Of a DNA stretch of 64,000 nucleotides, positions 1-64,000 are shown piece by piece. The stretch spans positions 62,001 through 126,000 of the forward strand of contig BPHB01000001.1 of the NCBI GenBank assembly GCA_026003335.1, written 5' to 3'. Position 1 is the stretch's first letter. Each line of letters begins with the position of its first letter. The notes beneath the pieces are model-generated. The model saw only the letters and a list, made by a program, of their open reading frames with translations. It was not told the origin of the DNA and searched no databases. The position numbers were made by a program, and so were the translations under genes. Source of the DNA: Chitinophagales bacterium. Lineage in GTDB: Bacteria; Bacteroidota; Bacteroidia; Chitinophagales; CAIOSU01.

Positions 1-148
1 CATCCAGGCTGATAGAGCCGCTGGGAATCACTTCCACCTGAATAACTTTATTGTCGCCCAGCTTCATCACTGTGCCTTTGCCGTAGGCCTTTTCCAGTTT
101 ATCCACCGTAAGCTGAAGGGCTTTTAATTTTTCTTTGTTGTCTGACAT
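1..148 (-). CDS. recA: RecA recombinase, N-terminal fragment (cut by window edge)
   Basis: The reverse strand starts with ATG at 148 and encodes about 49 residues before the window ends. The sequence matches the RecA N-terminus: a short acidic leader, then LDKLEKAYGKG-like and VMKLGD segments, followed by IPSGSISLD, just ahead of the Walker A region, which lies outside the window. RecA is the ATP-dependent strand-exchange protein of homologous recombination and triggers the SOS response. It lies 118 bases downstream of nth on the same strand, so two DNA-repair genes are adjacent. No LexA box was recognised in the spacer. The identification is firm although only the N-terminus is visible. Confidence 0.88.
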   Translation of the reverse strand, partial: MSDNKEKLKALQLTVDKLEKAYGKGTVMKLGDNKVIQVEVIPSGSISLD

Positions 149-266
149 GATGCTATACAGTTTTGATATAGTTGTGTAATGAGTTTAGTTAGCTCAGTAA
201 TACTGGTCTGCACAGATACAATATTGCCTTTAAGGTACATTGTTTATGACTGTGTCTGTTCAGGCC

Positions 267-929
267 TCAAATTACGGATTTCTTTTCTGATTTTTTACGC
301 AGGGAGCGGTAATACTTGCAAACATCTGTTAATCCGCACTTGTCGCATTTGGGATTTCTTGCCGTGCATACATATCGCCCATGCAGGATAAGCCAATGAT
401 GAGCAAGGGGGATATCTTTCTCGGCGATATACTTTATCAGTTGTTTTTCTGTTTGCAACGGATTTCTGGCGCTGGTAAGACCGATGCGGTTTGCCACGCG
501 GAATACATGCGTATCCACGGCCAGATTGGGTTGATGAAATAACGTAGAGGTGATTACATGTGCTGTTTTCCTGCCCACACCGGGCAATTTCTGCAACTCC
601 TTTGCATCAGCCGGTACCTCTCCCTGATATTGTTCGGTCAGCATCTTTGCCATAGCAATGAGGTGGCGCGTTTTACTGTTGGGGTAGCTGACGCTTTTGA
701 TAAGCGGATAGACATCTTCAAAGCGCGCGCGGGCAAGATCAAAGGGAGTGGGAAACCGCTCAAACAAAGCTGGGGTAACCATATTTACTCTTTTATCCGT
801 GCATTGGGCTGAGAGTATCACGGCAACCAGCAATTCATACGGGTTGGCGTATTTCAGTTCTGTGACAGGGGCAGGATTCGTTTTCCGGAAATAGTTTAAA
901 ACGTATTGAAACAATTCGGCTTTGGTCAT
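267..929 (-). CDS. nth: Endonuclease III (DNA glycosylase/AP lyase)
   Basis: The product is 220 residues, the usual length for the family. It removes oxidised pyrimidines from DNA and cleaves the abasic site in base-excision repair. The helix-hairpin-helix motif LPGVGRKTA lies at residues 115-123 with the catalytic Lys121, and the catalytic Asp139 sits in VDTHVFR. The C-terminal 4Fe-4S loop is intact: Cys188, 195, 198 and 204 with C-x6-C-x2-C-x5-C spacing. The ATG start at 929 overlaps the stop of the upstream TPR membrane protein by four bases (ATGA), which suggests translational coupling. recA follows on the same strand. Confidence 0.96.
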   Translation of the reverse strand: MTKAELFQYVLNYFRKTNPAPVTELKYANPYELLVAVILSAQCTDKRVNMVTPALFERFPTPFDLARARFEDVYPLIKSVSYPNSKTRHLIAMAKMLTEQYQGEVPADAKELQKLPGVGRKTAHVITSTLFHQPNLAVDTHVFRVANRIGLTSARNPLQTEKQLIKYIAEKDIPLAHHWLILHGRYVCTARNPKCDKCGLTDVCKYYRSLRKKSEKKSVI

Positions 930-3694
930 GGCTTTTGTAATCTTTTCAGCTCCATGGCTTTCTGATGAAATTCCATGGCTTGAGCTTCGTCTCCCAAGTG
1001 CTGATATACTCTGGAAATATTTTCATAGGGCTCCGGCCAGTTGGGATTAAAGCGAATGGCCTGTTGATTCACCTCTATGGATTTTTGAAAGTTGCCCAGC
1101 CGATAATACAAGTAGCTCAGGTTGGCATAGGTCTCCTTCATGGCAGGGTTCAGTGCGATTACGTTGTTGTAGTGGCGTATGGCCATTTTGTAATCGCCCT
1201 TCTGATCTGCTATGAGGGCAATTTTTAATGAAACATCCGGCAGCGTAGAATCAATGGCAGATGCTTTCAGAAAACAGGTGTAGGCATTTTCCAGATCCCG
1301 CACGGTCAGATAGGCTCGGCCAAGGTCAACCCATGCATTGAAGAAATCCGGATAAATTTCAAGAGCCCTTTTGAAATGTGTGATGGCGCGGTTGCGCATT
1401 TGCGCTGTTTTCGCGGGATCTTTTTCCGTCATGGATGCCTGCATCAGATTGGTGGCAAGAAGGTTGTTAGCCTGAGCTGAATTATGCAAATGGGTAATAT
1501 CATGTGTCATTAGCGTGATGGGATCTTTCCAGAGCCGGTTGCGCTGAAGCGTGTGTATGGAATATATCAATGTGATGAGTATAAAAATCCATTTTCCTGC
1601 TCTGGCAAGAGAAGGCCTTTTGGGGGGAAGCAGCAGGGCAGCCAGCGACAGGGCATAGCCAATGCTGGGCACCAAAAGATAACGATCGCCAAGCAGGCCG
1701 GCAATGGGGATCACCAGTCCGGAAAACGGGAAAATAAACAACAGATACAAGAAGATTCCATTGGCAAACCAGGGATGCGCTTTCCGGTAGCGCAAGGCTA
1801 CCATCAGCAACACCAGGTGAATTAACAATATCAGCCATGGGAGGAAGTGCCCCATGCAGTTGGGCTCTACTACTTTATAGCCGTAGTAATAAGAAAGCGG
1901 ATATGCAAGGGTTACTAACCTCAGATAGCGCCCCAATACGAGAAGCGATGTCCCCAGCTTGCACAAAAAAGGAGCATCATGCGCTATAGGGTACTCTACA
2001 AAATTGAGCGGACGGTTGAAATCCGGAAGCAGGTTCAGCCCGGAAGGCGAGGTGGCTTGTTCTGATGCCGGAGGAGCCTGCGGTAACGGATAGCCTCCTG
2101 ATAAAGCGTCTGGCTGATCTTCAAAGAAAGCATATTGTATTGTTGTTGTAAGGGGATGTAACCCCAGCCGGCCGGCAACAGGCAACTGTACCAAAAGTGC
2201 AAGAAAAATTACTAATGACAGCCTGTGTAATTGTTCGCGATGTATTTTCCCCCGAATGAATAAAAAGAAAATAATCAACAACACCGGATAGCCAACATCA
2301 TAGTATTCCTTCGCGCTGCGCAGATTGGTACCTGCCAGTATAGCGGCTAGCAGCAGCACAGGCCATGACAGCCACCTATGTTTGGCAAACCACAGCAAGC
2401 CAAACAGGATGCACTGTATCAGCGTCAGCTTGGCTATTGCTGCCGGATCATTCCACAGCACAAACTCCGTAAGTAACAAGCTGAGAAACACTCCGCCTGC
2501 TCGCATCCAGCGTTCGCGGGAAGGCTGGTTGATCACATATAAAGTGAGCGGGATGGCTATCCAGGATTGAACAAAGGTTTTGTCTTTAAAAAAAAATAAG
2601 GATGGTATGATCAGGGAGAGTCCGACAAGCAAAATCTCCAACGGTTTCACATACTGGCCGGGAATCAAGGTTAACATCAGCGCAGCTAAGGTGAGCAGTG
2701 TGAGGGATACGGCCATTTGTCCGGTAAGGGAGCCTAACGTTATCCCTGCCAACAGGATGAGAAGCAACCAGCATCGGAGGCCGGCCGGGTCAGCTTTGTA
2801 GTTATATGTTTTAATACGACTTAGGTGAACCTGCAGCCATCCTTTCCAGCGGTATATGCTTTGTTGCAGGTCCGCTGAGATGGAAGACAATTGCTTTTTC
2901 ATGAATAGGAATAAAAAACTGTAGCCCAATATTGCGACTGCCGGCAGTGCTATTGTATAACCAGGCCTATAGCTGATTAAGTAAATCAACAGCACTACGA
3001 GAAAAGGCAACATGAGGGGCAAATAATCCCGGTAGCGTAAGGATGGCGCATGGCGGATGGCTATCAGCGGCATAGCCATAGGAAATATAATACCGCTGAC
3101 TTTTGAAAGCAACGTGAGTGCAGTAAATATCCAGATGAAAAGTAAGCCCGTAAGCCTGTTGCCATTCGCATAGTGCAGCGTACCGAGCAGGGAGCATATA
3201 CCGAACAGAGCCACAAGAATTTCATCGCGGTTTTTGATGCTGGCTACAGCTTCCGTATGCACCGGGTGTACCGTAAAAATCACAGTGGCTGCCAGTGCCA
3301 GCAGGGAGGGTATTCCGAACTTTTCCATCAGCAACAGCAAAAGGCAACACGCAAGTGCATACAACAGGATGTTGATGCTATGGCTGATCACCGGGTTTTC
3401 CCCCAGGAGGGTGTGCTCAATGGCAAAGGTAACCAGCACTATAGGCCTGTATTCATAACTATAGCCGGCTTCATCAGCATAGTAGGGCTGAGAAAAAATA
3501 TCACCTATAGCAGCCACGCCCCGTGATGTGAGCCGGTGGTTGCGGGTAACCAGTTCATCATCCAGGTTGTATCCATTCTGAAAAGCAGTGCTGTACACAA
3601 CAAGAGCAAGCGCCAGCACGATGAGATATCTGAATTTCGTCAGATAATCTGTGCTGGGAGTAGAAAGCTTTTTCGCAGGTTTTACTTTTACCAC
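926..3694 (-). CDS. TMTC-like polytopic membrane protein with C-terminal TPR repeats
   Basis: The 922-residue protein has many hydrophobic segments from about residue 20 to 720, followed by at least four tetratricopeptide repeats from about 740 to the end. The N-terminal NLDDE and YRP motifs before the first loop recall GT-C glycosyltransferases of the TMTC/PMT group (DUF1736-type), which transfer sugars from lipid carriers outside the cytoplasmic membrane. A role in protein or surface-glycan glycosylation is an inference from architecture. The start is GTG at 3694, because no ATG lies near the N-terminus. It precedes nth with a four-base overlap and follows the LysE-type gene by 35 bases. 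Donor and acceptor are unknown. Confidence 0.75.
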   Translation of the reverse strand: MVKVKPAKKLSTPSTDYLTKFRYLIVLALALVVYSTAFQNGYNLDDELVTRNHRLTSRGVAAIGDIFSQPYYADEAGYSYEYRPIVLVTFAIEHTLLGENPVISHSINILLYALACCLLLLLMEKFGIPSLLALAATVIFTVHPVHTEAVASIKNRDEILVALFGICSLLGTLHYANGNRLTGLLFIWIFTALTLLSKVSGIIFPMAMPLIAIRHAPSLRYRDYLPLMLPFLVVLLIYLISYRPGYTIALPAVAILGYSFLFLFMKKQLSSISADLQQSIYRWKGWLQVHLSRIKTYNYKADPAGLRCWLLLILLAGITLGSLTGQMAVSLTLLTLAALMLTLIPGQYVKPLEILLVGLSLIIPSLFFFKDKTFVQSWIAIPLTLYVINQPSRERWMRAGGVFLSLLLTEFVLWNDPAAIAKLTLIQCILFGLLWFAKHRWLSWPVLLLAAILAGTNLRSAKEYYDVGYPVLLIIFFLFIRGKIHREQLHRLSLVIFLALLVQLPVAGRLGLHPLTTTIQYAFFEDQPDALSGGYPLPQAPPASEQATSPSGLNLLPDFNRPLNFVEYPIAHDAPFLCKLGTSLLVLGRYLRLVTLAYPLSYYYGYKVVEPNCMGHFLPWLILLIHLVLLMVALRYRKAHPWFANGIFLYLLFIFPFSGLVIPIAGLLGDRYLLVPSIGYALSLAALLLPPKRPSLARAGKWIFILITLIYSIHTLQRNRLWKDPITLMTHDITHLHNSAQANNLLATNLMQASMTEKDPAKTAQMRNRAITHFKRALEIYPDFFNAWVDLGRAYLTVRDLENAYTCFLKASAIDSTLPDVSLKIALIADQKGDYKMAIRHYNNVIALNPAMKETYANLSYLYYRLGNFQKSIEVNQQAIRFNPNWPEPYENISRVYQHLGDEAQAMEFHQKAMELKRLQKP

Positions 3695-3729
3695 CTGAAG
3701 AATGGAGATGGAGCAAAGAAAGTAAAGAT

Positions 3730-4359
3730 TTAAGACAAAACTTCGGCAGCCAGTCTGATGGTGTGATATACGGCAAAAGCCAGAAACGCCATGCCCACCA
3801 CATTATCAATCCATAATCCTATCCGGTCCACTTTGTTTTTCAGCAGACGGCCCATCCAGATGTAAAGCAGGAGCGCAAGAAAGGTACCGGTGATGATGCC
3901 AATTGTCAAAACAAGGCTCGGCAGCAGCTGCAACTCAATCCAGTTTTTGTTTGCCAGATAGGTTGACCAGAAAATCCAGAAAGGAATCACGAACAGATTG
4001 AAGGAGGAAATCAACATACCTTTCAGAAAACTTGAAGAGGAAGAGGCATATGCCTTTTCTGGAGACGTATGCTTCACCTTACGGAACAGAAAGAACAAAC
4101 CCAGCCCGGCAAATACCGGAGCTGCGCTGTAGTTTATAATCGTTTTTATTACCTCACTGTGGGTGAGAAAACGACTGAAAAAAACGGCAGCAAAGGCCTG
4201 AAAAAATTCAAGGAACGAGGCGCCTGCTGCTACAAGAATACCCTGCCTGACTGACTTTTTCACAGTGGTATTGATTACAGTCAGACTAATCATGCCCGGG
4301 GGTAGCGTGCCGACAAAGCTGATTATCAGGCCAGCAATAAAATGGTTGAAAAGCATCAT
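3730..4359 (-). CDS. LysE-type translocator family membrane protein
   Basis: The 209-residue protein has about six hydrophobic segments and a GTLPPGMISLTVINTT motif at its first membrane helix. This resembles the LysE/RhtB exporters of amino acids and small metabolites. I chose the ATG at 4359 (start MMLFNHF) over a longer frame reaching 4500, because the extra 47 residues are antisense-like, not hydrophobic, and lie inside the upstream ATP-grasp gene. With this start the ATG overlaps the upstream stop by four bases. The substrate cannot be told from sequence. The gene belongs to a colinear minus-strand group with the NRDE and ATP-grasp genes. Confidence 0.75.
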   Translation of the reverse strand: MMLFNHFIAGLIISFVGTLPPGMISLTVINTTVKKSVRQGILVAAGASFLEFFQAFAAVFFSRFLTHSEVIKTIINYSAAPVFAGLGLFFLFRKVKHTSPEKAYASSSSSFLKGMLISSFNLFVIPFWIFWSTYLANKNWIELQLLPSLVLTIGIITGTFLALLLYIWMGRLLKNKVDRIGLWIDNVVGMAFLAFAVYHTIRLAAEVLS

Positions 4360-5423
4360 TTTCCTACAGAGGCTTTGTATTGCAGATAGGAGCGCATTTT
4401 TCGCAAGCCTTCCTTCCAGGGCATATAGGGAACACCTTGCCTGTGATTTGCATGGCTTATTCGGTAAACGTGCCTCCAGTGATGCAGAAGGTCTTTCCAT
4501 GCCCGTCTCAGCGGGTAACCAGGCTGATAGATATGAGTGGGTTCACCTCCTGCTCCGTTTACTTCCACGAGTTTCAGATTTTTTCCGGTTTTTAAATCAT
4601 CCGGTCCGTTGCATTTTACATCAAAGCGGTAGATAAACATACCCGGAATCCGGCTGGCAATCTTATCAAAAGTTTTCAGCACCTGTGCATCTATCAGATT
4701 TCTTTTGTCCGTAAACAGCGTGCCCCGTGCATGGTTGCCGATGGGCTCAACAACAACGGTTTCTCCGGTTTTAGGAATGGTTTGCAGCAATTCCCTTTTC
4801 TCAGCCTTCAGCCTTTTCATTTGCACAATGGCATACGGATTATCCAGCAGCAGTTCCTCAACGGTGGAATAGCCGTTGCCGGTCACGCTTAGCAGTTCTT
4901 TTCCGGTAATGGAAGTAACGAGTCCGCTGTCAGAACCGGGATAACGATAATACAGTACATTGTACTCATACGGCAGGCTGACAAACTCCTGAATGAGCAG
5001 ATTAATGCAGAAGCGTGCGCGATAGCGTTTCAGGCCGTCAGGGTCGGAGATTTTCTCTACCAGCAGGCCTCTTTCGCCTACATCGGGTTTGATGATAACC
5101 GGGAAGCCAATGCCGCTTTGCTGCATGAGCTGCAACACCTCTTCATTGGGCATCTGCGGAGGGATAAACAGGGTTCGGGGTTTTAGTTCTGCCGGCACTA
5201 ATCGCAGAACGCTGAATTTGGATTCTCCAAAGACACCTCCGGTGTCCACTGCCGGGTTGGAGGCGCTGAAAAAAAACAGGGAGCGCGACCGGAACATTGC
5301 ATACAACAGATAGAAAAACACGGGGATGTAAACGAAATAGAACGGCCAGAATTCCCAGCGCGTCAGTTTGATATAGGTAGGATTACGCTTAAACTGCCTC
5401 AGTAAGGTGCCACTCACGGTCAA
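4356..5423 (-). CDS. ATP-grasp domain protein, membrane-anchored
   Basis: The protein is about 355 residues. After a hydrophobic N-terminal stretch (about 24-42) comes an ATP-grasp fold with FPVIIKPDVGERG, a lid with YEYNVLYYRYP, and the metal-binding KLVEVNGAGGEP near the C-terminus. ATP-grasp enzymes join a carboxylate to an amine or thiol through an acyl-phosphate; the substrate here is unknown. No ATG occurs before residue 43, so the start is a TTG at 5423 or a GTG at 5417. Either way it overlaps the end of the NRDE gene by about 30 bases. The downstream exporter gene overlaps it by four bases, so a synthesise-and-export pair is possible but unproven. Confidence 0.78.
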   Translation of the reverse strand: MTVSGTLLRQFKRNPTYIKLTRWEFWPFYFVYIPVFFYLLYAMFRSRSLFFFSASNPAVDTGGVFGESKFSVLRLVPAELKPRTLFIPPQMPNEEVLQLMQQSGIGFPVIIKPDVGERGLLVEKISDPDGLKRYRARFCINLLIQEFVSLPYEYNVLYYRYPGSDSGLVTSITGKELLSVTGNGYSTVEELLLDNPYAIVQMKRLKAEKRELLQTIPKTGETVVVEPIGNHARGTLFTDKRNLIDAQVLKTFDKIASRIPGMFIYRFDVKCNGPDDLKTGKNLKLVEVNGAGGEPTHIYQPGYPLRRAWKDLLHHWRHVYRISHANHRQGVPYMPWKEGLRKMRSYLQYKASVGK

Positions 5424-6126
5424 TAGGGATGGATACTTCAGAAGTCTGGTTGGTAATAAGATCTACATAAGTCATCTGCGCACGGTCGGGCAGTTTCATT
5501 ATGCTGGTAATGCTCACTGTCTGCACAATGTCGTAACGGTTCATCACAAAGTCATTTTCCGGATCACCTTCTCCGCCAAACCGATGAAAAGCCAGAATAG
5601 CTTCCTGGTTGTATTGAGGGTGGTTATTAAGCCATTCGCGAAACCAGCGTTCACGTTTTTCCCTTACAGGTTTGGGGTAAAGAGAAGCTGAAGACCATAT
5701 GTGCGCCTTTTCGGGGTCAACCTGTCTGATATGTTTCTTCAGGCCATCCCAGCTCAATTCCGTAAGGGAGCCTGCATCATACACTATTACGGTAAAGGGT
5801 TCAATGCCGCTGAGGGGATAATCATCAATGAAGGTTTTCAGACTATTGCTTTTAAGCAGGTCAAGCAGCACCAGCCCGCGGCTGAGCCGGTAAGGAGGTT
5901 TCCACTCATGCTTTTCAAAGGCGCCATTCATCAGCCCGGCAATGCGGTTTCGACTGGATATGCCTATCCAGCTTCCTCCTGCCAGCGCATCTTTCGGATA
6001 AAGCAGTTTTAACTCACCGGCATCTTCAATAGCCGGTGGGTATGTGGGGCGTATCTTGCTTTCATCACGGTTGGAGGTCAGAATAAAGGTATCTCTGCCG
6101 GTGGGCAGATAGGTAATGGTGCACAT
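5389..6126 (-). CDS. NRDE/TANGO2 family protein
   Basis: The product is 245 residues. It begins with Cys2 and carries the family signature SNRDES around residues 18-23, followed by GGSWIGIS, as in the NRDE (TANGO2) family. The family resembles N-terminal-nucleophile hydrolases, in which Cys2 could be the nucleophile. Its biochemical role in bacteria is not settled; the eukaryotic relative has been linked to haem and lipid handling. It is the first gene of a minus-strand run with the ATP-grasp and LysE-type genes. A near-consensus -7 box, CAACTTTG, lies on the minus strand at 6141-6134, just ahead of the ATG. Confidence 0.85.
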   Translation of the reverse strand: MCTITYLPTGRDTFILTSNRDESKIRPTYPPAIEDAGELKLLYPKDALAGGSWIGISSRNRIAGLMNGAFEKHEWKPPYRLSRGLVLLDLLKSNSLKTFIDDYPLSGIEPFTVIVYDAGSLTELSWDGLKKHIRQVDPEKAHIWSSASLYPKPVREKRERWFREWLNNHPQYNQEAILAFHRFGGEGDPENDFVMNRYDIVQTVSITSIMKLPDRAQMTYVDLITNQTSEVSIPIDREWHLTEAV

Positions 6127-6476
6127 GACGTATCAAAGTTGAAAATGTATAATGATTTGCCGGAAAAATATATACCGGAGTGCTCGGTATGCCGCATCCG
6201 ACAACAACGAACCTCTTTCCGGCCAAATTTGGATTTTTCTCCTCCCGAAATGGGAGCATGCCTCTGCAAGCAACCATAACCCTGTGTAGTCTTCAGCTGA
6301 ATATTGTCTCCGTTGTCTCTTGTCAACAATCGGAAACCTTTGAATTTACCTGATACCCTCATAACCTGATATGCATACACGCGAACACTGCAAGATATTT
6401 TGTCAAAATACACAACTACTTTCGGGGATTGGCCGCCTAAAGTTAATAGATTTGTGATAGTTAATTGCCGGAGAGC
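6127..6476. other. Divergent intergenic region between the NRDE gene and the small membrane protein
   Basis: This 350-base gap separates two divergent genes. It holds a near-consensus -7 box for the minus gene (6134-6141) and TAGATTTG for the plus gene (6447-6454). A short hairpin, CTCCC-N5-GGGAG, lies near 6240-6254. An open frame of 111 codons on the minus strand crosses it, but its composition does not look like a protein. No RNA gene or riboswitch was recognised. Confidence 0.5.
6447..6454 (+). promoter_or_regulatory. Putative Bacteroidota -7 box TAGATTTG
   Basis: It matches the TAnnTTTG -7 element of the main Bacteroidota sigma factor and lies 22 bases ahead of the ATG at 6477. No good -33 TTG is present at normal spacing. 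Confidence 0.4.
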
Positions 6477-6941
6477 ATGGATCTGGAAACAATTTTATAT
6501 CTGATATTTCTTGCGATTTTTCTCCTATACAGGGTCCTGAAAGGGAAGCAGAAGATAGAGGAGGAATCATCCATTCCGCAACCGCCACCATCCTTTGATT
6601 TTCCAAAGCCGGTTCCCCGGCATCCGGGGAAAGATGAGCCAATGACTCCTCAAAAAAAGACGAGCAGGAGAAAAAAACATCCCGCCCAACAAAAGTATCA
6701 ATCCGGGCATTTTTTGTCAGATGAACAAATACTGGCGGGTATGGAGTCATGGCTTGATCGTGTGGAAACAGAAGAAGGGGTTTCTACGACAGGAAGGAGC
6801 ATGGAAAAGCCGGTGCAAAAAGAAGAAACCTCGGATGTCCTCTCGCTGCCCTTCCATCCGCGGGAAGCCTTTTTAATGCACATCCTTCTGGACAGGAGAG
6901 GACCGCGGTGGGTTTACAGGAAAAGACCTTCAGCAAAATAA
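6477..6941 (+). CDS. Small membrane-anchored hypothetical protein
   Basis: The 154-residue protein was not recognised. It has one N-terminal transmembrane helix (about residues 3-19, ETILYLIFLAIFLLYRVL), then a charged Lys/Pro/Glu-rich region with basic clusters, so a single-pass protein with a cytoplasmic tail is likely. The ATG at 6477 is preferred to a TTG four codons upstream because it begins right at the membrane helix and follows a -7 box. It converges on the TauD gene with a 39-base spacer. Small proteins of this form are common in Bacteroidota, and no function can be given. Confidence 0.6.
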   Translation: MDLETILYLIFLAIFLLYRVLKGKQKIEEESSIPQPPPSFDFPKPVPRHPGKDEPMTPQKKTSRRKKHPAQQKYQSGHFLSDEQILAGMESWLDRVETEEGVSTTGRSMEKPVQKEETSDVLSLPFHPREAFLMHILLDRRGPRWVYRKRPSAK

Positions 6942-6980
6942 TCCGGGGGTTGTCCCAATCTTCCTCTGGCAACTGCTTCT

Positions 6981-8024
6981 TCAGGCGCTCCAGCAAACCA
7001 GAATCCGCCTTTTACCTTCGTAAGGAAGACGCCCGTGTGCGGTGCTGAAGTTGTCAATAGCCAGCACATCATTCTTTTTCCAGGAAAAAATGACGAGGTT
7101 TTTCCAGATGATTTCTTCAATATGCTGCACGTAGTGGTCAGGAATTTCTGTGCCGTCACCGAAGAGGACATGCATACTTTGATCTGCCGGAGCGGTGGTT
7201 GCTTTTTTGAGGGGTACAGCCAGTTTGAGAAAGATGCTCCACAGCAAGGTTTTGAGGCGTCTTTGCCGCTGATGTATTTTTTCATATTCCAGGGCTGCGG
7301 CTGCCACATGAAAAACCTGCAAATGATTAAACCAGGCCGGTTCACCGGTTTCGGGATGGCTCAGAAAAGCTGGGTTGCGGTGCAGTATTCTCAAGCCACC
7401 ATCGGCTTTCCATGCAAAGTCCATCTTGTTTTCCCGGCACAGACGTTCTACTTCGGCACGGTCAGTGGTAAGAAAGATTTCATCCCAGCGCTTTAACTCC
7501 CAGAGGTTTAATGCGCTTTTGCGGCTTAGCCCGGAGTAATTGCGCACATGCAACACTCCCTTTTTTTCAAATGTACCACGGAGGGCTGGATCCATTTCCG
7601 CATATACCTTGCGGAAGTCACATACTGGAGTTTCCCCTCCATAGTCGGGCTCGGTGTCGCAATAGAAAAATAATCTCTTGGGGGGATGCTCCAGATAGCT
7701 CATTTCGCAGTGTTGCATAATGGGGTAGTGGGCAGGCAGTTCACTGGCTGTAAAGACATACGTAGTGCCTTCCACACGATTGCGGGGAGAAGTGCCCAGA
7801 TAATCGTTTTTCAGGTTGGAATCTACATGCAATGCGAGTTGTTCAAACAGTGCCGGCTGATTGATTTCAAAGCCGCGGAAAAGAATAGCTCCATAGCGTA
7901 GAAGTTTTTCCCGTACCTGATAACGATTGTGTTTTAACCAGCTGAAAAGACTATCAGCCGAAGCATTGTCTTCCGGCTCAATGACCAGGGGGAGGTGCTG
8001 CGCATTGAAGAAGCTTTCACGCAT
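6981..8024 (-). CDS. TauD/TfdA-family Fe(II)/2-oxoglutarate dioxygenase
   Basis: The 347-residue protein has the 2-His-1-carboxylate iron site: the HCE motif (His105 and Glu107 from the ATG) and the distal His330 in NFSTAHGR, with a following Arg pair that would bind 2-oxoglutarate. The family hydroxylates small substrates, and the SyrP-like branch acts on amino acids or carrier-bound substrates. The substrate here is unknown. The ATG at 8024 (MRESFF) is preferred; a TTG at 8072 would add 16 residues of doubtful quality. The thioesterase gene lies upstream on the same strand (57 bases from this ATG), so the two probably share a transcript. Confidence 0.85.
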   Translation of the reverse strand: MRESFFNAQHLPLVIEPEDNASADSLFSWLKHNRYQVREKLLRYGAILFRGFEINQPALFEQLALHVDSNLKNDYLGTSPRNRVEGTTYVFTASELPAHYPIMQHCEMSYLEHPPKRLFFYCDTEPDYGGETPVCDFRKVYAEMDPALRGTFEKKGVLHVRNYSGLSRKSALNLWELKRWDEIFLTTDRAEVERLCRENKMDFAWKADGGLRILHRNPAFLSHPETGEPAWFNHLQVFHVAAAALEYEKIHQRQRRLKTLLWSIFLKLAVPLKKATTAPADQSMHVLFGDGTEIPDHYVQHIEEIIWKNLVIFSWKKNDVLAIDNFSTAHGRLPYEGKRRILVCWSA

Positions 8025-8080
8025 ACGAAAGCAATATACGCATTCTGTTTTTTCAAAGGTAATTCCACGCAAAGTGCGTA

Positions 8081-8560
8081 CTATTCGGCATAAAGCTCGG
8101 GGTTGCGCAGGTCGCTCTTGGTGAGCAGCCGGAAGCGTGGGGTTTTTTCCAGATTTTTAAAAATTTGCTGCAGTTCCGCAGGAGGGGTGGCGATTTTGCG
8201 TTTATGCAGGTCAATGAGGCAGAATATAACCCTGCTGAATACGGCCAGCAGGCCTGAAGTGTTAAACAGCCTATGCTCCCAGCGCACAAAACGCATGTCA
8301 GCTGTAGCTCCGGATTGCCGCAGGTCAATGGTGACCGTTTCAGCCGGCATCACCTCTTTCAGGTAGTGAAACTCCTCTTTGAGGATTACCGGTCCCAGAT
8401 TGTATGCAGCAAACTTTTCCTGGCTAAACCCTTGTTCGTGCAAGAAGCTCATCCTGACATGCGACATAAATGCCGAGTAGGCTGAATTGGCTACGTGTCG
8501 GTTGGGATCCAGGTCAGACCAGCGAATTTCAAATCGTTTATGATATGCGGCTGGTTGCAT
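8081..8560 (-). CDS. Acyl-CoA thioesterase, hotdog fold (YbgC/FadM-like)
   Basis: The 159-residue protein has the 4-hydroxybenzoyl-CoA-thioesterase-like signature WSDLDPNRHVANSAY at residues 14-28, in which the Asp is the usual catalytic residue. This is followed by the long helix and beta strands of a single hotdog domain. Such enzymes hydrolyse acyl-CoA thioesters. It is divergent from the PLP/CBS-domain gene with only 56 bases between the starts, and is upstream of the TauD-type gene on the same strand. The physiological acyl-CoA is unknown. Confidence 0.85.
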   Translation of the reverse strand: MQPAAYHKRFEIRWSDLDPNRHVANSAYSAFMSHVRMSFLHEQGFSQEKFAAYNLGPVILKEEFHYLKEVMPAETVTIDLRQSGATADMRFVRWEHRLFNTSGLLAVFSRVIFCLIDLHKRKIATPPAELQQIFKNLEKTPRFRLLTKSDLRNPELYAE

Positions 8561-8603
8561 GGCTGCAAAGCTAAGTTATCTGCTTTCCTGATGGAGATAA
8601 TTT

Positions 8604-8611
8604 TAATTTTG
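8604..8611 (+). promoter_or_regulatory. Putative -7 box TAATTTTG ahead of the PLP enzyme gene
   Basis: A full match to TAnnTTTG ends five bases before the ATG at 8617. If used, transcription would begin about at the start codon, giving a leaderless or nearly leaderless mRNA. Confidence 0.5.
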
Positions 8612-8616
8612 GATGT

Positions 8617-9984
8617 ATGTATTACCAGAATATTCTTGAAGCCATAGGGAAGACTCCTTTGGTGAAGCTCAACCGTGTTACACGGGGAATAAAAGCTACT
8701 GTGCTGGCTAAGGTAGAGTTTTTCAATCCTGGCAACAGCATTAAAGACCGCATGGCGCTGCGGATGATTGAAGAAGCAGAAAGAAAAGGGCTGCTCAAAC
8801 CCGGGGGTATTATTGTAGAGGGTACATCAGGTAATACGGGCATGGGATTGGCAATATGCGCTATTGTGAAAGGCTATCGCTGTATCTTCACCACAACGGA
8901 TAAGCAGTCAAAGGAAAAAATTGACGTGATGAAAGCCCTGGGAGCAGAAGTCATCGTTTGTCCCACTGACGTGGAACCCGATGACCCGCGGTCTTATTAC
9001 TCCACAGCCAGACGCATTGCCGAACAAACACCCAATGCCTTTTATGTAAATCAGTATGACAATCCTGCAAATACACTGGCACATTATGAAACCACCGGCC
9101 CTGAAATCTGGGAGCAGACTGAGGGAAAGGTAACCCATCTGGTGGTAGGATGCGGCACAGGCGGTACCATTTCAGGAGCAGGGCGCTTTCTCAAAGAAAA
9201 AAATCCCAACATTAAAGTCTGGGCAATTGACACCTACGGCTCGGCACTGAAAAAGTATCACGAAACGGGTCAATTTGATCCCAGGGAAGTGTATTCCTAC
9301 ATCACCGAAGGAATAGGGGAAGACATCATACCCAAAAACGTGGACTTTAGTGTGATTGATCACTTTGAAAAAGTGACCGACAAAGATGGTGCGCTGATGG
9401 CAAGGCGTATAACGCGGGAAGAAGGAATATTTGTCGGCTATTCGGCAGGATCAGCAGTAGCGGGCTTATTACAAATGAAAGATCGGCTTAAAGAGGAGGA
9501 TGTGGTTGTGGTTGTTTTTCATGATCACGGCAGTCGTTACGTGGGTAAGCTTTACAGTGACGAATGGATGCGGGATCGCAGATTTTTGGACGTGGAAATG
9601 CTGGACGCAGAAAGCATAATCAATAAAAAATCTGTGAAACAGTTTGTTACCATCCCTCAGCATAAACCTCTGCGCGAAGCTATTGCCCTCATGCGCGAGA
9701 AGAATATCTCCCAGTTGCCGGTAACGGCCAATGATGGAGGCAAAATTGTGGGCTCGGTTTCAGAACATGTGATTCTAAACCGCCTTCTGCATGACCCTGC
9801 CGATGCTTCCAAGCCCGTGGCGGAAGTGATGGCGCCACCTTTTCCTGAGGTTGAATTGCATGCTACCACCAAAGAAATTTCCGGACTGATTAACAAAGAC
9901 AACAGTGCGGTGCTGGTAAAAGACCGTCAGGGAAACCTGCATATAATAACCGAGTATGACCTCATACAGGCTATTGCTGGTTAA
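8617..9984 (+). CDS. PLP-dependent cystathionine beta-synthase/cysteine synthase with C-terminal CBS domain pair
   Basis: The 455-residue protein has a fold-type II PLP domain. Lys43 in NPGNSIKDR is the Schiff-base lysine, GTSGNTG (about 69-75) binds the substrate, and GCGTGGT binds the PLP phosphate. Two CBS motifs occupy about residues 335-455. The domain order matches cystathionine beta-synthase, but the N-terminal haem-binding segment of animal enzymes is absent. It joins serine (or O-acetylserine) to homocysteine or sulfide in sulfur amino-acid metabolism. CBS pairs usually bind adenosyl ligands and tune activity. It converges with the P-domain gene, and the two stop codons share the palindrome TTAA at 9981-9984. 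Confidence 0.9.
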   Translation: MYYQNILEAIGKTPLVKLNRVTRGIKATVLAKVEFFNPGNSIKDRMALRMIEEAERKGLLKPGGIIVEGTSGNTGMGLAICAIVKGYRCIFTTTDKQSKEKIDVMKALGAEVIVCPTDVEPDDPRSYYSTARRIAEQTPNAFYVNQYDNPANTLAHYETTGPEIWEQTEGKVTHLVVGCGTGGTISGAGRFLKEKNPNIKVWAIDTYGSALKKYHETGQFDPREVYSYITEGIGEDIIPKNVDFSVIDHFEKVTDKDGALMARRITREEGIFVGYSAGSAVAGLLQMKDRLKEEDVVVVVFHDHGSRYVGKLYSDEWMRDRRFLDVEMLDAESIINKKSVKQFVTIPQHKPLREAIALMREKNISQLPVTANDGGKIVGSVSEHVILNRLLHDPADASKPVAEVMAPPFPEVELHATTKEISGLINKDNSAVLVKDRQGNLHIITEYDLIQAIAG

Positions 9985-11483
9985 TGCGCGGGCGTCCAGG
10001 AATGATTGACGTCTCCCAGCTTAACGGCAATAAAATTCTGCTCCGAAACAGAAGAATTCAGCTCAGTATAGGTGCGGAAGCTTTCAAAAACAAAGGGATT
10101 TTCAGGTGTGGGAAACAGGTAATCGGTGCTTACGAATTGCCAGAGAATACCCGAAGAATACTGCACACTATTGCCCAGGATGAGCTGACGAATCTGTACA
10201 ATATCCTGTGTAGTAATGGTTGCCGAGCCGTTAACATCAGCTGCTATCATTGCATAAGGCGATCCTAGTGAATCCAGATCCAGAATGTGTCTGCGTATGC
10301 GGGTAATGTCGGCAGTGGTAATGCCCTGAGCTGGTGGTTGATCATCGGTTTTTAACGGAGTTATCAGGTAACTGCCTCCCTGTGTCACTTCAAAGCTGTA
10401 AGTACCATCGGCAGCAGTGGTATCAGTCTGGCTGTCATCCCCCGAAAGGAGCAGCACTACACCCGGCACGGGCTGTCCGACCGGAGTGATCACTCTGCCC
10501 GAAAGGGATACAGTGCAATTATGCGGGGCAAACAGGCATACTCCGTTTGCACAGGTATCTATCGTGCAGGCAAGACCATCATCACACTGGGAGTTGATGC
10601 CGCAGGTCCCTGTCAGGGCTTCAATGCACCAGCTATGCAGGATGCCGCTTTCTGCGGTTGCCCTGTCCAGAGCGTGTAGTTTCCATGTACCGGTCAGGGG
10701 CTGCCCGTGGAAAGAAGCAAGAGGCTGTGCCGGATAGGCTGGCTGAAAATAAGCCACCGGACATTGCAGCAATGCGCTGTCGGTGAATACCCCCTTCACA
10801 TCAGCGAATGCTCCGCAAATGCCTTCGTAAAGCATAATCATTGTGCCGGAGGGACTCTCCAGCCGCAGTTCCACATCGCCAGAAGCGGGGTGGGAGAGGT
10901 CAACCTTTACCTGCATTGCATAGATGTAACCGGGCACCTGGTCAATGCTTAGTGTGTCGGTGATACCTCCACTGCCGTCAGGGAGCCCTATCTGCGGCTG
11001 CGAACAAAACTGGTGGGGAGGCGAGTGGCAGCTTACTTTTAATTCAAAGTTGCCGGCAGCCTGACCATATCCGCTGACATAAATCAGATAGACGATACCA
11101 CTATCTGCCAGGAAAGTTACTGAAGACCCACCGGTTTCGCAGGTGAAGGCATCGTCATTGTAGCTCAGGCATGAGGTTTCTGCACAGCTGCCGGTGAAAA
11201 CCCTGATTTCAGTATCAAAAGTAGTGGCCGGACTACAGGTGGTTACGGTGGTTACCATTCCACTGCCAGTAAATACATACCACACCCCGTGTGAGGCAGC
11301 TGTTTTGCTGCCGCAAAGAGAAAAAGAGTCGGCAGTACTGTAAAGTGTCGAACCCTGCATGACAGAGCCGCATGCAAGCGAAATAGCCGCGTGGCACATG
11401 TCATTTGCCGGCTGTGCGTGTACTGTTTGAAATGCCTGTGCCAGTATGGTGCATAGAAAAACCCCGATTAATTTTTTCGCCAA
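9981..11483 (-). CDS. Secreted P-domain protein with dockerin-like tail
   Basis: The 500-residue protein has a signal peptide (about 1-23, ending in VHAQ). A Cys-rich jelly-roll-like domain follows (about 24-155), then a proprotein-convertase P-domain (about 163-288), a short Cys-rich linker, a carboxypeptidase-regulatory-like beta domain (about 325-385), and a dockerin-like calcium-binding pair (about 390-440, DVNGSATITTQDI). It ends in KLGDVNHSW without a recognisable T9SS sorting domain, which is unusual for this architecture. The only usable start is TTG at 11483, because a stop lies four codons upstream. It probably acts outside the cell; no catalytic domain is visible. Confidence 0.75.
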   Translation of the reverse strand: MAKKLIGVFLCTILAQAFQTVHAQPANDMCHAAISLACGSVMQGSTLYSTADSFSLCGSKTAASHGVWYVFTGSGMVTTVTTCSPATTFDTEIRVFTGSCAETSCLSYNDDAFTCETGGSSVTFLADSGIVYLIYVSGYGQAAGNFELKVSCHSPPHQFCSQPQIGLPDGSGGITDTLSIDQVPGYIYAMQVKVDLSHPASGDVELRLESPSGTMIMLYEGICGAFADVKGVFTDSALLQCPVAYFQPAYPAQPLASFHGQPLTGTWKLHALDRATAESGILHSWCIEALTGTCGINSQCDDGLACTIDTCANGVCLFAPHNCTVSLSGRVITPVGQPVPGVVLLLSGDDSQTDTTAADGTYSFEVTQGGSYLITPLKTDDQPPAQGITTADITRIRRHILDLDSLGSPYAMIAADVNGSATITTQDIVQIRQLILGNSVQYSSGILWQFVSTDYLFPTPENPFVFESFRTYTELNSSVSEQNFIAVKLGDVNHSWTPAH

Positions 11484-11814
11484 GAGAAATTTTTAATTAA
11501 GCCCTACGGATTTTTTTTCGGAATATACGCAATTCACTTCAGTCATCCAATCATGCTCCGCACCCCGGGGGTAGGTGGTGTTAAAAGAATTTCTTACACT
11601 TGTGCCCCTAATAGATTGACTTAGCAAGGCGGTCAACGGTGTTGTTTTTAGTAAATATTACATGCAATAGCTCCTGCATGCGCGGCAGAACATCAAGTTG
11701 GAGCAATTACACCACACTTTATTGTCTTGATAAGAAGTCCCGGAAGAATAGAATAGAATAATCACTCACATCAGATTTAGGTAATTTTCAACACGAAAAA
11801 CCTGGTTTTCTCCA
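11484..11814. other. 331-base divergent intergenic region
   Basis: The region holds the 5' flanks of the P-domain gene (minus) and the TerC gene (plus). An inverted repeat CATGCA-N8-TGCATG lies at 11661-11680. TerC genes elsewhere are often preceded by the yybP-ykoY manganese riboswitch, but I could not find its conserved core here. No tRNA or other RNA was recognised. Confidence 0.5.
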
Positions 11815-12576
11815 TTGGACTTTTTCCGCGAGCTGGCAGCTTCTGAAACCGGTACTTCCGTTCTCATTGTGATAAACCTTATCATTCTGGAAAGTATGCT
11901 CTCCCTTGACAATGCTGCAGTGTTGGCCACTATGGTTATGGATCTCCCTGCCGAACAGAGAGGGAAGGCTTTGCGATATGGTATTTTAGGAGCTTATGTT
12001 TTCAGAGGTATTGCTTTGTTGTTTGTTTCCTTTTTACTGCAAGTGCGCTTTTTAAAACTGCTTGGCGGGTTGTATTTGGTAGTCCTTAGCTTAAAATATT
12101 TCTATACGAAAGCTACTCCCACGAAAAAAGATGATCTGCTTGAAAAAAAGCACAATCGTCTCTACAAGACAACGCTTGGCTTATTAGGGCCTTTCTGGTC
12201 TACTGTATTGCTGGTGGAATTCATGGATATCAGTTTCTCTATTGATAATGTTTTTGCTGCCGCAGCCTTTTCGGATAAACTAATGCTGATATGCACCGGG
12301 GTGTTTATTGGCATATTGAGCATGCGATTTGCAGCACAGGGTTTTGTTACACTGCTGTCACGCTTCCCTTTTCTGGAACCAGTTGCCTTTATTGCCTTGA
12401 TGGTGCTGGGACTTAGACTTATGGTTTCCTATGGATGTGCTTTTGCTGGGGGCAATGTCATATGTGCCTTGCTGGAAACGCATCGTTCTGACTTCGTGGT
12501 GTCGGCTGCCATTGTAGCTCTCTTTCTGGGCCCCACGTTGACCAGCATACTGTTTAACCTGCCGAGAAAGACCTAA
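11815..12576 (+). CDS. TerC family integral membrane protein
   Basis: The 253-residue protein has about seven hydrophobic segments and the paired acidic membrane motifs of the TerC family, MLSLDNAAVLA (about 28-38) and FSIDNVFAAAAF (about 144-155). TerC-type proteins are linked to tellurite resistance and, in the YkoY/Alx branch, to manganese export; which applies here is unknown. The start is TTG at 11815 (MDFFREL). The next ATG falls inside the first membrane helix and would remove part of it. The long intergenic region upstream could hold regulatory sequence, but no riboswitch was recognised. Confidence 0.82.
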   Translation: MDFFRELAASETGTSVLIVINLIILESMLSLDNAAVLATMVMDLPAEQRGKALRYGILGAYVFRGIALLFVSFLLQVRFLKLLGGLYLVVLSLKYFYTKATPTKKDDLLEKKHNRLYKTTLGLLGPFWSTVLLVEFMDISFSIDNVFAAAAFSDKLMLICTGVFIGILSMRFAAQGFVTLLSRFPFLEPVAFIALMVLGLRLMVSYGCAFAGGNVICALLETHRSDFVVSAAIVALFLGPTLTSILFNLPRKT

Positions 12577-12662
12577 CAGCATTCATATTTCCAGGTATTA
12601 AAGTTTTAATCGGTGGTTCTTTTGTCATCATTCTGGAGTGTATTATTTTAGAGCGCAAAAAA

Positions 12663-15600
12663 ATGTCAGCTATGAACAAGCAGGTAATGAAAAAGAAGGC
12701 TATCGGCATATGGTCATTCTTGGCTGTATTGTTATGGAGTGGACACGTGTATGCCTCTCATGCAGTAGGGATAGATCTTTCCTATCAATGCTTAGGGAAT
12801 AATCAGTATGTCTTCACTCTCAATTTTTACCGGGATTGTGAAGGAGTGGATGCGCCTTCCTCAGCCGGCATCACCGTAAGCTCAGCTTCCTGTGGCGTGA
12901 ATACCACAGTGAATCTGCCCCTGCAAAGTGCCAGTGAAGTATCTCCGCTATGCTTGCTGCAGATTCAGAACAGCACCTGTAACGGAGGCTCATTGCCCGG
13001 CATTGAGCATTATGTGTACAGCGGTACCTTTACCTTACCCCTGGAATGTGCTGATTGGGTGATTTCTTATAGCCTGTGTTGCCGAAACTACGCCATCACT
13101 AACCTGGATGATCCAGGGAGCAGAAACATCTATGCGGAAGCACGCATTAATAATACGCAGGGCCTATGTAATAGCTCCCCGACCTTTACTACCCTGCCTG
13201 TGCCATATTTATGCACCAATCAAGTATTTAACTACAACCATGGTGCAGTGGATATTGACGGAGACTCTCTTTATTACAGACAGATTAGCACCTTGGAGGG
13301 ACCCGGACAGAATATCCCATATACGGGAAACTATTCCCCCACCAATCCCATGAGCACAACCGGTGGTTTCAATTTCAATAACAGCACTGGCCAGATGAGC
13401 TTTACAGCCAGCACTACACAGCAGCCGGTTATAACCATTATAGTGGAGGAATACCGCAACGGGGTCCTTATAGGAAGCACCATGCGTGACTTGCAGCTGG
13501 TGGTGTTGAATTGCAATAACACCATTCCTGCGGTAAGTGGCATCAATGGAACCAATATGTTTTCCATTGACGTGTGCACAGGCTATCCGCTGTGCTTTGA
13601 TGTCTTTTCTATTGACCCGGATGCAGGTCAGAATGTGACCATACAGTGGAATGGTGGTATTGCCGGTGCCACCTTTACCACAAGCGGCTCACCTTTGCAA
13701 AACGGTACCTTCTGCTGGACTCCGCAATTTAGTGATGTAGGAAGCCACACTTTTACCGTGCAGGTGAAAGATGATGCCTGTCCTATTCCGGGCACGAATA
13801 CCTACGTGTTTACCATTAACGTTATCCCCAATCCCAATCCACCGGTGGATGCAGGCCCATCGGTACAGATATGCCAGGGATCGAGTACACAACTCAATGC
13901 AACCGGTCCTCCAAATGTGGTCTCTTATCGGTGGATACCGACAACCGGTCTTAGCAATCCCAATATCCCCGATCCGGTTGCTTCACCACTGGTCACTACC
14001 ACCTACCGGGTTATAGCTCTGTATGCTGATAGCTGTGCTTCAGCAGATACTGTAACTGTTATTGTTAATCCTGTACCCCTCATAGAAGTATTTCCAAGGA
14101 ATGTCACCATTTGCCCCGGCTCATCCATACAACTTTCGGCCTCTGCAACTACCGGAAGTGCCATCACCTGGAGCAATAACACCACCGGACCCATAAACGT
14201 AGTCACTCCGGTGGCTTCGGGTGAAGTTTTTGTTGCCACGGCTACCAATGTGTATGGATGTTCAGCCTCCGACTCGGCTACTGTGGAATATGCCCCACCT
14301 CCGCCTCCGCAGGTGTGCAACAATATTTATGTAACACCTGCCGGAACGGGCTCGGGACTTACTCCTTCTGATCCTACGGATTTGCTTACTGCTGTTTCTC
14401 TGGCCCAATGCAACAATCTCACCATTAAAATGGCCATTGGCACCTATACGATTTCCAATCCTCTTACTATCACCAGTAATCTTACTATAGAAGGCGGATT
14501 TGATGATGCAAACAACTGGGTTAAAACCAGTCTGGCAGGTGCCACAACCATTTATAGAGACACCTCCAATCCGGAAGGTTTGCCCCTGGCACCCCGCTTG
14601 GTTGCCCTGTATGCCAACAGTGCCAGCTACATTCGTTTACAGGATCTCACAATTCAGGTTGCAGATGCTCCACCCGCTCCTGTGGGCTTACCGGGCACAA
14701 CCACCTATGGACTGCATCTCACCAATTGTTCGGAATATGATATTGTACGGTGTCAGATATTAGCCGGCCAGGGAGGCGATGGCGGGCAGGGACCGCCAGG
14801 CAGTCCGGGAGCTGCCGGAGCCAACGGAAGTAATGCCACCGGACAGAGCGGTGCTCCTGGTGCTGGAGGAGGCGGTAATGGCGGGCGTGGTGGCGATGCA
14901 GGCGGAGTGTTTAGCTCAGGAGATGATGGGAACAACGGATCGCCCGGAGTACCAGGAGGAGCCGCAGGAGGGTCAGGGGGGAATGGAGCCTGTGGCTTGG
15001 CATTCTGTGGTTTGTTTTCTTCGCCCAGTGATGGCGGCAACGGGCAGAACGGAGGACCGGGGGCGGTAGGGTCACCGGGTGCCCCCGGATCGCCAGGAAT
15101 ATTTTCACTGGGATTTTTTGTGCCGGGTCCGGCGGCCGGTTCCGGCACCCCGGGAACCAACGGCAACCCCGGTGGAGGCGGTGGTGGCGGAGGTGGCATA
15201 GGCTGCCTGTTTGACTCCGATGAAGGAGGAGGCGGAGGAGGCGGAGGTGCCGGAGGCCAAGGTGGCCAGGGAGGTGGTGGCGGCTATGGCGGAGGAGGCT
15301 CCTTTGGCGTCTATCTTTTTAACAATGGTATAAACGGAAAAATTGTGGATTGCTTCGTCAGCTCCTCCGCAGCAGGTAATGGTGGTGTAGGAGGCCCCGG
15401 TGGCCCCGGTGGTCTTGGTGGACAGGGTGGACTCGGCTATGATGCTGACTGCGGGGGCAATGGTGGCAGAGGAGGTAATGGGGGGCCGGGCGGAGCTGGT
15501 GGACCTGGGGGAGATGGCGCCCCCGGCATTGCCGGTAGTCTACAGGCCGATCCTGTGACACCCGGCAACGTGCTGGCTATTTCCAACACGACTTTTAATC

Positions 15601-17546
15601 TCAGTGCTCAGCCGGTAATCCAAGCTGAAAACATTACCTGTGCCCGTACAGATATGGATTTTACTGCTGCTGCGTCCGCCACATGGGATTTTGGTCAGGA
15701 TGCTGTGCCCCAAGCATCAACAGGAGCAATTGTAACTACTCAGTTCACCACTATCGGGCGCAAGGATGTGACCTATGGCAGTGACACTTATACCGGATTT
15801 GTGCACATCGCCATTGACAATACAACCTTTCTACCTGAGATAACGGTGAGCGGAGCCACAGTGGTGGGTCCTGATGAGTACCGTGTATGCCAGGGTGACT
15901 CCATTGACTTCAGCAGTCCTACACCTGCTGTAAGTTTCAATTGGGATATGGGAGGCAGTGCGGTGCCTAATAATCCTACAGGAGCCATAGTAAATAATGT
16001 TGTATTTACAGCACCCGGCAGATATGTTGTTAAGTTGACGGTTACCACAGATTGCTGCGGACAATCCAACCCCGACTCGGTTATAGTGCATGTTGACCCC
16101 CGTCCGGAGGTAGTTTTAACCGGAGATAGTCTTATATGCCGGGGTGAAGAGGCCACCTTCATACTCAGCGGTGCTGATTATTATGAGTGGCAGCCTGAAG
16201 TAGGGAGCATCCTTGTGCCGGTGGATACTATTACCGTGTCACCCCTTTCAACCACCAGCTATCTGATTATCGGCTACAATGCCAATGGTTCCTGTACGGA
16301 TGCATATTATTTTACGGTAGGTATCTATGATCCACCGGAGCTGGATGTAACCGCAACAGATGCCTCCTGCTCCAGCAATCAGGACGGCTCGGCAACGGTC
16401 ATTCCTCTGAGCGGAGGCCCGTCCTTCAGCTACCAGTGGAATGATTCACTGATGCAGACCACGCCAACAGCTTTTAATCTGGCTCCCGGAAGATACTCTG
16501 TAACGGTTACGGACGATGTAACCGGGTGCTGGTCGGATACGAGCATTTTGGTGGGGAACCGTGGGGTATTTGCCTACATTCGTAGCTCAACCAATGTATC
16601 CTGCTATGGAGGGAGTGACGGTACGGCTGTAGCAGCAGCAACGGGAGGGGATCCACCATTTACCTATCAGTGGGACTTTAACAACAGCACGGATTCAGCC
16701 ATAACAGGCCTTTCGGCAGGGGTCTATACCGTGACGGTTACAGATGCCGAAGAGTGCCAGTCTGTGGCTACGGCCTACATATTTGAGCCTGACTCACTGT
16801 TGCTGAATGTATATGCGCTGGATTCGGTTTGTTTTGAGCCCGGGGCAGGAGTAGCTGTCGCCCAGGCTGATGGAGGTGCCGGAAGCTATGCGTATGCCTG
16901 GAGTGCGCAGAACGTTGGGGATACTACCGTTGCGCAGGGTTTATCCACTGGGGTGTATTACCTGACAGTGACTGACGCCAATGGTTGTCAGATTGTGGAT
17001 TCCGTCAGTGTAACAACAGGCCCGTTGACCATTGATGCTGCTGCGACCCCTCCGGTTATCGGACAGGGTGAATCAACAACCCTGAGCGTAAGCATTATTT
17101 CAGGCGGAAGCGGCAGCTATGTGTATAGCTGGGAACCTGCCGGGCCTCAGTATCTGAATGATCCGACATCGGCAACTCCGGTGGCCACTCCTCCGGAAAA
17201 TATGACCTATTATGTGACGGTAACCGATGTGAATACTTTATGTACAGCTACGGATTCCGTGTATGTTGTAGCTCAAACCAGTTACTCCATACCGGATGCT
17301 TTCACTCCAAACGGAGATGCGCACAATCCCACTTTCAGGGTTTATCTGTATGGAGTAGCAGAGCTTCAGGATTTCAGAATATACAATCGCTGGGGCGAGC
17401 AGGTTTACAATAGCACAGACCCCACTGGATGGGATGGTACCTACAAAGGCAAAGAGCAGCCTATGGGTACTTACGTTTACTATGCTGTAATCAAGCTCAA
17501 AGATGAAGTGGTGAAAGTTTCAGGTGCTTTTTCGTTAATCAGATAA
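12663..17546 (+). CDS. Giant T9SS type B surface protein with collagen-like Gly-rich block, PKD and SprB repeats
   Basis: The 1627-residue protein has a signal peptide ending near VYAS, then a conserved Bacteroidota N-terminal beta domain (about 32-280). Ig/PKD-like modules follow (about 290-550), then a beta-helix-like region (about 555-700) interrupted by a Gly-rich collagen-like block (about 700-960, bases 14764-15540). Further PKD modules (about 980-1220) and three or four SprB-type repeats (about 1230-1530) lead to a gliding-motility C-terminal (CHU_C) domain with DAFTPNGD and NRWGEQVY (about 1540-1627). The CHU_C domain directs T9SS export and surface attachment. An adhesin or matrix role is inferred. 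Starts at 12672 or 12687 are also possible. A terminator follows at 17567. Confidence 0.88.
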   Translation: MSAMNKQVMKKKAIGIWSFLAVLLWSGHVYASHAVGIDLSYQCLGNNQYVFTLNFYRDCEGVDAPSSAGITVSSASCGVNTTVNLPLQSASEVSPLCLLQIQNSTCNGGSLPGIEHYVYSGTFTLPLECADWVISYSLCCRNYAITNLDDPGSRNIYAEARINNTQGLCNSSPTFTTLPVPYLCTNQVFNYNHGAVDIDGDSLYYRQISTLEGPGQNIPYTGNYSPTNPMSTTGGFNFNNSTGQMSFTASTTQQPVITIIVEEYRNGVLIGSTMRDLQLVVLNCNNTIPAVSGINGTNMFSIDVCTGYPLCFDVFSIDPDAGQNVTIQWNGGIAGATFTTSGSPLQNGTFCWTPQFSDVGSHTFTVQVKDDACPIPGTNTYVFTINVIPNPNPPVDAGPSVQICQGSSTQLNATGPPNVVSYRWIPTTGLSNPNIPDPVASPLVTTTYRVIALYADSCASADTVTVIVNPVPLIEVFPRNVTICPGSSIQLSASATTGSAITWSNNTTGPINVVTPVASGEVFVATATNVYGCSASDSATVEYAPPPPPQVCNNIYVTPAGTGSGLTPSDPTDLLTAVSLAQCNNLTIKMAIGTYTISNPLTITSNLTIEGGFDDANNWVKTSLAGATTIYRDTSNPEGLPLAPRLVALYANSASYIRLQDLTIQVADAPPAPVGLPGTTTYGLHLTNCSEYDIVRCQILAGQGGDGGQGPPGSPGAAGANGSNATGQSGAPGAGGGGNGGRGGDAGGVFSSGDDGNNGSPGVPGGAAGGSGGNGACGLAFCGLFSSPSDGGNGQNGGPGAVGSPGAPGSPGIFSLGFFVPGPAAGSGTPGTNGNPGGGGGGGGGIGCLFDSDEGGGGGGGGAGGQGGQGGGGGYGGGGSFGVYLFNNGINGKIVDCFVSSSAAGNGGVGGPGGPGGLGGQGGLGYDADCGGNGGRGGNGGPGGAGGPGGDGAPGIAGSLQADPVTPGNVLAISNTTFNLSAQPVIQAENITCARTDMDFTAAASATWDFGQDAVPQASTGAIVTTQFTTIGRKDVTYGSDTYTGFVHIAIDNTTFLPEITVSGATVVGPDEYRVCQGDSIDFSSPTPAVSFNWDMGGSAVPNNPTGAIVNNVVFTAPGRYVVKLTVTTDCCGQSNPDSVIVHVDPRPEVVLTGDSLICRGEEATFILSGADYYEWQPEVGSILVPVDTITVSPLSTTSYLIIGYNANGSCTDAYYFTVGIYDPPELDVTATDASCSSNQDGSATVIPLSGGPSFSYQWNDSLMQTTPTAFNLAPGRYSVTVTDDVTGCWSDTSILVGNRGVFAYIRSSTNVSCYGGSDGTAVAAATGGDPPFTYQWDFNNSTDSAITGLSAGVYTVTVTDAEECQSVATAYIFEPDSLLLNVYALDSVCFEPGAGVAVAQADGGAGSYAYAWSAQNVGDTTVAQGLSTGVYYLTVTDANGCQIVDSVSVTTGPLTIDAAATPPVIGQGESTTLSVSIISGGSGSYVYSWEPAGPQYLNDPTSATPVATPPENMTYYVTVTDVNTLCTATDSVYVVAQTSYSIPDAFTPNGDAHNPTFRVYLYGVAELQDFRIYNRWGEQVYNSTDPTGWDGTYKGKEQPMGTYVYYAVIKLKDEVVKVSGAFSLIR
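14764..15540 (+). repeat. Gly-rich, collagen-like low-complexity tract inside the T9SS protein
   Basis: About 260 codons are dominated by Gly with Pro, Ala, Ser and Asn. There are short runs of Gly-X-Y such as GPPGSPGAAGANG and GGPGGPGGLGGQGG, and stretches of up to nine Gly. Short non-repetitive Cys- and Phe-containing segments interrupt it (for example CGLAFCGLF and GCLFDSDE). The DNA is strongly G-rich on the plus strand. Confidence 0.85.
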
Positions 17547-17566
17547 TCGCAAAAAGAGAGATTGCA

Positions 17567-17591
17567 AAAGGCGGGACATCATCCCGCCTTT
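17567..17591 (+). terminator. Rho-independent terminator, probably bidirectional
   Basis: The stem GGCGGGA/TCCCGCC (17570-17576 and 17582-17588) has a five-base loop, extended by AAA/TTT and followed by TTTAGTTTTT on the plus strand. It lies between the converging genes 12663-17546 and 17634-18344 and can serve both. Confidence 0.85.
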
Positions 17592-17633
17592 AGTTTTTAG
17601 CTATGCTGTGAGCATGTTAACAATTGGCTGTTG

Positions 17634-18344
17634 CTAAAAGGGTTTATATTCACCGGTACGCAAGTGCACTACGGTTACATTCCTCTTATATTGCAGAGTT
17701 TCCTGAGCCTGGGATAGTAACCCCTGATCACCCAATACAGGGTTTCCGCAGAAGGTGGTTGTTTGTGTGTCTATCACTCCACCTTCTACGTTGAGGAAAT
17801 TATTGGAGCACACATTTAAATATCCTTTGATCTGCCCTGTACGGGAATTGATGAATTTATTTGTTGCAGTGATGGACCCACCTTTACCGAGCATTATACC
17901 CGTATTATCTATTACGTTGGATACGGTGATGTCTTTATGATTGATGATATTTCCCGAGTTGACAAAGTCTGTGATGACTTCCAGATGCTGGCGGTTGTAA
18001 AAGGCTCCCCGGTTGGTGAATAAATCCACCTGCATATTTCCGAGATTAATAACCGTGCCCGTGCGAACAACAATCACGTTGTGCAGGCCAATGAGGCTGG
18101 CACTTTCTTCTATAATCAAAGTGCCTTTGACTAAAAGGTCAGCATTGAGACGAATTTCATGGCTGATGAGTAGTGTATCATTTTCTTTAATGATGTTTCC
18201 CGGATATTGCGGTGACCATATTTCGGTTTGATCAAAAGCGCCCTGCTGTATGGTGCTGTAAACAGCAGCATTTACGTCTGCACCGGCAAATGCCCAAAGA
18301 CAGATGAAAACTGTTGCTCTGTACAACATAACGTTCAGGTTCAT
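17634..18344 (-). CDS. Secreted beta-rich hypothetical protein
   Basis: The 236-residue protein has a signal peptide (about 1-27, ending in NAA). The body is a run of short alternating strands with many Asn, Thr and Val residues in the pattern of a beta-solenoid: repeated units such as ILIxxxASLIGLHNVIVVRTGTVINLGN and IDNTGIMLGKGGSITATNKFINSRTG. No catalytic motif or T9SS tail was found, and the last 25 residues resemble a linker. It could be a surface or matrix protein. It converges on the giant T9SS gene across a shared terminator. No family was recognised. Confidence 0.6.
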   Translation of the reverse strand: MNLNVMLYRATVFICLWAFAGADVNAAVYSTIQQGAFDQTEIWSPQYPGNIIKENDTLLISHEIRLNADLLVKGTLIIEESASLIGLHNVIVVRTGTVINLGNMQVDLFTNRGAFYNRQHLEVITDFVNSGNIINHKDITVSNVIDNTGIMLGKGGSITATNKFINSRTGQIKGYLNVCSNNFLNVEGGVIDTQTTTFCGNPVLGDQGLLSQAQETLQYKRNVTVVHLRTGEYKPF

Positions 18345-18491
18345 AATGTTGGGTTTTTCTCAACTGTATTTATACGCCATGCTGACCGGAAGGTTACAGG
18401 CGGGGCAAAGCAACCTGAAGCCTCCAAATACGTATGAATGCTGGGAATATATCAGGCCAATCTTAAACTAACCCTTATTCTCACGAACCCT

Positions 18492-19682
18492 ATGGACACG
18501 GTATTTCAAAACAAGATTTTTGTCGTAGAAGACGATGAGATTTTCGGCAGCATTATCCGCAAGGCTTTGGAGCAGGAGGGCAACAATCAGGTAACGATTT
18601 TCAGGACTGCCGAAGAATTTCTTAACAACCTTTACCAAAATCCTGATATCATCACCATTGACCACACCCTTCCCGGGAAAAACGGCATTGAAGTGCTCAA
18701 GGGAGTGAAAAGCTATAATAGTGAAATACCCACCATCTATTTCTCGGGTTCCATAAAACCTGAAACGGTCATTGAAGCTTATGAAAACGGGGTGAGTAGT
18801 TATATCATCAAAAATGAAAACGCAGTGCATAAACTGAAAACCTGCGTACGTGACCTCACAGAAAAGATTAATCTTAAAAAGGAGATCATGCTGCTACGCA
18901 GCAAAATATCCGATCGCAATAAATACGGGGAAATTGTAGGAGAGAGCAAGGCCATATTGCAGGTGCTACGCCTCATTCAGAAAGTAGAAAAAAGCAATGT
19001 CAATGTGCTGATTACCGGTGACAGCGGTACGGGAAAGGAACTGGTTGCACGGGCGCTGCATTTCAATTCTCCGAGACGGAAGAATCCTTTTGTTGCGGTG
19101 AATGTATCTGCCATCCCTGAAGACCTTATTGAAAGTGAGTTGTTTGGCCACGAAAAAGGGGCTTTTACCGGTGCAATCAGTCGCAGAATAGGCAAGTTTG
19201 AAGAGGCTATGGGCGGAACCATTTTTCTGGATGAAATCGGTGACCTGGACATTAATTTCCAAACCAAGTTGCTGCGGGTATTGCAGGAAAACAAAATTTG
19301 CAGGCTGGGAAGCAACAAAGAAATTGACCTGAATGTCCGTGTGATAGCAGCCACCAATAAAAACCTGCAAGAAGCCGTGAAATCCGGTAAATTTCGGGAA
19401 GACCTCTTTTTTCGCCTGCAGGGCTTTATGATTCACATGCCTCCTCTGAACGAGCGAGGCAATGATATCCTGATTTTGGCTCGGCATTTCCTGAAAGAAT
19501 TCTGTCGCAAAAACGGGTTGCCTCTGAAAAACTTCAGTAAAGAAGCCGAGTTACGCATGCTGGCTTATCCATGGCCAGGTAATGTTCGGGAACTGAAATC
19601 CCTTGTGGAGCGTGCCGTGCTTTTGAGTGAAGAAGACGAAATCAAACCCGATGATTTGATTTTTTCCTACGACTTTAATTAA
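18492..19682 (+). CDS. Sigma-54-dependent response regulator lacking the DNA-binding domain
   Basis: The 396-residue protein has a receiver domain (about 1-120; acidic pair in VVEDDE, phospho-acceptor Asp57 in ITIDHTLPG) and a sigma-54 AAA+ domain. That domain has Walker A GDSGTGKE, GAFTGA for contact with sigma-54, and Walker B GGTIFLDEIG, and ends at the R-finger/sensor II region PGNVRELKSLVERA. The chain stops about 25 residues later, so the Fis-type helix-turn-helix of NtrC-like activators is missing. The homologous regulator at 39875 keeps it. The start is ATG 18492 (MDTVFQN), because an upstream ATG at 18438 adds no domain. It may activate RpoN in solution or through a partner. Confidence 0.88.
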   Translation: MDTVFQNKIFVVEDDEIFGSIIRKALEQEGNNQVTIFRTAEEFLNNLYQNPDIITIDHTLPGKNGIEVLKGVKSYNSEIPTIYFSGSIKPETVIEAYENGVSSYIIKNENAVHKLKTCVRDLTEKINLKKEIMLLRSKISDRNKYGEIVGESKAILQVLRLIQKVEKSNVNVLITGDSGTGKELVARALHFNSPRRKNPFVAVNVSAIPEDLIESELFGHEKGAFTGAISRRIGKFEEAMGGTIFLDEIGDLDINFQTKLLRVLQENKICRLGSNKEIDLNVRVIAATNKNLQEAVKSGKFREDLFFRLQGFMIHMPPLNERGNDILILARHFLKEFCRKNGLPLKNFSKEAELRMLAYPWPGNVRELKSLVERAVLLSEEDEIKPDDLIFSYDFN

Positions 19683-19771
19683 CAAGATTTATTCTGCACG
19701 CCTGTTTGCGATTCTGCTTTCTTGCCGGAAAGCTTTCGTAGTTTCGTATTTCATTATAACCTCAACCCGTT

Positions 19772-21100
19772 TTGAAAACCAAACCTGCTCAGCGTATCAA
19801 CATCATCACCTTAGGCTGTGCCAAGAATCTGGTGGATTCCGAAGAACTATTGACACAGCTTCGGGCTAACCATCTGGATGCTACGCATGAAGCTGAAGGT
19901 CCAGCCCCGATAGTAGTAATAAATACCTGTGGATTTATTGAGACGGCACGCCAGGAATCCATAAATACCATATTGGAATATGCGGAAGCAAAACGGAGCG
20001 GATGGGTGGACAAGATTTTTGTAACAGGGTGCCTTTCGCATCGCTATAAAGACGATCTCAGCCGCGAGATTCCCGAGGTGGATGGATGGTTCGGTACCGG
20101 AGAGTTATCCCGGTTATTAAATGAGATAGGCACCGATTACAAACGGGAACTTATTGGCGAGCGCCTGCTCACTACTCCCGGGCACTACGCCTATCTCAAA
20201 ATTTCTGAGGGCTGCAATCGCACCTGTTCTTTCTGTGCCATTCCGTTGATGCGGGGACGGCATGTTTCCAAGCCCTTAGAGCAAGTTGTGCAGGAAGCTA
20301 AAAATCTTGTCAACTCAGGGGTAAAGGAAATTCTGCTCATTGCCCAGGAACTTACCTATTATGGACTGGATCTCTACCGCGAAAGACGGCTGCCGGCCCT
20401 GCTGACTGAGTTGGAGCAAATAGATGGTCTGGAATGGATCAGGCTGCATTATGCCTATCCGAGCAAATTTCCCCTGGAGTTGCTCAGCGTGATGAAGCAG
20501 AGCCGAAAAATTTGCCGTTATCTGGATCTGCCGCTACAGCATATCAGTGATAGTATGCTGTTGAAGATGAAAAGGGGAATCACAAAATCTGAAACTCTAG
20601 ACCTGATTCATACCATCAGAGACATTGTCCCGGACATTGCTCTCCGCACAACCCTTATGGTTGGTTTTCCCGGAGAAACCGAGGCTGACTTTGATGAACT
20701 CAGGGAGTTTGTACAACAGGTCCGTTTTGACAGGCTGGGGGTATTCACCTATTCGCACGAAGAAGGCACAGCTGCTTTCCATTTCAAAGACAATGTGCTT
20801 CCCATTGTAAAGAAAAGGCGTGCAGCCCAACTGATGGCTTTGCAGGAAGAGATAGCTTTTGATCTGAATCAGAGAAAAGTGGGCTCCATACTCAAAGTGC
20901 TTTTTGATAGGGTAGAAGGCGACTTTCTTGTAGGGCGCACGGAGTTCGATTCACCCGAAATTGATAATGAAGTGCTGGTAAACGCTACTGGCTGCTTTAT
21001 ACGTCCAGGTGATTTTGCACAGGTGAAAATTACACATGCCGAAGCTTTTGATCTGTATGCCGAACCGGTGGACAATTTTCCGAAAGCCCCCTTTTTGTAA
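19772..21100 (+). CDS. rimO: Ribosomal protein S12 methylthiotransferase RimO
   Basis: The 442-residue radical SAM enzyme adds a methylthio group to an Asp of ribosomal protein S12. The N-terminal MTTase domain carries Cys16, Cys53 and Cys87 for one 4Fe-4S cluster. The radical SAM motif is at Cys148, Cys152 and Cys155 (GCNRTCSFC), and a TRAM-like domain ends the protein. The context LGCAKNLVDSE is characteristic of RimO rather than MiaB. The start is TTG at 19772 (MKTKPAQ), because no ATG lies near it. It stands alone between the sigma-54 regulator and bshC. Confidence 0.94.
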   Translation: MKTKPAQRINIITLGCAKNLVDSEELLTQLRANHLDATHEAEGPAPIVVINTCGFIETARQESINTILEYAEAKRSGWVDKIFVTGCLSHRYKDDLSREIPEVDGWFGTGELSRLLNEIGTDYKRELIGERLLTTPGHYAYLKISEGCNRTCSFCAIPLMRGRHVSKPLEQVVQEAKNLVNSGVKEILLIAQELTYYGLDLYRERRLPALLTELEQIDGLEWIRLHYAYPSKFPLELLSVMKQSRKICRYLDLPLQHISDSMLLKMKRGITKSETLDLIHTIRDIVPDIALRTTLMVGFPGETEADFDELREFVQQVRFDRLGVFTYSHEEGTAAFHFKDNVLPIVKKRRAAQLMALQEEIAFDLNQRKVGSILKVLFDRVEGDFLVGRTEFDSPEIDNEVLVNATGCFIRPGDFAQVKITHAEAFDLYAEPVDNFPKAPFL

Positions 21101-21174
21101 ACAACAGTTGCCAATAGCCGGCAGACGCAAAAAGATGCAATGCTAGCCCATTAATGGATTAAAGTGGCGAATGT

Positions 21175-21182
21175 TAGTTTTG
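21175..21182 (+). promoter_or_regulatory. Putative -7 box TAGTTTTG ahead of bshC
   Basis: A full match to TAnnTTTG lies 32 bases before the bshC ATG, at a distance normal for a Bacteroidota promoter. No clear -33 TTG was found. Confidence 0.5.
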
Positions 21183-21214
21183 TCAGCATCTGCTTTGCAT
21201 AACAGGCTGCTTTC

Positions 21215-22813
21215 ATGAAAGTACTCCAGCGCTTAAATCCCCTTCAGCTTAATATCTACCCGGATATCATCCGGGATTATTTGCTGGAGGATAAAAGATT
21301 GATGCCCTTTTACAAGTATTCCTGTCAAAATACTGATTTCGATAAAATTATGTCCAACTGCAACATGCCTTCAGATGCCAGGCATGTGCTTCGTCAGGCA
21401 CTTGACGAACAGTATCAGAATCTGCCGGTGCAGGGGGCCGTAACAGCCAATATCCAGATGCTAAACCGCCCGGATTGTTTTACGGTAACCACAGCCCACC
21501 AGCCGGTTCTTTTTGGCGGGCCTCTGTTTTTTGTTTACAAGATTGCCTGTGCCATTCATCTTGCAGAACACCTGAAAAAGACTTTTCCTGACAAACATTT
21601 TGTGCCGGTGTATTTTATAGGTGCTGAGGACCACGATTTTGAAGAAGTTAATCACATTTATCTTGCCGGGGAACAAGTCATCTGGAGCGAGCCCATGAAA
21701 GGCGCTGTTGGTAGATTTTCAACAAGATACATAAAGCCTCTTATAAAAGATATTAAGGTAAAGCTTCACGGACCCTTTGCTTCAGAAACGGTGCACTTGC
21801 TGGAAGAGGCTTATAGTCAGCCTACTCTGGCGCAGGCTACGCTCTACTTAGTGCATGCCCTGTTTGGCAGATCGGGTCTGGTGGTAGTGTTGCCCGATAC
21901 ACCGCAACTGAAAAAAAGATTCACTCCCGTTATCCAGGATGAACTGGTTCAAGGCACCTGTGGGCAGCTAGCCCGGGAAACAGGCAGGCAACTGGCACAG
22001 GCCGGCTACCCTCAGCAGGCGTATCCGAGGGATATTAACCTGTTTTATCTAACAGACGGGTTGCGGGCAAGAATTATTTATGAGCAAACATCCAACCGCT
22101 ACAAAGTCGTGGGCACCGACCTGCAATTCAGCCGGGATGAAATTTTGAAACTTACAGAAGAGCACCCCGAACGATTCAGCCCGAACGTGATGCTGCGACC
22201 ACTCTACCAGGTAAGCTTGTTACCTGACTTGGCTTACATAGGTGGACCGGGCGAATTGGCTTACTGGCTCCAGCTAAAAGGCATATTTGACTATTATAGA
22301 GTCAACTTCCCGATGCTGGCACTCCGCAACTCTGCTTTGATTCTGGAACAAAATATCCTAAGGAAAATGGAGCGCAACGGAATAGCATTCACCGAGCTGT
22401 TTGAAGACGAAGAAAAACTGATTCAAACGGCTCTTGCCCGCCAATCCGACAAAGCGCTGGATTTAACTTGGGAGCAGGAACAAATGGAGCGCCTCTTTGA
22501 CCATATTCGGGGGCGCACAACAGAGGTGGACCCTACCCTGGCAGGTGTAGTGGAGGCTATGGCTGCCAACCTGAGAAAGGGACTGCAAACCCTGGAAAAG
22601 AAGATGATACGTGCCGAAAAGAAAAATCAAGAAACAACCGTGGCCCAAATCAAAAGTATTAAGGCACGTTTGTTTCCCAACGGGATACTGCAGGAAAGGG
22701 TTGAAAGCTTTTTGCCTTACTATGCATTGGAAGGCCATGCTTTCATCCAAACACTGACTGAAACGATGGATCCGCTTGCGAAGCAGTTTGTGGTGCTGGG
22801 TGTGGATGCATAA
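21215..22813 (+). CDS. bshC: Bacillithiol biosynthesis cysteine-adding enzyme BshC
   Basis: The 532-residue protein matches BshC, which joins cysteine to glucosaminyl-malate in the last step of bacillithiol synthesis. Visible family features are FTVTTAHQPVLFGGPLFFVYK (about 88-108, close to the TTGHQ signature), PVYFIGAEDHDFEEVNH, the central LYQ...LPDLAYIGGPGELAYWLQL, and a C-terminal helical coiled coil with many charged residues. The length is normal. It implies that this organism uses bacillithiol as a low-molecular-weight thiol. bshA and bshB are not in the window, and a -7 box lies 32 bases upstream. Confidence 0.93.
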   Translation: MKVLQRLNPLQLNIYPDIIRDYLLEDKRLMPFYKYSCQNTDFDKIMSNCNMPSDARHVLRQALDEQYQNLPVQGAVTANIQMLNRPDCFTVTTAHQPVLFGGPLFFVYKIACAIHLAEHLKKTFPDKHFVPVYFIGAEDHDFEEVNHIYLAGEQVIWSEPMKGAVGRFSTRYIKPLIKDIKVKLHGPFASETVHLLEEAYSQPTLAQATLYLVHALFGRSGLVVVLPDTPQLKKRFTPVIQDELVQGTCGQLARETGRQLAQAGYPQQAYPRDINLFYLTDGLRARIIYEQTSNRYKVVGTDLQFSRDEILKLTEEHPERFSPNVMLRPLYQVSLLPDLAYIGGPGELAYWLQLKGIFDYYRVNFPMLALRNSALILEQNILRKMERNGIAFTELFEDEEKLIQTALARQSDKALDLTWEQEQMERLFDHIRGRTTEVDPTLAGVVEAMAANLRKGLQTLEKKMIRAEKKNQETTVAQIKSIKARLFPNGILQERVESFLPYYALEGHAFIQTLTETMDPLAKQFVVLGVDA

Positions 22814-22930
22814 TGCCCGCGCCACCAGAAAGAAGTCAGGCGTTCAGACCGATGACAGGAGCATGAAAATTATCCACAGCGTTATCAAATAAAATCGTGT
22901 GATAGCTTTAACGAGTCATCGCTTTTTAGC

Positions 22931-22938
22931 TATTTTTG
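22931..22938 (+). promoter_or_regulatory. Putative -7 box TATTTTTG ahead of the nuoG-N operon
   Basis: A full match to TAnnTTTG lies 14 bases before the nuoG ATG, in the 139-base gap after bshC. It is the likely start of the nuoG-N transcript. Confidence 0.55.
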
Positions 22939-22952
22939 CGCCACAGTAAAAA

Positions 22953-23906
22953 ATGATCAAACTCACTATAGACAATATTGAAGTAGAAGTAGAGCCGGGG
23001 ACAACCATTCTCAATGCGGCACGCAAAATAGGAGGTAAAATCGTTCCTCCCGCAATGTGCTATTACACAAGCCTGAAGGGGAGCGGAGGTAAATGCCGCG
23101 CCTGCCTGGTGAAAGTAGCGCAAAGCTCAGCCAAAGACCCCAGGCCCATGCCCAAGCTGGTGGCTTCCTGCATGACCCAGGCACAGGATGGCATGGTGGT
23201 GCAGAATATCACCTCCGAAGAGGTGCTTGAAGCCCGCAGAGGTATCGTGGAATTGCTGCTGATAAACCATCCGCTAGATTGCCCCATCTGCGATCAGGCC
23301 GGTGAATGTGATTTACAGGATTTTGCTTTTGCCCACGGCACCCCCAAGACGCGCTATGAGGAAAAAAGGCGCACCTTTCAGGAAGTAGATCTGGGTCCTT
23401 ACATTAAGCTGCATATGACACGCTGTATCCTGTGCTATCGCTGTGTTCAAGTAGCAGACCAGCTCACTGACCAGCGCGTGCACGGTGTACTTAACCGCAC
23501 CGATGCAGCCGAAATAGGCACCTATATTAAAAAAGCCATAGACAACGATTTTTCCGGTAACATGATTGATGTCTGTCCGGTAGGTGCCCTGACTGACCGC
23601 AAATTCCGTTTTAAAGATCGTGTATGGTTTCTCAATCCTGTAGATGCCCATCGAGATTGCCCAAAGTGCTGCGGCAAAGTGGTGTTATGGATGCATGGCA
23701 ATGAAGTAAGACGGGTCACCGGCCGCAAGGATGAATATGGCGAGGTCAAAGAGTTCATCTGTAATGAATGCCGCTTTGAAAAGTTAGACACCTCCCACTG
23801 GGTGATTGAGGGGCCTCGCAAAATCAGACGCAATTCGGTCATTGCTCAGAACCATTACACCCGCCTGGTTGTACCCAAGGCGCTCAAACCAGACGACATC
23901 AAGTAG
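22953..23906 (+). CDS. nuoG: NADH-quinone oxidoreductase subunit G, short form
   Basis: The 317-residue protein keeps the electron-wire part of NuoG. A 2Fe-2S site uses Cys36, 48, 51 and 73. A His-ligated 4Fe-4S site has His106, Cys110, 113 and 119. A 4Fe-4S site has Cys158, 161, 164 and 208. A last Cys-rich motif (Cys236, 239, 270, 273) starts the molybdopterin-like domain, and then the chain ends, so the large remnant domain of the roughly 900-residue E. coli protein is missing. Short NuoG proteins are typical of Bacteroidota. It begins the operon, with nuoH five bases downstream. Confidence 0.92.
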   Translation: MIKLTIDNIEVEVEPGTTILNAARKIGGKIVPPAMCYYTSLKGSGGKCRACLVKVAQSSAKDPRPMPKLVASCMTQAQDGMVVQNITSEEVLEARRGIVELLLINHPLDCPICDQAGECDLQDFAFAHGTPKTRYEEKRRTFQEVDLGPYIKLHMTRCILCYRCVQVADQLTDQRVHGVLNRTDAAEIGTYIKKAIDNDFSGNMIDVCPVGALTDRKFRFKDRVWFLNPVDAHRDCPKCCGKVVLWMHGNEVRRVTGRKDEYGEVKEFICNECRFEKLDTSHWVIEGPRKIRRNSVIAQNHYTRLVVPKALKPDDIK

Positions 23907-23911
23907 GCTGT

Positions 23912-24937
23912 ATGGAATTCATCATCTACAAGTTGATTGTGATAGCGGCAGTGTTTGCCATGACTATGACCATAGCCATGTATGCCACGCTGGCTGAGCG
24001 CAAGTTTTCAGCCTTCATGCAGGATCGCATAGGTCCCAACCGTGCAGGTCCTTTCGGACTGCTACAGCCCGTAGCCGATGGCATCAAGTTTTTCTTTAAG
24101 GAAGAATTTACACCCGCGGGTGCCGATAAATGGCTTTTCATTATTGCTCCCGGCATAGCCATGGCTACGGCTTTAATGGTAGGGGCTGTTATTCCCTGGG
24201 GCGACACACTTACCATCGCAGGCAAGCAATACATTTTGCAAATTACCGACCTGGACATCGGTGTGCTGTATGTGTTCGGGGTGGTCTCCCTGAGTGTGTA
24301 CGGCATCATGATAGGGGGGTGGGCATCCAACAACAAATACTCCCTGCTAGGGGCGCTGAGAGCCTCTTCGCAAATCATCAGCTACGAGCTTTCCATGGGG
24401 CTGGCTATTCTGGGCCTGCTTATGATAACCGGCACGATGAGCCTGCGGGAGATCGTTCTGCAACAGCAAGGGATGAACTGGAATGTCTTTTACCAGCCCT
24501 TGGGTTTTCTGATTTTCTATGTATGTGCTTTTGCAGAAACCAACAGGGCTCCCTTTGATTTACCCGAGTGTGAAGCTGAACTGGTGGCGGGTTATCATAC
24601 CGAATACAGCAGTATGAAGCTGGGCCTGTTTCTTTTTGCCGAATACATACATATGTTTACCGCCTCAGCCATGATATCGGTGCTTTACTTTGGGGGCTTC
24701 AACTTCCCCTTTATGCATGATCTGGGATTGTCACAAAATGCAGTGACTATACTGGGGCATATTGCCATGATGACCAAGACCCTGATTTTTATGTTTATCT
24801 TCATCTGGGTGCGCTGGACACTGCCACGTTTTCGGTATGATCAACTTATGCGCCTGGGATGGCAGATTTTTATTCCGCTGGCACTGCTGAATATCCTGAT
24901 TACCGGAGTTATCATACTGATTAAGGAGGGCGTTTAA
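23912..24937 (+). CDS. nuoH: NADH-quinone oxidoreductase subunit H
   Basis: The 341-residue membrane subunit sits at the junction of the peripheral and membrane arms of complex I and helps form the quinone site. It has about eight membrane helices. Conserved motifs include ERKFSAFMQDRIGPNRAGP near the N-terminus and ETNRAPFDLPECEAELVAGYHTEY in the large loop. Length and motifs are normal. It is followed by nuoI after 15 bases. Confidence 0.96.
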   Translation: MEFIIYKLIVIAAVFAMTMTIAMYATLAERKFSAFMQDRIGPNRAGPFGLLQPVADGIKFFFKEEFTPAGADKWLFIIAPGIAMATALMVGAVIPWGDTLTIAGKQYILQITDLDIGVLYVFGVVSLSVYGIMIGGWASNNKYSLLGALRASSQIISYELSMGLAILGLLMITGTMSLREIVLQQQGMNWNVFYQPLGFLIFYVCAFAETNRAPFDLPECEAELVAGYHTEYSSMKLGLFLFAEYIHMFTASAMISVLYFGGFNFPFMHDLGLSQNAVTILGHIAMMTKTLIFMFIFIWVRWTLPRFRYDQLMRLGWQIFIPLALLNILITGVIILIKEGV

Positions 24938-24952
24938 AAAATAGATAAAAAC

Positions 24953-25513
24953 ATGCTGCAACCGCTGACCAATCGCGCAAAGAAGGTAGTAAAGAAAGAG
25001 ATGACGCTGGCTGAAAAAATTTACCTGCCGGCAGTGCTGGGAGGCATGAAAATCACCCTCAGCCACTTCTTCAGAAAAAAACGTACTTACCAGTATCCGG
25101 AAGAAAAACGCCCCTTTAGTCCTGTTTTTCGTGGCATGCACGTGCTGAAGCGTGATGAAGAAGGACGCGAGCGTTGCACCTCCTGCGGATTGTGTGCGCT
25201 GGCCTGCCCTGCTGAGGCTATCACAATGACTTCAGGCGAACGTCAGCCAGGCGAAGAGCATCTCTACCGCGAAGAGAAGTACGCAAAAACCTATGAGATC
25301 AACATGCTGCGTTGTATTTTTTGCGGCTTATGTGAAGAAGCCTGTCCCAAGCAGGCTATTTTCCTGACCGACCGTATCACTCCTTCGGCCTACAGCCGCA
25401 AGGATCTCATTTATGATAAAAGTATATTGCTGGAACCCCTGGATAAGGATAAGCGGATATCTGTAGAGAAACGTATGGCTTCCTATCAGGTAAATACAGA
25501 GTTGGGTAAATGA
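24953..25513 (+). CDS. nuoI: NADH-quinone oxidoreductase subunit I (2x 4Fe-4S)
   Basis: The 186-residue protein has two ferredoxin motifs, Cys75/78/81/85 (CTSCGLCALACP) and Cys121/124/127/131 (CIFCGLCEEACP). These hold clusters N6a and N6b, which pass electrons to the last cluster before quinone. The N-terminal half binds the membrane subunits. The stop overlaps the nuoJ start by four bases, consistent with coupled translation. Confidence 0.95.
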   Translation: MLQPLTNRAKKVVKKEMTLAEKIYLPAVLGGMKITLSHFFRKKRTYQYPEEKRPFSPVFRGMHVLKRDEEGRERCTSCGLCALACPAEAITMTSGERQPGEEHLYREEKYAKTYEINMLRCIFCGLCEEACPKQAIFLTDRITPSAYSRKDLIYDKSILLEPLDKDKRISVEKRMASYQVNTELGK

Positions 25514-26016
25514 GTCTTAATCAGATAGCCTTTGTGATCATTTCTGTGCTGGCCCTCTTTGGGGCAATCATGGTGGTAGCCTCCAGACGCCCGGTTTATT
25601 CCGTCCTCTTTCTCATTCTGACCTTCTTTTGCATTGCAGCACATTTTATCGTCCTCAATGCAGAGTTTCTGGCCGTTGTGCAGGTAATTGTTTATGCCGG
25701 TGCCGTTATGGTGTTGTTTCTCTTCGTGGTGATGCTGCTCAACCTGAATAAAGAATCAGAACCCCGCATCTCTGCAACATTAAAGGTTGCAGCAGCCCTC
25801 AGCGGAGGGTTGCTGTTTCTGTCAACAGTAGCCGGTGTGGTTAAAGGAGGAGGATTTGCTGAAGTAGCGGAAGCAGCCTATCCTTTTACTCAGATTGGAT
25901 ATGTGGACTATCTGGGTAAAGCCTTGTTTAATGAATTTTTAATACCCTTTGAAATAGTTTCCGTGCTGTTTCTGTCTGCCATGGTTGGAGCTGTAGTTTT
26001 AGGAAGAAAGGACTAA
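25510..26016 (+). CDS. nuoJ: NADH-quinone oxidoreductase subunit J
   Basis: The 168-residue protein has about five membrane helices and the family motifs [28 protein letters not shown] and [19 protein letters not shown]. It forms part of the membrane arm of complex I and contributes to proton translocation coupling. The start overlaps the nuoI stop by four bases, and nuoK begins seven bases later. Confidence 0.94.
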
Positions 26017-26023
26017 AGATACT

Positions 26024-26353
26024 ATGACCGAATCGCTAAGTACTCTGAAAACCATTCCTCTTGACTGGTATATCTACCTGAGCCTGGCCTTATTTGCCAT
26101 TGGTGTTACGGGAGTATTGATAAAACGTAATGCCATTATTTTATTGATGTGTATTGAGATTATGCTCAATGCGGTGAATCTCCTGCTCGTAGCTTTTTCC
26201 GCTTATAGCGGAGATGTTGCCGGCCAGTTGTTTGTGTTTTTTGTTATGGTGGTTGCAGCCGCTGAGGTTGCAGTGGGTCTGGCCATTATTGTCATGGTGT
26301 ATAGAAATCTGCATTCAGTGAACATTAACCTACTTGATCAACTGAAATGGTGA
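26024..26353 (+). CDS. nuoK: NADH-quinone oxidoreductase subunit K
   Basis: The 109-residue protein has three membrane helices and the NuoK motifs [18 protein letters not shown] (with the conserved membrane Glu) and [15 protein letters not shown] (second Glu). It is a proton-conducting subunit related to MrpC antiporters. The end overlaps the nuoL start by seven bases. Confidence 0.94.
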
Positions 26354-27717
26354 ACCTAATCTGGCTGGTACCGCTATTGCCGCTCATTGGCTTTCTGATA
26401 AACGGGCTGCTACGCAACAAGCTTTCCAAAACGGTTGCCGGAGTTATTGGCAGCGCCACTGTGCTGGGCAGTTTTCTCGTCAGTGCATCCATTTTTTCAG
26501 AGCATCTGCACCATCCCCACAACTCGGTGATTGTGCCGCTGATAGACTGGATTACCGTAGGAGATTTTTCGGCCCCCTTTGCTTTCCAGGTGGATTCGCT
26601 TTCCATCATGATGATGCTGATTGTGACCGGTATTGGTTTCCTTATCCATGTATACAGCATGGGATACATGCACGAAGATGATGGGCATAATCGCTTTTTC
26701 GCCTATTTGAATCTGTTTATATTCTTTATGCTGCTGCTGGTAACGGCAAATAACTATCTGTTGCTTTTTGTCGGATGGGAAGGGGTGGGGCTGTGTTCTT
26801 ATCTGCTGATTGGATTCTGGTACAAAAATCATGACTATAACGATGCGGCAAAGAAAGCTTTTATCGTCAATCGTATAGGAGATCTGGGTTTTCTGCTCGG
26901 GATGTTGCTGATTTTTAAAACATTTGGCTCTCTGAATTTTCATGATGTTTTTGATGCAGTCATAGAAAGGTTTAACAGCGGGGAGTTTAGGATAGGGCAA
27001 CCCGTACTGGTGACCATTGGTATTTTACTGTTCATCGGAGCCATGGGAAAAAGTGCTCAGATACCGCTTTACACCTGGCTGCCTGATGCTATGGCGGGTC
27101 CCACACCTGTTTCAGCGCTGATTCACGCAGCTACCATGGTAACAGCCGGAATTTATCTGGTGGTGCGCTCCAATGTGATTTATACTCTCGCCCCGGCAGC
27201 TTTGCATCTTGTGCTTGCCATAGGTGTGGCAACAGCCTTGTTTGCGGCCACCATCGGATTATTCCAGAATGATATCAAAAAAGTGCTGGCCTATTCTACG
27301 GTGAGCCAATTGGGCTATATGTTTGCCGCACTTGGAGTAGGAGCCTTTACGGCAGGCATGTTTCATCTGATGACTCATGCTTTTTTCAAGGCCCTGTTGT
27401 TTCTGGGGGCCGGCAGCGTGATTCATGCCTTACATCATGAGCAGGATATTCGTAATATGGGCGGGCTGCGTAAATACATGCCGGTTACCTTCATTACATT
27501 TCTGATTGCCACACTGGCTATTTCGGGTATTCCGCCCTTGTCGGGTTTTTTTTCAAAAGATGAGATTCTTGCGCACGTTTTTATGCACAACAAGGTGGCC
27601 TGGGCATTTCTGTTTGCCGGCTCCCTTCTGACGGCCTTCTATATGTTTCGTCTTGTTCTTCCTCACATTTACAGGAACGTTCCGGGGAACACCGGAACAA
27701 GAACACCATTTACATGA
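26347..27717 (+). CDS. nuoL: NADH-quinone oxidoreductase subunit L, N-terminal part (frameshifted gene)
   Basis: The 456-residue frame carries the proton-pumping antiporter-like core of Nuo[16 protein letters not shown], the [26 protein letters not shown] segment with its conserved Lys, and [16 protein letters not shown]. After FYMFRLV (27657) it runs out of family sequence and ends in a non-native tail. The continuation [10 protein letters not shown] lies in the next frame from 27659. Removing one base near 27658 would join the parts into about 643 residues, the normal length. Either the gene is broken or the sequence has a one-base error; a stop in this frame follows 57 bases later. Confidence 0.85.
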
Positions 27718-28276
27718 ATCGCCAGCATTGATTACTTTTCCGCTTATTATATTGGCTTTTCTTTCAGCGGTAGGAGGCTTTTTAGGGCTTCCGGCTATAC
27801 TGCATGCTCCCCACCTGTTAAGCGAGTTTTTACATCCCATATATGAAGGCAGCGAAAAGATACATGCTGCGCTGGGCATTGAACACGGGCATCTTTCTCA
27901 TACCACTGAATGGATACTTATAGGGGTTACTGTGGCTGCAGTGCTGATTACCATTTTTGTAGCAAGCCGTATTTACTCTTCCTATGAAAAAGAAGAAGAG
28001 CCCACGTCATTTATCAAAAAGCTTGTTTACAACAAATACTATGTGGATGAATTGTATGATCTGATTATTGTGAAGCCGGTGATGAGAATTTCAGATTTCT
28101 TTTATTCTGTCTTTGAATCGGTTTTCATAGATGGGTTGAGCGTGGCGTTAGGTAAAGGAGCCCTCGGTGCAGCCAGATTACTCAGACTGCTGCAAACCGG
28201 TAGTGTGGGGGCTTATCTGTTTATTATGGTTATCGGAATTCTGGCGATGATATTAACCACCTACTTTATTTCCTGA
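27653..28276 (+). CDS. nuoL: NADH-quinone oxidoreductase subunit L, C-terminal part (frameshifted gene)
   Basis: This frame continues NuoL after the frameshift: [10 protein letters not shown], further membrane helices, then the long amphipathic helix region ([23 protein letters not shown]) that lies along the membrane arm, and a last membrane helix. The apparent TTG start at 27653 has no known counterpart in the family and is only the first codon of the open frame. nuoM starts five bases after the stop. A separate functional protein is unlikely. Confidence 0.75.
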
Positions 28277-28280
28277 AAGG

Positions 28281-29750
28281 ATGAACATGATAACTGCTAT
28301 TTTGATTTTCTGGCCGCTGGCATCCATTCCATTGCTGTATCTGGTGAGAAAAGAGCAGGTCAAAACAGCGGCTTTACTATCTACTTTGGTGGAACTGGCT
28401 TTTACTCTGGTGATGCTTGGCCAGTTTCAGCTCATCCCCGATGCGCAATTTCTGATGGATTACTGGTGGATTGAATCTTTGGGAATCAGCTTTAAAGTGG
28501 GTATAGACGGCATCAGCCTGCTGATGATATTACTCACAAACTTTCTGATGCCTTTGGTAGTGATTTCAAGTATGAACCGTACCCAGAATCATGTGCGGCA
28601 TTATCATGCTATGATATTAGCTACACAAACGGCTTTTGTAGGGGTATTTGCTGCCTTGGATGCATTTCTGTTTTATATATTCTGGGAGCTTGCACTTATC
28701 CCGATGTATTTCATCTCGCTATTTTGGGGCAAAGAGCGCAGAATACCGGTTACTTTTAAATTTTTTCTTTATACCCTTGCCGGCAGTCTGGTCATGCTGG
28801 TGGCATTTATCTATCTGTATTTTCAAACTCCTGCCCCCCATACTTTTGACATAGACGCCTTCAAAAACCTACGTCTTTCAGCTACCGAGCAAAGCCTGCT
28901 TTTCTGGGGCTTGTTTATCGGCTTTGCGATAAAAGTACCGCTATTTCCTGTGCATGGGTGGCTGCCGGATACACATACGGAAGCACCTACTCAGGGTACA
29001 TTGCTTCTGGCGGGGGTCATGCTGAAAATGGGCATCTATGGTATTTTGCGGTGGGTGCTGCCTATTGTTCCTGAGGGAGTCATTGCATGGAAAAACTGGG
29101 CAATAGTCATGGGGATAATCGGTATTATATATGCCTCCTGCATTGCCATTGTACAGAAAGACTTTAAGCGCCTTATTGCTTTTTCCTCTATTGGACATCT
29201 GGGCTTGACCATTGCCGGTATGTTTGCGCTGAATATTCAGGGACTGCAGGGTAGCCTGCTGCAGGCAGTCAATCATGGTATCACTTCAGTGGGATTGTTC
29301 TTTGTTGCTGACATCATTTATGAACGGATGCATACACGGGAAATAGCCAGGCTGGGAGGCATAGTGCACAAAGCCCCCCGCATGTCAGTGTTTTTTATGA
29401 TTATGCTGCTGGGAAGCATTGCACTTCCGCTCACCAATGGCTTTGTGGGTGAGTTGCTTCTCTTTTTAGGCCTTTTCCAGTATAGCCCTGTTTTCACAGG
29501 TGTAGCCGGACTGGGTATCATTCTGGGGGCGGTTTATATGTTGCGCTCCTACCAAAAAGTGATGCTTGGAGAAACCAATACCCTCACGGCTACCTTCACA
29601 GATATGCTGTTTTCGGAAAAAGTAGTTCTCGGTGCGCTGGCTGTAGCGGTTTTCTGGATTGGCATACATCCTAATCCGCTGCTGGGTTTTGCGGAACCTT
29701 CTCTGCAGCAGATTCTGGATCATTATCATTCATTACTGACTCTGAAATAG
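28281..29750 (+). CDS. nuoM: NADH-quinone oxidoreductase subunit M
   Basis: The 489-residue antiporter-like subunit has about fourteen membrane helices. The conserved Glu (FWELALIPMYFI) and Lys (GFAIKVPLFPVHGWLPDTHTEAPT) of the proton channel are present, as is AFSSIGHLGLTIAG. Length and motifs are normal. It starts at ATG 28281 after nuoL and is followed by nuoN after four bases. Confidence 0.95.
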   Translation: MNMITAILIFWPLASIPLLYLVRKEQVKTAALLSTLVELAFTLVMLGQFQLIPDAQFLMDYWWIESLGISFKVGIDGISLLMILLTNFLMPLVVISSMNRTQNHVRHYHAMILATQTAFVGVFAALDAFLFYIFWELALIPMYFISLFWGKERRIPVTFKFFLYTLAGSLVMLVAFIYLYFQTPAPHTFDIDAFKNLRLSATEQSLLFWGLFIGFAIKVPLFPVHGWLPDTHTEAPTQGTLLLAGVMLKMGIYGILRWVLPIVPEGVIAWKNWAIVMGIIGIIYASCIAIVQKDFKRLIAFSSIGHLGLTIAGMFALNIQGLQGSLLQAVNHGITSVGLFFVADIIYERMHTREIARLGGIVHKAPRMSVFFMIMLLGSIALPLTNGFVGELLLFLGLFQYSPVFTGVAGLGIILGAVYMLRSYQKVMLGETNTLTATFTDMLFSEKVVLGALAVAVFWIGIHPNPLLGFAEPSLQQILDHYHSLLTLK

Positions 29751-29754
29751 TGTT

Positions 29755-31176
29755 ATGAGTGTAATCTTAGTTTTATCTGCTCTCGGAATAGCTACTCTTA
29801 TCAGCGGGGTTTTCCATTATCGCAGGGCACTGCTACCGGTAACCCTGTTTGGAGTGGCCCTTGCTTTTGTGCTGAATCTGGGAGAATGGGGTGGGGTGGT
29901 AACCTTTTTTGCCGATGTTATTGAACCCTTTAATAAAGGGATGCTTGACTTTGATGCCTTTGCATTTTCTTTTTCCGGACTACTGCTGTTTGCAACCCTG
30001 CTGATCATTTCCCTGTCGCAATTTCATATTCAGGAAGATCTTGAACATGCCGGTGAATTTTTCGCTATCCTGCTGTTCACACTGTTGGGGGGTGTGGTGA
30101 TGGTTTCATACTCCAACCTGGTAATGTTGTTTATCGGAATAGAAATTCTATCCATCTCACTGTACGTTCTTGCCGGTAGCCGGAAATATAATGTACAGTC
30201 TAATGAAGCTTCTGTAAAGTATTTTCTGCTGGGTTCTTTTGCCAGTGGATTTTTGTTGCTGGGTATTGCCCTGATATACGGTGTAACCGGTTCCCTCTCA
30301 CTGGAGGGCATTTCGGATTACATAGGGAAGCACTCCGGCACACTGCCTTTTCTGGGTCTGCTGGGTATTATGATGATTATAGTAGGCATGGCCTTTAAGG
30401 TGTCGGCAGTACCGTTCCATTCATGGGCACCTGATGTGTATGAAGGCAGTCCGACAGTGATTACTGCCTTCATGGCAACAGTAGTAAAAACAGCTGCAGT
30501 GGCAGCTTTTTTACGTCTGATGTTGGGAAGCTTTGCTGCCGTGCAGGGCTGGTGGACGACCCTGCTGGCGGTGATCGCTATCCTTACGATGACAATCGGT
30601 AATGTCACAGCACTGTATCAAACCAACTTTAAACGCCTTATGGCTTATTCGGGTATCTCCCATGCCGGCTATCTGCTGATAGGTATTGTAGCGCTGACCT
30701 ATCAGGATTCGGGTATCAGCTCTTCGGGAGCCATTTTGTACTACACGCTCGGTTATGCTGTAGCAAGCATAGCTGCCTTTGCTGTGTTGCTGGTTCTTGC
30801 TGGAAACACCGGTGACTCTTCTCTCCACTTCTTTAATGGTCTGGCTAAACGAGATCCGCTGTTGGCTACAGGTATGACGGTGTGTTTACTGTCGCTGGCC
30901 GGCATTCCGCCACTTGCTGGTTTTTTCGGTAAGTATTACCTGTTCCTTCTCGCAATTCATAAAGGATTATGGGTTCTGGCGGCTTTTGCTATTCTCAACT
31001 CGCTGATAGGTATTTACTACTACTTCATCATTATGATTAACATGTTTCTTAAAGATCCGCAGGAGAGTCAGCCTGTTGTGCCTTCTCCCATTGCCAGAGC
31101 GGTAGTTGGTGTATGTGTGTTGCTGACCATTGTTGCCGGTCTTTTTCCCGAAGGCATTATTAATCTGCTTTCCTAG
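29755..31176 (+). CDS. nuoN: NADH-quinone oxidoreductase subunit N
   Basis: The 473-residue membrane subunit is the third antiporter-like pump of complex I. GIEILSISLYVLAGSR carries the conserved Glu, MAFKVSAVPFHSWAPDVYEGSPT carries the channel Lys, and MAYSGISHAGYLLIG is the discontinuous helix. It is the last gene of the operon, and a strong hairpin terminator follows about 80 bases later. Confidence 0.95.
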   Translation: MSVILVLSALGIATLISGVFHYRRALLPVTLFGVALAFVLNLGEWGGVVTFFADVIEPFNKGMLDFDAFAFSFSGLLLFATLLIISLSQFHIQEDLEHAGEFFAILLFTLLGGVVMVSYSNLVMLFIGIEILSISLYVLAGSRKYNVQSNEASVKYFLLGSFASGFLLLGIALIYGVTGSLSLEGISDYIGKHSGTLPFLGLLGIMMIIVGMAFKVSAVPFHSWAPDVYEGSPTVITAFMATVVKTAAVAAFLRLMLGSFAAVQGWWTTLLAVIAILTMTIGNVTALYQTNFKRLMAYSGISHAGYLLIGIVALTYQDSGISSSGAILYYTLGYAVASIAAFAVLLVLAGNTGDSSLHFFNGLAKRDPLLATGMTVCLLSLAGIPPLAGFFGKYYLFLLAIHKGLWVLAAFAILNSLIGIYYYFIIMINMFLKDPQESQPVVPSPIARAVVGVCVLLTIVAGLFPEGIINLLS

Positions 31177-31253
31177 CAGGTAAAGCTGTCGTGGATTTCT
31201 GTAACTGTTTTCAGTTCATTTTCACTTACCCCGTTTTGTAGGCATAAAAAGTA

Positions 31254-31288
31254 AAAAGCCGCCAGCTTATTAGCTGCTGGCAGCTTTT
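31254..31288 (+). terminator. Terminator after nuoN, shared with the convergent gene
   Basis: An AAAAGC-x-GCCAGC stem pairs with GCTGGC-x-GCTTTT around a nine-base loop (31267-31275), with A and T tracts on both sides so it can work in both directions. It lies between the converging nuoN (ends 31176) and the secreted protein gene (ends 31315). Confidence 0.8.
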
Positions 31289-31314
31289 CACCGGACCACG
31301 AAACGAATGTATCT

Positions 31315-32262
31315 TTATCTTTTTACAAATTCACGCATGCCCATCTGCTGTTTGCTTGCGTTTTCTATACAAAAAAAATAAGCACCGCTGATCCATTCGG
31401 AAATGTCAATTTCCTGCTGTATGGACGGATCAGATATGTGCTCACGATACACTACCCTTCCGAAGAAGTCATAAATGGTTAAAAAGACATTGGTTTCAGG
31501 TTTTTGCAGATTGGCAATGACGCGAATTTTCTGATCAGAGAGATTGAAGAAATAAAATTCAAGCGGAGTGGTTGCTTCAGGGGGTACATCCGGATTGTTT
31601 CCTGCGGGTGTGCTTTTTTCCGGCACTGGACGGTAAGCAGTTATCAGATTGGGCTGTACATTAGCTACTAGCAATGGATTTTCCTCGTATATCTTACGGG
31701 AGAGATCTATAGCGTTTGCTGAGTCAGCAGAAGTTGTTTCAAAAATGTAGGTAAAAACTTTTTCCGGCTCAGCCTGCTCAGGGAAATTAATGGCATGCAG
31801 TTTATACGCTTTTTTAAACAAGGCATAACCTTCTCTGTTGAGCTGTTCGGGATGAAAATTTACCAGCAGTAAGTTGTCAAGGGTGAACCATGCAGCAGCG
31901 TCATAAGTCAGTTCCGGGAATAAGGTAAGCACCGGTAATTCGTCTGCAAATCGGCTTTGTTGGAGGATGTGATTTTTTATCTGTTCTTTTTCAGATTCAG
32001 TACACCCATTATTAAGATAAATGATGTATATAGCATATTGGTATCCTTCATGCGTGAAGGCATATTTCACACAGTTATCCTCCGGCAGTTGGAGAGTGTG
32101 GTTATCATCAGGAATACGAAAGGCAAGCACATCCGGCTGGCTACTCCAGTAAAAGGGTTGTCCATTAACATACCACCATAGGCGCGATGAAGATTGAGCA
32201 TGTGCCCATAATGACAAGCACAGGCAACACGACAGTAAAACATATTGGAGTTTCAGATTCAT
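31315..32262 (-). CDS. Secreted orphan subtilase-prodomain-like protein with T9SS sorting domain
   Basis: The 315-residue protein has a signal peptide (about 1-22, ending in AHAQ). Residues about 27-207 resemble the prodomain half of the neighbouring S8 protease, including LLLVNFHPEQ...YALFKKAYKLHAI (127-158) and NPLLVANVQPNLI (195-207), which matches the GFRAAP...KYGLRLY and ENVLFAQPNRI segments there. There is no catalytic domain. After a Pro-rich linker comes a Por-type sorting domain (about 240-315). It may act as a protease inhibitor or folding helper in trans; this is inferred. It lies 17 bases downstream of the protease gene on the same strand. Confidence 0.72.
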   Translation of the reverse strand: MNLKLQYVLLSCCLCLSLWAHAQSSSRLWWYVNGQPFYWSSQPDVLAFRIPDDNHTLQLPEDNCVKYAFTHEGYQYAIYIIYLNNGCTESEKEQIKNHILQQSRFADELPVLTLFPELTYDAAAWFTLDNLLLVNFHPEQLNREGYALFKKAYKLHAINFPEQAEPEKVFTYIFETTSADSANAIDLSRKIYEENPLLVANVQPNLITAYRPVPEKSTPAGNNPDVPPEATTPLEFYFFNLSDQKIRVIANLQKPETNVFLTIYDFFGRVVYREHISDPSIQQEIDISEWISGAYFFCIENASKQQMGMREFVKR

Positions 32263-32279
32263 GGTCCGGATGAAAATAG

Positions 32280-34229
32280 TTATCTGGATTTAATAAACTT
32301 TTTCGTGATGGAAGTTTTATTGTTGAAGCATTTCACAAAGTAAATGCCCCGGCTCAACGCTGATACATCCAGCCGCATGTCACCTGTGCCTTGAGGTAAT
32401 TGCACGTAAAGCAAAACGGTGCCATGGATATCGGTGATAATCATTTTGCAGTCAGAAACGTCAGCAGGTAACACATAGTGCACCGGGAGTATGTCAGCAA
32501 CCAATGAGGGCATACCCAGCAGCATGGATGCCTGTGTGTTGTTGGCGGCAAACGTATTGACCTTACCGCTGAGTGCCTGGGCTGCATTTATCCTTCCATA
32601 TCCAACCTGTATGCTGTGACCGGGTCGCTGCTGATCACCATAATACTGATATATATCAGAGTGCACTTTGTCAGCAGAAGCGGTGAGACGGTCTACTACC
32701 TCCTGCCATGTAAGGTGAGGCTCTTTCTCCAATAAGAGTGCAGCAACACCGGATACAATGGGGGCAGAAGCTGAGGTTTTCTGAAGAGAAATATAGTCGC
32801 CCGATGCATAGCCGCTGCTTCCGGAGATATCGGTGGTATAGATGCACACTCCGGGTGCAGCCAGTTTGAGGCGGGAGCCATAGTTTGACCCCCATGGGGC
32901 CCCTGTATTCCACTGATCAGAAGGGGTCTTTTTATAATCATCCGGAGTAGAAGCGGCAACGCTTACCACCTGTGCATACGTGGCCGGGTATTGCGGGTAA
33001 TCCATATCATTATAATTATCATTTCCATGTGAAGCCACCACCACAATACCCAGCGGCATGCCATTGCGTATTCTGCCCTCAGTAACCAGGTTCTGAATCT
33101 CTGCTTCTATAGCCGGACTTTCAAAATAGGAGCCGAAACTACAGTTGATGATATCCACATCAAAGGTTGTGCGCGCTTTTTGCATCGCCAGCACCACTGA
33201 AGCTTCTGAACCGTCAATCAGAAAAGGAACAAGTCGGGCTCCGTAGGCTACTCCGGCCGAGCCCAGATTATTGTCGCGTTTGGCACCGATGATCCCGGCT
33301 ACTGCCATTCCATGAGCCTGTGTGTTATCGGTATAGTAATAATTGGAAGCATCATAGGGAGAATTGTTGATGCAATCCCAGCCCGGAATGAGCTGGCCTG
33401 ACATGTCGGGGTGATGAAAGTCAAACCCAAAAAAATCCAGCACGCCTACTTTAATGCCTGTTCCGGTGAAACCCTGGTCCCAGACTTCAGTAACGTGTGC
33501 ATCGGTAAGATGTTCACCCAGCAATTGTGCGCAGGAAACCATCTGTCCTCTTGGATTTTGAAAGTCACCGGTGTAGGAATCATGCGAACCTTGTGGCTCG
33601 AACAAATTGATTCGGTTAGGCTGTGCAAATAAGACGTTTTCTTTTTCCTGCGCTGCTATTTTCATGGCAATGGTGCCACTGTGTTCGGAAAGGGAATGGC
33701 TTTGGCAACTAAATACAAGCACCTTGCCTTCAGTAGGGGCATCACTGTTGTATAATCTCAATCCATATTTGTGCATCAGGTATTGGAGATATGCCGAGTC
33801 AGGAGCTGCTCTGAAGCCCACCAGAAGCTGATTATTGATAAACAAGATACGTTCCTGGGCCGCATTTTCCGGATGCACTTTGGAAATGGCTATGAGTAGC
33901 TCGGCACCGGGAATGGTCTGGATGTTTTTAATGAAAGATTTTTTTAGCTCTTCTTTTGAGGGATCAGCCACCTGACCAATTAGCAGCTTTTTCCCATTGG
34001 GCACGTAGGATGAGCGTATAAGAATGTCCACGTTGGGCTTTATCGTTTCGGTTTCTCTGGGGACCAAAAAAACGGAGAGGTCTTTTCTGACCAGCCAGGA
34101 TTCTTCTTTCCGATGCAGATGATCAATAATTCTGAGAGTATCCTGAGAGTAAGCAGGTATCCGTCCCAGGCCGGAAAAAATCAAAAACACAACACACCAT
34201 CCGTAGCGTCCACAATCCATACCGCACAT
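32280..34229 (-). CDS. T9SS-exported S8 (subtilisin-type) serine protease
   Basis: The 649-residue protein has a signal peptide, a prodomain (about 32-210), and a subtilase domain (about 235-560). The triad is Asp265 (VGVLDFFG), His306 (QAHGMAVAG) and Ser486 (KTSASAP); Asn403 in SHGNDN forms the oxyanion hole. The usual GTSMA is KTSASA, a deviation next to the nucleophile. A Por-type sorting domain ends the protein (about 575-649, with SALSRGIYFVK). It is likely secreted through the T9SS to the surface or medium. The downstream gene encodes a prodomain-like partner, 17 bases away, so the two are probably co-transcribed. Confidence 0.9.
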   Translation of the reverse strand: MCGMDCGRYGWCVVFLIFSGLGRIPAYSQDTLRIIDHLHRKEESWLVRKDLSVFLVPRETETIKPNVDILIRSSYVPNGKKLLIGQVADPSKEELKKSFIKNIQTIPGAELLIAISKVHPENAAQERILFINNQLLVGFRAAPDSAYLQYLMHKYGLRLYNSDAPTEGKVLVFSCQSHSLSEHSGTIAMKIAAQEKENVLFAQPNRINLFEPQGSHDSYTGDFQNPRGQMVSCAQLLGEHLTDAHVTEVWDQGFTGTGIKVGVLDFFGFDFHHPDMSGQLIPGWDCINNSPYDASNYYYTDNTQAHGMAVAGIIGAKRDNNLGSAGVAYGARLVPFLIDGSEASVVLAMQKARTTFDVDIINCSFGSYFESPAIEAEIQNLVTEGRIRNGMPLGIVVVASHGNDNYNDMDYPQYPATYAQVVSVAASTPDDYKKTPSDQWNTGAPWGSNYGSRLKLAAPGVCIYTTDISGSSGYASGDYISLQKTSASAPIVSGVAALLLEKEPHLTWQEVVDRLTASADKVHSDIYQYYGDQQRPGHSIQVGYGRINAAQALSGKVNTFAANNTQASMLLGMPSLVADILPVHYVLPADVSDCKMIITDIHGTVLLYVQLPQGTGDMRLDVSALSRGIYFVKCFNNKTSITKKFIKSR

Positions 34230-34340
34230 AGTTTTTCAACACCAACAAAATCAACAATCCGGTCCCTGAAATAGGGATTCTACACAATGAGGAGGGTTTG
34301 CTTTTTTACGGCAGGAATTTCATTTTGTTATCAAAGGGCA

Positions 34341-35738
34341 TCAAATAGCGTCAAAAAGGGGTACATTCTCAAGGTAGTGTGGGATGATTACCTTCCATTT
34401 AAATTGATTTCTTAATTCGGAGGCTAATGCCTGCAAACTATCAGGCTCACCATGAATGGTAAAAGTATATTTGGGTTTATTCCTGAAGTGAGAAAGCCAG
34501 CGTAGCAGCTCGCTGCGGTCGGCATGACCGGATAACCCGGAAATATACTCTAACCGGCAACGAACAGGTACTTCCTGCCCGAAAATCCGGATAGATTTTT
34601 CTCCGTCCAGCAATCTGCGTCCCCTTGTGCCTTCAGCCTGGTAACCAATAATCAGAAGTGTATCCTGTTGTCGGGGAAGACGATTATATAAATGATGCAG
34701 AATGCGTCCCCCGGTCATCATACCGCTGGCTGAAATGATGATGGCATGGCTTTTCAGATTATTAAGCTGTTTGGACTGTTCTTTTGTTCTGCAGAAAACC
34801 ACATCCCGCGTTTCAATCAGTTGCTTCAGGGTATTTACGTCAAAGTGCATTTTATGGCAATCCGTATGTCGGGCATAAAGTGCAGATGCTGAAATAGCCA
34901 AAGGGCTGTCAATGTAAACCGGCACTTCAGGTATTTCCCGCTTTTGCATGAGTTGGCGGAGATGATACAGAAAGGCCTGAGTACGGCCTACCGCAAAAGC
35001 CGGCACCAGTACCAGTCCTCCTTCTGAAAAGGTTTGATTGATGATTTTTGCAAGCGTAGCGTCCAGATTGGATACATCATTTTCACGATTAGCATAGGTG
35101 GATTCTACGAAGAGGATATCGGTATGTGTGATGGCAGTGGGATCGTAAAGAATTTCCTGATTGTAGCGTCCGAGGTCGCCCGAAAAGACAAGTTTTTTAT
35201 GCTGCTTGTTTCCGCGGATAAAAATTTCAATAATAGCCGATCCCAGCAGATGACCGGCATCGGAAAAAACCACCTCCACGTTGTCATGTATGGCAAAGCG
35301 TTGTTGATAGCGGTACGGCTGTAGCAGAGGCAGTGTACGGTAGGCATCTTCTTCGGTGTAGAGAGGCTGGGGCTCGGCATGGCGCGAATAGCCCTCTTTT
35401 TTGGCGAAGGCTGCCTCTTCTTCCTGCAGGCGGGCCGAATCGGGAAGCATGATTTCAGCCAGATCAGCGGTAGCACGTGTGCAATAAACCGGTCCGTTAA
35501 AGCCGTCTTTTACCAAGCGGGGCAGGTATCCTATGTGGTCGATATGGGCATGTGTGAGTATAACGGCCTGTATGGAGCGGATATCTACGGGCAGGGTGTG
35601 CCAGTTGCGCAGTCGGTATTCCTTGAGCCCCTGAAACAAGCCACAATCAATCAGAAAGGAGAAGGAGCCTGCAGAAATCAGGTATTTGGAGCCTGTGACT
35701 GTGCCGGCACCACCAAGAAACTTTACCGATACTTTCAT
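34341..35738 (-). CDS. Metallo-beta-lactamase-fold RNA-processing nuclease (beta-CASP family)
   Basis: The 465-residue protein has a metallo-beta-lactamase domain with the zinc motif THAHIDH (His63, His65, Asp67, His68) and further metal ligands (FSGDLGRY and GHADRSELL). A beta-CASP insertion and a C-terminal segment with KYTFTIHGEPDSLQALASELR complete the architecture of CPSF-like or RNase J-like nucleases. These enzymes cut RNA endo- or exonucleolytically. The start overlaps the stop of the upstream radical SAM gene by four bases (ATGA), suggesting coupled translation. The substrate is unknown. Confidence 0.85.
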   Translation of the reverse strand: MKVSVKFLGGAGTVTGSKYLISAGSFSFLIDCGLFQGLKEYRLRNWHTLPVDIRSIQAVILTHAHIDHIGYLPRLVKDGFNGPVYCTRATADLAEIMLPDSARLQEEEAAFAKKEGYSRHAEPQPLYTEEDAYRTLPLLQPYRYQQRFAIHDNVEVVFSDAGHLLGSAIIEIFIRGNKQHKKLVFSGDLGRYNQEILYDPTAITHTDILFVESTYANRENDVSNLDATLAKIINQTFSEGGLVLVPAFAVGRTQAFLYHLRQLMQKREIPEVPVYIDSPLAISASALYARHTDCHKMHFDVNTLKQLIETRDVVFCRTKEQSKQLNNLKSHAIIISASGMMTGGRILHHLYNRLPRQQDTLLIIGYQAEGTRGRRLLDGEKSIRIFGQEVPVRCRLEYISGLSGHADRSELLRWLSHFRNKPKYTFTIHGEPDSLQALASELRNQFKWKVIIPHYLENVPLFDAI

Positions 35739-37267
35739 TGTCTTAATGCACCAGCTCTGGCTTCCATTGTTTTCTTTGCCTGCAGCATTTCTCTTTTTTG
35801 TGTTTCATGCCAGCTCATGCGGGCGTGTACAAGGTCATCAAAGGTAGTAGGTTGACTGGAATTAATGACTTCCTCATAGTCAGGGGGTCTGTGCAACAGG
35901 CCGGTTAATGATTTTCCGCTTAACATTTTACGCAATACGGAAAAGGCGCCTTTGCGGTATTCCATGAGGAATTTTAGAAAATCAAACCACCTGCCGTTGG
36001 CAATGAACACGCTGATGTAGGCTAATATCTGATACCATTCAATCTGCCATCGGGATAGATGGGCAAATTCCATGGCGCCTCCGATTTGTTTGTTGTACTC
36101 ATCCCAGTCAGTAGTTAGCAGGCGATAACCTGCTTCACCACGGGCAGCAAGTTTTGATACTTCGGTTCCCGGATAGGGTGTCATCAAGCCAAACATGGGT
36201 AGCTGGGGATTGATTTTGACTGCCAGAGCGATTGTTTTTCTGATAGTGCGGGGTGTTTCGTTGGGCTGGCCGAAGAGAAAAAATGAACCGATGGGAACCT
36301 TTGCTTTCCGGGCAGCAGAGTAAGCCTTCATAATCATATCCAGGGTAGTGCCTTTACCCATGGATTTCAGAGCCGCTTCATCTCCGGTTTCAATGCCCAA
36401 CTCTATACGCGATACTCCTGCCTTTTTCATTTTCATAAAAAGGGCTTCATCCACATAGCGTACATGGGTTTGCGCATCCCAGGCCACACGCTTACCGATA
36501 TTATGCGCAATCATGGCGTCTAAAAGACGGTGCGTACGTTCCATATCCACGCTGAACAGTTCATCTCCGAAGCTGATTCTTCTGGGGTGATAGCGCTCAA
36601 TGATCAGATTGAGTTCTTCTATTACATTATCTACGCTTCGGATTCGTGCAACCCGTCCATTGGGATTCATGCAGAAATTGCAGTTGAAAGGGCAGCCTCT
36701 TTGCGATTGCACATAATATTCGCTGGCCGGAGGCAGCAGATCCCAGGCGGGGAAAGGAATGGAATCCTGGTCGGCAATGCGAGGACGGGGTGGGGTCATG
36801 CGAATGCCGGACACATTTCTGTAGACAAGGCCGGCAACGGAATCCAGGCTTTTGTTTTCTTTGAGAGCCTGACAAAGCTCATAAAAAGTCACTTCTCCCT
36901 CTCCGACCACGCCGATATCAAAAGAGGGAAACTCTTCCAGGGTGCGTTGGGGCAAGGCAGTGAGATGTACTCCACCTATAACGGTAATCACATGGGGTAT
37001 TTCTTGCTTGATGAGGCCTGCCTGATATGCAGCGGGTTTAATTTCGTTGGTGAAAGCCGTCAACCCAACCACGTGTGGCTGCCATTGCCGCACAAGCTGT
37101 AACACCTGTTTAAAATTCAGCCGTTCCAACTTTGCATCCACAATTCTGATTTCATAGCCGGGATATTGTCGCAGATAACCGGCAAGGTAGGCCAGGCCAA
37201 CGCGCCCAAAATTCGGGGTGTCATACCACGGCTCCAGCACGGCCAGCACCGGAGGGTTTATGAGCAT
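35735..37267 (-). CDS. Cobalamin-binding-domain radical SAM protein
   Basis: The 510-residue protein has an N-terminal B12-binding-like Rossmann domain (MLINPPVLAVLEPWYD, then GLTAFTNEI) and a radical SAM domain with Cys192, Cys196 and Cys199 (GCPFNCNFC). A GIETGDEAAL strand and SFFLFGQPNETP follow. The canonical DxHxxG cobalamin-His motif is not visible, so cobalamin binding is uncertain. I chose ATG 37267 because the longer frame to 37429 runs inside the upstream gene. It lies 28 bases after that gene and overlaps the nuclease gene by four bases. Possible roles are methylation or modification of a lipid or natural product; the substrate is unknown. Confidence 0.75.
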   Translation of the reverse strand: MLINPPVLAVLEPWYDTPNFGRVGLAYLAGYLRQYPGYEIRIVDAKLERLNFKQVLQLVRQWQPHVVGLTAFTNEIKPAAYQAGLIKQEIPHVITVIGGVHLTALPQRTLEEFPSFDIGVVGEGEVTFYELCQALKENKSLDSVAGLVYRNVSGIRMTPPRPRIADQDSIPFPAWDLLPPASEYYVQSQRGCPFNCNFCMNPNGRVARIRSVDNVIEELNLIIERYHPRRISFGDELFSVDMERTHRLLDAMIAHNIGKRVAWDAQTHVRYVDEALFMKMKKAGVSRIELGIETGDEAALKSMGKGTTLDMIMKAYSAARKAKVPIGSFFLFGQPNETPRTIRKTIALAVKINPQLPMFGLMTPYPGTEVSKLAARGEAGYRLLTTDWDEYNKQIGGAMEFAHLSRWQIEWYQILAYISVFIANGRWFDFLKFLMEYRKGAFSVLRKMLSGKSLTGLLHRPPDYEEVINSSQPTTFDDLVHARMSWHETQKREMLQAKKTMEARAGALRQ

Positions 37268-37295
37268 GACCCGCAGCGTCTTGAACGGTGCCGTA

Positions 37296-38402
37296 TTAAT
37301 AGGCAATTCTGGTTTCACCGTTGCAGAAGATTTTGGGTGAACTGGGTACGTTGTAGTAGAAAACTGCCTTATTGTCCAGCTTATAGTAGCTAACTGTCCC
37401 TTGTGATATGGGCTGATAATGGCCGTCAATGTAGCCCCATAGTTTATTATCCAAGTCTTTGATTACTACAATATCGCGGTCAATCTGATAGCTCTCCGGA
37501 ATATAGGAAGCCAATTTTTCGCTTTTTCCCCGACTAAATACGTAAAAGTGGTTAAAGTTATCGGCATATACCAGCATATTGTCCTGAACTTTGTAAAAGG
37601 GCGGGGGGGTATCCATTAGTTTATATATCCGGTTTTCGTGAAATACTTTAAACCGCCTGTCACTGTCGGATACAAACGCAACCATATCTTCACCGGTTTC
37701 ATAACTGAGGGGTGGTAAATTTTCCAGGGTTTGGCGGACTCCCTTGTAAAAGACCTTGAAATCGCCTACAAAGTCAACGTAGGCTATGATATTGCGGTGT
37801 ATTTTATAGGATTGGACATAGGTTCCCTGTTCAATAACTCCGCTTTCTCCGTTGTAAAGGTATTTGAATTCATAATCCGGATCCAGGAAGGTTAATATGT
37901 TTTCATTGGCACTAAATTCCGATATGGTGCGATTGTCAAAAGACGAGAGCACACCATTATAAAAAAAGATAAACGAGTTCAGATAATCATTAAAAGCCAC
38001 AACATTGTCCCCAAAGGCAAGACGGGTTAAGCCTATATCATTGCTTTTTCTGCCAAGATAATGCACTTTGCGGCCATCGAAAACATACACATGGTCACCA
38101 GTGTTCACAAACACCAGAATGGTATCTGTGGCATAATAACTTTCGGGAGCGAATTCCTGCAAGCGGTATGTAGTGCCCTGGTAGTAAAGTTTAAAACTGG
38201 ATTGATAATCTACATAAGCCACATAATTGGCTCCCACCTGAAATGATTGAATCTTCTGGTGCTCTTGCTTAATCAGGTTGCCATTGTCATAGATATAAAA
38301 GTAATCCCATTCAGCACCACGTGTGTCTTCAAAGGCTGTCAGACACTGAGCAGAGGTGCAGAACGCACGGCACACAAATAACAGAATGAAAATGATATGC
38401 AT
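37296..38402 (-). CDS. Secreted protein of about nine 35-residue tandem repeats
   Basis: The 368-residue protein has a signal peptide (about 1-19, ending in TSAQ). From about residue 52 to the end it consists of about nine units near 35 residues with the pattern S-[YF]-x-x-x-x-N-[IV]-[IV]-A-[YF]-x-D-x-x-x-x-F-K-[VL]-[FY]-Y-x-G. The last unit ends at the C-terminus without a sorting domain. A beta-propeller or beta-barrel of repeated blades is the likely fold. I chose ATG 38402; a TTG at 38435 gives a longer N-terminus that overlaps the divergent gene. It runs into the radical SAM gene on the same strand. No family was recognised. Confidence 0.65.
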   Translation of the reverse strand: MHIIFILLFVCRAFCTSAQCLTAFEDTRGAEWDYFYIYDNGNLIKQEHQKIQSFQVGANYVAYVDYQSSFKLYYQGTTYRLQEFAPESYYATDTILVFVNTGDHVYVFDGRKVHYLGRKSNDIGLTRLAFGDNVVAFNDYLNSFIFFYNGVLSSFDNRTISEFSANENILTFLDPDYEFKYLYNGESGVIEQGTYVQSYKIHRNIIAYVDFVGDFKVFYKGVRQTLENLPPLSYETGEDMVAFVSDSDRRFKVFHENRIYKLMDTPPPFYKVQDNMLVYADNFNHFYVFSRGKSEKLASYIPESYQIDRDIVVIKDLDNKLWGYIDGHYQPISQGTVSYYKLDNKAVFYYNVPSSPKIFCNGETRIAY

Positions 38403-38473
38403 TATCGGTATGAAATATAGTGTCTTCTTTTGCAACCAGCAAAGAAACGATTATTTTGGCGGGGAGGCTGCTT

Positions 38474-39022
38474 ATGAGCTGCTTGCCTTTTGCGGTGGTG
38501 TTGGGTCTGTTCCTCTCAGTATGGGGTACAGACAAAAACCCGGAGGGTTTTGATAAAAAACAATTCTGTAATGACCTGAAAGTGATTCTGGCGACTTTCT
38601 CTGAAAGTCCTGATAGCCTCACCGCGCAGTTGAATGGCACTAATTCGCTTGGTATGCAGGAGTGGAGCGTGAGGATGGTGTTGCCAGGGGCGGTGCAGGG
38701 AGCATTGTATCGTACACCTCAGGGGGAGGGCGAAGAGCAGCGGTTGGTGTATCTGATGGCCGAAGATATTCCTCAATCTCAGGCAGATAATCTGTATAAA
38801 GAGTTGGTGCAGCTTATACGCGGTTGTCTGGGCAGTGTATATGGCCTGCATGAAAGTGTGACTTCCGAATGGGATGAAACCGGCAAAAGACTAGATCACC
38901 GCAATGCTGTTTTTACTGCCAGGGAGAGCATGTCCGGACAAGAGGTGCAGTTACAGGTAACCACTTTTGCAGTAGTGAGTGGCCGGTTTAGTGTTACGGT
39001 TGAGGTAACCGTTGTCAGGTAA
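38474..39022 (+). CDS. Exported hypothetical protein
   Basis: The 182-residue protein has a hydrophobic N-terminus (MSCLPFAVVLGLFLSVWG) that looks like a signal peptide, then a mixed alpha/beta domain with no recognised motif. A short stretch, LVQLIRGCLGSVYGLHESVTSEWDETG, may be a helix-loop. The ATG at 38474 is preferred over a GTG at 38420, which would overlap the divergent repeat gene. A short hairpin (ATATCC-ctgt-GGATAT) follows the stop at 39022-39037. Nothing suggests a function. Confidence 0.55.
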   Translation: MSCLPFAVVLGLFLSVWGTDKNPEGFDKKQFCNDLKVILATFSESPDSLTAQLNGTNSLGMQEWSVRMVLPGAVQGALYRTPQGEGEEQRLVYLMAEDIPQSQADNLYKELVQLIRGCLGSVYGLHESVTSEWDETGKRLDHRNAVFTARESMSGQEVQLQVTTFAVVSGRFSVTVEVTVVR

Positions 39023-39230
39023 TATCCCTGTGGATATATGCCCGGTTAAATCGGGAGGAGGCAATGGATTCAGGAAATGACGATTTCAGGGTGCATTACT
39101 CTGGTCAGGGTGGATGTAAAATGCTTTGTGCAACCACATATGTTGCATTCAAACAGTAAGATGTCTCGGATTGCAACAGGAAGATTGCATCTCTTGCGGG
39201 CAGGGTGTGCTGAATATCCTGAAAAATGAA

Positions 39231-39259
39231 GGAGGCCGAAGCCCTTGGCTCCGGCCTCC
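39231..39259 (-). terminator. Strong GC-rich hairpin downstream of the lone receiver gene
   Basis: GGAGGCCG/CGGCCTCC plus AGCC/GGCT form a 12-pair stem with one mismatch and a three-base loop. It lies 26 bases after the stop of the receiver gene. The minus-strand flank continues TTCATTTTTC, a weak T-run. It probably terminates the minus-strand phosphorelay transcript. Confidence 0.65.
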
Positions 39260-39285
39260 CGCGGTCGTCCTACCCCGCATTCAGG

Positions 39286-39726
39286 TTAAGCATATTTTTG
39301 CATCAGCTGGCTGCGTGCCTCATTAAGAATTTTTTGCACAGCTTCAGTCATTCTTTTGGCAGGCATATAGTCTTTATCTATGTAGTCATAGATTCCACGT
39401 TTGAAAAGTTCTGTGGTGACGGTTACGCTGCGCTGACCGGAAATAACAATCACACGGCAGTCCTTGCATGTCTGGTGTACTACTTTCATAAGGTCAAATC
39501 CATTGTAAGGGAAATCGTCAAACTCATCCAGAAAGTAATCCAGAATAAGAATGTTTGTGTCTTTATCCAAATGCTCAATACATTCCTTTGCTGATTTGTA
39601 GGCGCGGATATCAAAGGAAAACTCCGGATAATTCTGTGCATTGCAGATGCTCTGGATGTATTTTATCAGAATTTGATTAAAATATGTGTCGTCTTCTGCG
39701 ATAATGATTTTTACCTTTTTTTTCAT
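39286..39726 (-). CDS. Single-domain response regulator
   Basis: The 146-residue protein is one receiver domain: acidic pair in IIAEDD at the first strand, phospho-acceptor Asp in ILILDYFLD, a Ser in VIVISGQ, and the conserved Lys in YIDKDYMP. No output domain follows. It lies 148 bases downstream of the sigma-54 regulator, and all three signalling genes are on the same strand, so a shuttle or competitor in the phosphorelay is plausible. A hairpin terminator follows. Confidence 0.88.
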   Translation of the reverse strand: MKKKVKIIIAEDDTYFNQILIKYIQSICNAQNYPEFSFDIRAYKSAKECIEHLDKDTNILILDYFLDEFDDFPYNGFDLMKVVHQTCKDCRVIVISGQRSVTVTTELFKRGIYDYIDKDYMPAKRMTEAVQKILNEARSQLMQKYA

Positions 39727-39874
39727 GACAATCCAGCTTGGAGGTAATTAAAAAACGATTACAAAGCATCAAGCGGAGTGCCTAAAACATAATACATTGA
39801 TAATTAAGGTATTACGAAATTCACGCTGACCAAATTTTTCTCAATTAGAGAAAATGGTTTTCAAAATTGTAAGG

Positions 39875-41248
39875 TCAGCTCTCTGAGCGTTCTTTTTCGT
39901 TTTTCAGCAGGCGGTAAATGGTTGACTGTCCAATGTCCAGTTTCTGGGCAACAAGTTTAATGTTGTTGTGGTACTTCTTTAGGTAAAGCTTAATAATACG
40001 ATCTGTGTATTCGCGAAGTGTGAGTTCCTGATTATGGTCATAGAGATATTCCGGTGAATCGTTGTCGCCAAACAGAATATGCTCAGATTTTATGTCTTTT
40101 CCGTCTGACATCACTGCGGCCAGCTCAATGATTGACTTCAGCTCCCTTACGTTGCCGGGATAGGAATAGGATTTCAGCTTCATCTGAGCCTCAGGAGAAA
40201 TCGTTTTCAATTCCATTTTATTTTCGCGGCAAAAGCTCTGCAGAAAATGGCGTGCCAGCAGAATGATATCATTGTCTCTTTGACGCAGCGGAGGCAGATG
40301 AATGGTTAGTCCATACAGACGATAGTAAAGGTCTTCGCGGAAACGTCCTTTTTTGACTTCCTCCAGAAGGTTGCGGTGAGTGGCTACGATGATTCTGCAA
40401 TCCACTTTAATGACAGTATTGCTGCCCAGACGAACGACTTCTTTTTCCTGAAGAACACGCAGAAGCTTCGCCTGCATGGAAGGATGCATTTCAGCTATTT
40501 CATCCAGAAAGAGGGTGCCTTTATGGGACTCTTCAAATTTTCCGATGCGCTGAGTTACGGCTCCCGTGAAGGCGCCCTTTTCATGTCCAAACAATTCGCT
40601 TTCAATCAATTCATCCGGAATAGCGGCTACATTTACGGCCACAAACCTGGCATTTCTGCGGGCCGAGTTGAAATGAATAGCACGGGCCACCATTTCTTTA
40701 CCCGTGCCGGTTTCACCGGTGAGGGTAACGGTGATATTCGTTGCAGCTGCTTTTTCAATCAAAGGGAAAATACAGCTGAAAGCCGGACTGTTGCCCACCA
40801 GCGAGTTCTGAAACTGATATTTTTGGGTAACTTCTTTTTTAAGCTCTGATAGTTCCTCTTTGAGCGCTTTTTTATTTCTCAGGTTGCGGATAGTGTTAAG
40901 CAAACGTTCACGGATATCTTTTTGTTTGACGATATAATCATAAGCTCCGTCTTTAAGAAGGCTCACAGCGGTTTCAATACTTTCCTGACCGGAAATGATG
41001 ATGACATCAATTTCGGGGTTGAAGCTTTTTATCTTGCGGAGCAATTCGGCACCTTCCACGTCTGGCAGGCGAAAATCCAGTGTCACTACGTCTGGGTTTT
41101 CATCCAGCTGTTTTAAAAATTCTTTTCCGTTTTTAAAATGCGCTACCGTATCATTGGGGTTGAGGCCAAGGGTATAAGCCAGCATTTTAGAATACCAGTC
41201 GTCATCTTCTACTATGAAGATTTTCAGGGCGTGGTTGATTGGTGACAT
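39875..41248 (-). CDS. NtrC-type sigma-54-dependent response regulator
   Basis: The 457-residue protein has a receiver domain (about 1-120, phospho-acceptor Asp58 in VTLDFRLPD), a sigma-54 AAA+ domain with Walker A GETGTGKE, GAFTGA and Walker B GTLFLDEIAEM, and a C-terminal Fis-type helix-turn-helix (VAQKLDIGQSTIYRLLKNE). It should activate RpoN-dependent promoters after phosphorylation. The ATG at 41248 (MSPINHAL) is preferred to a GTG at 41284. It lies 79 bases downstream of the hybrid kinase, which is the likely phosphodonor. A paralogue at 18492 has lost the DNA-binding domain. Confidence 0.94.
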   Translation of the reverse strand: MSPINHALKIFIVEDDDWYSKMLAYTLGLNPNDTVAHFKNGKEFLKQLDENPDVVTLDFRLPDVEGAELLRKIKSFNPEIDVIIISGQESIETAVSLLKDGAYDYIVKQKDIRERLLNTIRNLRNKKALKEELSELKKEVTQKYQFQNSLVGNSPAFSCIFPLIEKAAATNITVTLTGETGTGKEMVARAIHFNSARRNARFVAVNVAAIPDELIESELFGHEKGAFTGAVTQRIGKFEESHKGTLFLDEIAEMHPSMQAKLLRVLQEKEVVRLGSNTVIKVDCRIIVATHRNLLEEVKKGRFREDLYYRLYGLTIHLPPLRQRDNDIILLARHFLQSFCRENKMELKTISPEAQMKLKSYSYPGNVRELKSIIELAAVMSDGKDIKSEHILFGDNDSPEYLYDHNQELTLREYTDRIIKLYLKKYHNNIKLVAQKLDIGQSTIYRLLKNEKERSES

Positions 41249-41327
41249 AGCAGCTAATTCAACAGATAGGGATATTTTATCCACTGCTGCAAATTTAAGG
41301 CAATAAGCTCTGGTGATTGGAAGTGCA

Positions 41328-43793
41328 TTATCGGCTTTTATTTCCTATCCTTTCTTCCATGGCGTGGAAGATGCTTTGCAGATCTTTTTCTGTTTGCTGC
41401 AGCAGCTCAGGTATCTGGGATAGGCGGGTATTGTTGCGCACGTTGTTTTCAATTTCCTTCAGCCGGACAACAATGTGCCTCATGCCCAAATGACGGCAGG
41501 GAGCTGCCAGGCGATGGGCAGTCATACCGATGGTTTCCCAGTCTTCTGCATGAAGAGCTTTATGCATTTTCTGAATACCTTCCCGCGTGTTTTTTATAAA
41601 AGTATGTAGCATGTCCGATACGAAAGTTTGATCGCCATTGGATAGACGCTCCAGGTCTGATAGGTCAAAATAAGACTCTGCAAGCATCTCTTTTTCTGAG
41701 GTCGGAGCTCCAGGTATTGAAGCCGGGTGAGAGTCCTTTTTTGAAGGCTCAATTTTGAGTACCGAACAAATACAATAAAAGAGCTCAACTTCACGAAAAG
41801 GCTTGGAAAGGAAATCGTTCATTCCGGCCCCTTTGCACTTTTTAATGTCTTCTGCAGTGCTTGCTGCTGTCAGTGCAATGATGGGAATTTCGGCCTTTTC
41901 TCCTGGAAAGGTGGTGCGGATAATACGGGTAAGCTCCAGACCGCTTACTTGAGGCATCCGCACATCCATGAGAATAAGATCAAACAGTTCATTACGGAGG
42001 GCATCCAGAGCCTGGTTGGCGTTTTCGCATGACCGGTAATTTACATTCCATCTTTTTAGAATGGATTCCAGCAGGAAACGGTTGTACTCTTCATCATCTA
42101 CGATGAGCACGCGAAGCCCTTTCAGAAAGATGGAAGGATCTGGAGGGAGAGACACGGGTTCCTTTACCATATGCTGCTCAGAACCTTTCGGATAGTATAG
42201 CGTAATGACCAGCCTGGTGCCGGTTCCTTCTATACTGTCTATGGTTAGATGTCCTCCCTGTAGTTCCACAAGCTTTTTGGTAATGGATAGTCCCAGTCCG
42301 GTGCCTCCATATTTGCGTGTGGTGCTCAAATCAGTCTGGTAAAAACCTTCAAAAACCTTATCTATTTTGTCTTTCGGTATACCAATTCCTGTGTCACTTA
42401 TCTCTATGTTGAGCATTATGCCTTTTTCAGGATGTTCGGTAGCGATCACAACTACTTCTACCTTGCCTGCATCGGTAAATTTTATGGCATTGCCAATGGT
42501 GTTGAAGAGAATCTGCTTGAGTCGGTAAGGGTCACCTATCAGTACGGATGGCAGATCATTCGGAATATGACATATCAGTTCAATGTTTTTCTCCTGAGCG
42601 ATATTGCGGAATAAATCCACTACCGAGCGTATTACGAGGGCAGGTCGAAAACCCATGTTTTCAAATAAAAACTTTCCGGATTCCAGCTTAGCATGGTCAA
42701 GGATGTCGTTTACAATTTTCAGCAGGTATTCGGTAGAGTGCTTTATCGTTTCAATAAATTTTTTCTGTGAGCTGTTCAGTTGTGTTTTTTCCAGTTGTTC
42801 ACTGAAGCCAAGAATTGCATTCATTGGAGTACGTATTTCATGGCTCATGGTGGCTAGAAAATCTTCCTTGGCGCGGGCAAGGCTTTCGGCTTTATCGCGT
42901 GCTTTGCGCATTTCTTCATTCAGGCGAGCTGCATTTGTCAGATAGGTGATGATGACATAGGTCATTAGCACAAGCAGCAGGAAGCCAAATACGGTGATAA
43001 AAGTGATGACCATGCCCGTACGTTTGGCCAGAGCAATGGACCTGGCTTCCCGGAGCTTTGCATTTTCCGATTCATATTTTTCCATGTCATTCATCAGCCG
43101 CCTGATGTTTCTCATGATTTCGGCATCCATCCGGGTAAGCTCAAGTTCTTTCTCCCGAATGGTTTGGTTTTTTTTTAGCAACTCAGCCTGTTGCCTTCTG
43201 GTTTCTTCGGCAAAATCCTCTATCGTTTCCGCTACATTTTCCATGTGTTCCCGAATGGTTTTTTTGGGGCGGAAAACTTCTTTCAACTTTAGTATTTTGG
43301 TTTTTTCCTGCATGGAGGCAGCTTCCCGCTCTTTTCTTTCCAGCTCCAGCATGATCTGACTGAGAATGTTTTCTACTTCATCGTCTTCCCGCAGATTGAG
43401 CAATTCATTAAACACCGAATATTTACGGTTTATGAGTATCTCCAGCGTGTCGGTGCGTTTTTTTTGCAGTTCACTCCGGGTAAGTTCATGGAGCAAAAGG
43501 ATTTTTTCCTCAATAGAGCTCACAGCGTTCTGATAAGGGACCAGATAATCTGCATCGTGGGTTAAAGTGAAAGTGCGGATGCTACTCTCGGCCATAGAAA
43601 GATCCGTCATCACTTCGTTCAGGTAGATGAGCTTTTTTTTATGGCGTGCCTCTTCCCGTAAGGCATACGATAGATCAGAGAGACTTGAAAAAGCCAGCCA
43701 GGAAATAGATATAAAGGCAAGGATGGCAATGCACAATCCTAGCAGTACCTTGAGCCTAATGCCTTTTCGTTGTTGCACTACGGGATGACTCAT
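41328..43793 (-). CDS. Hybrid sensor histidine kinase with receiver and Hpt domains
   Basis: The 821-residue protein has a membrane helix at about 16-36, an extracytoplasmic helical sensor with a long coiled coil (about 40-255), and a second membrane helix (about 260-285). A HisKA domain with His318 in MSHEIRTP and an ATPase domain (about 420-535, N box NTIGNAIKF and G box GTGLGLS) follow. A receiver domain with Asp610 (LMDVRMP) and a Hpt domain with His760 (AHRLAAPCRHLG) end the protein. The order suits a His-Asp-His-Asp relay to the sigma-54 regulator downstream. The sensor resembles CHASE3-like four-helix domains; its signal is unknown. Confidence 0.92.
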   Translation of the reverse strand: MSHPVVQQRKGIRLKVLLGLCIAILAFISISWLAFSSLSDLSYALREEARHKKKLIYLNEVMTDLSMAESSIRTFTLTHDADYLVPYQNAVSSIEEKILLLHELTRSELQKKRTDTLEILINRKYSVFNELLNLREDDEVENILSQIMLELERKEREAASMQEKTKILKLKEVFRPKKTIREHMENVAETIEDFAEETRRQQAELLKKNQTIREKELELTRMDAEIMRNIRRLMNDMEKYESENAKLREARSIALAKRTGMVITFITVFGFLLLVLMTYVIITYLTNAARLNEEMRKARDKAESLARAKEDFLATMSHEIRTPMNAILGFSEQLEKTQLNSSQKKFIETIKHSTEYLLKIVNDILDHAKLESGKFLFENMGFRPALVIRSVVDLFRNIAQEKNIELICHIPNDLPSVLIGDPYRLKQILFNTIGNAIKFTDAGKVEVVVIATEHPEKGIMLNIEISDTGIGIPKDKIDKVFEGFYQTDLSTTRKYGGTGLGLSITKKLVELQGGHLTIDSIEGTGTRLVITLYYPKGSEQHMVKEPVSLPPDPSIFLKGLRVLIVDDEEYNRFLLESILKRWNVNYRSCENANQALDALRNELFDLILMDVRMPQVSGLELTRIIRTTFPGEKAEIPIIALTAASTAEDIKKCKGAGMNDFLSKPFREVELFYCICSVLKIEPSKKDSHPASIPGAPTSEKEMLAESYFDLSDLERLSNGDQTFVSDMLHTFIKNTREGIQKMHKALHAEDWETIGMTAHRLAAPCRHLGMRHIVVRLKEIENNVRNNTRLSQIPELLQQTEKDLQSIFHAMEERIGNKSR

Positions 43794-43881
43794 GTGTTAA
43801 GATGGGAGAGGTGTGCACCTGCACCTGAAGCGGGAGATGTACTACCTGTAAAAATGAAGAAAATACTGTAAATTTTCATGA

Positions 43882-44583
43882 ATGAATGACAAACGGCAAT
43901 TATTAAGAAGCATGCGCCTGCCGCTGCAATTTGTGGCTCTGCTCTGGCTAATCAAAGGAATGGAACTCATCACCCACTCGGATTTTTCAGTTTTGGGCAA
44001 TTATCCCAGAAAAGTTAACGGTATTATCGGAATTTTTGCCAGCCCGTTGATTCATGGGGATATGGCACATCTTATGTCTAATTCAGTACCGATTATCATT
44101 CTGGGTGCGCTGGTATTATTTTTCTATCCCTCTGTTGCGCGCAGGGTAGTGGTGGGCATATACCTGCTGACCGGCATGGCTGTATGGATTTTAGCGCGCC
44201 CCGTCTATCATATAGGTGCGAGCGGAATTGTTTACGGACTGGCTTTTTTTCTTTTTTTCAGTGGCGTTTTTCGCAATGATATTCGTTCGCTCGCTGTAAG
44301 CTTTTTCATCATATTTATGTATGGCGGTATCATTTGGGGACTTGCCCCCTACCTAAGCGGGGTATCATGGGAATCGCATTTATTCGGGGCTCTCTCGGGC
44401 AGTTTTCTGGCCTTTCACTATCGCCACAAGGATGTGCCTCCGCCACCCAAAGAGCCAGACCTCTTTCAGCATGAGGAAGAGGAAATCAGCTACCGTTATA
44501 TTTATGTTCCCAAATCAGGAAAGGATGATCAGAGCACACCGCATTCCACCGTACCTGATGGAGGTAATGCCAACAGCGGATAA
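43882..44583 (+). CDS. Rhomboid family intramembrane serine protease
   Basis: The 233-residue protein has about six membrane helices. The serine nucleophile Ser114 lies in GASGIVYG and the catalytic His166 in SHLFGALSG; the HGDMAHLMSN motif (His58, His63, Asn67) precedes them. Rhomboids cleave membrane-spanning substrates within the bilayer. The C-terminal tail (about 185-233) is Pro/Glu/Asp-rich and soluble. The gene is divergent from the hybrid kinase with an 88-base spacer. Its 3' end overlaps the start of mnmD by about 26 bases. The substrate is unknown. Confidence 0.9.
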   Translation: MNDKRQLLRSMRLPLQFVALLWLIKGMELITHSDFSVLGNYPRKVNGIIGIFASPLIHGDMAHLMSNSVPIIILGALVLFFYPSVARRVVVGIYLLTGMAVWILARPVYHIGASGIVYGLAFFLFFSGVFRNDIRSLAVSFFIIFMYGGIIWGLAPYLSGVSWESHLFGALSGSFLAFHYRHKDVPPPPKEPDLFQHEEEEISYRYIYVPKSGKDDQSTPHSTVPDGGNANSG

Positions 44584-45217
44584 ATCGCATACTATTTATA
44601 TTCCGCATCTGAAAGAGCAATTTCACTCCATACACGGAGCCATTCAGGAGTCCATGCATGTATTCATTGAAGCCGGATTACGCTACCTGGCGCAAAATAA
44701 AACCCGGCTCTCCATACTGGAGGTTGGGATGGGCACAGGGCTTAATGTGTTGCTGAGCTATATGAATGGGATGGATTGTGTTATCCATTACGTAGCGCTG
44801 GAGCCTTTCCCCTTGAGCGAAGAAATAATTGCACAGCTCAATTACGGACAGATTACCGGCTATGCTAAAGTATTTTTTTGTATTCATGCTTCGCCATGGA
44901 ATGCCGATATTGCATTATCCGATACGTTCTATTTAAAAAAGATTGATGCAGGCATTGAAGATTTTAAATCGGAAAGGCAATTTGACTTGGTATATTTTGA
45001 TGCATTTTCTCCCCGCGTGCAGCCGCAAATATGGACAGTAGAGGTTTTCAGCAAGCTTATGGGGTTGTTGACACCGGGAGGTGTTTGGGTGAGCTACTGC
45101 GCAAGGGGAAGTGTAAAACGGAGCCTTTCATCAGTGGGGTTTCAGGTGGAGACTTTGCCGGGAGCTGCAGGCAAAAGGGAGATGATCCGGGCGGTTAAAC
45201 CAATTGTATCGGAATAG
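44558..45217 (+). CDS. mnmD: tRNA 5-methylaminomethyl-2-thiouridine methyltransferase (MnmD-like)
   Basis: The 219-residue protein is the free-standing counterpart of the MnmC methyltransferase domain (DUF752). It has the family opening with SHTIYIP, then HLKEQFHSIHGAIQESMHVFIEAGL, the SAM-binding loop EVGMGTGLNVLL, and the conserved DLVYFDAFSPRVQPQIW. It methylates the wobble uridine precursor in tRNA; the oxidase domain of MnmC is absent, as in many bacteria. The start is ATG 44558, or ATG 44567; longer frames run inside the rhomboid gene. Confidence 0.88.
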   Translation: MEVMPTADKSHTIYIPHLKEQFHSIHGAIQESMHVFIEAGLRYLAQNKTRLSILEVGMGTGLNVLLSYMNGMDCVIHYVALEPFPLSEEIIAQLNYGQITGYAKVFFCIHASPWNADIALSDTFYLKKIDAGIEDFKSERQFDLVYFDAFSPRVQPQIWTVEVFSKLMGLLTPGGVWVSYCARGSVKRSLSSVGFQVETLPGAAGKREMIRAVKPIVSE

Positions 45218-45251
45218 GAGTGCTGCCAACTTCAAACTTTTTTAAGAATAA

Positions 45252-45259
45252 TAACTTTG
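45252..45259 (+). promoter_or_regulatory. Putative -7 box TAACTTTG ahead of the lipoprotein gene
   Basis: A full match to TAnnTTTG lies 28 bases before the ATG at 45288. It supports that ATG over the TTG at 45267, which would be almost leaderless. Confidence 0.5.
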
Positions 45260-45287
45260 ATATCGGTTGAAACAAAATGCAAGACGT

Positions 45288-46001
45288 ATGATACTGCGCT
45301 TTCTGCCTCCTGCAGCCGTATGTTTACTTTTTTTGACCGGCTGCCTCAAAGGCGATGACCAGCTTAAGCCCGAAGAGCTTAATGCAGCTATTGAATATGC
45401 TATATCTTCGGGCACAGGCGGAATGGCTGCTCAGTTTGATGATGTGCTAATTGCCCTACAGCAAGCGGAAGCAGGTAAGACTGTGGCTATTATGCGGCAA
45501 TGCAATACTGTTTTGGATTCTACTGTAATACGTGCGGATACGCTATGGAATCTTTTTTACACCTACGTTTTTCATTGGTCTTATCTCCTTACCTGTGATG
45601 CACAGGATGATCCGATTTCGTTTCGCTTTGATTACGATGGCAGCGGCAGCTTTGATGCTCCGCGTATGAGCGGATCAGGCCAGGTGAACGCTCGTTACAA
45701 TGTCACCGGATTGTCCCCTTCAGACAATGCCTATCTCTATAATGGCACTTACATGCGGGAAGGAAACCTGCAATCCAAAGCAGGACGGCAGATCGCATTT
45801 AGCATCCTCACTACAGTTGTGCTTCAGGATGTGCGCATCAATAAGTCAAACAGGAAGATTATCAGCGGTTCTGCTCTCCTCACGGTCTCAGGAGAGCTCA
45901 GTAACGGTCAGGGGTTCAATTATGAGGGCAGTATGATATTTCCCGGCAACGGCAGTGTCACGGTTACGGTGAATGGCCGTACATTTACTTTCACTCTTTA
46001 G
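45288..46001 (+). CDS. Lipoprotein, hypothetical
   Basis: The 237-residue protein has a lipoprotein signal peptide ending in LFLTGC, where the Cys would be lipidated. The rest is a soluble mixed domain with no recognised motif; its C-terminal half, from about FRFDYDGSG, is beta-rich. The start is ATG 45288 (MILRFLPP), supported by a -7 box. It lies 70 bases after mnmD, on the same strand but with its own promoter box. No function is suggested. Confidence 0.7.
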   Translation: MILRFLPPAAVCLLFLTGCLKGDDQLKPEELNAAIEYAISSGTGGMAAQFDDVLIALQQAEAGKTVAIMRQCNTVLDSTVIRADTLWNLFYTYVFHWSYLLTCDAQDDPISFRFDYDGSGSFDAPRMSGSGQVNARYNVTGLSPSDNAYLYNGTYMREGNLQSKAGRQIAFSILTTVVLQDVRINKSNRKIISGSALLTVSGELSNGQGFNYEGSMIFPGNGSVTVTVNGRTFTFTL

Positions 46002-46057
46002 GATGCAAGCGCACATATGGTTTTTATCTGCAGAGGGGGCTTCTAAGCCAATGTTAC

Positions 46058-46915
46058 ATGACCGAACGTACTGTTAAAATCCAATTACCCGACAGCACTC
46101 TTACAGCCGTCACCGTGTATGAAAATGATGCGGCAAATCAGGTGGCTGTGTTTTTCCCCGCTATGGGAGTTGCTGCTGCCTACTATCAGCCTTTTATCAT
46201 GAATCTGGCTGCAAATAAAATCATTGCAGTCAGTGCAGACCTCAGGGGGTTAGGATTATCCGGGGTGCGTCCGGCAAGGGGTATGGACTTTGGCTTTCAC
46301 GAAATGCTGGAAGCTGACTACAAAGGCATCATGGATAAGATGCATGCTCTTTATCCATCCTGTAAAAAATATATGATTGGACACAGCCTGGGGGGCATTC
46401 TAGCATCTTTGTTTCTGGCACGGCATCCGGAATCTGCAGATGGACTGGTACTCATTGCCTCTGGTAATATTCATTACAAAAACTGGGATGGATGGAAAAA
46501 ATATCAGGTATTGTTTGCCACTCAATTCTTTCGTCTTCTTGCATCTGCAGTGGGATATTTCCCGGGTGATAAGATAGGTTTTGGCGGGGTAGGAGCAAAA
46601 ACAGTAATGCACGATTGGAGTTACACAGCCCGAACGGGTAGGTATAAAGTAAGCCGCTCTGCATTTGATTATGAACCTGCCTTTAAGAAAATCACCGTGC
46701 CTGTACTGGCTATTTCTTTCAGCCGAGATGATCTTACCCCACCGCGGGCAACAAAGCATTTGTGCGGTAAGATGTCTTCTGCTGCAATAGAATATGCCTG
46801 TCTGGATATGCACCCCGCTTCGGGCAGGCATTATTCACACTACAATTGGGTAAAGCAAAACGATGAGGTAGTAAATCTTATAAAAAACTGGATGTACAAG
46901 CACAATAAAAAATGA
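46058..46915 (+). CDS. Alpha/beta hydrolase family protein
   Basis: The 285-residue protein has an alpha/beta hydrolase fold. The nucleophile Ser110 lies in GHSLGG. The probable acid is in SFSRDDLTPP, and the general base is the His in HYSHYNW near the C-terminus. The lid region (about 135-200) is rich in Phe and Gly. The substrate is unknown. Its stop overlaps the hisG start by four bases (ATGA), so the two are translationally coupled, an unusual partnership for a histidine gene. Confidence 0.82.
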   Translation: MTERTVKIQLPDSTLTAVTVYENDAANQVAVFFPAMGVAAAYYQPFIMNLAANKIIAVSADLRGLGLSGVRPARGMDFGFHEMLEADYKGIMDKMHALYPSCKKYMIGHSLGGILASLFLARHPESADGLVLIASGNIHYKNWDGWKKYQVLFATQFFRLLASAVGYFPGDKIGFGGVGAKTVMHDWSYTARTGRYKVSRSAFDYEPAFKKITVPVLAISFSRDDLTPPRATKHLCGKMSSAAIEYACLDMHPASGRHYSHYNWVKQNDEVVNLIKNWMYKHNKK

Positions 46916-47778
46916 ATACCAAAGAAGTTTTAAGAATCGCAATACAAAAAAACGGCAGGCTGCACGAGCAATCCATGCGTCTGCTCAACGATTGCGGAGT
47001 GAAAGTAAGCAATGGATCCGGTACATTGAAAACACGGGCAGCCAACTTTCCGGTTGAAATTCTTTTCCTTCGCGATGATGATATTCCACAATATGTGGAA
47101 GACGGAGTAGTAGATGCAGGCATAGCCGGTGAGAATCTGATCAGGGAAAAGAATAAACACGTAAAGGTGCTAGAGAAGCTGGGCTTTGCCAAATGCCGGT
47201 TGGCACTTGCTATTCGCAAAGATGAAAAATACTCAGGCTTGTCTTTTTTCAACGGCAAAAAGATAGCCACCAGCTATCCAAACATTCTCAAGGCCTTTTT
47301 GAAAAAGCATAAAATCCGTTGTGATATTGAAGAAATCAGCGGAAGTGTGGAGATTGCTCCGGGTATTGGCCTTGCCGATGGCATCATGGATATAGTAAGC
47401 ACCGGAAGCACTCTTTTCATAAATGGATTGCGGGAGGTGGAAACCGTTATGGAATCTCAGGCCGTTTTGGTAGTGCATAAGGGCTTGCATGCCGCCCGGT
47501 TGCAGATAGCCGAAAAACTGCTGTTTCGCATACGCGCAGTAAACAATGCCCGCAACAATAAGTACATTTTACTCAATGCGCCCGATGAGGCGCTGGAGAA
47601 GATTTGTAAAATACTTCCCGGCATTAAAAGCCCTACAATCCTTCCGCTGGCCCGTAAGGGCTGGAGCAGTCTCCACAGTGTGGTGAAAGAAGACACTTTC
47701 TGGGAGGTGATTGATGAACTGAAAAAGGCCGGGGCAGAGGGCATTCTGGTAGTTCCGATTGAAAAAATGGTGACTTGA
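46912..47778 (+). CDS. hisG: ATP phosphoribosyltransferase, long form
   Basis: The 288-residue protein catalyses the first step of histidine synthesis, joining ATP and PRPP. Visible motifs are LRIAIQKNGRLHEQSMRLL at the start, DAGIAGENLI, and GLADGIMDIVSTGSTL around the PRPP-binding loop. A C-terminal ferredoxin-like regulatory domain (about 210-288) carries allosteric histidine sensing in the long form. It overlaps the upstream hydrolase by four bases, and no other his gene lies nearby. Confidence 0.93.
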   Translation: MNTKEVLRIAIQKNGRLHEQSMRLLNDCGVKVSNGSGTLKTRAANFPVEILFLRDDDIPQYVEDGVVDAGIAGENLIREKNKHVKVLEKLGFAKCRLALAIRKDEKYSGLSFFNGKKIATSYPNILKAFLKKHKIRCDIEEISGSVEIAPGIGLADGIMDIVSTGSTLFINGLREVETVMESQAVLVVHKGLHAARLQIAEKLLFRIRAVNNARNNKYILLNAPDEALEKICKILPGIKSPTILPLARKGWSSLHSVVKEDTFWEVIDELKKAGAEGILVVPIEKMVT

Positions 47779-47950
47779 AATCTGTCAACCGGGAATGCCG
47801 GGTTGCTATCATTTTTGTATGCAAGATATTATTTGCATGAAATGCCTTTGAGGAATTAAATTTAAAAGACATCTAACTACCTTATACAGGCTATGGCTGA
47901 AGCACTAGACCTTTCGGGATTATTCTAAAAACACACCTGTTATACAGGCT

Positions 47951-48712
47951 GTGCGCGAGCATTACCGTAAGATGCGGTCACGTCAAACAGTAGAATATGT
48001 GCAGCGGATGAAAAAGAAATATCTGACCTTTGATAAGCCCTTGCATGTATGGGAGGCTATGGAAAAGCTGAATGCACTGATTGATGTAAGTGACCCTGAC
48101 CTGAACCTGCCTAATGTTCAACACCTGATTCAAACTGCTGAAGGAGCACGGCTTGCAGGGGAACCAGACTGGATGCAGTTGGTAGGTCTTATACATGATT
48201 TAGGCAAGGTAATGTATTTATGGGGCTGTGACGAAGACGGCACAAGCAGCAGTGAACAGTGGGGAATGGTGGGTGATATTTTCGTTGTAGGTTGCCGGCT
48301 GCCTGACACGTGTGTTTACCCTGAATTTAATGCCCTCAACCCGGACATGCATGATCCCCGGTATAACACGCCCACGGGTATGTATACGCCCGGTTGCGGG
48401 CTGGATAACCTTCTGCTTGCCTGGGGGCATGACGAATATCTTTATCAGGTGCTGCGCAATCATTCTTATAATAAGATTCCGGAAGCTGGAATGGTATGTA
48501 TCCGTTATCATTCATTTTATCCCTGGCATACTGGAAACAGCTATGCAGAGCTGGAATGTCCCAAAGACAAGCAATACAAGGCATGGGTACGCAGATTTAA
48601 TCAATATGACCTGTACACCAAACGAAATGAACCTTATGACCTTGGGCGTATGCAGGCATATTATCAACCCATCATTGAAAAATACCTGGGTAATGAACCG
48701 TTGCGCTGGTAA
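47951..48712 (+). CDS. miox: Inositol oxygenase (MIOX family), probable 5' frameshift
   Basis: The 253 residues from GTG 47951 carry all six expected diiron ligands: His58, His82, Asp83, His160, His187 and Asp220. Other family motifs are QTAEGARLA, LIHDLGKVMYLWG, RYHSFYPWHTG and QYDLYTK. MIOX converts myo-inositol to D-glucuronate. The sequence is close to the animal enzymes. The frame continues upstream of the GTG as FRDYSKNTPVIQA, matching the family N-terminus, until an in-frame TAG at 47906. An ATG at 47893 would supply MAEALD if one base near 47911 were absent. So the gene is probably complete but for one base. Confidence 0.82.
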   Translation: MREHYRKMRSRQTVEYVQRMKKKYLTFDKPLHVWEAMEKLNALIDVSDPDLNLPNVQHLIQTAEGARLAGEPDWMQLVGLIHDLGKVMYLWGCDEDGTSSSEQWGMVGDIFVVGCRLPDTCVYPEFNALNPDMHDPRYNTPTGMYTPGCGLDNLLLAWGHDEYLYQVLRNHSYNKIPEAGMVCIRYHSFYPWHTGNSYAELECPKDKQYKAWVRRFNQYDLYTKRNEPYDLGRMQAYYQPIIEKYLGNEPLRW

Positions 48713-48755
48713 TCGTCTGCAGAAGAGTTATCCGGCAATATTTTATGCAGGCATA

Positions 48756-50411
48756 TTATCGTACTACGGTGAGGGGGCCGTTGAGTACTTTGTTTACATC
48801 TTTAAGCTTAATGATGTAATAGTAAGTGCCGTCAGGAACCGGGGTGCCCTTATACCTGCCGTCCCAGGGTGTTGAGTAAGGCGAAGAGCTGAAAATGACA
48901 TCTCCCCAACGGTTCAGAATAATGATTTCATGATTCAGATAAAGTTCAATATTGCGAATGTTCCACACTTCATTTACGCCATCGCCATTGGGCGTAATTG
49001 CATTGGGGATAAACAGTACATTACGAGGGTCTATATTTTCATCTACGTAAATCACCACCGTGTCTGCGGCTTTACAGCCGTATTCATCTGTGGTAATCAA
49101 TGTGTAAGGTGTTGTTTCAAAAACGGTAGCGATGGGGTCGGGGCAGGTGGCACAGCTCAGCGAGCTGTCGGGAAGCCATAAATAATTGCCAGCTCCATCC
49201 CCATGCAGTTGTACGCTGGCGCCTGTATATACTGTAGTATCTTCACCGGCATATACCGAAGGCAAGGGGTACACGTCTACCACAAGCTCATTGCTATAGG
49301 CGATGCAGGTAGAGTCCTGTCCAATAACGGTAATAGTATCCCCGTCATTGAGGGAAGTGAGAACAAGTTGGTTGATGCTATCGGTCTGTACCGGTACGCC
49401 ATTGATAAAAAACTGGTAGCTGATAAAGTCTTCATTTACATAAAGCACAACAGTATCATGCTGACAGATAATATCCAGGTCATTATGGATATCAAATCGT
49501 GGACTGACGTTGGCCAGGGCAAAAGGTGTGTATGTAAAATTGCTCCAGCCGAATATTTTCAGGGATGCCGGAGAACCGGGGTTGTAAGTGGCCGGTGAGG
49601 TGTCTTCCCACCAGGGGATATTTTGCCAGTGTACAATACTGTTGTACCGGCCATCCTGCGGCTCCAGGTAGGTGATTTCAATATCGGCAGGGTCATTCCC
49701 GGCAAGATGAAAAATGCGATGATAAAAGTAGGGATTGATTTCGCAGATAACCGGTTGTCGTACAGAACGATCAAACCCTTCAACGGTAGCATCCGTATTG
49801 GCCATGCGAACTTTAAACTCATTGGCACTATTTGTAGCTGGAGTTATATACACCGGACGGTAACGCAATATGTTAAGGCTGCTTCCCACCGGATAAAAAT
49901 ACGATAGAGCCTGTGCTGTATGCCGTGACAATCCGCCATTCACAAGGCTGCTTACAAAGCCCCCGGCATTTCTCACCGCTCCGGTGTCGGGGTTAGTAAC
50001 GGTTACGGTATGGGTATCCATGTGCATTTCCCTGTCATTTAGTTGCAGCACTCCTTCCACAATGACATCCAGATCGCCATATTTAGTGCCCCCTCCTCTT
50101 AAATCCAGATTAAAGTAGTGGGTAATGTCAGTACCCTGAATGCGCTGATCATTTCCCAGCATGACCACAGCCCCTTCTCCGGGCTCATTGAATCCGGTAT
50201 TGCCGGCATTGTTGATCCAGTTGCCAAACAAAAAAACAGTGTCTTCATTGTCAAAAGATCCGTTTACTTCGCTGCGGTAATCACCATGCACTGAAATGAA
50301 AGCTCCGTCTTTAAGGGAAATCAGTGCTCCACGGTTACTTAGAGCTGGCTGAGCGCTGAGAAAAAAAGACGTTGAAAATAAAATAATGCAGCAGAAGTAA
50401 GTTCTCATCAT
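48756..50411 (-). CDS. T9SS type B secreted protein
   Basis: The 551-residue protein has a signal peptide (about 1-20), then a beta-helix-like region (about 25-200). Two beta domains follow, including a Cys-containing Ig-like module (about 375-465). A gliding-motility C-terminal (CHU_C) domain with LFIPNAITPNGDGVNEVW and NRWGDVIFSS (about 465-551) ends the protein. It is a T9SS cargo and probably surface-attached. The domain resembles the end of the giant protein at 12663. It converges on the inositol oxygenase gene with a 43-base spacer. A surface role is inferred; no catalytic motif was found. Confidence 0.85.
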   Translation of the reverse strand: MMRTYFCCIILFSTSFFLSAQPALSNRGALISLKDGAFISVHGDYRSEVNGSFDNEDTVFLFGNWINNAGNTGFNEPGEGAVVMLGNDQRIQGTDITHYFNLDLRGGGTKYGDLDVIVEGVLQLNDREMHMDTHTVTVTNPDTGAVRNAGGFVSSLVNGGLSRHTAQALSYFYPVGSSLNILRYRPVYITPATNSANEFKVRMANTDATVEGFDRSVRQPVICEINPYFYHRIFHLAGNDPADIEITYLEPQDGRYNSIVHWQNIPWWEDTSPATYNPGSPASLKIFGWSNFTYTPFALANVSPRFDIHNDLDIICQHDTVVLYVNEDFISYQFFINGVPVQTDSINQLVLTSLNDGDTITVIGQDSTCIAYSNELVVDVYPLPSVYAGEDTTVYTGASVQLHGDGAGNYLWLPDSSLSCATCPDPIATVFETTPYTLITTDEYGCKAADTVVIYVDENIDPRNVLFIPNAITPNGDGVNEVWNIRNIELYLNHEIIILNRWGDVIFSSSPYSTPWDGRYKGTPVPDGTYYYIIKLKDVNKVLNGPLTVVR

Positions 50412-50509
50412 GGTAAGCCTTGGCAGTGACGCTCAAAGTTACTAAATTGTAACAGTGACGCATGGCTGAAGATTATCAAAATATAAGCAAAGGAGGATGG
50501 GGATATGGC

Positions 50510-50857
50510 ATGTCTGTTTGCCACCTGGGGGGTGCCTTGGCGGGTATTCTCCTGTTGTTTTTTATACCGTTGCATGCACAGGATCAGTCGCCCGGAGCAA
50601 TTATGCCCGATCAGGTACCGGTAAGGGTGGAGTATTATCAGATTTTTCTGGATAAACCGGTACAAAAAGTTAGTGGGGTGGAATACTATGATGGGTCGGG
50701 TTTAGTTCGTTTTAAGCTCTCCCCGGATGGTCGTGCGATATATTTGTTGGATTATAACGGCAGCGGAGGCGTTAAGGCGCGCATCATCACAAAAGAAGGA
50801 AAAACTGAAGAAATCATTCGCAGTAAATGCAACATCCATAGTCTGCAGGAGCTGTGA
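50510..50857 (+). CDS. Small exported hypothetical protein
   Basis: The 115-residue protein has a signal-like N-terminus (MSVCHLGGALAGILLLFFIPLHAQ) and a short beta-rich body. The start is ATG 50510, preceded by AGGAGG at 50491-50496, one of the few clear ribosome-binding sites in this window. An ATG at 50462 would add 16 hydrophilic residues ahead of the signal peptide. It is divergent from the T9SS type B gene and converges on the gene ending at 50867. No family was recognised. Confidence 0.55.
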   Translation: MSVCHLGGALAGILLLFFIPLHAQDQSPGAIMPDQVPVRVEYYQIFLDKPVQKVSGVEYYDGSGLVRFKLSPDGRAIYLLDYNGSGGVKARIITKEGKTEEIIRSKCNIHSLQEL

Positions 50858-50866
50858 AGAAAGGAT

Positions 50867-51724
50867 TCACGGAGCTTCCCTTATGGATTTTTCCAGTTTA
50901 TCCAACTCTGTATTCAACACTTTGTACTCCTCATTGTATTTGGAATAGCGCTCTTCTCCCAATTTGTCTTTTTTTTCTTCGGTGAGCTGAAGCATGTTAT
51001 CCAGATGCTGGCGTGTTTGATTGATTATGTTCAGGGCAGTTTCTTTTTGCTTGTACACTCCAGCCAGGGTGTATGCCAGGCGATAGCCCAGATCGCCAAT
51101 GTTAAAATCAGGATATTTGAACTCAGATTTTGAATACAATTCAAAGGCCTTTTGCAGGTCGGCTATAGCCGGTTCAAAATCTTTTTTGGTGAGGAAATTA
51201 TCGCCTCTGTGCAGATAGGGTCTGTATTTTTGCCTGCCTATTCGCTCCCACAGGTCTATATTGGCTGTGTAACAGGCTACAGCCTGCTCTATCAGCGATG
51301 AATCACCTGTATTGATAAACTCCAGATCATAGAGAGTACCGGCAAGGAATAAAGCATGCCCCAACTGAAACAGGTGTTCGGTTGCAGCAGCACGTTGGGA
51401 TGAGTCACCATTGGCGAGCACATAAGTCAGGTCATCGTAAGCCATTCTTGGGGTAGAGAGATATTGCTTCTGCAAATTTTCATCATCTTTTCTGAGTGCG
51501 TCAAAAGCAACCTGATAACTTGCAATTCCCCGTATGAGGCGTGCCTGTAGCTGCTGCTGCGGACTCAGATTGTCAGGTTGCTGAAGGGCCTCATCGGCAA
51601 AACGCCATGCATTTTCATAGTGTTTTTTATCCAGAGCAATGGAAGCCATGTTGAGTCTATTGGCCTGCGAGAAAGTCAAAATCGGGCAACAAGCCAAAAG
51701 AAAGAAAATGCGTCTTGTCTGCAT
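50867..51724 (-). CDS. Exported TPR-like helical repeat protein
   Basis: The 285-residue protein has a signal peptide (about 1-19, ending in TFSQ), then helix pairs with TPR-like spacing, for example KKHYENAWRFADEALQQ and KDFEPAIADLQKAFELY. The C-terminal 50 residues form a charged helix. It probably lies in the periplasm and mediates protein contacts; nothing more specific can be said. It is divergent from the gene at 51851 and converges on the small gene at 50510 with a nine-base gap. Confidence 0.65.
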   Translation of the reverse strand: MQTRRIFFLLACCPILTFSQANRLNMASIALDKKHYENAWRFADEALQQPDNLSPQQQLQARLIRGIASYQVAFDALRKDDENLQKQYLSTPRMAYDDLTYVLANGDSSQRAAATEHLFQLGHALFLAGTLYDLEFINTGDSSLIEQAVACYTANIDLWERIGRQKYRPYLHRGDNFLTKKDFEPAIADLQKAFELYSKSEFKYPDFNIGDLGYRLAYTLAGVYKQKETALNIINQTRQHLDNMLQLTEEKKDKLGEERYSKYNEEYKVLNTELDKLEKSIREAP

Positions 51725-51850
51725 GTTCTCTTATTGTTTGGGTGACATCCTGAAAAGAAAACTTAAATCAAGATCTGTAACACGTAAATTAAGGCACACA
51801 TAAAAATATGACTTTATGAGAAATAAAATTTACTTTGTCCTGCCTGGGAA

Positions 51851-53668
51851 ATGACCATGGAACAGCAACCGCATTTTAGCCTGCAAGATGCCCTGTTATT
51901 AGCAGGTGTAGTGTTGTTATCTCTGATTGGTATTAACCAGTATTCCTATGGCCTCTATAATCATTATATTACTATTCCTTTTATCAAAGACAGCATTGAC
52001 CCCTCCCTGTATCCGGGTGATTATCTTGTAGAACAGAAGAAATATCTGTACACTTATTTTATCAGTGTATCAGCATTCCTGGTAAAAACACTGCACATTT
52101 CTTTACCCTTGCTCTTTTTTCTGGCCTACTGTGTCTTTCTGTATCTTACTTTCATCGCTTTTTTCCGGCTGGCTTTATTGCTTTTCCAGAGTAAGGGTGT
52201 TGCCTGGTTTGCTGTGCTATTTCTGTTGTTTGCTTTCACAGTTCCGGGTGGGGTAAGAACGGTAGAAAGCTCGCTGCTGGAACGAACGGTAGCTTTACCC
52301 TTTTTGCTATTTGCCATACATGCCTTTTTAAGAAAAAAAATCATTATTGCCTGTAGCTGGATAGGGGTGGCGTTTCTTTTTCATCCGCTTTCTGCGGTAC
52401 ATGTGCTGAGTGGTCTTAGCCTGTGTGCCCTGGTGTATATGAGGGAGATCGGGCTGAAAAAAATAATTGTAGGCTTTATGGTGTTGCTGATCCTTATAAG
52501 CCCTGTTCTGTATCTGAAAGTAATAAATCCGGCTCCTTCTTTCCATCTCATAAAAGCTGACCCGCTCTGGATAGAATTGCTGCACGTTCGTTCAGCACAT
52601 CATTTATTCCCTTCTCACTGGTCGCGTTTGTTTTTGCTGAAGTTCATTCTGTTTCTTATAGGCTTTGTTGTGTGCATGCGTTATCGGCCTGATGATGTTT
52701 GGCGCCACCGTGCAGTAGTTGTTTTTTGTCTGGGCATTATCCTGCTGTGTATTGTAGGAACCGTCTTTACAGAGATATACCCGGTGGCGATTGTAGTGCA
52801 GTTTCAGTTCTGGAGGAGCTTTGTTTTTCTTGTGTATTTCGGCATTTTTTATTATGCCAGTTACTTTTTTCGTGCGTTGCCGGAGCAGGGCCGCTGGCCG
52901 GAGAAACTGGTAATGCTAAGCTGTTTGGTGGCAATATATACGGGTGAGCCGAAAATAAAGCTACTGAGTTTTCTGGTTGTTATCTTACTGTTGTTTTCAG
53001 GTTATTTGCTGCTGCAAACACGTCCACGCCTGCGCCCCTATTACCAGGGTGCGCTGACAGTTGTGTTGGTGGGTATAACGGTAGGCAGCATGTTCATGCG
53101 GAAAGGATTTACGATTTACACGCACCAGGAACCGACCTGGCTGGCTGTGCAACAGTGGGCCGCACAGCATACGCCCAAAGATGCTGTTTTCATTGTTCCG
53201 CCTTATCTGGAGGGCTTTCGGGTTGAATCAGAGCGCACCATTTGGGGTGACTGGAAAGATGGCACACAGATGTTTTTTAATCCCGAATTCGGACGGGAAT
53301 GGATCAGAAGAATGCAACTGCTCGGCTACAGGCAAGGCATAAAATTGCAGGATGCCTATGAGCAGCTGAGCGAAAAAGATTTTATCCGGATAAGCGATGA
53401 ATTGAAATCTTATTCAAAGGTGTTTGTGGTGGTACCCTTGCCTAAATCATTAAATCGCTTCCCCAAAGTTTTAGAAAATAAAAAATTCCGGGTTTACCAA
53501 GCCGATACAACGGGTTTAGCTGATGTTACTCAGGTCCACCTTGTTAAGGATGGCTCCCATAAACTTGTCTCCCAGTCCACGCAGATAGGCGATGGATGTT
53601 TTATCTTCCTCTTTGATGACGATATTGGTAGAGAATACACTGATTACTTTTTCCACCGAGCTGATTAA
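51851..53668 (+). CDS. Polytopic membrane protein, DUF6798-like
   Basis: The 605-residue protein has about ten or more hydrophobic segments from residue 13 to 425, then a soluble domain (about 430-560) with VFIVPPYLEGFRVESERTIWGDWKDG. The layout resembles GT-C-type membrane enzymes that work with lipid-linked sugars, but catalytic residues cannot be assigned. The last 50 residues are antisense to the end of the Wzc-like gene, an overlap of 153 bases. Both other frames reach a stop at 53517-53523, so the natural end is probably there and the tail may be an artefact of an indel. It neighbours polysaccharide genes. Confidence 0.7.
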   Translation: MTMEQQPHFSLQDALLLAGVVLLSLIGINQYSYGLYNHYITIPFIKDSIDPSLYPGDYLVEQKKYLYTYFISVSAFLVKTLHISLPLLFFLAYCVFLYLTFIAFFRLALLLFQSKGVAWFAVLFLLFAFTVPGGVRTVESSLLERTVALPFLLFAIHAFLRKKIIIACSWIGVAFLFHPLSAVHVLSGLSLCALVYMREIGLKKIIVGFMVLLILISPVLYLKVINPAPSFHLIKADPLWIELLHVRSAHHLFPSHWSRLFLLKFILFLIGFVVCMRYRPDDVWRHRAVVVFCLGIILLCIVGTVFTEIYPVAIVVQFQFWRSFVFLVYFGIFYYASYFFRALPEQGRWPEKLVMLSCLVAIYTGEPKIKLLSFLVVILLLFSGYLLLQTRPRLRPYYQGALTVVLVGITVGSMFMRKGFTIYTHQEPTWLAVQQWAAQHTPKDAVFIVPPYLEGFRVESERTIWGDWKDGTQMFFNPEFGREWIRRMQLLGYRQGIKLQDAYEQLSEKDFIRISDELKSYSKVFVVVPLPKSLNRFPKVLENKKFRVYQADTTGLADVTQVHLVKDGSHKLVSQSTQIGDGCFIFLFDDDIGREYTDYFFHRAD

Positions 53669-55681
53669 CTCTTTGGAGTCGGAATATGTATTTAAAGCAG
53701 GTCCTTCCAGAAAGATGAAGTCATAGTGCTGCGAGAGGTCGTTAATCAGGTTGTGGAAGTTGGTTTGCGAAAATACTTCAGAAGGAGAATAACTGCCTTC
53801 GTAGCAGCCGATGATGTCAATGCCTTTGAGTCTTGTTTTGCTGATGATGTCCTCTTTAACCATGTTCAGATTAAAATGCTTTTCCAGGGCCGGTTTGGCT
53901 GAAAGCATATTGGTGAGGGTGTTGTTTTTGAAATTTGTGTCAATCAGCAGAACTTTTTTATTAACCAGACTCAGAGAATAAGCCAGAGAAATAAGCATAA
54001 AAGTTTTTCCTTCCCGTTCACGGGTGCTGGTAATCAGAAAACGTTTGGCATCTGTGGACTCCACTTCAAAGCGAATCTTTCTGATCAGTTGTTTGAAAGA
54101 CTCCAGTTGCTGGTTATTTGTGGTGTTGTGAAATATGGATTCCAGGTTAATATCAATAAAGTTGACGTCTAGGTTGAAGTTTATAAAATTGATTTGGTTT
54201 AAATACCCCAGGAGCTTTATTCCAGTAAATTTTTCAAACTGAGTGGGGGTTTTGATGCTCATGTCCAGATACTCCAGTGTGAAGAGCAGAACGATACAGA
54301 AACTCAGGCTGAGCATGCCGGAGAACAGGGAGTAAAAAAGCTGTTTGGTAGGCTCGGGGGTCCTGGACGGCACCCCGATATCCGCCAGCTTGATGGTATT
54401 CTCGCTCATAAGTGCCTCTGCGCTGGCAGCGCTCAGCTTGCTTACTGCTTCTTTATGTGCCTGATCCGCCATGTCAATTTCGCGCTGCAGGCTGCTTACC
54501 TGTGGCTCCAGCGCAACCAGCATGGCCAATTGGTTTTTCAGGTTCTGAATTTCTCTGTCAATGGAGGCAAGGCTGGTTCGGGCAATTTGCAGATTGATCT
54601 CGCTTTCATTTTTTATGGCTGAAAGGTTTTTAGTGCCCGAAGGGGTTTCATTGTAAGCTGTTTCATTAATGGCGGCCCTTAGCTCGGCTTTTAGCTTTTC
54701 AATTTGCTCGTAAAGCTTTTTGTCTTTTGAGCCCTGGCTGATATACTTGTCGTTGAGGTAGTTGATCTCGTTGCGCAGATTGTTGATTTTTCTGTTTTGC
54801 TCCATGGTTTCGTAGGATGAAAGCTTGTCCTCCATTTCAGTGCGTGCAGCGTTTTCAAGACTATTTTGATAGGCAGGTATTTTTTTCTTTTCTTCTTCAC
54901 GCTGTATTTCATATTGTTTGATTTGGTTGAGGATAGCAGCCTGCTGCCCGGTAAGATCAACGATATTGTGCTCCAGCTTAAACTGTTTCAGCGCCTCTTT
55001 TTTTTCGTTTAACTCTTTTAATTTTTCTTCTACCTGGGCAGTATAAAACGCGATTGCACTATTCTTCTGATCGGTTCTTATGGTGCGGTAGTAGCGAATG
55101 AATTCTTCGGCAAGCGCATTCACTACAAAGGCTGACAGTTCAGGGTTTTCAGACGAAAAATCTATGGATATAAAATCCGAATCGCGTTGTCGCTGCACTT
55201 TCAGATGGGCTTTCAGGTTATCATAGTCATACTCCAGTGACTTTAGAATAGTATTCAGAAAGCGATCTCTTTCATTGGTATAAGCCAGAGCGCCCAGGGT
55301 ATCCAGCTTGATTTTAAAATCAGCGATGGCAGCGTTTAGTTGGTCAGATGTGTAGCTTTCCCGCAAGGCTGCTGCATTTCTGAAGGGATCTGCGCTGCTG
55401 AGGTCGTGCAGAATAAGACGGTAAGAAAGCAGATTGATTACCGTCCGTGAAAGGATGATTTCAATAAGGTTATTAAACTTGGCTTCAATCTTCTGGGGGT
55501 GCACGTATTTTCCGTCATCATCCGGATTATTGACAATGCCTGTAGCCAGACGCGCGGTTGACTTATAGGTCTTTTCAGAAGTACCTGTAATAAAATAAGT
55601 GGTACCGGTTGCCACTGCAACCACGAGCAGAATAAGCCATATCCTTCTGCTCAGCACCTTAAAGAAATACATGATGTCCAT
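53516..55681 (-). CDS. Wzz/Wzc-type polysaccharide co-polymerase with degenerate ATPase domain
   Basis: The 721-residue protein has two membrane helices (about 14-31 and 450-470) around a large periplasmic Wzz domain with extensive coiled coil (about 210-420). The cytoplasmic domain (about 530-721) resembles a BY-kinase. Its Walker A region is STREREGKT (552-560), with GKT kept but the leading Gly/Pro missing. Walker A' is LLIDTN, and the Walker B Asp is replaced by Glu in FLEGP. The Tyr-rich tail of active kinases is absent. A structural role in exopolysaccharide chain-length control is more likely than kinase activity. Confidence 0.85.
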   Translation of the reverse strand: MDIMYFFKVLSRRIWLILLVVAVATGTTYFITGTSEKTYKSTARLATGIVNNPDDDGKYVHPQKIEAKFNNLIEIILSRTVINLLSYRLILHDLSSADPFRNAAALRESYTSDQLNAAIADFKIKLDTLGALAYTNERDRFLNTILKSLEYDYDNLKAHLKVQRQRDSDFISIDFSSENPELSAFVVNALAEEFIRYYRTIRTDQKNSAIAFYTAQVEEKLKELNEKKEALKQFKLEHNIVDLTGQQAAILNQIKQYEIQREEEKKKIPAYQNSLENAARTEMEDKLSSYETMEQNRKINNLRNEINYLNDKYISQGSKDKKLYEQIEKLKAELRAAINETAYNETPSGTKNLSAIKNESEINLQIARTSLASIDREIQNLKNQLAMLVALEPQVSSLQREIDMADQAHKEAVSKLSAASAEALMSENTIKLADIGVPSRTPEPTKQLFYSLFSGMLSLSFCIVLLFTLEYLDMSIKTPTQFEKFTGIKLLGYLNQINFINFNLDVNFIDINLESIFHNTTNNQQLESFKQLIRKIRFEVESTDAKRFLITSTREREGKTFMLISLAYSLSLVNKKVLLIDTNFKNNTLTNMLSAKPALEKHFNLNMVKEDIISKTRLKGIDIIGCYEGSYSPSEVFSQTNFHNLINDLSQHYDFIFLEGPALNTYSDSKELISSVEKVISVFSTNIVIKEEDKTSIAYLRGLGDKFMGAILNKVDLSNIS

Positions 55682-55790
55682 ATCGTAAAGTTAAGCACTG
55701 CTGTACCAATGAGCAGAAAACTGTTTATTAAAAAATGTGGAAAAACCGGTACCGAACATTATCGGTCCGCTGACGTATCTTGCTCTCGGA

Positions 55791-56975
55791 ATGGAGTCTT
55801 TGTTACCCATTATTTTCTGGCTTTGCCTGGTGGTAGTCTTTTATACCTATTTGGGTTATGGTTTGTTGCTCTACGGTATTGTGCTCCTGAAAAGACTTTT
55901 TGTAATGAAACGGGAATACGCGTACGAAGAACAGGACCTGCCTGAGGTGACTGTGCTGGTAGCTGCCTATAATGAAGCTGACTGCATAGAAGATAAAATA
56001 CGCAACTGCCTGGATTTTGATTATCCTTCCGGGAAGATACATTTTCTATTTATTACCGATGGGTCTGATGATGGCACCCCGGAACAGGTCGCCAAATATC
56101 CACAGATTACTCTGTTGCACCAGCCCGAGCGCAGAGGCAAGATTGCTGCAACCAATCGGGCAATGCGCTATGTGAAGACCCCTTTGGTGGTTTTTACGGA
56201 CGCCAATACGATGGTGAACAGGGACGCCATCAGGCAGATGGTGCGCCATTTTGCCAATCCCAGGGTGGGAGTTGTGGCCGGGGAAAAGCGCATTGCCATG
56301 AAAGAAAAGGATGATGCCAGCGGTGCCGGAGAGGGTATTTACTGGAAGTATGAATCGTTTCTGAAACGGTTGGATTCAGAACTCTATTCTGTGGTGGGGG
56401 CAGCGGGAGAGTTGTTTTCCATCCGTACAAACTTGTTTGAGCCGGTACCTGAAGACACTATTGTAGAAGATTTCTTTATGACGCTGCGCATAGCTTGCAA
56501 AGGGTATGTCATCGTGTATGAGCCGAGGGCTTTTGCTGTGGAAAGTCCATCGGCTTCCGTCCGAGAGGAGCTAAAAAGAAAGATACGTATTGCAGCCGGA
56601 GGTATGCAGGCAATCATCCGGTTGGCTCCGTTGCTTAATATATTTAAATACGGTGTGCTTTCCTTTCAGTACATTTCTCATCGCGTACTGCGCTGGACTC
56701 TGGCTCCGTTGTGTTTGCCCGTATTGCTTGCCGTGAATGTTGCTCTTGCTTTTACCGGAGGTGGTCTTTTTAAGACATTCCTGGCTGCTCAGCTGCTTTT
56801 TTATAGCCTGGCATTCACCGGCTTTCTGCTTGAACGCAGAAAGATAAAAATCAAGATTTTTTTTGTGCCCTACTATTTCTTTATCATGAACTATGCCGTA
56901 TATGCCGGTTTTTTACGCGCAATAAAAGGGAAGCAATCGGTGCTTTGGGAAAAGGCAAAACGCGGGCAGTATTGA
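55791..56975 (+). CDS. Membrane-bound family 2 glycosyltransferase
   Basis: The 394-residue protein has an N-terminal membrane helix, a GT-A domain with VTVLVAAYNEAD, ITDGSDDGT and TDAN (nucleotide-sugar and metal binding), and a downstream VEDFFM acidic motif with probable catalytic Asp. RKIRIAAGG follows in place of the QxxRW motif, then two to four C-terminal membrane helices. Such processive or single-addition GT2 enzymes build surface polysaccharides. The start is ATG 55791 (MESLLP); a GTG at 55737 would add 18 residues. It is divergent from the Wzc-like gene with a 109-base gap. Confidence 0.85.
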   Translation: MESLLPIIFWLCLVVVFYTYLGYGLLLYGIVLLKRLFVMKREYAYEEQDLPEVTVLVAAYNEADCIEDKIRNCLDFDYPSGKIHFLFITDGSDDGTPEQVAKYPQITLLHQPERRGKIAATNRAMRYVKTPLVVFTDANTMVNRDAIRQMVRHFANPRVGVVAGEKRIAMKEKDDASGAGEGIYWKYESFLKRLDSELYSVVGAAGELFSIRTNLFEPVPEDTIVEDFFMTLRIACKGYVIVYEPRAFAVESPSASVREELKRKIRIAAGGMQAIIRLAPLLNIFKYGVLSFQYISHRVLRWTLAPLCLPVLLAVNVALAFTGGGLFKTFLAAQLLFYSLAFTGFLLERRKIKIKIFFVPYYFFIMNYAVYAGFLRAIKGKQSVLWEKAKRGQY

Positions 56976-56984
56976 AAACGAACT

Positions 56985-57968
56985 TCAGATGGGAATGTAA
57001 ATTTCGGTTACCCAACGGGTTGAGTCTGGCTCGGCTGGCGGGGCTAACAGATATACTTCCCTGGGTGGCCCGGAAATCCTGACCCGGCTTATGTGCAAGT
57101 TCTCAAACAAGCGCTTGTATGTGGATGGCATGTTTCGGTAGCTACCGGTATGCACTCCCTTCAGGGCCTTTCCGCCCACTTTGATCAGCCTGAGCCCTTC
57201 CGGTAGGGAAACGGAGTCGGTCAGAAAGAGGCCGGCCTCTACATCTGCATAATTTAAAACGGAGTCCGTTTTGTGAAAAATAGCAAGTGGGGTATCCTGT
57301 ACCGGAATGTCGGCTTGCTGCAGCCTCAATCGTATGTTTTGAAAAATCATCTGAAGTCTGGGATAGAGCTCATCCCGACTGATGGTGTCACGGATAACGG
57401 CAGCCCATTTTTTTTCGGAATCTATAAATGCTATTCCCAAAGCCATAGCATACTGGTGGTAACTTAAGCGACTCAGCCGGCTAAGATTTCCTTCCAGAAT
57501 TTTACCGGTAACCTGATTGAATAGCGGTCCTGCCACCCGCTGAGTAAAGTTCCAGTGGGATATAAATCCATGTGTAACACGGGTGTTTTCTCCAATAGGT
57601 TCCAATTTAAAGTAGCCGGTACCTGTGCCGGCAGAATCAAAGAGCACTTCAAAAGTGATGCTTTTAAATGGCTGACTTTCCGTAATGGATATCACTCCGG
57701 TGCCGGTTTTGTTTTTCCAGATTAAGTGACTGCCGGTGCCAGCCTGAGGAGTATCAAGAATAAAACCGGTTTGCGGGTCAGCAGAAAGCCAGAATGCCCA
57801 TCCGCGCCAGTTCTTCAAAGAATCAATCTGCTGAAAAATAATGTCGGCCGGGGCTTTCATCACCAGGCTTTTTTCGGTGTGGGTTTCAGCCGGCAGAAAA
57901 AAGCCGGCAATCAGTATTGCCACCGAAAGAAAAAAAATCAAGCCAACGGCAAACCAGAATCCTTTCAT
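56985..57968 (-). CDS. SRPBCC-domain protein with GyrI-like C-terminal domain
   Basis: The 327-residue protein has a membrane helix (about 3-24), then a SRPBCC/START-like ligand-binding domain (about 35-160: a polyketide-cyclase-like VMKAPADIIFQQIDSLKNWRGW start). A second domain (about 170-327) resembles the GyrI-like small-molecule-binding fold. No catalytic motif was found. I chose ATG 57968 (MKGFWFAVG); a TTG at 57980 would add four residues. It converges on the GT2 gene with a nine-base gap and is divergent from the gene at 58041. Confidence 0.72.
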   Translation of the reverse strand: MKGFWFAVGLIFFLSVAILIAGFFLPAETHTEKSLVMKAPADIIFQQIDSLKNWRGWAFWLSADPQTGFILDTPQAGTGSHLIWKNKTGTGVISITESQPFKSITFEVLFDSAGTGTGYFKLEPIGENTRVTHGFISHWNFTQRVAGPLFNQVTGKILEGNLSRLSRLSYHQYAMALGIAFIDSEKKWAAVIRDTISRDELYPRLQMIFQNIRLRLQQADIPVQDTPLAIFHKTDSVLNYADVEAGLFLTDSVSLPEGLRLIKVGGKALKGVHTGSYRNMPSTYKRLFENLHISRVRISGPPREVYLLAPPAEPDSTRWVTEIYIPI

Positions 57969-58040
57969 ATCATAACGCAAGGTTACGGCATTTGTGCATA
58001 CCCCCTAACCGCGGGTAAAAATAATTATCTTTTGCAGGCA

Positions 58041-58703
58041 ATGCAGAAAGGAAGCTTATTATTCTGCCTGATGATAGGGCTGAATCTGATTGCTCAGACA
58101 GATACTTTTCGCTATTATGACTTCAACTGGATGGAAACCACAAGGGATCGCGCAAAGTTTTATCGCATAGTAGAAAAATCTGACGGACGGTATCATGTGA
58201 AAGACTATTACATTTCAGGTGCACTCCAGATGGAAGGAGTTTACATATCCCTTGACCCGGATATTCAAAACGGTTACTTTGTCTGGTATTTTGAAAATGG
58301 TCAGAAATCCGCAGAAGGAGCTTATAAATACGGAACCCCTGAGGGTATATGGACCTTTTGGTTTCCGGATGGACTCAAAAGGGAAGAGATCAGATTTCTG
58401 CCTAAAGGGGAGTATGTAAGTTTGTGGCGTTCTGCTTTGCTGATACATGCCGAGCAACTTGTCCAAAAGGCCCAGATAAGGAAGAAATGGAGAAACCTAC
58501 GCAAAGCCCGATTGTTGCTGGATAAGGCTATTCAAATATGTCCTTACTGTCCTGAGGCCTATTATGAGCGGGGATTGCTCAGTTTCTCAGAAGGCAAAAC
58601 ACAGGACGGTTGTCAGGATTTGCTGCTTGCCCGTCAATATGGCTACTATGACCCGGAAACCTTGAATAAGAGGCTTGCTAAACACTGTAAAGTCTCTCCT
58701 TAG
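58041..58703 (+). CDS. Exported protein with YwqK/MORN-like repeats
   Basis: The 220-residue protein has a signal peptide (about 1-19, MQKGSLLFCLMIGLNLIAQ). Two to three MORN-like repeats (about 50-110, for example GYFVWYFENGQKSAEGAYKYGTPEGIW) have the YwqK form, and a helical TPR-like C-terminus with conserved Cys (CPYCPEAYYERGL) ends the protein. The ATG at 58041 was chosen; a much longer frame (from 57726) runs antisense to the SRPBCC gene and is rejected. Some YwqK proteins are described as antitoxins, but no toxin partner lies here. The function is unknown. Confidence 0.65.
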   Translation: MQKGSLLFCLMIGLNLIAQTDTFRYYDFNWMETTRDRAKFYRIVEKSDGRYHVKDYYISGALQMEGVYISLDPDIQNGYFVWYFENGQKSAEGAYKYGTPEGIWTFWFPDGLKREEIRFLPKGEYVSLWRSALLIHAEQLVQKAQIRKKWRNLRKARLLLDKAIQICPYCPEAYYERGLLSFSEGKTQDGCQDLLLARQYGYYDPETLNKRLAKHCKVSP

Positions 58704-58707
58704 CCCT

Positions 58708-59139
58708 TTAACGAGCTTGCTCCTTTTTAAACAGGTTCATGATGTCGCACAACTCACGGCTGATATATTCCAGCACATCTTCTATGGTAAGAATGCCTTT
58801 TAAATAGCCTTTATCGTCTGTTACAGGTATTCTGCGCACTACCTTGCTGCGCATTTTTTTTAGTACCTCATAAATGTCTTCCCGTTCGTTGGCCACCACC
58901 AGTCGTGAGGTCATCAGATCACCTACGGAGAGCTCCTCGCTTTTCAATCCGGAACGCACTACCTTCAGCGCAATATCACGGTCAGTAATAATGCCTACCG
59001 GCCGGTTACCGATAGAGTCTGTTTCAACCGCTACCAAGGCACCTACATTGTAGCGGTGCATCAGTTCTACGGCATCTTGTATTTTATCACCGGGTAAACA
59101 AATAATGGTTTGTCTGCTGCAAATGTCTCCTGCTACCAT
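58708..59139 (-). CDS. CBS domain pair protein
   Basis: The 143-residue protein is almost entirely two CBS motifs (about 8-65 and 75-130, with GIITDRDIALKVV and GILTIEDVLEYIS). Such stand-alone CBS proteins bind adenosine nucleotides or S-adenosyl compounds and regulate partners. It converges on the MORN-like gene with a four-base gap and is divergent from mrp with a 112-base spacer. No partner is visible in the neighbourhood. It is distinct from the PLP enzyme with CBS domains at 8617. Confidence 0.85.
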   Translation of the reverse strand: MVAGDICSRQTIICLPGDKIQDAVELMHRYNVGALVAVETDSIGNRPVGIITDRDIALKVVRSGLKSEELSVGDLMTSRLVVANEREDIYEVLKKMRSKVVRRIPVTDDKGYLKGILTIEDVLEYISRELCDIMNLFKKEQAR

Positions 59140-59251
59140 AAAATCAACTGCTAGAATCTGTGGTAAATATAGCTAATTCCATTAGAGCAATCATTAATTC
59201 ATGGCGCATAGCCGTAAGGATTATCTTAATTTTACCGAAATTGCAATCCAG

Positions 59252-60355
59252 ATGCAGATTAGCGAAAAAGAAATTCTGATGGCCTTGAGCCGGGTGATAG
59301 ATCCTGACCTTAAAAAGGACATCGTGTCTTTGTCCATGGTGGAAGACGTGAAGGTAACGGACAGGCAAGTTAGCTTTACTCTGGTATTGACCACTCCGGC
59401 CTGTCCGCTGAAAGACCAACTCAGGCAAGAGTGTGTGCAGGCTATTCATCGCTATGTGACAGAAGATCTTTCAGTTGATATCACTTTTACCTCCAGAATC
59501 ACTTCTGGAAGAAAGAAGATGACCGAAATTCTGCCAAACGTAAAAAACATAATTTGTGTAGCTTCCGGCAAAGGAGGCGTTGGCAAGTCCACTGTGGCTG
59601 TTAATCTCGCCATAGCATTGGCTGATAACGGCAGCAGGGTTGGGTTGATAGATGCCGATATTTACGGTCCCTCGGTGCCTGTGATGCTGGGACTGAAAGG
59701 ACAGCGGCCTACCGTGCAGCAGATACAGGGCAAGCCGCAGATCATCCCCATTGAGAAATATGGTATAAAAGTCATTTCCATCGGTTTTCTGGTGGATGAA
59801 CGCCAGGCGATAGTTTGGCGTGGACCTATGGTGTCCTCGGCTCTGAAGCAGTTTTTTACTGATTGCCACTGGGAGGAGCTGGATTATCTGATACTGGATC
59901 TGCCGCCCGGCACGGGGGATATTCAGCTTACACTGGCACAAACGCTTCCGGTTACCGGTGCCATCGTAGTCACTACGCCACAAGAAGTTGCGCTGGCTGA
60001 CGTCAGGAAAGCTATCGGCATGTTTCGCATGGATCCGATAAGCATCCCCATAATCGGCATCGTGGAAAACATGGCTTATTTTACTCCGGCTGATGCACCG
60101 GATAAGCGCTATTATATCTTTGGGCAAGGTGGGGGCCAAAAAATTGCCGCAGAATATGAACTCCCGTTGCTGGGTCAGATTCCTGTAGTGGAGGCCATTT
60201 GCCAAAGCGGAGATGAGGGCGTGCCGGTATTTCTTAAAGAAGATCCACGGATGATTCAGGCATTCCGGCAACTGGCGGCCAATACGGAAAGATATGTGGC
60301 TGTCTCCAATTTTCAGCGGCAGCAAACCGGTGAAATGTCGCCTGCGGCAACGTAA
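59252..60355 (+). CDS. mrp: Mrp/NBP35-type Fe-S cluster carrier ATPase
   Basis: The 367-residue protein has an N-terminal MIP18-like (DUF59) domain (about 5-80, IDPDLKKDIVSLSMVEDV) and a P-loop domain with deviant Walker A SGKGGVGKST. The ATPase domain continues with LIDADIYGPSVP and LPPGTGD. It helps assemble and transfer Fe-S clusters. The C-terminal CxxC of some Mrp proteins is absent, as in many Bacteroidota. I chose ATG 59252 (MQISEKEI), which gives the family length, rather than ATG 59201. nfu follows 12 bases later, which fits a Fe-S assembly unit. Confidence 0.9.
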   Translation: MQISEKEILMALSRVIDPDLKKDIVSLSMVEDVKVTDRQVSFTLVLTTPACPLKDQLRQECVQAIHRYVTEDLSVDITFTSRITSGRKKMTEILPNVKNIICVASGKGGVGKSTVAVNLAIALADNGSRVGLIDADIYGPSVPVMLGLKGQRPTVQQIQGKPQIIPIEKYGIKVISIGFLVDERQAIVWRGPMVSSALKQFFTDCHWEELDYLILDLPPGTGDIQLTLAQTLPVTGAIVVTTPQEVALADVRKAIGMFRMDPISIPIIGIVENMAYFTPADAPDKRYYIFGQGGGQKIAAEYELPLLGQIPVVEAICQSGDEGVPVFLKEDPRMIQAFRQLAANTERYVAVSNFQRQQTGEMSPAAT

Positions 60356-60367
60356 ATTTGTACTGGC

Positions 60368-60613
60368 ATGAACAAGCAACTGTGGAATAAGGTGGACTCT
60401 TCTCTCAATACCATTCGCCCCTACCTGCAGCGCGATGGTGGCGATGTGGAAATTGTGGAAATCACCGAAGACCTTGTGGTAAGGCTCCGGCTGGTAGGAG
60501 CGTGTGAAACCTGCCCCCAGAGTTTTATGACCATGAAAACAGGTATTGAGGAATCCATCAGGCGAGATGTGCCCCAGATAAAAGCCATTGAAGCCGTGAA
60601 CTCCGGCTGTTAA
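60368..60613 (+). CDS. NifU-like C-terminal-domain Fe-S scaffold (Nfu)
   Basis: The 81-residue protein is a single NifU C-terminal domain with the cluster-binding CETC motif (GACETCPQSF) and the DGGDVEIVEI stretch. It lies 12 bases after mrp, so the two Fe-S assembly proteins are probably co-transcribed. Such short Nfu proteins deliver 4Fe-4S clusters to targets such as complex I subunits, several of which are encoded in this window. Confidence 0.9.
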   Translation: MNKQLWNKVDSSLNTIRPYLQRDGGDVEIVEITEDLVVRLRLVGACETCPQSFMTMKTGIEESIRRDVPQIKAIEAVNSGC

Positions 60614-60687
60614 TGCATCTTTTCGCACCTGCTTCTTCACATTCCAGATTAATTATTTTATTTTTCCCCGAATGTTTGGGAATAATT

Positions 60688-61506
60688 ATGACCAGAAAGC
60701 AACTGATCGCGCAGATCTTGAACAAGCGATCTTTCCTGTGTATCGGATTGGATACGGATATCACCAAAATTCCGCAAGACTTCCTGAAATATGACGATCC
60801 GGTGTATGAATTCAATAAGCTAATTATTGACGCCACCAAAGATTTTTGTGTGGCTTACAAGCTCAACACGGCCTTTTATGAAGCTTTGGGAGATAAGGGA
60901 TGGAATAGTATGTATAAAACCGCCTGCTATATTCCCCGAAACTGTCTGAAGATTGCCGATGCCAAACGGGGTGATATCGGCAACACTTCTGAAATGTATG
61001 CCCGCGCATTCTTTAAAACCATGATGTTTGATGCCATCACCATATCCCCATATATGGGCTATGACTCCGTAGCACCGTATCTGCAGTATCCCGATAAATG
61101 GATCATCCTGCTGGCTTTAACATCTAATGAAGGCAGCAAAGATTTTCAACTCCTCAAATGGGGCAGAAAATATTTTTTTGAAATTGTCATCAGCAAAGCT
61201 CTAGAATGGGGCACGCCTGATAATGTGATGTTCGTTGTGGGAGCTACCCACCCGGACAAGCTCTCCCGAATCAGGGCCCTGGCGCCCGATCATTTTTTAC
61301 TCATGCCCGGGGTAGGAGCACAGGGGGGCGATTTAGATACAATTGCAGAGATAGGCCTTAACAAGGAAGTGGGGCTTTTGGTAAGCAGCTCCAGGGACAT
61401 ACTTTATGCCGGATCACAGAAAGATTTTCTCATTAAAGCGACAAAGAAAGCTTACCAGATTCAACGGGATATGGAATTAACCCTGAAAACCCAAAACCTG
61501 ATTTGA
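60688..61506 (+). CDS. pyrF: Orotidine 5'-phosphate decarboxylase (type 2)
   Basis: The 272-residue protein catalyses the last step of UMP synthesis, releasing CO2 from OMP. It has the type 2 motif AYKLNTAFYE, and ADAKRGDIGN carries the catalytic Asp and Lys. The phosphate-binding region follows. Start ATG 60688 (MTRKQL) fits the family. The frame extends to 60613, but that upstream part is not family-like. It follows nfu by 74 bases and is not in a pyr cluster. Confidence 0.9.
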   Translation: MTRKQLIAQILNKRSFLCIGLDTDITKIPQDFLKYDDPVYEFNKLIIDATKDFCVAYKLNTAFYEALGDKGWNSMYKTACYIPRNCLKIADAKRGDIGNTSEMYARAFFKTMMFDAITISPYMGYDSVAPYLQYPDKWIILLALTSNEGSKDFQLLKWGRKYFFEIVISKALEWGTPDNVMFVVGATHPDKLSRIRALAPDHFLLMPGVGAQGGDLDTIAEIGLNKEVGLLVSSSRDILYAGSQKDFLIKATKKAYQIQRDMELTLKTQNLI

Positions 61507-61527
61507 CTCTTCCAATGCCCTTTATCC

Positions 61528-62790
61528 ATGACCGAAGAGTTGCTGCAATATATCTGGCAACATCGCCTTTTCCACTATGCGGATTTGCGTTCAACCGCAG
61601 GGGAACGCCTCTCTGTGGTATCGCCCGGTGTTCTGAACCGAGATGCCGGTCCGGATTTTACTCAGGCCCGTATCAAAGTCAACGATCACGTTCTGGTGGG
61701 GAATGTAGAGATACATTTGAAAACATCTGACTGGAAGCGCCATCGCCATCAGACAGACAAGGCTTACAGCAATATTATCCTGCATGTGGTGTATGAGCAT
61801 GATGCGGAATGTGGTTCTCCATCATGCCCTACACTTGAGTTGAAACATAAAATTCCCGCCCGGCTTATCGGACGCTACCAGAAACTGATGAGTGCAGCAG
61901 CATGGATACCCTGCGCTTCATTAATGCATACTTTGAAATGGGAAGATGTGAAGCCCGGCCTTCATCGTCTCCTTGTTGAGCGTATGGAGCAGAAATCTGC
62001 TCTGGTGGCGGAAAGATTTGCACAAAATAAAAACAGCTGGGAAGAAACGCTTTACCAGATTGTGGCCAGAAATTACGGGTTGAAAGCTAATGCCGATGCC
62101 TTTGAGTTATTGGCCAGAAGCCTGCCGTTGAAAATTCTTGCCAAACATAAAAACAGCTTGTTTCAAATCGAAGCCCTCCTTTTTGGTCAGGCCGGTTTGT
62201 TACACAGGCATTTTGAAGAAGCTTACCCGGATAAATTACAGGAAGAATATCGCTTTCTTCGGCAGAAGTATGGTTTGACTCCCCTGAATACCAAGCTTTG
62301 GAAGTTTTTGAGAATGCGACCCATAAGTTTCCCTACCATCAGAATTGCCCAATTCGCAATGCTTATCTATCGCTCTTCGGGCTTGTTTTCTCAAATCATC
62401 AGCAAAGACTCGGTGCATGAGCTCAGGCAGCTATTTGATGCAGGCACCTCAGATTACTGGCTCAACCACTATCTTTTTGATAAACCCTCTGTAAAAAAGA
62501 ACAAAAAAGCGGGGAAGGCGTTTATTGACTCTCTGGTTATCAATGCGGTCTTGCCGGTACTGTTTACGTATGGCAAAATAAAAGACAACATAGAGATGCA
62601 GGAGAAGGCACTGGAAATGTTAGCATCCCTGCCGCCAGATGCCAATTCTATATTGCGTCATTGGGAGCACCTTGGATTTACCGCCAGCTCGGCTTATGAA
62701 AGTCAGGCATTGATTCAGCTTAAGAATGCACATTGTGATAATAAAAGGTGTCTGAAGTGTTTTATCGGCTACAAACTTCTCAAAGCTTAG
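61528..62790 (+). CDS. DUF2851 family protein
   Basis: The 420-residue protein matches the DUF2851 family of Bacteroidota, from the N-terminal EELLQYIWQHRLFHYADLRST through GNVEIHLKTSDWKRHRHQTDKAY to the Cys-rich end (CDNKRCLKC). No function is established for the family; the conserved H-x-Q/D and WKRH region suggests a possible nucleic-acid or metal-binding role, which is inference. It starts at ATG 61528, 21 bases after pyrF. Confidence 0.85.
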   Translation: MTEELLQYIWQHRLFHYADLRSTAGERLSVVSPGVLNRDAGPDFTQARIKVNDHVLVGNVEIHLKTSDWKRHRHQTDKAYSNIILHVVYEHDAECGSPSCPTLELKHKIPARLIGRYQKLMSAAAWIPCASLMHTLKWEDVKPGLHRLLVERMEQKSALVAERFAQNKNSWEETLYQIVARNYGLKANADAFELLARSLPLKILAKHKNSLFQIEALLFGQAGLLHRHFEEAYPDKLQEEYRFLRQKYGLTPLNTKLWKFLRMRPISFPTIRIAQFAMLIYRSSGLFSQIISKDSVHELRQLFDAGTSDYWLNHYLFDKPSVKKNKKAGKAFIDSLVINAVLPVLFTYGKIKDNIEMQEKALEMLASLPPDANSILRHWEHLGFTASSAYESQALIQLKNAHCDNKRCLKCFIGYKLLKA

Positions 62791-62838
62791 TGGATAATTT
62801 CATTGCAATGCACACTATAAATCTGTAAATTGCCGGAC

Positions 62839-63057
62839 ATGGACAAGTTACGTAATATCATTGAGCCCCGCTTTTTTGGCGTATGCGCCTACCTCGGTGA
62901 AAAATTCAACATCCCCTCGTCTCAGATACGGCTTTTTTTTATTTATAGTTCTTTTGTTACCGCAGGCTCTCCCATCATTATTTATCTATGCCTGGCTTTT
63001 GTCATCAAGCTCAAAGATTATATCAGGGGCAGACGCAGCCCCCTGTGGGATTTTTAG
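62839..63057 (+). CDS. PspC domain protein
   Basis: The 72-residue protein matches the PspC family: GVCAYLGEKFNIPSSQIRLFF, then a membrane helix (about 38-55) and a basic tail. PspC proteins are small membrane proteins linked to phage-shock or envelope stress responses. No pspA or pspF is nearby. The start is ATG 62839; a TTG nine bases earlier is also possible. Confidence 0.8.
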   Translation: MDKLRNIIEPRFFGVCAYLGEKFNIPSSQIRLFFIYSSFVTAGSPIIIYLCLAFVIKLKDYIRGRRSPLWDF

Positions 63058-63137
63058 AGCGTTTCCCCATTCCGTAATTCTTTCTTCACAATAAGAAATC
63101 AGACTTACCTTTACGTACTATGCCCTTTTACCCCAAT

Positions 63138-64000
63138 ATGCAACGGTTAGCAGAATATGGTATCCTTGTGGGCTTACTTATGGGATGCTCAGGTATCTGG
63201 CTGCCGGGTTCTGTATATGCACAGATAAAAAATCCCGGATTTGAAAACTGGACCAATCTGCGTCCGGATGATTGGGTAACCAATAGTTGCCCGGAATGCG
63301 ATCCTCCTTGGGAAACATACATAGCCCGGCAGGATAGCGATGCGTATGCCGGAAATCATAATGTTGACCTGTTAGCGAATGGTCGGCATAAGCCGTTTGT
63401 CTATCAATATGTGGAGCTGGCACAAAATCCTGTGCACCTACAGTTTTACACCAAAGTGCTTTTCCCTCCCTGCGTAAACGAAGCAGGTTTCCATGAACGC
63501 GACACCATTAAAGCGCGCATAGAGCTCTTTTCCAACGGACTTTTGGCAGATTCAGTGGTTTGGATGTATGCCGATAGTTCCTGGGGGACATATCAGCCTG
63601 TGGATATTCCTTTGCCCGCTTCAGCTATCCGATGGGATTCCTGCCGCATATATTTTGAAGGAGGTATGGTTTACGGAGGGTGTGGTGTCATCCCAGCTCC
63701 AACCAGGTTCAAGATAGATGAGGTGGCATTGATTTATCCTTCGTGCGAAGCTGCTTTTTCATACCTTAAAAATGCGGACACGGTGCAGTTCAGCGGATTC
63801 AGTAATTTGACTTCAGCAACCCGCTGGCAATGGAACTTCGGAGACGGCAATGCGGATACGGCTTCTGCTCCGGTCCATATATACGAGCAGGAAGGGTGGT
63901 ATACCGTGTGCGTATATGTAGAAGGTTTGGATTCTGCCCGGCAGACGTGTTCTGCTACATTTTGTGACTCGGTGTTCATAACACGCGCATGTATTGATAG
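63138..64000 (+). CDS. Secreted PKD-domain protein, 5' part (cut by window edge)
   Basis: An open frame of about 287 codons runs to the window edge without a stop. It has a signal peptide (about 1-29, ending in VYAQ), a beta-rich N-terminal domain opening with IKNPGFENW (about 30-195), and the start of a PKD domain with WQWNFGDGNADT (about 230-245). The ATG at 63120 in the same frame is an alternative, but a near-consensus -7 box (TACCTTTA, 63106-63113) lies too close to it. It is probably another T9SS cargo; the sorting domain, if present, lies beyond the window. Confidence 0.72.
   Translation, partial: MQRLAEYGILVGLLMGCSGIWLPGSVYAQIKNPGFENWTNLRPDDWVTNSCPECDPPWETYIARQDSDAYAGNHNVDLLANGRHKPFVYQYVELAQNPVHLQFYTKVLFPPCVNEAGFHERDTIKARIELFSNGLLADSVVWMYADSSWGTYQPVDIPLPASAIRWDSCRIYFEGGMVYGGCGVIPAPTRFKIDEVALIYPSCEAAFSYLKNADTVQFSGFSNLTSATRWQWNFGDGNADTASAPVHIYEQEGWYTVCVYVEGLDSARQTCSATFCDSVFITRACID

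Follow-up and report, generated by a model that had tools for sequence, protein, structure and literature searches.

A T9SS-tagged stand-alone prodomain encoded beside an S8 subtilase in a Chitinophagales family, a candidate trans-acting regulator of the protease

In a 64,000-nucleotide stretch of DNA from a Chitinophagales bacterium, hereafter the window, a 315-residue protein was confirmed by profile comparison to be a homologue, along the full prodomain length, of the prodomain of the S8 protease encoded next to it. We favour the reading that this orphan prodomain protein acts in trans on the catalytic domain of this protease, most likely as an inhibitor or regulator, and put its probability at roughly one half. 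Both open reading frames lie on the minus strand exactly where an earlier note on this DNA had placed them, the protease followed after 17 bases by the orphan (Table 1). Downstream of the orphan lies a strong hairpin with a U run, and a scan listed no terminator-type hairpin in the 17-base gap, so that the two genes probably form a single two-gene transcription unit. Upstream on the same strand, at window positions 37296-38435 (-), a 379-residue protein matches the 10-bladed beta-propeller domain (PF21734, 2.9e-58).

Table 1. Features of the protease-orphan pair, with positions counted from the first base of the window
Feature	Position	Strand	Evidence
Orphan prodomain protein, 315 aa	31315..32262	-	ORF; orthologues in 6 further genomes of the same GTDB family
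Orphan residues 1-23, Sec-type signal peptide	32194..32262	-	By inspection: hydrophobic core, AHA-Q
Orphan residues 27-110, N-lobe of the prodomain, containing the conserved motif YxNGxxxYWxxQxDxxAFR	31933..32184	-	Alignment, model
Orphan, further stretch of the two-lobed prodomain region (27-212), after the N-lobe	31627..31902	-	Profile alignment, model, structural matches
Orphan residues 235-315, T9SS type A sorting domain	31318..31560	-	PF18962 1.4e-6, over cut-off
S8 subtilase, 649 aa, with own prodomain and T9SS tag	32280..34229	-	ORF, Pfam, alignment
Protease residues 31-214, prodomain homologous to the orphan	33588..34139	-	hhalign with shuffles; PF22148 sub-threshold, E 0.15
Protease residues 256-545, catalytic domain; D265, H306, S486, oxyanion N403	32595..33464	-	Pfam, alignment
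Protease residues 590-646, T9SS type A sorting domain	32292..32462	-	PF18962 1.2e-7
Strong hairpin and U run immediately downstream of the orphan gene, probable terminator for both genes	31250..31292	-	z -5.4

The orphan is built of a signal peptide, in which no lipobox was seen by inspection, a two-lobed region (residues 27-212) and, some 22 residues further on, a type A T9SS sorting domain. This last part is the only domain that Pfam names in it (Por_Secre_tail, PF18962, 1.4e-6), and the TIGR04183 score of 20.5 of 23 bits falls just below cut-off; the prodomain itself matches no curated Pfam prodomain family above cut-off, nor does NCBIfam give it a name. Por_Secre_tail was above the Pfam cut-off in the protease as well (1.2e-7), bearing out the earlier note's claim that both proteins carry sorting domains. 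The full-length model of the orphan matched the T9SS C-terminal domains 8glk and 8qb1 in Foldseek (E about 0.02-0.05), and every full-length orphan found has the tag. With a Por_Secre_tail domain on each protein and a T9SS in the genome, which encodes SprA and the PorU sortase, both window proteins are predicted T9SS type A cargo. Peptidase_S8 (PF00082) was matched only by the 649-residue protein of the pair (1.2e-39), whose D265, H306, S486 and oxyanion N403 were invariant in an alignment of 14 subtilases, identifying it by sequence as an S8 subtilase with an Asp-His-Ser triad. No S8 match was found in the orphan, where only a linker and the sorting domain follow the prodomain; it lacks a catalytic domain, as had been noted.

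The resemblance between the orphan and the adjacent prodomain, first read from the two sequences in the earlier note, became much clearer with profiles. BLASTP of the window pair aligned orphan residues 20-268 with protease residues 26-268 at 19% identity (E 1e-6), which is weak alone. Profiles built from 7 orphans and 7 protease prodomains were aligned by hhalign over 191 columns with Prob 99.2 and a score of 122.6, against a maximum of 24.3 among 200 column-shuffled prodomain controls, and in whole-genome searches an orphan-only profile detected the neighbouring protease prodomains of five relatives (E 4e-20, 6e-18, 3e-17, 4e-16 and 7e-8). The stretch originally singled out as the best, residues 127-207, is truly homologous, but the similarity starts earlier and includes both lobes. 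An N-lobe motif is common to the two classes, as WWYVNGxxxYW in orphans and LYWYVDGxxxxW in the proteases of one genus (g3). The last strand tells the classes apart, with PNR in all proteases versus PNL or PNM in orphans, and the docking edge may therefore have changed. After PNL or PNM the family's orphans have an invariant Tyr, where proteases have Phe, Val or Leu; as a speculation, this Tyr could be a P1-like residue. In more distant subtilases of the order (L050, L060, L061 and L062), the N-terminal 200 residues appear to comprise a pair of prodomain-like lobes in succession, of which the second ends in AEPNY or a similar sequence.

Structure prediction, which had been proposed as a check alongside profile alignment, gave a confident model of orphan residues 24-215 (mean pLDDT 83.6, pTM 0.78) from a mixed alignment of orphan and protease-prodomain rows, with a C-lobe in the order strand-helix-strand-strand-helix-strand. 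When the alignment held no protease rows, the full-length model came out poor (pLDDT 59) and its fold search returned mostly sorting-domain matches; because it has the same C-lobe order, at low confidence, the fold is not simply a product of the protease rows. In a first Foldseek search of the N-domain model, subtilase prodomains were not among the top matches, and they appeared only in a second look with VIA-align. There, ORF2 (3wqb) ranked second among the C-lobe matches (Z 6.7 over 95 of 99 residues), and the PC1/3 prodomain (9fie, Z 6.6) and POIA1 (1itp and 1v5i, Z 6.4) were also found. Since ACT, RRM and other unrelated ferredoxin-like folds tie with the prodomains at Z 6-7, a prodomain could not be recognised from its fold alone, though the fold agrees with the homology. 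A mixed-profile sequence search of the PDB returned no chain, ORF2 included, at E up to 10.

The pairing is conserved throughout the family. In seven of the seven family genomes examined, from three genera, the orphan gene lies directly 3' of the protease gene on the same strand, at a spacing of 17 bases, about 0, or roughly 50-90 bases; in one of them (G005) the contig ends within the protease. The flanking genes vary between genera though the pair stays. Named by inspection of their translations, those of the window's genus are nuoN and a gene for an MBL-fold protein; a second genus (g2) has an asparagine-synthetase-like gene together with one for a putative lipoprotein, and g3 has either a capsule-type or a TonB-type gene as well as a fasciclin-like protein. 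The protease of the nearest outgroup (G018, 37% identical) has no orphan-type partner beside its gene. In the tree of prodomains the orphans group together in a single clade with support of 98/97, which shows one origin, while several branches are long and the inner order is unsure. Judged by omega between close g3 species, the orphan is under purifying selection (0.06-0.09 vs 0.04 for the protease). Family-wide pairing and purifying selection, together with the homology and the confident model, uphold the earlier structural reading of a stand-alone, exported prodomain with a predicted T9SS tag. They also bear on the reading that the orphan is a functionless degenerate duplicate or the remnant of a split or frameshifted protease. 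It does correspond to a protease prodomain without the catalytic part, but intact reading frames of ~300-320 residues with signal peptide and sorting domain occur in three family genera and in one genome outside the family, and both the low omega and the single origin speak against decay, making a remnant highly improbable. A pseudogene was rejected on the grounds of purifying selection, the single clade and the conserved export signals.

In the genome outside the family (G055, from another family of the same order), a 302-residue protein has the orphan build and a truncated second copy occurs as well, each close to the end of a contig. Two or three orphan-type genes can be counted there (L089:7855-8763, L090:7941-8425 and G055:C51:4-120), all at contig ends, a position which hints at a repeated locus breaking the assembly. 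Searches of G055 turned up no protease closely related to that of the window, its S8 proteases are of other types as far as read, and the pairing may therefore not be universal outside the family; since the assembly is 92% complete and the copies sit at contig ends, the partner protease may instead be missing from it. Orphan-type proteins for which no protease of this subtype was found, as well as the class-specific PNL/M in place of PNR, would suit a prodomain-derived protein that now has another surface role, as adhesin, co-receptor or scaffold, with no link to the protease encoded beside it. The state of the G055 assembly weakens the first of these points, and the strict pairing within the family despite changing neighbourhoods argues against such a role, which we consider quite doubtful. 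A scan of genome contigs with a single window protein as query gave no match, and an alignment-based scan recovered five of the known relatives. As searches across the phylum (a sample of 395 genomes) and the order (298 genomes) added no clear member to those of the family and G055, the orphan family looks narrow. In other Bacteroidota, two small lipoprotein-like proteins of 108 and 117 residues (L133:3800-4126 (+) and L134:4514-4867 (-)) consist of little beyond a Fervidolysin_NPro-like prodomain (PF22148, 9.6e-7 and 1.9e-4), and no subtilase was recognised among the nearby reading frames that were read; from their sequences these would be further stand-alone prodomains, possibly inhibitors.

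A role of the orphan as inhibitor or as post-secretion chaperone is a reasonable proposal, with ASP/ORF2, SUB1-ProM and POIA1 as precedents. Under the reading that we favour, the T9SS would carry out the S8 protease, prodomain included, and would also export the orphan independently as a second prodomain, whose own tag would deliver it to the protease's compartment. The orphan would then dock on the catalytic domain at the cis-prodomain site and restrain the enzyme in the periplasm and on the cell surface once the cis prodomain has been cut off. As the protease retains a prodomain, inhibition that controls the mature enzyme is a likelier task than obligatory folding. Known inhibitory prodomains insert their C-terminal tail into the active site; as the linker and sorting domain follow the orphan prodomain, its tail would be free only after removal of the tag. 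PorU is known to remove the sorting domain from type A cargo elsewhere, and such a cleavage would free the orphan tail. Another S8 protease of the same genome (G000:C1:135210-136034, ~9 kb past the window end; PF00082 1.5e-36) is a possible off-target.

The orphan could also be an external chaperone that the protease requires in trans to fold or mature, as Aeromonas ASP requires ORF2, and that replaces a decaying cis N-lobe. The N-lobe is better kept between genera in orphans (25-45% identity) than in proteases (10-24%), and most of the WYVNG motif has been lost from the window protease. ORF2 is the second-ranked structural match, and the gene order is that of asp-orf2, with the partner 3' and adjacent (PMC5638518). 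ASP, however, depends on ORF2 for want of a propeptide, whereas the window protease has a full prodomain, and the profile search matched no PDB chain at E up to 10; we judge this alternative to be unlikely. Since the orphan N-lobe is conserved while the cis N-lobe decays, the orphan may, after a prodomain duplication, have taken over the work of that lobe. The pair would then be a T9SS-specific divided zymogen, in which each protease matures with one cis and one trans prodomain, each brought to the surface and displayed there by a T9SS tag of its own; we regard this extension as unlikely.

A close bacterial counterpart is ASP/ORF2 of Aeromonas sobria, in which a subtilase gene is directly followed by a separate gene for a secreted, propeptide-like partner with a fold comparable to that of the orphan model. 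ORF2 both chaperones and inhibits ASP, with a reported IC50 of 84 nM, and ASP, which has no propeptide of its own, needs it (PMC5638518). The window protease differs in having a prodomain at residues 31-214, and ORF2 is small and ends in an inhibitory tail, whereas the orphan is two-lobed, carries a T9SS sorting domain and has no detectable sequence similarity to ORF2. In Plasmodium, SUB1-ProM is a stand-alone propeptide-like protein with a signal peptide, encoded beside a protease, SUB1, that keeps its own propeptide, which it resembles; it is a potent and selective inhibitor of SUB1 (PMC6993865). It is, however, eukaryotic and has no bacterial sorting domain, and its inhibition was shown experimentally, whereas that by the orphan is predicted. 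Stand-alone I9-type inhibitors include POIA1, yeast IB2 and Arabidopsis SPI-1, and TgMIC5 is a further case (PMC6993865). These share with the orphan a prodomain fold without a protease, POIA1 being among its structural matches, and no sequence match between them and the orphan was found. All four are single-lobed and are not known to have a T9SS tag.

Tannerella forsythia potempins and KLIKK proteases are likewise encoded in Bacteroidota operons that combine a secreted protease with a dedicated inhibitor (PMC7296668). The orphan is not a potempin: those proteins are small lipoproteins whose genes precede the protease gene, whereas the orphan is encoded downstream, is T9SS-tagged and shows no lipobox on inspection. 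We know of no prodomain relation for potempins. The proteases of the SpeB, staphopain and Bfp pairs are cysteine proteases of unrelated folds and are not known to be T9SS cargo; Spi is SpeB-propeptide-like. In SpeB/Spi, staphopain/staphostatin and Bacteroides Bfp/Bfi, too, a protease is transcriptionally coupled to a small adjacent inhibitor gene (PMC3462683). Stand-alone prodomain mimics are an established kind, as POIA1, IB2, SPI-1, TgMIC5, SUB1-ProM and ORF2 attest. Those of subtilases have been described chiefly in eukaryotes, with ORF2 in Gammaproteobacteria and a few other genera. The open-access literature that we searched contained no account of a stand-alone subtilase prodomain that has a T9SS tag and lies next to a protease with a prodomain of its own. 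A conserved bacterial case, with a prodomain retained on the protease and T9SS signals on both partners, would show control in trans of a Bacteroidota surface protease after export, and the protease-orphan pair offers a small natural system for asking whether a prodomain serves as foldase, inhibitor or both.
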